The position numbers and the translations under genes are program-made. A DNA stretch of 23,777 bases from a virus: the IMG/VR virus record IMGVR_UViG_3300020215_000367, positions 1-23,777 of that record. The stretch is one strand, 5' to 3'. A model generated the notes under the pieces. That model saw only the letters and a list, made by a program, of their open reading frames with translations, was not told the DNA's origin and did no database searches. Shown in pieces: positions 1 to 23,777 of the stretch; within the stretch, counting starts at the first letter, position 1; every line of letters begins with the position of its first letter.

Positions 1-55
1 CGATTCGGCATTCGATGGCTTCACGGTCGATACGGCAAGGTTGGAATTGCCGTGA
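1..55 (+). CDS. C-terminal end of an unknown gene (partial)
   Basis: The second reading frame is open from the window edge to a TGA at 53-55 and encodes a short tail ending in DTARLELP. Its stop overlaps the GTG of the next small gene in a GTGA junction, the junction style used throughout this window, which is the main reason to call it coding. Nothing can be said about function from 17 residues. Confidence 0.45.
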   Translation, partial: DSAFDGFTVDTARLELP

Positions 56-213
56 ATTCGGCCCGCGTGTCAGGCGAAACGCTATTGAAGGAACTAGAAT
101 CGCGCCGGCAGAAAGTCGAGAATTTGCGCATAGAGTTAACTGCCGCGCAGCTATCGTATGAGGAATTTCGCAACAAACTGATCGAGATTCTCGACGCGCC
201 CCGGCCGCGATGA
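52..213 (+). CDS. Small coiled-coil-like hypothetical protein, 53 aa
   Basis: The product is 53 residues and starts at GTG 52, which overlaps the stop of the upstream frame (GTGA). A weak purine-rich AAGG lies at 37-40. The protein is mostly charged and helical (segments such as LLKELESRRQKVENLRIEL), compatible with one coiled coil. Its TGA at 211-213 overlaps the ATG at 210 of the glycosylase/exonuclease gene, so it probably belongs to the replication operon. The frame is open upstream of the GTG to the window edge, so a longer form cannot be excluded. I do not recognise the family. Confidence 0.6.
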   Translation: MNSARVSGETLLKELESRRQKVENLRIELTAAQLSYEEFRNKLIEILDAPRPR

Positions 214-1286
214 TCCCAGCGCACCACATTCCCGCAGCCGAAGCCGGCGCCGAATGCCAGCGATGTCCCTTGCTGGATTGCGGCGCCGGCCCGGTGCCTC
301 CGACCGTGCCGCCGGACGGCCCGATCGATCTGCTCGTCGTCGCCGAAGCGCCCGGCCCGATCGAAGTCGAGAAAGGCGAAACGCTGATCGGCCCGTCCGG
401 CCGCGAGGTACGGCAAGCGCTCGCCGACGCGGGCGCGGACCCTAGTCGAGTCGCTTACACGAATGCGATTCTGTGCCGGCCGCCCGGCGGCGAGCTCGAA
501 AACTTCTTGCGCGACTGTAAGCGTGCCGGCACGCCGTCGCCGATCGAATGCTGCCGGCCGCGGTTGCTGCGCGAAGTGAGCCGCGCGAAATTTACGATTG
601 TCGTCGGCGGCGCCTCCGTAAAGGCAACCGGCGTCGGAAATTCCGTCATGAATCTTCGCGGCACGCCGGTCACGTTGCCGCACGGCGGGCCGGGACTCGT
701 GACGCTACATCCGGCGTTCGTGCTGCGCGACAACGGGCGAGTCATGCGCGGCGTGTTTCGGTACGATATCGCGAAAGCGGTTCGCCTCGCGCGCGGCGAA
801 AATACGTGGGCTGATCCGCCGTTCGAGACGCCGACGACGGCGGCAGCGCTCGCGCACGCGCTGGAAATGCGTGTGTGCGGCGACCCGATCGCCGTCGATA
901 CGGAAACTGACGGCGTAGACGCCTGGACGTGCAACATTCGGCGTATCGGCGTCGGTAGCCGAGCGCGCGTGGTAATCTATTCGCCGCTGTCGGTTGACGG
1001 ACAATGGTTGATTCCCGAGCTCGAACGGCGCGCGTGTAATCGCGTGCTCGCCGAATTCTTCGCCCGGCCGCTGCCGTTCGTGTTCCAAAACTTCTTCGGC
1101 TTCGATTCGATCGTGCTGTCGCGTCACGGAATGCCGGTCAACGAAACGAACCTTTTCGACACGCTGATCGGGCATCATATTGGCCCTACGTCGGAGCTGC
1201 CGCACGGCTTGGATTTTCTCGGGTCGATCTATACCGATGCGCCATATTGGAAGGATCTGACGAAACACGAGAAGCGCGATGATTGA
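210..1286 (+). CDS. Uracil-DNA glycosylase-like / 3'-5' exonuclease fusion protein
   Basis: A 358-aa two-domain protein. Residues about 1-200 look like the iron-sulfur uracil-DNA glycosylase superfamily (family 4/5 type): cysteines C16 and C19, C89 in TNAILCRPP, and C114 or C115 could hold a 4Fe-4S cluster; AEAPG at 45-49 matches the first active-site motif (GEAPG in relatives) and LHPAFVL at 166-172 matches the HPA motif. Residues about 225-358 are a DnaQ-like proofreading exonuclease: exo I is DTE (D230, E232), and exo II is NFFGFD (N294 to D299). The third exonuclease motif is missing here and lies at the start of the next gene, so the domain is split between two ORFs. The start ATG 210 forms an ATGA overlap with the upstream gene. 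Likely role: removal or sensing of uracil next to replication, plus proofreading for the polymerase. The glycosylase activity is inferred from motifs only. Confidence 0.82.
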   Translation: MIPAHHIPAAEAGAECQRCPLLDCGAGPVPPTVPPDGPIDLLVVAEAPGPIEVEKGETLIGPSGREVRQALADAGADPSRVAYTNAILCRPPGGELENFLRDCKRAGTPSPIECCRPRLLREVSRAKFTIVVGGASVKATGVGNSVMNLRGTPVTLPHGGPGLVTLHPAFVLRDNGRVMRGVFRYDIAKAVRLARGENTWADPPFETPTTAAALAHALEMRVCGDPIAVDTETDGVDAWTCNIRRIGVGSRARVVIYSPLSVDGQWLIPELERRACNRVLAEFFARPLPFVFQNFFGFDSIVLSRHGMPVNETNLFDTLIGHHIGPTSELPHGLDFLGSIYTDAPYWKDLTKHEKRDD

Positions 1287-2628
1287 TCGTGACGCTCTGC
1301 TAGACAAATACCTCTCTTTCGACGTCGCGGTTACCGCCGCTGCGGCGCCGTGGATTCAGCAAACCTTGCGCGATTCGCAGCAAGAGGCGATCTATCAGCT
1401 CGATACACAGCTTGCGCGCGTCGGCCGCTCCATGTCGGCACTTGGCGTGCGCGTCGATGAAGAAAAGCGGCGGCGGTACCATTACGAATACACGACGAAA
1501 GCCGGGCTGCTCTATCACAGGTTCGTCCAAGCCGCCGGCCGGCACGTTAATCCGCGCAGCGTGCCGCAGCTCCGCAAGCTACTATACGAGGATCTGGGCC
1601 TTCCCATCATTGACGATTTTCGCACGGATACCGATGAAGCTTCGACGGCGGAACCGGCGTTGCTCGACTTGCTCGAACGCGGCGTAGATGAGCGCGCCCG
1701 GAACGTGATTCAGACGCTTCTAGGGTTCCGTGCCGCCGATAAAATCATCTCGACGTATCTCGATCCGCCGGTTCACGCCGACGGACGGCTACGCACGACG
1801 TGGAAACCGCACGGCACGAAGTCGGGCCGATGGAGCTCCGGCGACCCGATGAATATGCAAAACATTCCCGATAAGTTACGGGATATGTTCGTGCCGGCAC
1901 CGGGCAACGTATTCGTAGCTGCGGATTACTCGGCGCTAGAGTTGCGGATCTTGGCGCTGCTCGCGTCGGATGAGCCGCTAATCCGCGCCTTCGACGAATT
2001 CGATCGCGGCGTCGGGCCGGATATCCACGTCGTTAACTGCTGCGTCATTTTCAACACGACGCCGGACAAAGTCACGAAAGAGCCGCGCACGTTCGCAAAG
2101 CGGTTCGTGTACGGGCTAGGCTACGGCGCCGGCCCGCCGAAGATTTTTCAGACAATGAGTCTGCTTCGGGACGACGACTTAAACCCTGTGTTCCCGGGCT
2201 TGTCGCTGTCGCATATCGAGCACGCCTATAAAGTGTGGTGGGGAGCGCATCCTGCGATCCTGGAATACCGCAAGCGGCTGATCGCCGGCTGGCGCCGCAG
2301 CGGCTACATTGCCACGCCGTGGCATGGCCGAAAGCGATATTTCATAGGTGGTGAGAATCACGAGGAAATGTACAACCATCCTATCCAGGGGGGCGCCGCG
2401 GACCTGCAAAATAATGCTGTTTTGGTGTTGACGGTCGGATATCCCTTCGACTACGCTCATTCCCGAGGGCTAATCTTGCAGGTACACGATCAGCTAGTCA
2501 TCGAATGCGCCGAGTCAGAAGCCGACCGGGTCAAGGCGCTGCTCGGCGCTGCGATGACGACGCAGATCGGCCCGATGCGGTTTCCGGCAGAGGTGAAGAT
2601 CGGTCGCGATTGGAAGGCTGTTTCATAA
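1279..2628 (+). CDS. Family A DNA polymerase, polymerase domain (exonuclease N-terminus in the upstream ORF)
   Basis: A 449-aa phage replicative polymerase of the PolA/T7 family. YLSFD (Y11 to D15) looks like exonuclease motif III (Y-x3-D), completing the domain begun upstream. The polymerase core follows: T-x-SGRWSS and NMQNIP, then motif A ADYSALELR with catalytic D216, motif B around KRFVYGLGYG, and motif C VHDQLVIE with H403 and D404. The residue after the catalytic Asp is Gln (Q405), where the family nearly always has Glu. The ATG at 1279 lies 8 nt inside the upstream gene, with a purine-rich GAGAAG at 1269-1274, so translation is probably coupled by termination and reinitiation. There is no 5'-3' exonuclease domain. 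Synthesises phage DNA in the cytoplasm, presumably complexed with the upstream protein. Confidence 0.93.
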   Translation: MIDRDALLDKYLSFDVAVTAAAAPWIQQTLRDSQQEAIYQLDTQLARVGRSMSALGVRVDEEKRRRYHYEYTTKAGLLYHRFVQAAGRHVNPRSVPQLRKLLYEDLGLPIIDDFRTDTDEASTAEPALLDLLERGVDERARNVIQTLLGFRAADKIISTYLDPPVHADGRLRTTWKPHGTKSGRWSSGDPMNMQNIPDKLRDMFVPAPGNVFVAADYSALELRILALLASDEPLIRAFDEFDRGVGPDIHVVNCCVIFNTTPDKVTKEPRTFAKRFVYGLGYGAGPPKIFQTMSLLRDDDLNPVFPGLSLSHIEHAYKVWWGAHPAILEYRKRLIAGWRRSGYIATPWHGRKRYFIGGENHEEMYNHPIQGGAADLQNNAVLVLTVGYPFDYAHSRGLILQVHDQLVIECAESEADRVKALLGAAMTTQIGPMRFPAEVKIGRDWKAVS

Positions 2629-2650
2629 CCGGCAGCGAAAGGAACGGACG

Positions 2651-4042
2651 ATGAAAATCGAGATGAATGGAAAGGAATACACCCCGAATGAGCTCGTCGC
2701 GACGTTGGAAGCGACTTCCGGTGTGGACGCGCCTGCGCCTGCGCCTGATCGATCTGCGGATTCGATGGCTTCTGTGGAGGATTCGCCGTCGGCAGTCACG
2801 TTTCAGCCTACTGCCGGACAGCAAGCCGCCGCCGACGCCGTAGCGGCGCTGATGAGGCGCCCCGGGCCGCAGCTTGCGACGATCGTGGGCTATGCCGGCG
2901 TCGGGAAAACCACGATGCTGCGCATTTTCGGCGAGCAGTATCGCAGCCCGCGCGTAATCACGCCGACGGGCAAGGCCGCGCTCCGCGTGACTCAAGCGTC
3001 GGGATTGCCGGCGAGCACGGTTCACCGCTGGATCTACAAGCCCGAAGTTGATCCGAAGTCGGGCAAGCTGAAGTTTTCGAAGCGGCTCACGGATTTGGAG
3101 CTGCCGCCGTCGAAACTGGTGCTGATTGACGAAGCGTCGATGATCAGCGCCGACATTTGGGCCGATATCTGGCGCGTGGCGCAGGCTTACGATCTCAAGG
3201 TTGTCGCGATCGGCGACGGTTTCCAGCTTCCGCCCGTCCAGGAAAAGAACGCGCCGGCTTTTTCGCTGCTCGATCCGGCGCTGGTGCAAAAACTCAGCGG
3301 CGTGCGCGTCGAGCTCACAGAGGTTTTGCGTCAGGCGATGGATTCGCCTGTGGTGCGCGCGTCGATGCGGCTGCGCGAAGGCATGGGCGTTCGGGCGCTC
3401 GCCGAGCTGCCGCGAATCGAGCGCGACAATCTTGGGGCTATGGCGCTCGCGGCGTTCCGTGCCGGCGGCGTCATTATCAGCAACACGAACGACACGCGGT
3501 TTCGCGTAAATTATGCAATGCGCGATGCGCTTCACCCGGGGCAGTATGGGCCGCAGCCGGGCGAACCGCTGTTGATTTTGCGGAACAATTACGAATTCGG
3601 CGCCTACAACGGCGAACAACTTACGTTCGAAGGCTGGACCGTGCCGCCCGATCAGCCGATGCACGTTCACGATCGCTACACGAATGCCGAAGCTGATGTG
3701 TACTTCGGCGAGGCGAAGATCGACGGCCGAGCCGCAATTATCGCTATCGAGCAATTGCACGGCAGCACGAAAGACATCGGCGGCTACGCGCTGGCGACGG
3801 CCGGCGAGCTGTGGGCGCGGCAGCACGGATGTTACACCGAAGATGATTGCCCGACGCCGTTCGTGGAAGCGAATTTCGGCTACTGCTACACCGCGCACAA
3901 GTCGCAAGGCTCCGAATGGCCGTGCGCACTGGTCATGGTCGAGCCGCGGGTTAGGCTTGATGAGGAAGACGGCCGACGCTGGGCCTACACTGCAATCACG
4001 CGCGCGAAAACGTCGGCGGCGATCTTTTACGGGAGGATTTGA
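2651..4042 (+). CDS. SF1 DNA helicase, Dda/RecD/Pif1-like
   Basis: A 463-aa ATP-dependent helicase of superfamily 1B. After an acidic, Pro/Ala-rich N-terminus (about 1-50), motif I (Walker A) is GYAGVGKTT with K86; motif Ia is TPTGKAAL; motif II (Walker B) is LIDEAS with D160 and E161; motif III is IGDGFQLPP; the UvrD-like C-terminal motif is TAHKSQGSEW; motif VI is YTAITRAK with R451. The start ATG follows AAGGAA-type sequence at 2639-2644 with good spacing. It lies 22 nt downstream of the polymerase gene, so it probably unwinds DNA ahead of that polymerase, as Dda-like helicases do in other phages. Polarity (5'-3') is inferred from the family. Confidence 0.93.
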   Translation: MKIEMNGKEYTPNELVATLEATSGVDAPAPAPDRSADSMASVEDSPSAVTFQPTAGQQAAADAVAALMRRPGPQLATIVGYAGVGKTTMLRIFGEQYRSPRVITPTGKAALRVTQASGLPASTVHRWIYKPEVDPKSGKLKFSKRLTDLELPPSKLVLIDEASMISADIWADIWRVAQAYDLKVVAIGDGFQLPPVQEKNAPAFSLLDPALVQKLSGVRVELTEVLRQAMDSPVVRASMRLREGMGVRALAELPRIERDNLGAMALAAFRAGGVIISNTNDTRFRVNYAMRDALHPGQYGPQPGEPLLILRNNYEFGAYNGEQLTFEGWTVPPDQPMHVHDRYTNAEADVYFGEAKIDGRAAIIAIEQLHGSTKDIGGYALATAGELWARQHGCYTEDDCPTPFVEANFGYCYTAHKSQGSEWPCALVMVEPRVRLDEEDGRRWAYTAITRAKTSAAIFYGRI

Positions 4043-4044
4043 AA

Positions 4045-4371
4045 ATGGCGCAAGATACACACCCCGGGGCGCCCGCCGAGAGGAAGAAGCTGCGGGTGCA
4101 GGCGCATCGGTACACCGGAGCGCTTCATCTCGGCGAGGGCGTCTGCGCTGCCGTCGTTGGCGAGGAGGGCCAGCGTGGCAACCGTGGTCGCGGGCCGCGG
4201 GTGTACACGCTCTGCGGGCGGCCGGCGACGTACGGCGCTCAGTGCTGGGGCCACGCGCCGGCAGGATACGCGTTCCGCGCTCTGCAAGGGCTGGCGGACT
4301 TCATCGAGTTCGTCTCGCTCGACTACTTCCGCCGCCACGGTGTCACACCCGGCGGGGTGAAGCCGCTATGA
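4045..4371 (+). CDS. Hypothetical protein, 108 aa
   Basis: I chose ATG 4045 because GGGAGG at 4031-4036 sits 8 nt upstream; an in-frame TTG at 4039 would be only 2 nt from that site. The product is basic at its N-terminus, carries CGRP and CWGH around residues 60-70, and has an aromatic stretch (FIEFVSLDYF) near the end. Two Cys plus His could bind metal, but I see no family. Codon use is unlike the helicase upstream: all five Glu codons are GAG and Gly/Arg codons include GGG and CGG. Its stop overlaps the next gene's ATG (ATGA). It may have arrived with that gene. Confidence 0.72.
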   Translation: MAQDTHPGAPAERKKLRVQAHRYTGALHLGEGVCAAVVGEEGQRGNRGRGPRVYTLCGRPATYGAQCWGHAPAGYAFRALQGLADFIEFVSLDYFRRHGVTPGGVKPL

Positions 4372-4775
4372 CCCGCGAGTCTAACCCCACGCCCCCCGGG
4401 GCGCCCGGACGGGAGGGGCGGGAGCTGCTGCCGTGTCCGTTCTGCCACAAGGCTGATGCGTACTTCGACAGGGCGGGGTTGTACGGGCTGCACTTCGTCG
4501 GGTGCGCGTGTGGCGCCCGCGGTCCTGCGCGCGACGGCTTAGCTGACGCGCGCGACGCCTGGAACACCCGCGCCGCTCCCCCACCCGCCCCCGAGGTACG
4601 GCCCACGTCAGAAATGCGGGCGGCGGTCGCCGAGACGATTCGCATGCACCAGGCGTCAGGCGTCCCGCCCGAGGGTGTCGCCGAGATGGTGTGGCGCCAG
4701 GTTGCCGGGCACGTCGCCATGCTGCTGGAGAAGCACCCGGAGGCCCTGCGGGGTGGGCCGACGGAGGGAAAATGA
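4368..4775 (+). CDS. Lar-like restriction-alleviation zinc-ribbon protein
   Basis: A 135-aa protein. Residues 20-69 match the Lar family pattern: LLPCPFC with C23 and C26, then C46 and C48 in GCACG, then an AWNTR block at 64-68, the layout of the zinc ribbon in Lar/Rac-prophage-type proteins. The family founder modifies host type I restriction so that phage DNA is cut less; many phage members are assigned by similarity only. Residues about 75-135 form an extra helical region (PTSEMRAAVAETIRMHQ and following) that is not part of the core domain. ATG 4368 overlaps the previous stop (ATGA). Ten of eleven Glu codons are GAG, matching the previous gene but not the phage core, which suggests recent acquisition. 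Confidence 0.75.
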   Translation: MTRESNPTPPGAPGREGRELLPCPFCHKADAYFDRAGLYGLHFVGCACGARGPARDGLADARDAWNTRAAPPPAPEVRPTSEMRAAVAETIRMHQASGVPPEGVAEMVWRQVAGHVAMLLEKHPEALRGGPTEGK

Positions 4776-4876
4776 ACCGCGACGATCAAGATCAGCTAAT
4801 TCTACTCATTGCGATTGCGATCATCGGGCTTGCGATGCTGGTTTTGTGGAATATGCCGCCGGAGCCTGTGCCGTGA
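4772..4876 (+). CDS. Single-pass membrane peptide, 34 aa
   Basis: ATG 4772 lies 3 nt after GGAGGG (4763-4768) and overlaps the previous stop (ATGA); its own TGA overlaps the next GTG. The product has a charged start (MNRDDQDQ), one hydrophobic segment of about 20 residues (LILLIAIAIIGLAMLVLW), and a Pro-rich tail (NMPPEPVP). This is a convincing one-helix inner-membrane peptide. It could be a small membrane effector or accessory lysis peptide. Holins normally have at least one longer transmembrane domain and charged tail, so I do not call it a holin. Confidence 0.7.
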   Translation: MNRDDQDQLILLIAIAIIGLAMLVLWNMPPEPVP

Positions 4877-5022
4877 AAAAATGTCTTAGCTGCGGTAAGG
4901 CGATCACGCGCTTTCGTCGGTGCCTTGCGTGCCGGCGAAAGCAGAAAGACCCGCGCCCGTATTGGTGGAGGAAGTTACCGAAGGCCGAACGGCAGCGCAC
5001 GCCGAAGGACGCGAAGCCGTGA
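4873..5022 (+). CDS. Small zinc-ribbon protein, 49 aa
   Basis: GTG 4873 overlaps the membrane peptide's stop (GTGA), and TGA 5020-5022 overlaps the next GTG, so this is a link in a coupled chain. Two CxxC knuckles, C4/C7 and C17/C20, are separated by nine residues in a very basic context, the look of a compact treble-clef or zinc-ribbon fold that may touch nucleic acid. The tail is Lys/Arg/Pro-rich. Such tiny zinc proteins are common in phage early regions and are mostly uncharacterised; the precise role here is unknown. Confidence 0.7.
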   Translation: MKKCLSCGKAITRFRRCLACRRKQKDPRPYWWRKLPKAERQRTPKDAKP

Positions 5023-5285
5023 AAAAGACAATCCAGGCCAAGCATGTCGATACCCTTTCCGTGCTCCGCTGCGTCAAGCGATTCGAAACGCGCAAGGACG
5101 CGCCGCGGGCGTCGCGCTGGGAAATCCACGCCGACTTTCCGGGCGCGCCGCCGAAGGTGGTTAATGCGAAGCTGCGCGCGCTCGTGCTGCGCGGGCTGCT
5201 CGCCGGCTGTAGCCTGACGCACAATTGCCGGGGCGACTTTACCGTGGCGCCGGCCGGCGACGAGGCACTACGTAGTACCCTGTAG
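5019..5285 (+). CDS. Winged-helix-like hypothetical protein, 88 aa
   Basis: GTG 5019 overlaps the upstream stop (GTGA). The sequence runs from a conserved-looking opening (KKTIQAKHVDTLSVLR) through PPKVVNAKLRALVLRGLLAGC to a short DFTVAPAGDEAL end. The pattern of helix, Gly turn, helix and beta hairpin resembles the small winged-helix proteins encoded by many phages, in which the middle helix would read DNA. No close family member is named with confidence. It is the last gene before the 141-nt non-coding region, so it ends the first operon segment. An in-frame ATG at 4920 would give a longer protein but would overlap the zinc-ribbon gene heavily. Confidence 0.7.
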   Translation: MKKTIQAKHVDTLSVLRCVKRFETRKDAPRASRWEIHADFPGAPPKVVNAKLRALVLRGLLAGCSLTHNCRGDFTVAPAGDEALRSTL

Positions 5286-5289
5286 CGCG

Positions 5290-5318
5290 TTGTGGGATAC
5301 CGTCTTACTCCCGAGAAT
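5290..5318 (+). promoter_or_regulatory. Weak sigma70-like promoter candidate
   Basis: TTGTGG (5290-5295) and GAGAAT (5313-5318) are separated by 17 nt. They match 3 of 6 and 4 of 6 consensus positions. Transcription would begin near 5325, exactly at the base of the large RNA structure that follows. The match is weak and could be chance; it is listed mainly because of that coincidence. Confidence 0.22.
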
Positions 5319-5324
5319 TACTCA

Positions 5325-5428
5325 ATTTTTCGCTTGCTCCCGTTCCCGTGCGAATGTTATTCGTCTCACTAAGAGGGCTAAATCACAGGGGTTAGCCCTG
5401 ACAAAACAACGGGAGCAAGGCGAAAAAT
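5325..5428 (+). promoter_or_regulatory. Structured 5' leader: three-way junction that sequesters a ribosome-binding site
   Basis: A left arm at 5325-5344 (ATTTTTCGCTTGCTCCCGTT) pairs with 5408-5428 over 20 base pairs with one bulged G (5419 or 5420). Inside lie two perfect hairpins: CGAAT-GTT-ATTCG at 5351-5363, and AGGGCTAA (5374-5381) with TTAGCCCT (5392-5399) around a 10-nt loop. The right arm contains GGGAG (5411-5415), AAGG (5417-5420) and the first two bases of the ATG at 5427, so closing the stem would hide the start of the downstream gene. This looks like a cis-acting translational switch or a protein-binding RNA. At DNA level the same bases are a roughly 100-bp interrupted palindrome that could also be an operator or origin. 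Folding is seen in the sequence; function is inferred. Confidence 0.7.
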
Positions 5429-5798
5429 GAAAATGAGATCAAGGCCGTTGCCGTCGTGCAAGCTTCGCGGGCGGGCGTTCATACCTACATATGCGCAAGT
5501 CGCCGCCGCGGTTGGCCGCTACTTTGTTCGAGTCGCCGACCCATTCGAAACGCTGCGCGTTAAGACGGTAGGTGAAGCCGTTGCGGTCGCGCTGGGCGCG
5601 AGATGGTCGCCGACGGTAGGTCAAATGGTGCGGCGGGCGCTGCTCGAAATGGGCTGCGAGCTCGTCACGTTCGAGCATAAGCACCTAGTCAAAAACATCC
5701 GAGCGCGGCACCACGATCGCGCCGACGCCGTGGCGCTCGCGATGAAGCTGCGCGGGCGCAAGAACGCGCCGAAGGACGCGGCCCGTGTCGAGGGCTAG
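5427..5798 (+). CDS. Hypothetical protein, 123 aa, behind a structured leader
   Basis: ATG 5427 follows AAGG with 6-nt spacing; a second in-frame ATG lies at 5433. The product is basic. It contains VGEAVAVALGARWSPTVGQMVRRALLEMGCE in its middle (positions about 49-80), which reads like helix-turn-helix material, followed by a Lys/His/Arg-rich end. Both the ribosome-binding site and the start are inside the long stem of the leader, so expression is probably controlled post-transcriptionally, perhaps by the protein itself if it binds nucleic acid. That is inference. The next gene begins 14 nt before this one ends. I do not recognise the family. Confidence 0.75.
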   Translation: MKMRSRPLPSCKLRGRAFIPTYAQVAAAVGRYFVRVADPFETLRVKTVGEAVAVALGARWSPTVGQMVRRALLEMGCELVTFEHKHLVKNIRARHHDRADAVALAMKLRGRKNAPKDAARVEG

Positions 5799-6087
5799 CC
5801 GCGTCGCCGCGCTCATGCGTGCGTGGCAGAAGTCGTTACGCGAAGCCGATCGATTCTGGGATCGCATCGTCGAAGAAATCGCAGCAAGCCGGCGTGCCGG
5901 CGATCTGCCGGCCGTCATCGCGCGCGATCTCGGCTTGCCGCGCTCGCTAGTGCGCGAAGCGCTGCGCGCGGGAGGTGAACGCGGGTTACTGGAACCGCGG
6001 CCCGTCGAGCGTTGCCCCTGCGGTCTGATTCACGATCTGTGCGAGCTCGGCGCTCGCGTCGCCGCACGTCGGAGGGCGGTCGCGTGA
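5785..6087 (+). CDS. HTH protein with possible C-terminal zinc knuckle, 100 aa
   Basis: GTG 5785 was chosen because GAAGGA (5771-5776) lies 8 nt upstream; an in-frame ATG exists at 5815. Residues about 40-70 (DLPAVIARDLGLPRSLVREAL and following) look like a helix-turn-helix with the wing-like sequence GERGLLE. C77, C79, H83 and C86 in CPCGLIHDLC could bind a metal ion. A small DNA-binding regulator is the likeliest role, and the nearby dyads at 5304-5427 are plausible targets. It overlaps the previous gene by 14 nt and its TGA overlaps the next GTG. Confidence 0.72.
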   Translation: MSRASRVAALMRAWQKSLREADRFWDRIVEEIAASRRAGDLPAVIARDLGLPRSLVREALRAGGERGLLEPRPVERCPCGLIHDLCELGARVAARRRAVA

Positions 6088-6950
6088 CGGGTCGCTCGTT
6101 TGAAGCGCTGCGGCGATACTGGTACCGGAAGGCGGGCGTTGAGGATATCGAGCCGGGCGATCTGCTAATCCACGAACGCGGATCACGCGCTGCCGACGCG
6201 CAAGATATTGCATTTGCTGGCGAAATGGCCGATGCCGCGCGGGATATCTTGCGTCATCCGGCGCTTACCCCGCGGCAGCGTGCGATATGGCGGCTGCACG
6301 TCCAAGATTCCACATACGCCGAAATCGCTAAAAAAGTAGGTTGCAGTTTTCGCGATGTTTCTGCTAGCCTTGACGCGGTTCAGGCGTTAATGCTGAAACC
6401 GACGATGGAGGAACAGACGATGGGAAAGCGAAAGGGACCCGGCCGCCCGCCGACGATGCATGTCGCTGCGGCCGACGGAATGACCGTGTGTGGGCGCAAG
6501 GCAGTTAAGGGCCGTCTGACGACGCCCGACAAGTCGAATTGCAAGGACGGATGCGCGACGGGCAACGCTGCCGCGCGCCCGGCGAAGTCGGCGAGGGCGG
6601 CGAAGCCGCCGCGAAACAAGCCGGCCGCGACGGAGGCGCCGCCCGCGCCCATGTTCGTAATTCCGCCGGAGGCGCCGGAGCTGCCGGCGTTCGTGGATCT
6701 CGAAACGTCGGTGGATCTTGCCGGCATGAACGCGCATCGCAAGATCGCCGAAATCTCGCTCAAGCCGGCGCTGACGTCCAACGACGTCGAGGATAACAAG
6801 CGCGCGTGCGATACGCTGCTCGCGATCCGCGCCTCCGAAATGAAGGTGCTGCGCGACCCGCGACGTACGGCGCCGGCCGATGACGCCGAGGTTCAGGCGA
6901 AGATCGACGCTGCGGCGAAGCCCGCCGCGCCGGCCGAGACGCCGCAGTGA
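6084..6950 (+). CDS. HTH (sigma region 4-like) protein fused to a GPGRPP basic region; possible small terminase
   Basis: GTG 6084 has GGAGGG (6071-6076) 7 nt upstream and a GTGA overlap. The 288-aa product has two parts. Residues about 60-104 (LTPRQRAIWRLHVQDSTYAEIA and on) resemble the helix-turn-helix of sigma region 4 or LuxR-type proteins. Residues 113-288 start with MGKRKGPGRPPT, an AT-hook-like basic patch, followed by an Ala/Pro-rich linker (about 165-195) and a charged helical end. Its position a few small genes before the large terminase makes a small-terminase role possible for one or both parts. A strong internal start at 6420 could make the second part separately. No database match could be tested. 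Confidence 0.72.
   Translation: MTGRSFEALRRYWYRKAGVEDIEPGDLLIHERGSRAADAQDIAFAGEMADAARDILRHPALTPRQRAIWRLHVQDSTYAEIAKKVGCSFRDVSASLDAVQALMLKPTMEEQTMGKRKGPGRPPTMHVAAADGMTVCGRKAVKGRLTTPDKSNCKDGCATGNAAARPAKSARAAKPPRNKPAATEAPPAPMFVIPPEAPELPAFVDLETSVDLAGMNAHRKIAEISLKPALTSNDVEDNKRACDTLLAIRASEMKVLRDPRRTAPADDAEVQAKIDAAAKPAAPAETPQ
6407..6422 (+). promoter_or_regulatory. Strong internal ribosome-binding site and start
   Basis: GGAGGAA (6407-6413) is followed after 6 nt by ATG at 6420-6422, in frame with the surrounding 288-aa gene. Translation from here would give a 176-aa protein beginning MGKRKGPGRPPT. This is one of the best ribosome-binding sites in the window, better than that of many outer genes, so a nested second product is plausible. 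Confidence 0.55.
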
Positions 6951-7390
6951 CCGGCGCGCCCAAGCGGGCGCGTCTGCCGGTTGCGATCCGGCCCATGAAA
7001 TCGCCGGACGATGACCCGATCGTCTACGATTCATGGGCCGGATCGCTCGCCGACGAGCTCGAAATTACCGAGGAACGCGAGAAAAAGCGTTTCAAGCGCG
7101 GTCAATTTCCCGTGCTGCGCGAGCTCGTCGCACACGGGCGCGTGCTCGTCGCAACGTCGCGGAAGGATCTAGACCGCGTCGTCGGCTGGATCTGCTACGA
7201 ACCGGCCGACGTGCTGCATTTCGTGTTCGTCAAGAAACCGTATCGTCAATTCGGCGTGGCGCGGCAGCTCATCGAAGCCGCCGGCATGCCAGACGTCGCG
7301 CGCGCGTCTCATTTCACGTCGTGGGGCTTTCCTCGCGTCGCGCGGCTATTCGAATCGCTCACGCATGACCCCACGCTAGGAGTCAAGTAA
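6947..7390 (+). CDS. GNAT-fold acetyltransferase-like protein, 147 aa
   Basis: GTG 6947 overlaps the previous stop (GTGA). The centre of the protein, about residues 80-113, has the GNAT pattern: VVGWICYE forms a beta strand, HFVFVKKPYR leads into motif A, and the Q-F-G-V-A-R turn resembles the acetyl-CoA pyrophosphate loop (R/Q-x-x-G-x-G/A) with Val in place of the second Gly. SWGFPRVARLFESL near the end fits the last helix. Small GNAT proteins sit near terminase genes in many phages, where their substrates are unknown. Acetyl transfer is inferred; the weakened loop leaves room for a non-catalytic member. Confidence 0.72.
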   Translation: MTGAPKRARLPVAIRPMKSPDDDPIVYDSWAGSLADELEITEEREKKRFKRGQFPVLRELVAHGRVLVATSRKDLDRVVGWICYEPADVLHFVFVKKPYRQFGVARQLIEAAGMPDVARASHFTSWGFPRVARLFESLTHDPTLGVK

Positions 7391-7657
7391 ATGGAAAAAT
7401 CAGGTACGCCGATGCAGCTCAAGCGCGCGCTATTCATTCACCCTGTGCGCGTCGCCGGCAGATCGCACAATTCGTTAGCGGAGCTCGACGCCGAAATCGT
7501 TGATTTCCCGTGGGTTCGCGTGTGGGAGAAAGGCCGGCCGCACACGCGCGAGCTCACAACGATTTTCAACATCGCGAGCTGTAACGATTTCCTGTATCAG
7601 CCGCCGCAGGAACAGGAGGCGCCGCAGCCGCCGCAGCCGGAGGCGAAGAAGAAATGA
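7391..7657 (+). CDS. Hypothetical protein, 88 aa
   Basis: ATG 7391 directly follows the previous TAA, with TAGGAG (7377-7382) 8 nt upstream. The first 65 residues are mixed alpha/beta without a recognised motif (for example IVDFPWVRVWEKGRPHTRELTTIF). The C-terminus is a Gln/Pro/Glu stretch ending in KKK (about 70-88), likely disordered. The TGA overlaps the next ATG (ATGA). Function unknown. Confidence 0.75.
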   Translation: MEKSGTPMQLKRALFIHPVRVAGRSHNSLAELDAEIVDFPWVRVWEKGRPHTRELTTIFNIASCNDFLYQPPQEQEAPQPPQPEAKKK

Positions 7658-7905
7658 GGATTTCGACGGTGCATATGACGTGTGTGTCAATTCATATGCG
7701 CAAGGAACCGCGCTATCATCCTGATCACCTGTCGATGATTGCGCGCGAAGCTGCAGCGGAGACGGAGCGTCGGCCGGTGATAACATATTCGGCCGTGTTC
7801 GCTGCTGATGACGGCGGCATCATGCCCGAGATTCAAATCTCGTCCGAGCTCGCGTCAGAGCTCCGCGTCGGCGACCGCTGCGCGATTTCGATTACGTTGG
7901 AATAG
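7654..7905 (+). CDS. Hypothetical protein, 83 aa
   Basis: ATG 7654 overlaps the previous stop (ATGA). The product has a beta-rich start and a C-terminal stretch IQISSELASELRVGDRCAISITLE that looks like a small beta-barrel or DUF-type domain. There are no metal or catalytic motifs. It is probably coupled to the upstream gene. Function unknown. Confidence 0.72.
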   Translation: MRISTVHMTCVSIHMRKEPRYHPDHLSMIAREAAAETERRPVITYSAVFAADDGGIMPEIQISSELASELRVGDRCAISITLE

Positions 7906-7909
7906 AACA

Positions 7910-8284
7910 ATGAGCGTTACGGAAGCGATTGTGTTTTTCGTACTAGCGGCGTTCTGCTTCGTCGTCGTTCCAGCGACGGTGCACCTATATACGAAGATCG
8001 CCGATAGTCGATGGCTCCGCTCGCCAATGATTGACGGAATTCCGCTTCCGCACGTCGATGATCCGCGCTGGAATTCTCGGCCGGGCCGTCATGTACTTGG
8101 GCCGTTTATCGTTGATTGGACGGGAATCGCACTCGACGGCAAAATCATCGGGCGTCGAGATTGCTATTTCAACGCGCTACAGGCGCGCGCGTTGGAAGCT
8201 GAACGACGCGCGCTAGAAAAACGAGCGTTGGCGGCGCTCACGGAAGAAACCGACGCGGAAAAGCAGGAGACACGCCGACAATGA
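7910..8284 (+). CDS. Membrane-anchored hypothetical protein, 124 aa
   Basis: ATG 7910 follows TTGGAA (7897-7902) with 7-nt spacing. Residues about 6-28 (AIVFFVLAAFCFVVVPATVHL) form one N-terminal transmembrane helix. A soluble middle follows (DGIPLPHVDDPRWN; GPFIVDWTGIALDGKIIG), then a charged coiled-coil-like C-terminus (about 88-124, ALEAERRALEKRALAAL). The layout recalls i-spanins or other membrane-tethered phage proteins, but no lysis genes are next to it, so I leave it unnamed. Its stop overlaps the next ATG. Confidence 0.75.
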   Translation: MSVTEAIVFFVLAAFCFVVVPATVHLYTKIADSRWLRSPMIDGIPLPHVDDPRWNSRPGRHVLGPFIVDWTGIALDGKIIGRRDCYFNALQARALEAERRALEKRALAALTEETDAEKQETRRQ

Positions 8285-8493
8285 TCGCGGCGGTTGTGCT
8301 CCGGTTCCTACTCGATACGGCGCAGCCGCCGGCACCGCTCGATCTGACGTTCTACCGCGTGCCGGCACTGTGCGCGTACCCTGACGGACGAACGCGGCGC
8401 CGGCACGCGCCGTGCTGGGAAGGGTTCGAGATTCGCGTCGAGCCGCCGCCGGTTTTTGCATGCTGTCGCGATATTCACGCGCCGCCGCGGTAG
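8281..8493 (+). CDS. Hypothetical protein, 70 aa
   Basis: ATG 8281 overlaps the previous stop (ATGA). The first ten residues are hydrophobic (MIAAVVLRFLL) and the rest is Pro/Arg/Cys-rich, with cysteines near C31, C45, C61 and C62. The last 34 nt overlap the chosen start of the large terminase, which may rely on coupling with this gene. No function is recognised. Confidence 0.6.
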   Translation: MIAAVVLRFLLDTAQPPAPLDLTFYRVPALCAYPDGRTRRRHAPCWEGFEIRVEPPPVFACCRDIHAPPR

Positions 8494-10025
8494 ACCAGAC
8501 CACACGGCGCGCAGCCTGGAATCCTGACGCTATCCTTTTGCCGCCGCAGCGGGCGGTACGCGACGATCCCGCGCGCCTGCGGCTCGTGGATGGGCCGCGC
8601 CGTATCGGCAAATCGAAACTCGCGGCGGTTCTCTTACTCGACGAAGCGCTAACCACGCCGCGTGCGAAATGCCTGTTTCTTGCGCTCACGCGGGAAGACG
8701 CGCAGGACATCGTTTGGCAGGAGCTGTTAGAGCTCAACGAAGATTATGCGCTAGGCGGCGTTCCGAACGAACAGAAATTAGAGCTCGTCTTCCCGAACCG
8801 CTCGCGCGTGCGCGTCGGCGGCGCGAAAGACCGGCAGCAAGCCGAGCGGCGCCGCGGGCGCTTCTATCAGCTCGTCATCATCGACGAATGCCAGACGTTC
8901 CCGAGTCATCTTTACGATCTGGTTGAGTCGATTCTAAAGCCGTCGCTGCTCGGCAAGGGTCGGCGCGGGCGGATTATCCTCATGGGAACGCCCGCCGAGG
9001 TTCCCGGCGTCGGCTATTGGGAAGAAAAGGTAGCCGATCCGAAATGGTCGAAGCATACCTGGACGATTTACGATAACACTTGGCTCGGCACGCGCGAGGA
9101 AATCGACGAATTCTTGCGCGATATGGCCGAATCCATGGGCGGCGAAGATGACCCGCGGTTTCAGCGCGAATACTTGGGGCGCCGCGTGCCGCCGCGGAAC
9201 ATGGATCGGCCGTACATTTACGACGCCACGAAACAGCATTTCACGGCGCCGATTCTCGAAAGCGTCATCACAAAGGAATTGCGGTTCCGTCGCTGGGCGC
9301 TGCCGTGGGCGGGAATGTGGTATTTCGTTAAGGGAATCGATCTCGGCGACTCGGCATGTTCGGCGATTGCCGTGTGGGGAACCTCTGACGCGCGACCGGG
9401 CAAGATCGTTCTAGTCGAGGAATTCCTAGCGCCGCGCATGCTGCCTGATACGCTGTGGGCCAAAATCGTCGAGCGGCGCGCATTCTACGGCGCCGGTCCG
9501 CTCGACGCGGAACGCTTTGGCGTCGTTGGCGCGCAGTCTGCCGGTGTGCTCGAAATGGCAGTAGACGAAGGCGCGCTAGGCTCCATGATCGCCGAGCAAT
9601 GGCGCCAGCCGCCTTACGCACTGCCGGTCACGGCCGCAGAGAAGACCGCGATCGAGGTTCAAGCGGATTTCCTTTCGGCTGCGATGAACCGCGGCGACGT
9701 GCTGATCTCGAAATTCTCCGTCATGGCGGCGGATATGGCCGTCGCGCGCTGGGATGAAAAGAAACTGCGCGAGCAGCACAAGCGGGTCGAAGCGAAAACG
9801 CCGCACAGCGATATCATTCCCGCCGGCCGGTATGGGTTCAAGAAAATCCACGCTATCGCGACGTCGCTGCGCGCGCCGACGGCGGCGCCTACTGTCGAGC
9901 AGAAAGAGTCAACGGAGCTCGAACGCGAGCGGCGCGAAGGCGCGGAGAAAGCACGCCGCCTGATGGAAGGGCGGCCCGTCATCGGCGCGAGCCGGCGCGA
10001 AGCCGTAGACCGCTGGCGACGGTAA
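8460..10025 (+). CDS. terL: Terminase large subunit
   Basis: A 521-aa DNA-packaging motor. The ATPase half has an Arg-rich Walker A, GPRRIGKS (G45-S52), and Walker B LVIIDECQ with D142 and catalytic E143; LMGTP resembles the coupling motif. The nuclease half has KGIDLGDSA with D294 as the first metal ligand, and a later HSDIIPAGRYGFKK region consistent with the last acidic motif. It cuts concatemeric DNA and drives it into the procapsid through the portal. I chose ATG 8460; neither this site nor the in-frame GTG 8412 has a clear Shine-Dalgarno, so coupling with the overlapping 8281-8493 gene is likely. The C-terminus is highly charged (LERERREGAEKARRLMEG). Confidence 0.93.
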   Translation: MLSRYSRAAAVDQTTRRAAWNPDAILLPPQRAVRDDPARLRLVDGPRRIGKSKLAAVLLLDEALTTPRAKCLFLALTREDAQDIVWQELLELNEDYALGGVPNEQKLELVFPNRSRVRVGGAKDRQQAERRRGRFYQLVIIDECQTFPSHLYDLVESILKPSLLGKGRRGRIILMGTPAEVPGVGYWEEKVADPKWSKHTWTIYDNTWLGTREEIDEFLRDMAESMGGEDDPRFQREYLGRRVPPRNMDRPYIYDATKQHFTAPILESVITKELRFRRWALPWAGMWYFVKGIDLGDSACSAIAVWGTSDARPGKIVLVEEFLAPRMLPDTLWAKIVERRAFYGAGPLDAERFGVVGAQSAGVLEMAVDEGALGSMIAEQWRQPPYALPVTAAEKTAIEVQADFLSAAMNRGDVLISKFSVMAADMAVARWDEKKLREQHKRVEAKTPHSDIIPAGRYGFKKIHAIATSLRAPTAAPTVEQKESTELERERREGAEKARRLMEGRPVIGASRREAVDRWRR

Positions 10026-10034
10026 ATCCCCAAG

Positions 10035-10064
10035 CCGTCAACGGGTTATCCACAATGTTGACGG
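10035..10064. promoter_or_regulatory. 8-bp dyad around a DnaA box, overlapping a -35 element
   Basis: CCGTCAAC (10035-10042) and GTTGACGG (10057-10064) are perfect inverted copies separated by 14 bp. The right arm contains the -35 hexamer TTGACG of the promoter below, the classic position for an operator. The centre of the spacer is a perfect DnaA box. Confidence 0.7.
10046..10054 (+). promoter_or_regulatory. Perfect DnaA box (TTATCCACA)
   Basis: TTATCCACA equals the high-affinity DnaA box consensus of Proteobacteria. It lies 3 nt upstream of the -35 hexamer at 10058 and in the middle of the 8-bp dyad. Bound DnaA would occupy the promoter's upstream edge, so it could activate or repress it; a single box is unlikely to be a whole origin. 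Confidence 0.65.
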
Positions 10065-10087
10065 TGCGCCGCATCGTGTGCTAACGT
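10058..10087 (+). promoter_or_regulatory. Sigma70-like promoter for a short transcript
   Basis: The -35 TTGACG (5 of 6) is followed by a -10 region GTGCTAACGT; the best reading is TAACGT at 10082-10087 with an 18-nt spacer, of the TAnnnT type. The same TTGACGG(T/C)GCGCC to GTGCTA layout recurs at 13111-13141. Transcription would start near 10094. Confidence 0.6.
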
Positions 10088-10096
10088 CGCTTCTAG

Positions 10097-10117
10097 AAAG
10101 GAAGGTGCGTCATGTAA
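10097..10117 (+). promoter_or_regulatory. Shine-Dalgarno plus start-stop (ATG-TAA)
   Basis: AAAGGAAGG, 6-nt spacer, ATG, TAA. Ribosomes loading here would terminate after one codon, which in known start-stop cases slows or parks ribosomes. Whether that happens here is unknown. Confidence 0.5.
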
Positions 10118-10159
10118 CCGCAACCTCGAACAAACTTCCCGCAGCAATTAACACGTAAA

Positions 10160-10197
10160 AGAGGGCCGGCGCCGAAAGGGTCGGCCCTCTGCTTTTT
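10160..10197 (+). terminator. Strong intrinsic (rho-independent) terminator
   Basis: AGAGGGCCG (10160-10168) pairs perfectly with CGGCCCTCT (10182-10190); a G-U and a C-G pair extend the stem to 11 pairs around a 9-nt loop, followed by GCTTTTTC. This is the clearest terminator in the window. It would end both terminase read-through transcription and the short RNA, so the capsid genes may need another promoter or antitermination. Confidence 0.9.
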
Positions 10198-10224
10198 CTG
10201 GTAGTAGCGCGGCATCTTGTAGCC

Positions 10225-10500
10225 GTGGCAATCCTCATTCATGACGCCGATGCGTTGTGCGCGCTGCTAGACGAGCTGCGCGCGCGTGGCGTTTCGGGCG
10301 TCGAGCTGCAATTTAGCGGCGATACCGTCGCGGGAATGAAAATCATCGGCATGCGCCCGCCCGCGCCCGCCGTCGTGCCGGCACGCGAGGAACCGCCGCG
10401 CCCGTCACGGATTCCCGCCGCCGTTCGCGACGAGCTCGAAGCGGAGAACGCCGGCAAGAGTGAAACGAAACTGCCGCCGCCCGGCTTGGGGTATAGATAA
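10225..10500 (+). CDS. Hypothetical protein, 91 aa, upstream of portal
   Basis: GTG 10225 begins VAILIHDADALCALLDELRA; no good Shine-Dalgarno precedes it. The first 45 residues look like a compact alpha/beta unit (helix then GVELQFSGD and GMKIIGMR strands); the rest is Pro-rich and probably disordered. The stop TAA shares its last base with the portal's ATG (TAATG), so the two are likely coupled. Small proteins of this form often precede phage portals, but no role is established here. Confidence 0.72.
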   Translation: MAILIHDADALCALLDELRARGVSGVELQFSGDTVAGMKIIGMRPPAPAVVPAREEPPRPSRIPAAVRDELEAENAGKSETKLPPPGLGYR

Positions 10501-12620
10501 TGGCAAAGAAAGATGACGCCGCGCCCGATCGGAAAACCGTAGTTCTCGACGATACCGTGCCGGCGCACGAGTCGTCAATTTGGTGGACGAAAGGCGAAAA
10601 AGATATAGCGCAGGCGATGATCTTCGTCGCCGACAAGTACGCCGCAGGAATGCAGGATCGGCGCGAGCAGAGCCGGCGCTACGTTCAGGCGCATAAGGGA
10701 CAGCTACTCGCGCACTCCATGATGGGTGCCGCGCTCGCGCGCAGCGAAACCGACGACGTCACTATGTCATGGAACGTCGTGCAAGCGGGCGTCAATACCG
10801 CGCAGTCGGTCGTTACGCGGAATCGCGTGCGGGTCATGCTGCAGACGACGGGCGCGAATTACGAGCTGCAAGAAGCTGCGAAGGACGCTGAGTTGTACAT
10901 CTCGGGCGTCATCGCAGGAAATCGAGTTTACGAGGAACTAGACCCGATTTGGTTTTTCGACGGCGCTTGTCCCGGCTTGGGCGCGCTGCTAGTCGAGCCG
11001 GACAAGGAAGGGAATACGCGCATCAAGCGTGTTATTCCTGATCAGCTCGTCTACAACGAAATCGAATGGATTTCGGGCAAAGGGCGGCAGCTTTTCACTA
11101 TCGAATGGATGTCGAAGTGGGACGCCGTCATGGAGTACGCGACCGACAAGGACGGCAACATTGACGAGGAAAAGGCCGAAGCGATCAACGGCTGCACCGT
11201 CACGCACGAATTCCCGATCCCGGGCGTTCCCGATAAGCATATCACGCTGATTCCGATTTATACCGGTTGGTTCACGTCGAGCCGGCGCAATATGGAGAAG
11301 CCCGACGGCGTGCGCGTCGTCGCGGTTCCCGGCACGACGCCCGGGTGTCTGCTCGATCGGAAGGTATATCGGTGGACGCGGTTCCCGATGGCATTTTTTC
11401 GCGTCGAGCTCGCGCCCGCGGGGCTGTGGGGCGTCGGGCTTGCCGAGCGGCTGATCGGCTTTCAGTACCGAATTAACGAGCTGAACTACTATATCGAGGA
11501 AGCCGCGCGGCTCGGCAGCACGGGCAAGTGGTTTTACGATATCGGCTCGAACGTGAATCCCGCCGACTTGAATAACGAGTATGGCGGCGCGGTTCCGTAC
11601 AGCGGCACAGAGCCGAAATTCGTCAACCTCGACGGGATTCCGCGTGATCTACTCGCCGAGCGCGATACCACCTACAAACAGGCGCTACGCGAAATCGGCC
11701 TTTCGGAATGGACCGTCGCGGGCGTGCAGCCTGACAATATCGAGTCGGGCGAGGGATTACAGCAATTGCGGGAACAGGAGCAAGGGCGTGCTGTGCCGGC
11801 CGGGCAGCAATGGGAAGCGGCACATACCGATCTCGCAGAATGTATCATCATGGCGGGGCTCGACGGTTACGAGCTGAATAAATCGCTCGCCGTCAGCGTG
11901 CATGACACCGATTGGGATTCGATCGAAAAAATCGAATTCGCGTCGATTGCGAAGCTGCTGCAGGACCCGGATACCTGGCAGGTTCGGCCCTATCCGACGA
12001 GCATTCTTCCGGCGTCGCCGACGGGCCGATTCGAAAAGCTGCGCGAATGGCGCAAGGACGGCACGATCGATCAAGCTACGTTCGAAGCGCTCTCCGAGAA
12101 TCCCGATTTGCACAAGGAAGGCTCGCTGATCCTCGCCGGCATCAAGGCCGTGCGCTGGCAGATTCGCCAGATCGTGCGGAAAGGCGTCGAGGGTTACGAG
12201 CCGCCCGATATCGCGATGCCGCTCGAATTCGGAATGCGGCTCGCGCACCAGACGTATCTCAAAGGCCTTCGCGGCGGCATGCCGGAGGAAAAACTGTCGC
12301 TGCTCCTGACCTGGATCGACGACGCGCGCGAGCTCATGAAGGCGCGCAGCGCGGGCGCACGGGCGGGCGCTGCCGAGGTTCCAGGAGCAACGGCGCCGCC
12401 GGCTGTGGCCATCGACCCGGCGACGGGCCAGCCGGTTGCCGCGGGCGCTGCGGCGCAGCCTGGCACGGTGGGCGCGCCGGCCGCGGGCGCTGACCCCATG
12501 GCCGCGCTCGCTGCGGCTGCAGGAGCGCCTGCCGACCCTGCGGCGATGGCAGCGGCCGGCGACGACCCGAACGCGGTTCCTGGCGCAGCCGACGCGCTCG
12601 CAGGCGCCGCAGGATTGTAG
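10500..12620 (+). CDS. Portal protein
   Basis: A 706-aa head-to-tail connector that forms the ring through which DNA passes. The N-terminus is charged. The core has portal-type features: WWTKGEKDIAQA, the SWNVVQAGVNTAQSVV stretch, EELDPIWFFDGACPGLGALLVEP, IKRVIPDQLVYNE, and the long helix YRINELNYYIEEAARLGSTG expected of the portal stem and crown. Its length and place after the terminase suit a podovirus-type portal. The last 90 residues (about 617-706) are an Ala/Gly/Pro-rich low-complexity tail. The ATG overlaps the upstream stop (TAATG). Two perfect GC-rich inverted repeats follow the gene. Confidence 0.88.
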   Translation: MAKKDDAAPDRKTVVLDDTVPAHESSIWWTKGEKDIAQAMIFVADKYAAGMQDRREQSRRYVQAHKGQLLAHSMMGAALARSETDDVTMSWNVVQAGVNTAQSVVTRNRVRVMLQTTGANYELQEAAKDAELYISGVIAGNRVYEELDPIWFFDGACPGLGALLVEPDKEGNTRIKRVIPDQLVYNEIEWISGKGRQLFTIEWMSKWDAVMEYATDKDGNIDEEKAEAINGCTVTHEFPIPGVPDKHITLIPIYTGWFTSSRRNMEKPDGVRVVAVPGTTPGCLLDRKVYRWTRFPMAFFRVELAPAGLWGVGLAERLIGFQYRINELNYYIEEAARLGSTGKWFYDIGSNVNPADLNNEYGGAVPYSGTEPKFVNLDGIPRDLLAERDTTYKQALREIGLSEWTVAGVQPDNIESGEGLQQLREQEQGRAVPAGQQWEAAHTDLAECIIMAGLDGYELNKSLAVSVHDTDWDSIEKIEFASIAKLLQDPDTWQVRPYPTSILPASPTGRFEKLREWRKDGTIDQATFEALSENPDLHKEGSLILAGIKAVRWQIRQIVRKGVEGYEPPDIAMPLEFGMRLAHQTYLKGLRGGMPEEKLSLLLTWIDDARELMKARSAGARAGAAEVPGATAPPAVAIDPATGQPVAAGAAAQPGTVGAPAAGADPMAALAAAAGAPADPAAMAAAGDDPNAVPGAADALAGAAGL

Positions 12621-12625
12621 GCGCA

Positions 12626-12669
12626 GCCGCCCGGCGGGTGTGGGCTGGTGAGGCGGCCCGCCGGGCGGC
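12626..12669. repeat. Perfect 13-bp inverted repeat after the portal gene
   Basis: GCCGCCCGGCGGG (12626-12638) and CCCGCCGGGCGGC (12657-12669) are exact inverted copies with an 18-nt loop, beginning 5 nt after the portal stop. The stem would be very stable in RNA. No U-run follows, so it is more likely an mRNA-processing, pausing or stabilising hairpin than a complete terminator. Confidence 0.75.
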
Positions 12670-12689
12670 GAGGCCTTAAGTAAGGGCGC

Positions 12690-12760
12690 CGGCCGCGCTG
12701 TCAATGCTGCAATGAGACTTTAGAAATTTTACCGGCGCGGCCGCAACTCGCTGCGCCGGT
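12690..12760 (+). promoter_or_regulatory. Two mutually exclusive hairpins (attenuator-like)
   Basis: ACCGGCGC (12731-12738) pairs with GCGCCGGT (12753-12760), extended by three inner pairs (one G-U), and is followed by only a short T-run. Its left arm can instead pair with CGGCCGCGC (12690-12698) upstream over 9-11 pairs. The two folds exclude each other, as in attenuators. High GC content makes chance pairing easier, so this is tentative. Confidence 0.4.
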
Positions 12761-12847
12761 TTGCGTCGTCAGCAAGCATAACGCGGAATTTCGTAAGAGT
12801 AGCGCGCGGTTAGGCGCGGCTGGTGATCGCATGCACCGGCAAAACTC

Positions 12848-12882
12848 ATCGGAGCGCCATATAATGTAAAGGGCGCTCCGAT
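12848..12882. promoter_or_regulatory. Operator-like dyad enclosing a perfect TATAAT
   Basis: ATCGGAGCGCC (12848-12858) and GGCGCTCCGAT (12872-12882) are perfect 11-bp inverted copies. The 13-bp spacer holds TATAAT (12860-12865) on the + strand. No -35 hexamer lies at the right distance upstream. The arrangement suggests a -10 element covered by a dimeric regulator, or an activator-dependent promoter. As RNA it would also form a hairpin. Confidence 0.55.
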
Positions 12883-12915
12883 AGACGGGCGCTGTCGCGT
12901 GAGATCCGTTTCCTG

Positions 12916-12924
12916 TGGTATGCT
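12916..12924 (+). promoter_or_regulatory. Extended -10 promoter for a leaderless gene
   Basis: TGG-TATGCT is an extended -10 element (TGn plus TATGCT, 4 of 6). Six nucleotides separate it from ATG 12931, so transcription would start at or beside the start codon. No -35 hexamer or Shine-Dalgarno is visible. Confidence 0.45.
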
Positions 12925-12930
12925 GCCGCG

Positions 12931-13104
12931 ATGGCCGAAGCCGTGAACGTTCCGCCGCGCGCGTGCTGCGTAGCGTGTGGCGCGCAGCCGCAGCTACTTT
13001 ACTGGTTGCTGTCGCCGGCATGGCCCGTGCCGGCCGTGACGCAGCTTTGCGCATCGTGCTACGCGAAGGCGCGCAGCGCCCGGCCGCGCGTGGGGCATGC
13101 GTGA
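12931..13104 (+). CDS. Small zinc-ribbon protein, 57 aa, probably leaderless
   Basis: ATG 12931 has no Shine-Dalgarno but sits one promoter length after an extended -10 element. The 57-aa product has two cysteine pairs, C13/C16 (CCVACG) and C40/C43 (LCASCY), with an aromatic stretch LLYWLLSPAW between, the look of a compact zinc ribbon; the tail is basic (KARSARPRVGHA). The gene lies in the head module but nothing ties it to virion assembly; a regulator or anti-host peptide is as likely. It is distinct from a different-frame overlapping ORF at 12915-13172, which lacks a plausible start context. Confidence 0.62.
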   Translation: MAEAVNVPPRACCVACGAQPQLLYWLLSPAWPVPAVTQLCASCYAKARSARPRVGHA

Positions 13105-13110
13105 TTCGTG

Positions 13111-13141
13111 TTGACGGCGCGCCCGTGAGCCGTGCTACACT
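13111..13141 (+). promoter_or_regulatory. Sigma70-like promoter for a leaderless gene
   Basis: TTGACG (13111-13116, 5 of 6) and TACACT (13136-13141, 4 of 6) have a 19-nt spacer, rather long. Six nucleotides later comes ATG 13148, where transcription should start. The sequence resembles the 10058-10087 promoter: TTGACGG(T/C)GCGCC near -35 and GTGCTA at -10. Confidence 0.55.
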
Positions 13142-13147
13142 GCGCGG

Positions 13148-13474
13148 ATGCGCGATGTGTCACAGGATTTGACACTGCTCCGGCTCGATCCCGGCCCGGG
13201 ACCGATGGCCGAAATTCTCGATCGCTGGCGTGAGGAGGACCCGCGCGGCGCGCTTGGCTTTCAGCGCTGGGCCGTGGAAAAGCTTGCGGCGAAGCGCGCG
13301 CACATGACGATCGGCGAAGGCTTGCCGGAGCTGCTACAGCGTGCGGCGAGTAAGTTGCGTCGGTACATCGGATTTTGCGAAAATAGCGCATACGGTGCGC
13401 CGACGATTGCAGATCACGCCGAAGCGCGAAGTTTAATCGGCGCGCTTCGCACCGTTGCGAGTCAGCTCAAGTGA
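13148..13474 (+). CDS. Hypothetical protein, 108 aa
   Basis: ATG 13148 is at the expected transcription start of the preceding promoter and has no Shine-Dalgarno, so translation may be leaderless. The product is largely helical: LTLLRLDPGPGPMAEILDRW, FQRWAVEKLAAKRAHM, LPELLQRAASKLRRYIGF. Its end (ADHAEARSLIGALRTVASQLK) also looks helical. Its stop overlaps the next GTG (GTGA). I recognise no family; a role in head assembly or regulation cannot be judged from sequence. Confidence 0.72.
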   Translation: MRDVSQDLTLLRLDPGPGPMAEILDRWREEDPRGALGFQRWAVEKLAAKRAHMTIGEGLPELLQRAASKLRRYIGFCENSAYGAPTIADHAEARSLIGALRTVASQLK

Positions 13475-13725
13475 ACCGCCGCGCCTTTCTCTGTGGCGCT
13501 GTGCTCGCGCCGATCGCGGCGAAGCTGCCGGCGTCGCAAGTCGCGCAGAATCGGCTTTTCGTATCCGGCACCGAAACGGTCGTGCTGCGGGAGTGGATAG
13601 CGGAGCGCGCAACGTTATTTGCTGATACGTTTGAAATGCGCTACTGCATGTTCGCGAGGCTCGTGATTAAGCCGGCGCGATACATGGTTTTTTCTAATGT
13701 CGATGCGGACGATCTGAACGACTAA
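13471..13725 (+). CDS. Small protein with a Tat-like signal sequence, 84 aa
   Basis: GTG 13471 overlaps the previous stop (GTGA). The product opens MNRRAFLCGAVLAPIAAKLPA: twin arginines at 3-4 followed by x-F-L, a short hydrophobic core, and an Ala-rich possible cleavage site, which fits a twin-arginine translocation signal. The mature part (about 60 residues) has no known motif (ETVVLREWIAERATLFAD; KPARYMVFSNVDADDLND). If exported, it would act in the periplasm of the infected cell. The signal is short, so a chance match cannot be excluded. Confidence 0.65.
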   Translation: MNRRAFLCGAVLAPIAAKLPASQVAQNRLFVSGTETVVLREWIAERATLFADTFEMRYCMFARLVIKPARYMVFSNVDADDLND

Positions 13726-13758
13726 ACTTGGCGTCGGTAGCGTTCCGGCATCTTTCAA

Positions 13759-14757
13759 ATGCCGAACACCGACGCACCAGCAACCGACGCGCCCGCCGCG
13801 GCATCGACGATCGTTCTCGAAGACACGCCGCCGTCCGACAACGTTTCGTTTCTCGAAACGGACGGTACGCAGCAACAGAACACCGACGCGCCCGCGCCCG
13901 GCGGCGAGACGCAGAACGACGAGCCGCAGCCGGATGACCCGCCGAAGCCCGATCCCGATGATCTGGTTTTGGAGCTCTCCGAACGCAGCCGCGAGCTGCA
14001 GACGAAAACGCGCGAGCTCGATGCGCTGATCGGAAAGCATAAGAAATTCGAAGAAGTCTTTGCGCTGGCGAAAACCGACCCGATGGGTTTCGCTATGCGG
14101 CTCGCCGATGCAGCGGGGCTCGACGTCAATGCGCTCGTGGAGGGCTATACCGCGCATAAGGCGGGGCAGACGCCCGAGACGCCTGCGAACGCGCACATCA
14201 CGGCGCTGCAGCGCCAGATCGCGGAGCTGCAAGAGAAGATCGAGCAGCATCAGAAGCAAACCGAGACGGAAAAGGGTCAGGAAAACATCGCGCGCGTCAA
14301 GGGCGAAATCAAATCGTTCGTGAACGCTGCCGCCGACAATTTCCCTCTTTTCACGGACCCTGACGATTTCGATACGAACGTCGAAGCGGCGTTTGATCTG
14401 ATGGTCCTTGCGCATCAAGCCGCCGAGGAAGCGAAGAAGGCGGGCCGACCCGTTCCCAAGCCGATGACGTATGCGCAGGCGGCGAGTCAGATCGAAAAGA
14501 CGCTACGAACCCAAGCCGAGCGGCGCGCGACTCGATTGGGGCTGAAACCCGGCGCGCAGCCGAACGGACAGCCGCAAACCGCGCCTGTCCAAACCCCGAC
14601 GACGCAGAAACCCCCGACTACGGCGCAGCCGAACGGCGCGCCGGCCCCCCGGCAAACCGCGGCGCCTGCGAATGCGGCGCCCATTGAAGACGCATTCAAG
14701 ATCAAGAGTGACGAGGAAATCGCGAACGATTGGACGTCCATGTTTAATCGGCGCTGA
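13759..14757 (+). CDS. Scaffolding protein
   Basis: A 332-aa acidic and Pro/Gln-rich protein with long helical segments, directly before the capsid gene, as is typical of phage scaffolds. Residues 1-65 are disordered and contain repeated N-T-D-A-P-A units; two coiled-coil-like stretches lie at about 69-105 (LELSERSRELQTKTRELDAL) and 147-187 (LQRQIAELQEKIEQHQKQ); about 255-310 is a Gln/Pro/Thr-rich linker; the C-terminus (EDAFKIKSDEEIANDWTSMF) probably binds the capsid protein. It shapes the procapsid and leaves before or during packaging. ATG 13759 lacks a good Shine-Dalgarno. No protease motif is seen. Confidence 0.85.
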   Translation: MPNTDAPATDAPAAASTIVLEDTPPSDNVSFLETDGTQQQNTDAPAPGGETQNDEPQPDDPPKPDPDDLVLELSERSRELQTKTRELDALIGKHKKFEEVFALAKTDPMGFAMRLADAAGLDVNALVEGYTAHKAGQTPETPANAHITALQRQIAELQEKIEQHQKQTETEKGQENIARVKGEIKSFVNAAADNFPLFTDPDDFDTNVEAAFDLMVLAHQAAEEAKKAGRPVPKPMTYAQAASQIEKTLRTQAERRATRLGLKPGAQPNGQPQTAPVQTPTTQKPPTTAQPNGAPAPRQTAAPANAAPIEDAFKIKSDEEIANDWTSMFNRR

Positions 14758-14760
14758 TTT

Positions 14761-14776
14761 TCCCCGTCGCCGGGGA
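14761..14776 (+). promoter_or_regulatory. Hairpin covering the capsid ribosome-binding site
   Basis: TCCCCG (14761-14766), a TCGC loop and CGGGGA (14771-14776) form a perfect 6-bp hairpin. GGGGAG (14772-14777), the Shine-Dalgarno of the capsid gene, is mostly inside it. It could slow capsid translation or stabilise the 5' end of a processed capsid mRNA. Confidence 0.6.
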
Positions 14777-14787
14777 GATAGTGCAAC

Positions 14788-16032
14788 ATGCCTCCTGGAG
14801 TGACAGAGTCAAATATCGCGGATTGGCTTGAGCGGAATTATCAGCCGCCCAAGCTGGGAAATACGGCCTTCAAGGATGCTCCGCTCACGGCGTGGCTTCC
14901 TCATGACGAGAATGCCGGCGGCGAAGTCGTGGTGCTCCGCTGGCGGTACGGAATGAGTCAGGGCGTCGGCGCGACCTACACGCAAGCGAAGGCGCGCGCA
15001 GATCTGTCCGGACTCAAGCCGGCGAAGGTTCACGTTGATTACGAGCCGTTCTATTCCGTCGCGACGGTGGAGAACCTCGCGATCGAGCGGGCGGCCGGCG
15101 GAAATCTGTCGGCGACGAACGTGCTGCAGCGGTCGATCAATGACGCCATGGAGGCGCACGGCGATCACCTGGAGACGTTCCTTTTCTCGGACGGCTGGCC
15201 GGCGCTGGGCCAGATCGGCGCGATCAGCGGCTCGACGATCACGCTGAAGGACGGAAGCGATATCGAGAAATGGGAAGTCGATCTGGAAATCGTGCTCGCC
15301 GAGAACCGCACGACGGGCAACCTCCGCAACGGAGGCGCGTCCCTCGTCGTTTCGAAGGTCGATCGCGATACCAACGTCATTACGTTTACGGCTGGCGTCG
15401 TCGCCACGATCGCCGCTGCGGCCGTGAATGATTTCTGTTTCATCAAGTCGACCCGAAATGACGACGCTTCCCGCGCCTGCCTGATCGGGATTCTCGGCTA
15501 CATTCCCGAGTCGGTCGCGTCCAACGACGCTTTCGGCGATACGTCCTTCAATCGTTCCGTCGATCCGTTCCGGCTCGCCGGGGCGCGCCTCAAGATTTCG
15601 GCCGGCACGTCCACGACGCAGGGTCTGATCGATTTCTTCGTGCGCTGCGCGAAGTACAAGATCAAGCCCGATGCGCTGTGGGTGTCGTTCGAGCGCTGGG
15701 GCGATCTCATCAAGGAACAGGGTTCGAACGTTCGATACGTCGATATCGAAAACAAGAAGTACGGTATCACGATCACGGGCGTTCGCCTGTTTACTCCCAA
15801 GGGCGAGGTTCCCGTCATCGCGTCGAGCAAATGCCCCAACAAGTACGTTTGGGGCCTGACGCGCAAGTCGTGGAAGCTCTTTTCCGTCAACGGGCCGCTG
15901 ATTCGTCCGGCGACCCGCTATCAGAAGGCGCTCGATTCGAGCTCCGGCGATAGCGTCGAGCTGCGGTATCGCAGCTTTGCGCAGCTCGGATGTCTCGAAC
16001 CGCACCAGAACGCGATCGGGTATTTCGAGTAA
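14788..16032 (+). CDS. Major capsid protein
   Basis: A 414-aa protein after the scaffold gene, with the size and mixed alpha/beta pattern of an HK97-fold capsid subunit. The N-terminal arm (about 1-60) carries IADWLERNYQPPKLGNTAF; the middle has LSATNVLQRSINDAMEAHGDHLE, a plausible spine-helix region; the second half has DPFRLAGARLKISAGTSTTQ and LIDFFVRCAKYKIKPDALWV; the end is ELRYRSFAQLGCLEPHQNA. Assigned from context, length and shape rather than a signature motif. ATG 14788 has GGGGAG 10 nt upstream within a hairpin. A perfect 12-bp inverted repeat follows. Confidence 0.85.
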   Translation: MPPGVTESNIADWLERNYQPPKLGNTAFKDAPLTAWLPHDENAGGEVVVLRWRYGMSQGVGATYTQAKARADLSGLKPAKVHVDYEPFYSVATVENLAIERAAGGNLSATNVLQRSINDAMEAHGDHLETFLFSDGWPALGQIGAISGSTITLKDGSDIEKWEVDLEIVLAENRTTGNLRNGGASLVVSKVDRDTNVITFTAGVVATIAAAAVNDFCFIKSTRNDDASRACLIGILGYIPESVASNDAFGDTSFNRSVDPFRLAGARLKISAGTSTTQGLIDFFVRCAKYKIKPDALWVSFERWGDLIKEQGSNVRYVDIENKKYGITITGVRLFTPKGEVPVIASSKCPNKYVWGLTRKSWKLFSVNGPLIRPATRYQKALDSSSGDSVELRYRSFAQLGCLEPHQNAIGYFE

Positions 16033-16047
16033 TTCGATTTCGCATCA

Positions 16048-16094
16048 GGGTCCGGCCCGGCTGCAGCGACAAGCGAGCCTGACGGGCCGGACCC
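16048..16094. repeat. Perfect 12-bp inverted repeat after the capsid gene
   Basis: GGGTCCGGCCCG (16048-16059) and CGGGCCGGACCC (16083-16094) are exact inverted copies with a 23-nt loop that can form a small inner hairpin (GCTGCAGC). No U-run follows. It probably reduces read-through or protects the abundant capsid mRNA, so that downstream head genes are made in smaller amounts. Confidence 0.75.
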
Positions 16095-16142
16095 GGTGCG
16101 AGCCTTCGAATTTTCGCCAACCTCTGACGGAAGGAATCGAAG

Positions 16143-16559
16143 ATGAGTCATGGAGATTTGCGCCAAGTCATGGCGCCCGTGAATGCTCGAATCGTCGAGC
16201 TGACTGGCGTCGTCAAGCTCGGCAACGGCGGCGCGATCGGAACGGGCGCGACCGACGTGGATTGCATCGGCTTTTCTCTGGCGAAAGTCGGAGGCGAGGC
16301 CGGACGGTACCGCGCGACGCTGCACCACAAATTCCGCAAGCTGCGATACGCTCATTGCGTGGTTGAAGGGGCGGCCGATGCCGCCGCTGCAGCCGCAAAG
16401 GGGCAAGTTGCGATGCTGCGCAATGTGGACGTCGCAAACAAAACGCTCGATTTTCAGATCGTGACGCCTTCGCTCGCCGCGGGCGCCTCGGTGGACGTCG
16501 AGCCGGAAGACGGCGCCACGCTGCGTTTCATTATCGTTCTCGACGCCGGGAAATACTAA
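16143..16559 (+). CDS. Hypothetical virion protein, 138 aa
   Basis: ATG 16143 has a good AAGGAA (16131-16136) 6 nt upstream. The beta-rich product includes VNARIVELTGVVKLGNGGAI, GRYRATLHHKF and FIIVLDAGKY, with a short Ala-rich helix (ADAAAAAAK) near residue 78. Position after the capsid gene suggests a decoration or other minor head protein. There is no known motif, so this is inferred from place and composition only. Confidence 0.75.
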   Translation: MSHGDLRQVMAPVNARIVELTGVVKLGNGGAIGTGATDVDCIGFSLAKVGGEAGRYRATLHHKFRKLRYAHCVVEGAADAAAAAAKGQVAMLRNVDVANKTLDFQIVTPSLAAGASVDVEPEDGATLRFIIVLDAGKY

Positions 16560-16563
16560 TCTC

Positions 16564-16794
16564 ATGGCAAAGGGAATGGATCTCGCCCGTGCTGCGTTCG
16601 CCGACATGAAGGCGGGCGGCGGCACGGGCGAGGAAGGCGGCGGCGCGCCGAAGCCGACGACGGACGCGAAGTCTGTTGCCGGTCGGCGCTTCGCCGAAGC
16701 CGTGAAATCTGGCGACGGAGCTGCGGTCGCGGCGGCGTTCGAAACGCTGCAGCGGGAATGCTCCGGCGCCGGCTACTCGGGGGGTGAGGAATGA
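16564..16794 (+). CDS. Small Gly/Ala-rich head-module protein, 76 aa
   Basis: ATG 16564 follows the previous stop by 4 nt; the ribosome-binding site is weak, so coupling is likely. The product has a helical start (MAKGMDLARAAFADMKAGGG), a flexible Gly/Lys region (GEEGGGAPKPTTD), then a second helix (VAGRRFAEAVKSGDGAAVAA). Its stop overlaps the next ATG after an excellent GGTGAGGA site. Function unknown. Confidence 0.7.
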   Translation: MAKGMDLARAAFADMKAGGGTGEEGGGAPKPTTDAKSVAGRRFAEAVKSGDGAAVAAAFETLQRECSGAGYSGGEE

Positions 16795-17108
16795 AACCAT
16801 ACGTCGGCGCGCCTGTGCAATTCGTGACGGGCAAAGACAACGACGTCGATCCGGCCGTGATTCGCAAGATTCACGACATGGATACTGGCACGGTTCACCT
16901 GACTGTGTTCGGCGACAGTGACGAGCCGATCGCGTATCGGCTCGACGCCGTTATGCCGAGCACGGGACCGGGTGTCCGCGGCTGGCGCTGGCCGCAGCCG
17001 GAGGTTTCCGAGCGCGTAGAAATGCGCGAGCTCGGCGCCGTGCCGGGCGCGGAACAGGATGACGACGGAACGCCCGTCGAGACGCCGAAGCGCAAGAAGG
17101 GAAAGTAA
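16791..17108 (+). CDS. Hypothetical head-module protein, 105 aa
   Basis: ATG 16791 overlaps the previous stop (ATGA) with GGTGAGGA just upstream. Residues 1-60 look like a small beta barrel (VGAPVQFVTGKDN; GTVHLTVFGDSDEPIAYRLD), followed by an acidic Pro-rich stretch and a Lys-rich end (PKRKKGK). The form resembles small phage beta-barrel proteins near head-completion genes, whose role is not established. Confidence 0.72.
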   Translation: MKPYVGAPVQFVTGKDNDVDPAVIRKIHDMDTGTVHLTVFGDSDEPIAYRLDAVMPSTGPGVRGWRWPQPEVSERVEMRELGAVPGAEQDDDGTPVETPKRKKGK

Positions 17109-17111
17109 GCC

Positions 17112-17786
17112 GTGGCGACGGTAACGGACGTCATCAATCAGGCGAAATGGATCGCCGACCGTACACGCGGCGGGCGGTTCGTAACGGCCGACGTCCTTGC
17201 CGTCATTAAGCGGCTCTATCGGGAAGCGTGGGAAATCATAATCCTCGCCAACCGATCACGTTGGGTAAAGACCGGCCCCGCTGCGGGAAGCTTCACGCTT
17301 ACGGGCGGGGCCGGTTCGAATTCCTATCAGATCGCCGAATCGGATTTCGTCGATCTGTTCGACGATCAGCGCGGCGCCGTGCAAATGAAGGACGGCGATA
17401 AGTGGTATGACGTGCCGCCGTACCGCCGCGAGCTCGGTCGTCTTTCCTGGTATTGGGAAGGCGATACGATCTTTTTCGAGCCGATCGACGACTGCGCCGG
17501 CACGTATCGATTCCGGTACGTCTATAAGCCGCCGGAGCTCGTGGACGAAAATTCTACCATCGTCGATTTCAACGGACACGTTGAGCGCTACTGCGTCGAT
17601 TCGCTCGCCACGCTGTCAAAGATTCGCGACGAGGAGCAGATCGATAGCGCGTTGGAGCGTATGCGCTCGAAGTTCGAAACGCAGATCCAGCGCGCCGCCG
17701 GACATCGTGCTGCGCCTCAACGGGTAATCGACGTGCGGACGCGCCGCATGCGCGCGAACATTCTGCACCTTCCTGAAGACGAATGA
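17112..17786 (+). CDS. Head-to-tail adaptor, tail tubular protein A-like
   Basis: A 224-aa protein of the class found just below podovirus portals (like T7 gp11 or P22 gp4 in position). The N-terminal helices run through ITDVINQAKWIAD-like sequence and VLAVIKRLYREAWEIIILANRS; a beta region around 55-145 (GDKWYDVPPYRREL; GDTIFFEPIDDCAGTYRFRY) follows; the C-terminal helical part has FNGHVERYCVDSLATLSKIR. Start is GTG 17112 with purine-rich AAGGGAAAG upstream. It probably docks the tail to the portal. The assignment rests on size, secondary-structure pattern and order, since I could not search. Confidence 0.68.
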   Translation: MATVTDVINQAKWIADRTRGGRFVTADVLAVIKRLYREAWEIIILANRSRWVKTGPAAGSFTLTGGAGSNSYQIAESDFVDLFDDQRGAVQMKDGDKWYDVPPYRRELGRLSWYWEGDTIFFEPIDDCAGTYRFRYVYKPPELVDENSTIVDFNGHVERYCVDSLATLSKIRDEEQIDSALERMRSKFETQIQRAAGHRAAPQRVIDVRTRRMRANILHLPEDE

Positions 17787-18301
17787 AGACGGCGCCCAAA
17801 GCCGGAGCGGAGCCGCGCGATCTCGCCGAATTGCGGGAACAGGTTCTTGCGATTCTCGACGCGATGGGCGAGCGCGCGATTACGAAATTCCTATTTCCCG
17901 ACGATAACAATAAACGCGAATTCCCGACAAAAGAGACGCCGATTCCGCACGGTATGCGTGAGCGGATTCCGCGCTGGGCGCCGTTCAACGTACAAGGCGG
18001 CTACCTCGAACAGACGAAAGCGCCCGACAAAGAATTTCTCTACATTCGCGCAGTCGGCACATATCGATTCTATCTCGCGACGGCCGGCAACGGCGCCGGA
18101 GCTCGAACCCTGACGGGCGCCGTCGTCGGCGATCGAGTCGTCGCGTGCGTGAACCTCACGGACCGAACGAACGACGCCGCGCACGTCGAAGCGGAAATTA
18201 CGGTCGCCGATCAGATTCAGCAGCTTTCGACGGACCACACGGGTGATATTTGGCTCGTCGTGCTCTCCGGCCGCGTGACGGCTGGAATTGAGGTTTTCTA
18301 A
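17783..18301 (+). CDS. Hypothetical virion protein, 172 aa
   Basis: ATG 17783 overlaps the previous stop (ATGA). A helical N-terminus (LAELREQVLAILDAMGERAI) precedes a beta-rich body with FLYIRAVGTYRFYLATAG, LTGAVVGDRVVACVNL, and DIWLVVLSGRVTAGIEVF. It sits between the adaptor and the large tail protein, so a tail or tail-fibre attachment part is likely. The shared base TAATG joins it to the next gene. Confidence 0.72.
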   Translation: MKTAPKAGAEPRDLAELREQVLAILDAMGERAITKFLFPDDNNKREFPTKETPIPHGMRERIPRWAPFNVQGGYLEQTKAPDKEFLYIRAVGTYRFYLATAGNGAGARTLTGAVVGDRVVACVNLTDRTNDAAHVEAEITVADQIQQLSTDHTGDIWLVVLSGRVTAGIEVF

Positions 18302-21285
18302 TGGGGCTTCCCAAGTCGCAACCGATCGTGATTCGCCCGGCTGGCGCCGATCAGCGCACAGACGAGACGCAACTCCCGATCGGCAAAATGCGGACGATGC
18401 GCAACGTGCGTATCGTCAAGCCGGGCGAGTATGGAAAGCGGTTCGGGTTTGCGAAGATCGACACTGACGCCGACGTTGGCGGCGCGATTTCCGACGGGCG
18501 AAGCGGCGTCAGTACAGGAGCGGGAATCGCCGTGCGCACGAAGTCGGCGATCTGGCAGCGCTCCGACGCGGTTGGGAAATGGATTCGTCAGGCTGTTAGC
18601 CCGAACGTCACGACGCGGTTTCCGCCGCAGGTAATGATCTACGGCTTTCAGCCGAGCTCGATTCGCATCGGGAACCTGGATTATTACTTCTGTGCCGATC
18701 ACGGGCGCTCGACTGGTTCGCGGTACGATTTCAATATCGGCGACGGCACAGCCGATCCGACGACGGGTTTCGAAACGTGGTGGTATTACCGCGTCGTTGA
18801 CGCCGTCACCAAAGCCGAGATCGTTCGCATTACGGCGCTCGATACCGTCGCGGCTCACTTGACCCATTCGTGCTACGCGCGTCCCGTCGTTGCCGGCGGC
18901 TTTGTGTTCCTGTTCGTCGGCGCGAAAGATGGGCGCTACGTGTACGCCGTGAAATTCGACCCGCAGAATCCGACGGCGGCGCCGACGATCACGACGTTTT
19001 ACGACGCAGGCGCGGCCGGCACGATTCGCGGTTGGGATATCATGAGCTCGCCGGAATCAGGATGCGTGTTCGCCGCGATCGGCGTCGATCTCGCGCGCGC
19101 GTCGGGCGGCGGCGGTACCAGCCCCGGCGTAGCGGCGCGCCTTGATCCGACGACGGGGCTTCCCGACGCGACGGGAACCGTGGGGCTCGCGATTCAGACG
19201 CCCGCGGCGCGTTGCTGTTTGCAGTTTTTCAAGAATGCAATTGCGACGTCGAGCCTGTATTTTCTGATCGTCGGCTCGACGCTTACGCAAGCGGTTGTCG
19301 AGATCAACGCGAATGCGCTCACATTGACGAGCTCGACGAATCTAACAGGCTACACGGCGGCCGACGTCGCGGGCGGCTACCGTGACGCGACGACGGGAAA
19401 TTACGTCACGTTTACTTCGCAGCCGCTCAACACGCCAAAGACGGCGAAAATTGTCAAGCACGTTCATGCGAGCAACGGCGCGACTGCCGCCGGGAACGGA
19501 ATCGAAAAGCTTGGGCTGATTGTCGCGTCTGAACCGTTCCAGGTAAACGGCGCGTGGTACATAATTGCCCAGCGTGACGACGACGGCGCGAACCTGCAGC
19601 GCGGATATTATCTACTCGACGAATCGTTGACTATCGTCGGTCGCACGCTGCACGGCGAAGCCGGCGATTACGGGCAACGTGCCGCGTTCGCGCTCGAAGC
19701 CGGCTCGACCATGATGTTTCTTGCGCAGGCGCCGCAGGTTGAAGACGGCACGGCGCGTATCGTGCTGAATGCGTGGACCGGACAGCAATACGTCTCGCGT
19801 GAGTTGACGTTTGTCTTTGACGACGTGACGCCGATGATCGCGCTTGACGAGGGTGCCGAGCTCTATATCCCGTCGGCGTGGCCATATCGCATCGTCGGCG
19901 CTGCCGCAGCCGAGTTTATTCCGCTGTATCCCGACACGGCGCCGACGCTGGCCGCGGTCGCGACGGGTACCGGGTCAGGTTTGCCGGCCGGTACGTACAA
20001 AGCCTATTACACGTGGGCATACCGCGACGACAACGATAACGTTCACGAATCCGCGCCGTCGCCGGCCGGCGAAATTACGATCGCTGCGCCGAACACGAGC
20101 ATTATTCGATGGACGGTCAAGACATTAACGATCACGAACCAGGGTCAGGCGCTTTCAGGAACGGGCGGCACGGTCGGCGGATGGTCGATTCGCTGCTACC
20201 TCACGACGGCCGGGAAAACCACGCCGTTCCTGCAATTCACGATTGCGAACGAAACCGACGTTACTTCACTGACAGTCGATGACTGGCGCTACGTCGTCAA
20301 CGAAGGCGAGCGGCTGTATTCGCACGACGGCGCTCATGCCGTGAACGATCCGCCGCCGTCATTCCGCTACGCCGCGACGTGGAACCGCCGCGCGTTCCTG
20401 TTCGATCTCGATCGGCCGGGCTTTTGGGTTTCGCACGAGCGCGAAGCCGGCAAGCCGTACCTTTTCACCGAAGATTTGATTATCGAGCTGCCGGGCGGGT
20501 CGCTGCGAACCTACTGCGGCGGCGCCGTCGGGCCGGATCACTTCGCTATTTTCGAAGCTGACGGCGTCTGGTTGATTACAGGTCCCGGCCCGGATCGGCT
20601 CGGAAATGAGCTCTACGAACCGCGACGCCTTCCGTACCAGTCAGGTTGCACAAATCCGGCGTCCTTGTGCGTAACGGACAAGGGGCTGATTTACCAAGAT
20701 TCAGCCGACAACGAATTGTATATGCTGTTCCCGAACGGCGCCCGCGTGAATATCACACCGGGAATTTACGATTACCGCGGGCGGCCGATTCGCGGCGCCG
20801 CCTTCGATCCGGCGCATAATCGCGCCGTGTTCGGCGTCGGCGCCGACATGGAAACGCTCGAAGATGAAGCCGACGTGACGATCGGCGCAGCCGATTTGCG
20901 TTTCGGGCTTTATCCACGCGCGAAACTGAACGCCGCGGACACTAGCGAGCTCCTACTTAATTTCGCGACGATGATTCTCGACTGCGATCGGATTCCTGGG
21001 CAGCAGATCAAATTTCGTCTTACTGGCCTGAACGTGTCGCCGACGCTGGCCGCGCGCCAGACTGTGCGCGTGCGCTACGGAACCGACACGAATTGGGCCA
21101 ACGGCACGATCGCGCTATCGTCTATTCCTTCGACGACGTCTGAGCTGTTTGACGCTTCTAGCGGCTGGATTACGAAGCCGTCGGGAAAGCTCCTGATTTT
21201 CGTCACGGGTCAGAAAGCGGCGAACACGGGCGCGGCAAATGACGCCTGGATCGACGGCGGCACGGTTGAGGTTCAGTCGAGATGA
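18301..21285 (+). CDS. Large tail protein, tail tubular protein B-like, 994 aa
   Basis: The longest gene in the window. It starts at ATG 18301 with GAGG 7 nt upstream. The opening (IVIRPAGADQRTDETQLPIGK then MRTMRNVRIVKPGEYGKRFG) is the typical beginning of podovirus tail-nozzle or TubeB-type proteins, which open with a similar residue pattern before a long beta-propeller-like body. Repeated beta motifs follow, such as FVFLFVGAKDGRYVYAVKF and NRRAFLFDLDRPGFWVSHE; a fibronectin-like patch lies at about 555-610 (TYKAYYTWAYRDDNDNVH); the C-terminal 120 residues look like a separate beta domain. It probably forms the tail tube or nozzle through which DNA leaves. The name is by likeness only. Confidence 0.75.
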   Translation: MGLPKSQPIVIRPAGADQRTDETQLPIGKMRTMRNVRIVKPGEYGKRFGFAKIDTDADVGGAISDGRSGVSTGAGIAVRTKSAIWQRSDAVGKWIRQAVSPNVTTRFPPQVMIYGFQPSSIRIGNLDYYFCADHGRSTGSRYDFNIGDGTADPTTGFETWWYYRVVDAVTKAEIVRITALDTVAAHLTHSCYARPVVAGGFVFLFVGAKDGRYVYAVKFDPQNPTAAPTITTFYDAGAAGTIRGWDIMSSPESGCVFAAIGVDLARASGGGGTSPGVAARLDPTTGLPDATGTVGLAIQTPAARCCLQFFKNAIATSSLYFLIVGSTLTQAVVEINANALTLTSSTNLTGYTAADVAGGYRDATTGNYVTFTSQPLNTPKTAKIVKHVHASNGATAAGNGIEKLGLIVASEPFQVNGAWYIIAQRDDDGANLQRGYYLLDESLTIVGRTLHGEAGDYGQRAAFALEAGSTMMFLAQAPQVEDGTARIVLNAWTGQQYVSRELTFVFDDVTPMIALDEGAELYIPSAWPYRIVGAAAAEFIPLYPDTAPTLAAVATGTGSGLPAGTYKAYYTWAYRDDNDNVHESAPSPAGEITIAAPNTSIIRWTVKTLTITNQGQALSGTGGTVGGWSIRCYLTTAGKTTPFLQFTIANETDVTSLTVDDWRYVVNEGERLYSHDGAHAVNDPPPSFRYAATWNRRAFLFDLDRPGFWVSHEREAGKPYLFTEDLIIELPGGSLRTYCGGAVGPDHFAIFEADGVWLITGPGPDRLGNELYEPRRLPYQSGCTNPASLCVTDKGLIYQDSADNELYMLFPNGARVNITPGIYDYRGRPIRGAAFDPAHNRAVFGVGADMETLEDEADVTIGAADLRFGLYPRAKLNAADTSELLLNFATMILDCDRIPGQQIKFRLTGLNVSPTLAARQTVRVRYGTDTNWANGTIALSSIPSTTSELFDASSGWITKPSGKLLIFVTGQKAANTGAANDAWIDGGTVEVQSR

Positions 21286-21698
21286 GCGTCAAATACGAAA
21301 TCGGCGCCATTCAGCTCGACGAAGCTGACAGCTTCGGGTCGGGCATCAATACCGTCGAAGGCTTGGCGCGTGAGTTTGACGCCGATTTCGATACGATCAT
21401 CGGCGAGGATTTGAAATTCGCGCTAACGGTCGATGCCGCTGTAGCGAACGGAACGAACGTGTGGTTTCGAATGCGGCTCGATGGTACGCAGGGAAATCCA
21501 AGCGACGGGCGGATTTGGTGGGCGGAAAAGAAAACGCTCAACAATGCGCTATCCCAACGGGACAAGTACACGATGACTGCGATTCTGCGGCGCCCGAAAG
21601 GCGCGCATCGCGTAAAATTCACAATGCAGTGTGAGGCGCCGGCAAATTCCGTGTCCGGCTACACGGCTTCGGCGACGTTCCGTCAGGTAAAGCGATGA
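21282..21698 (+). CDS. Hypothetical tail-region protein, 138 aa
   Basis: ATG 21282 overlaps the previous stop (ATGA). The product is beta-rich and acidic at its N-terminus (YEIGAIQLDEADSFGSG) and ends with KFTMQCEAPANSVSGYTAS. The pattern of alternating hydrophobic strands fits a beta-sandwich structural protein. It lies between two large tail-region genes and is coupled to both by overlaps. Confidence 0.75.
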   Translation: MSVKYEIGAIQLDEADSFGSGINTVEGLAREFDADFDTIIGEDLKFALTVDAAVANGTNVWFRMRLDGTQGNPSDGRIWWAEKKTLNNALSQRDKYTMTAILRRPKGAHRVKFTMQCEAPANSVSGYTASATFRQVKR

Positions 21699-22738
21699 AG
21701 CGGTATCACGCCGAAGAAAATACGTCGGTCGCGACCGGAACGTATATTTCCGGGTCGGAGCTGCAGGTATGGGCGCGGCCCGTAGCCGTTGATCAGTTTC
21801 CGAGCGGGCCGAGTGACGCCGTTACCGTGAAGATCACGACGCACCTAACGGGCGCTGTGGGGGGCACCGTGCGCCTGCGTTCCGGGTCAACGATCAAGGA
21901 TTTGAATACGGGCGGCGTGGCGTCGGACGCGAACGGAACGTTACTCGGGTCGGCGTCGCTCGTCGCCGCGGCCGGTCCGCAGTCGGTTTCGTTTCTGGTT
22001 ACGCGCGCGACGCTGCCGACGACGCTTAAATCGCTGGAAATCACGATTCAGGCGCCGATTGGCCTATCGAACGGATACCGTGGCATCGCGATCGAAATTT
22101 ACGACGCGGCCGATACTTCGCGGAACGCGCCTGAACCACCGACGCAGGGTCATCTATTGGTTTTCGACATGAAGTATCCGAGCCGCGCGCCGAGCGGCGA
22201 GACGCCCGATCAGATCACGGCCGATCAGATCGGGCAATGGTTCGTGTGGGAGCAATTCGGAAGCTGCCCGGCTGCCGTCTTTATGCATAAGGGCGTGCTG
22301 CATTGGCTCGGCCGCTCCGGCATCGTTCGGTATGAGGTTCCGGGGCAATGGTTCGATGACGATCTGCAGCCGTTCTATTTCAAGTACAAATTTGCGCAGA
22401 TCAACGCGGCGAACCTGAACGCGGCATTTCGCCTGATCCGGCTGCTACTTGACGGCGTATACAAGGGCGCCGGCACAATCCGCGTGACGTTGACGATTTA
22501 CGAGGAAGACCGCGCAACGTCCTACACATGGACCGATGACGTTGCGCTTTCGGCCGGCAGCAAAGGCGAATTCGACATCACTCCCGACCCGCAGCGCGCG
22601 ACGGCTTTCGACGTGACGATCGAGGAGGTAGCAGCGGGACAACTTACGGAGGTCTGGCGCCTCCGGTCGATCGCCGCCGAAATCGAAACCGCCGGCAAGC
22701 TGCGTAAGCTTGGTTCGGCACAGCGGATAGGAGATTGA
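21695..22738 (+). CDS. Beta-rich virion protein, 347 aa
   Basis: ATG 21695 overlaps the previous stop (ATGA). The first 140 residues form a probable beta-sandwich (VTVKITTHLTGAVGGTVRLR; VSFLVTRATLPTTLKSLEIT). The middle has HLLVFDMKYPSR, IGQWFVWEQFGSCPAAVFMHK and LHWLGRSGIVRYEVPGQWFD. The last 100 residues return to strands (GTIRVTLTIYEEDRA). It may be a tail-tube companion or fibre-anchoring protein. No receptor-binding or enzyme motif is seen. Confidence 0.75.
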   Translation: MKRYHAEENTSVATGTYISGSELQVWARPVAVDQFPSGPSDAVTVKITTHLTGAVGGTVRLRSGSTIKDLNTGGVASDANGTLLGSASLVAAAGPQSVSFLVTRATLPTTLKSLEITIQAPIGLSNGYRGIAIEIYDAADTSRNAPEPPTQGHLLVFDMKYPSRAPSGETPDQITADQIGQWFVWEQFGSCPAAVFMHKGVLHWLGRSGIVRYEVPGQWFDDDLQPFYFKYKFAQINAANLNAAFRLIRLLLDGVYKGAGTIRVTLTIYEEDRATSYTWTDDVALSAGSKGEFDITPDPQRATAFDVTIEEVAAGQLTEVWRLRSIAAEIETAGKLRKLGSAQRIGD

Positions 22739-22742
22739 TCAT

Positions 22743-23591
22743 ATGGGCGCTTTGGATTTCCTCGAAGGAATCCCGGTCGTCGGCGATATCGTGCGCGGCC
22801 GGCGCGCGGCTGCGCAGCCGCTCAATACGGAAAATCTCGATCAGGATCGGAGCGATCTCGATCGGTTCCGCTACGATATCGGGCGCGAGCGCGCCGGTAC
22901 GAATGTCGTCGCGCCCACCGTTACGGCGCGGACCGTCGATGCGCCGGTTCTGAATACAGGCGCCGCCGACGCCGTGAGGGCGCGTGAGCTCGCCGCCGCG
23001 CAGATTCTCGAAGATCGCGCCCGTGGCGCCGGTCCGTCGGTTGGCGAGCTCGCCTACCAGCGCCAGCAAGGCGATATCATCGCGAACGTCAATGCAGGCG
23101 CAGCCGGCGCGCGCGGGAACGCGGCGATTTCGGCCCGGCGCGCGGCCGAGCGGCAAAAGGCGGCGCTGCTACAGCGTGCCGCGCTCGACATGGGGCTGAT
23201 TCGTGCCGACGAATCCACGCGCGCCGCCGGCATGCTGCCTGGCGCGCTGTCGGGAATTCGCACGTCGGACCAGGCGCGCGCGTTCGAAGATGCCCGACTC
23301 CGCTACGCCGCCGCTCGCGACACTGCGCAGCTCGGACAGGATGCCGACGCGCGAAACCAGTCAGGCTATTTGCAGGCTACGCAGCTCACGCAACAGGCGC
23401 GCGCCGAAGCCGCGCGGCAAATGCTTGAGGCGATGCGCCAGCGTTCCGATCTCGAACGGTCGAAGCTGGGCCTTACGGAGTCGCGCCGCCGTGAGGATTT
23501 GGAGCGCGAAGCGAACATTTACCAGTCACTCGCACGCGGCGCCGGCTCGACGGTCAATCCCGCGTCGTCACTGCAGCCGCCGCAGAGGTAA
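22743..23591 (+). CDS. Ala-rich helical protein, likely internal virion (ejection) protein
   Basis: ATG 22743 has AGGAGA (22729-22734) 8 nt upstream. A 282-aa protein, hydrophobic at the very start (MGALDFLEGIPVVGDIV) and then almost entirely helical and rich in Ala, Arg, Gln and Glu (for example RARELAAAQILEDRARGAG; AISARRAAERQKAALLQRA; LTQQARAEAARQMLEAMRQR). Podoviruses carry one or more such proteins inside the head, expelled with the DNA to form a channel across the envelope, encoded after the tail-tube genes just as here. The ejection role is inferred from composition and order. Confidence 0.7.
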   Translation: MGALDFLEGIPVVGDIVRGRRAAAQPLNTENLDQDRSDLDRFRYDIGRERAGTNVVAPTVTARTVDAPVLNTGAADAVRARELAAAQILEDRARGAGPSVGELAYQRQQGDIIANVNAGAAGARGNAAISARRAAERQKAALLQRAALDMGLIRADESTRAAGMLPGALSGIRTSDQARAFEDARLRYAAARDTAQLGQDADARNQSGYLQATQLTQQARAEAARQMLEAMRQRSDLERSKLGLTESRRREDLEREANIYQSLARGAGSTVNPASSLQPPQR

Positions 23592-23596
23592 ATTTC

Positions 23597-23777
23597 ATGG
23601 CCGAGATCGTTTTACCGCGGTCAGGGCGCATTTTGCAGACGGAACCGGATCCGGTCGATCCGGCTTCGCTGCAGACGCAGCCGATTCCGCCGTCGCCGGT
23701 CGATATGCTCGACGCGCTCGCGCGCGCGCCGCTGCCGGGCGTTCCCGCGCCGGTTCGCGCCGCTACAGGCGCTGCCG
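23597..23777 (+). CDS. Start of a further virion protein (partial, runs off the window)
   Basis: ATG 23597 has AGAGG (23584-23588) 8 nt upstream and the frame stays open to the end of the window (60 codons). The visible part is Pro/Ala-rich and disordered (MAEIVLPRSGRILQTEPDP; PPSPVDMLDALARAPLPG). Large internal virion proteins with lytic transglycosylase domains commonly follow at this place and often start this way, but the domain itself is outside the window. Confidence 0.75.
   Translation, partial: MAEIVLPRSGRILQTEPDPVDPASLQTQPIPPSPVDMLDALARAPLPGVPAPVRAATGAA

Follow-up and report, generated by a model that had tools for sequence, protein, structure and literature searches.

Gene content of the window

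The DNA analysed here, which we refer to as the window, is a 23,777-base IMG/VR virus record that represents a fragment of a high-GC tailed phage, and nearly all of its likely genes lie on the + strand. The replication genes come first, with a DNA polymerase encoded by two frames (210-1286 and 1279-2628) followed by a Dda-like helicase (2651-4042). The two overlapping frames into which this DNA polymerase A region (210-2628) is split match adjoining stretches of a single PHROG profile (558-800 and 804-1231). A packaging and structural block comes after the replication genes and includes terminase (approximately 8412-10025), a portal-like protein (10500-12620) and a likely capsid gene (14788-16032), the last of which has no profile match and was assigned on the basis of its position and of the relatives described below.

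The element under study sits between these two blocks, in a 141-nt noncoding leader or intergenic region on the + strand (5286-5426) that separates gene 4920/5019-5285 from gene 5427 and lies directly 5' of the latter. Gene 5427 (5427-5798, + strand) codes for a protein of 123 amino acids and heads a series of overlapping genes that runs to terminase. The protein had no match in Pfam or PHROG. Its structural model, which is of low confidence (pLDDT 59), is helical with an HTH/winged-helix-like order of elements, and at this level of confidence it matched none of the known folds.

A three-way junction over the start of gene 5427

Folding of the leader gave the closing stem described in the first-pass annotation, with 20 bp and one bulge. 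Its left (5') arm spans 5325-5344 and its right (3') arm 5408-5428, all 20 pairs are Watson-Crick and the single bulged G is on the 3' side (position 5419 in the MFE structure); there are a further 4 bp past an internal loop, and the duplex energy of the closing helix is -29.1 kcal/mol. The stem encloses two hairpins, giving a three-way junction. Both hairpins had been called perfect, which is correct for inner hairpin 2 (5374-5399), where eight Watson-Crick pairs (5374-5381/5392-5399) close a 10-nt loop, but not for inner hairpin 1 (5350-5364), which has five Watson-Crick pairs and one closing G-U pair (5350-5355/5359-5364) around the 3-nt loop GUU. The 5344-5352 strand may also pair with loop 3 (CCC/GGG), with a duplex energy of -7.8 kcal/mol.

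It can be seen that the right arm carries GGGAG (5411-5415), the Shine-Dalgarno-like AAGG (5417-5420), which is 6 nt 5' of AUG 5427, and A5427 and U5428 of the start codon itself. As had been claimed, these are mostly paired positions, the probability of being unpaired falling below 0.01 for GGGAG, at 0.2-0.3 for AAGG, which is beside the bulge, and at 0.03 and 0.04 for the A and the U of the AUG. The leader is richer in AT than its surroundings, and no intrinsic terminator (a GC-rich hairpin followed by a T run) was called at it.

The segment 5325-5428 has an MFE of -43.1 kcal/mol (z -5.6), which was equalled by none of 200 shuffles, and its best stem score is 43, compared with 17.9 on average and 33 at most over 3000 shuffles of 5286-5450 (Gumbel p approximately 2e-6, uncorrected for the choice of region). 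The view that such a structure is very unlikely to form by chance therefore holds, and we conclude that the closing stem and inner hairpins over the start of gene 5427 are a real structure, far beyond chance. RNA from the minus strand of the element folds equally well (-42.0 kcal/mol), and so the fold by itself is no proof of a role as RNA.

The leader had also been thought to stand apart from the other junctions of the window, which is not the case. There are further intergenic gaps at 10026-10224, 12621-13147 and 16033-16142, and folds at 6983-7046 and 16039-16102 are comparably or more improbable; an energy scan of the window placed the segments 6945-7048 (z approximately -10) and 16025-16128 (z -6.5) above the leader element. 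The structure at 6983-7046 is a perfect 17-bp stem that lies within the initial codons of the GNAT-like gene 6947, and no other fold in the window gives as strong a signal (z approximately -10). The one at 16039-16102 (z between -5 and -6.5) is a 20-bp stem with one bulge in the gap that separates gene 16143 from the capsid gene, where a 107-nt fold reaches -55.7 kcal/mol (z -5.2).

Cost of opening the start codon

Opening the region from -13 to +2 of AUG 5427 costs 18.0 kcal/mol, compared with a median of 6.6 kcal/mol for starts of the window. No other start that was tested in the window (a few were set roughly) costs as much, and this one ranks 8th of 710 Shine-Dalgarno-preceded starts in gathered phage loci, or approximately the top 1%. 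Random positions in the GC-rich window have a 95th percentile of 16.5 and a 99th of 20.3 kcal/mol, so that 18.0 kcal/mol is not extreme when set against random positions; it is extreme for a start. A strongly sequestered start in another phage locus (L109) was discarded, as it looks like a terminator beside a doubtful start.

With the 5' end of the RNA placed in silico at 5286-5325, opening of AUG 5427 costs 17.5-19.6 kcal/mol, whereas with the 5' end at or after 5344 it costs only 3.3-5.6 kcal/mol. The burial of this start that had been proposed from the letters is therefore borne out, and it vanishes without the left arm: computation places both the Shine-Dalgarno sequence and the AUG within the fold, and relieves them once that arm is absent. 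We conclude that, on full-length RNA, this strongly structured leader very probably keeps ribosomes from initiating at gene 5427.

Relatives of the phage

Alignment searches of viral collections with portal, terminase and capsid found only two near relatives among the matches listed, L096 (capsid identity 78%) and L097 (67%). L096 encodes an orthologue of the gene 5427 protein with 45-46% identity, which was the sole orthologue found when this protein was searched in phages, viral contigs and genomes; the contig of L097 starts inside the tail of its gene 5427 orthologue. The preceding frame in L096 stops 3 nt 5' of the assumed start of the orthologue, which leaves no leader gap, and around that start the fold is not unusual (z 0.2) and opening costs 5.0-7.5 kcal/mol. 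No DNA homologues of the leader were found in phage and plasmid records, and the exact right-arm pattern (a 16-mer) had 13 unrelated matches in viral contigs, none with a left arm. From these comparisons the leader is specific to this phage among those found and, since L096 carries the nearest orthologue and has no leader, it is not conserved across the phage group. Near its contig end L096 has a cluster of palindromic GTCACG/CGTGAC repeats (41-101) with a strong fold of its own (z -8.5).

Interpretation of the leader

Our preferred reading, to which we give a probability of roughly 0.42, is that the element acts as a static, cis-acting hairpin that sequesters the ribosome binding site (RBS) and would silence read-through mRNA until a shorter transcript frees the site. 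On a transcript reading through from upstream, the left arm would be made first and would pair with the RBS of gene 5427 as soon as this emerges, leaving the gene that heads the late series untranslated; as the genes after 5427 overlap, coupled genes 3' of it may be dampened too. The RBS is freed in silico when the left arm is missing. The simplest route to expression would be an RNA with its 5' end beyond that arm, arising by initiation or processing inside the loop (approximately 5345-5407). A start of transcription within the stem, which the first-pass annotation had counted against its own proposal, is here the most likely way in which gene 5427 is switched on. We infer that read-through and short transcripts both exist and that silencing of the former is the biological purpose of the element. 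The placing of the element at the junction of the replication genes and the syntenic late block is in favour of such a lock. Against it, a search of 4700-6300 for promoters of the sigma-70-like type found none, and whereas a phage-promoter motif would be expected to recur, no part of the leader has a second copy in the window. The lack of the leader in L096 and the equally good fold of the minus strand also count against this reading.

There is a precedent for this arrangement in the T4 genes e, soc, 49 and I-TevI, where the long transcripts made early are silent and translatable RNA comes from late promoters that lie in the 5' strand of the structure; for e, the RBS-sequestering hairpin represses approximately 100-fold (PMC3014915). 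As in those genes, the Shine-Dalgarno sequence and/or the AUG lies within a stable helix of a phage mRNA, the RBS becomes exposed once the 5' arm is gone (here in silico), and a role in early/late timing is plausible. Unlike the T4 hairpins, the closing stem here is 20 bp long and encloses two hairpins, and the phage is an unrelated one in which no late promoter was recognised. By its anatomy, the leader would belong to a known kind of phage regulatory device.

Other explanations for the element have to be weighed against this lock. Host RNase III might cut the 20-bp helix along with the stems at 6983-7046 and 16039-16102, punctuating the polycistronic mRNA and freeing or trimming the RBS. There are indeed three long stems along the same gene run, two of which are 20 bp with one bulge, and long stems punctuate phage polycistronic RNA in T7, where the pre-mRNA is cut at sites such as R1.1 (PMC8708148). 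Relief of an RBS occluded inside a long double-stranded region is likewise known for E. coli adhE and lambda cIII (cited in PMC5371410). However, 20 bp is slightly below the 22-nt minimum criterion of PMC5371410, which makes the length borderline for RNase III, and a staggered cut in mid-stem would strike the right arm at approximately 5416-5420, within AAGG, so that in contrast to adhE and cIII the site would be damaged and not freed; differing from the T7 sites, the predicted stem at 6983-7046 is within coding sequence. We regard processing by RNase III as unlikely. A regulated switch, whose three-way junction would become more stable or open up on binding a metabolite or a protein of the phage or its host (for example the small product of gene 5427, which may bind DNA and would then repress its own synthesis), would account for the two inner hairpins and the possible 5344-5352/loop 3 pairing, which exceed what a plain lock needs. 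The leader has no family match in Rfam at gathering or relaxed thresholds (a chance match to mir-4436 had an E of 4.8) and no homologous leader in the collections searched, nor is there one in L096, and the riboswitch or protein-binding RNA that had been suggested is accordingly unsupported. The stability of the closing helix, moreover, is very high for a structure that a ligand would have to open reversibly and suits a fixed lock better, and a ligand-free insulator explains the anatomy of the leader with fewer assumptions; we consider such a switch quite improbable. Its more specific form, an undescribed phage RNA switch whose junction and possible pseudoknot sense a phage or host factor and release the first RBS of the late operon, we hold to be very improbable. 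Least probable by our estimate, at the level of a long shot, is translational coupling, in which ribosomes on an upstream frame would traverse the leader and open the stem. A TTG-started frame of 46 codons (5290-5430) is open across the whole leader and ends in a classic ATGA overlap, its UGA stop overlapping AUG 5427 (AUGA), but an open frame this long is not unusual as a chance event, no Shine-Dalgarno-like sequence was seen by eye 5' of the TTG, the codon score is negative, and its GC by codon position is flat (0.51/0.49/0.47, compared with approximately 0.66/0.48/0.75 in genes). As GC is approximately 50% at all codon positions in each frame and no leader frame has a coding signal, we rejected 5290-5430 as a gene; ribosomes are not expected to traverse and open the stem of a noncoding leader.

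The element could also be an inverted repeat that acts at the level of DNA (an operator, a replication or recombination site, or the remnant of a miniature mobile element) and overlaps the RBS by chance. Both strands fold equally, the leader is AT-richer than its surroundings, it is missing from the orthologous place in L096, as expected of an insertion, and the core of its arm is common to Pseudomonas REP doublets, which made up most of what a genome scan with the closing-stem core returned. Like the Pseudomonas REPINs and REP doublets (PMC3116915, PMC3733652), the leader carries CTTGCTCCCG in two inverted arms that flank inner hairpins. It differs from them in being a single copy whose outer arms (CTCAATTTTTCG/TTCATTTTTCGC, compared with GTGGCGAGGGAG in REP) have neither a GTGG, GTRG or GTAG head nor a within-arm palindrome, and outside the searched core the similarity is weak (p 0.03-0.07). 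The outer arm together with the core occurs in just 2 of 398 Pseudomonadota genomes, once in each, so that the arm is repeated neither in these genomes nor in the window. With head, within-arm palindrome and multiple copies all missing, we rejected an identity as a REPIN or REP doublet. A target-site duplication was not seen by eye, the viral contigs with the right-arm 16-mer all lack the left arm, and a random insertion would not be required to end at a start codon and hold a Shine-Dalgarno sequence in its arm. A repeat of this kind therefore seems to us a rather poor prospect, a little below RNase III processing and somewhat above the regulated switch.

If the leader acts as the RBS lock that we prefer, a poorly sampled phage group would hide a start codon on read-through RNA in the manner of T4, timing late genes without a ligand. 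That the nearest relative found keeps the gene 5427 orthologue and not the leader would also suggest that RBS locks can be gained and lost among related phages.

Other features of the intergenic gaps

The gap after the terminase gene has, at 10035-10064, an 8-bp inverted repeat (CCGTCAAC/GTTGACGG) whose loop contains a perfect DnaA box, TTATCCACA (10046-10054); when the window was shuffled 100 times, a DnaA box occurred anywhere in only 5 of the shuffles. Further along, still 3' of terminase, the hairpin GAGGGCCGG/TCGGCCCTC followed by TGCTTTTT (10160-10199) is terminator-like. Within the 527-nt gap after the portal gene, a 10-bp inverted repeat (TCGGAGCGCC/GGCGCTCCGA; 12849-12881) has a TATAAT (12860-12865) in its loop, an arrangement that has the look of an operator over a promoter.
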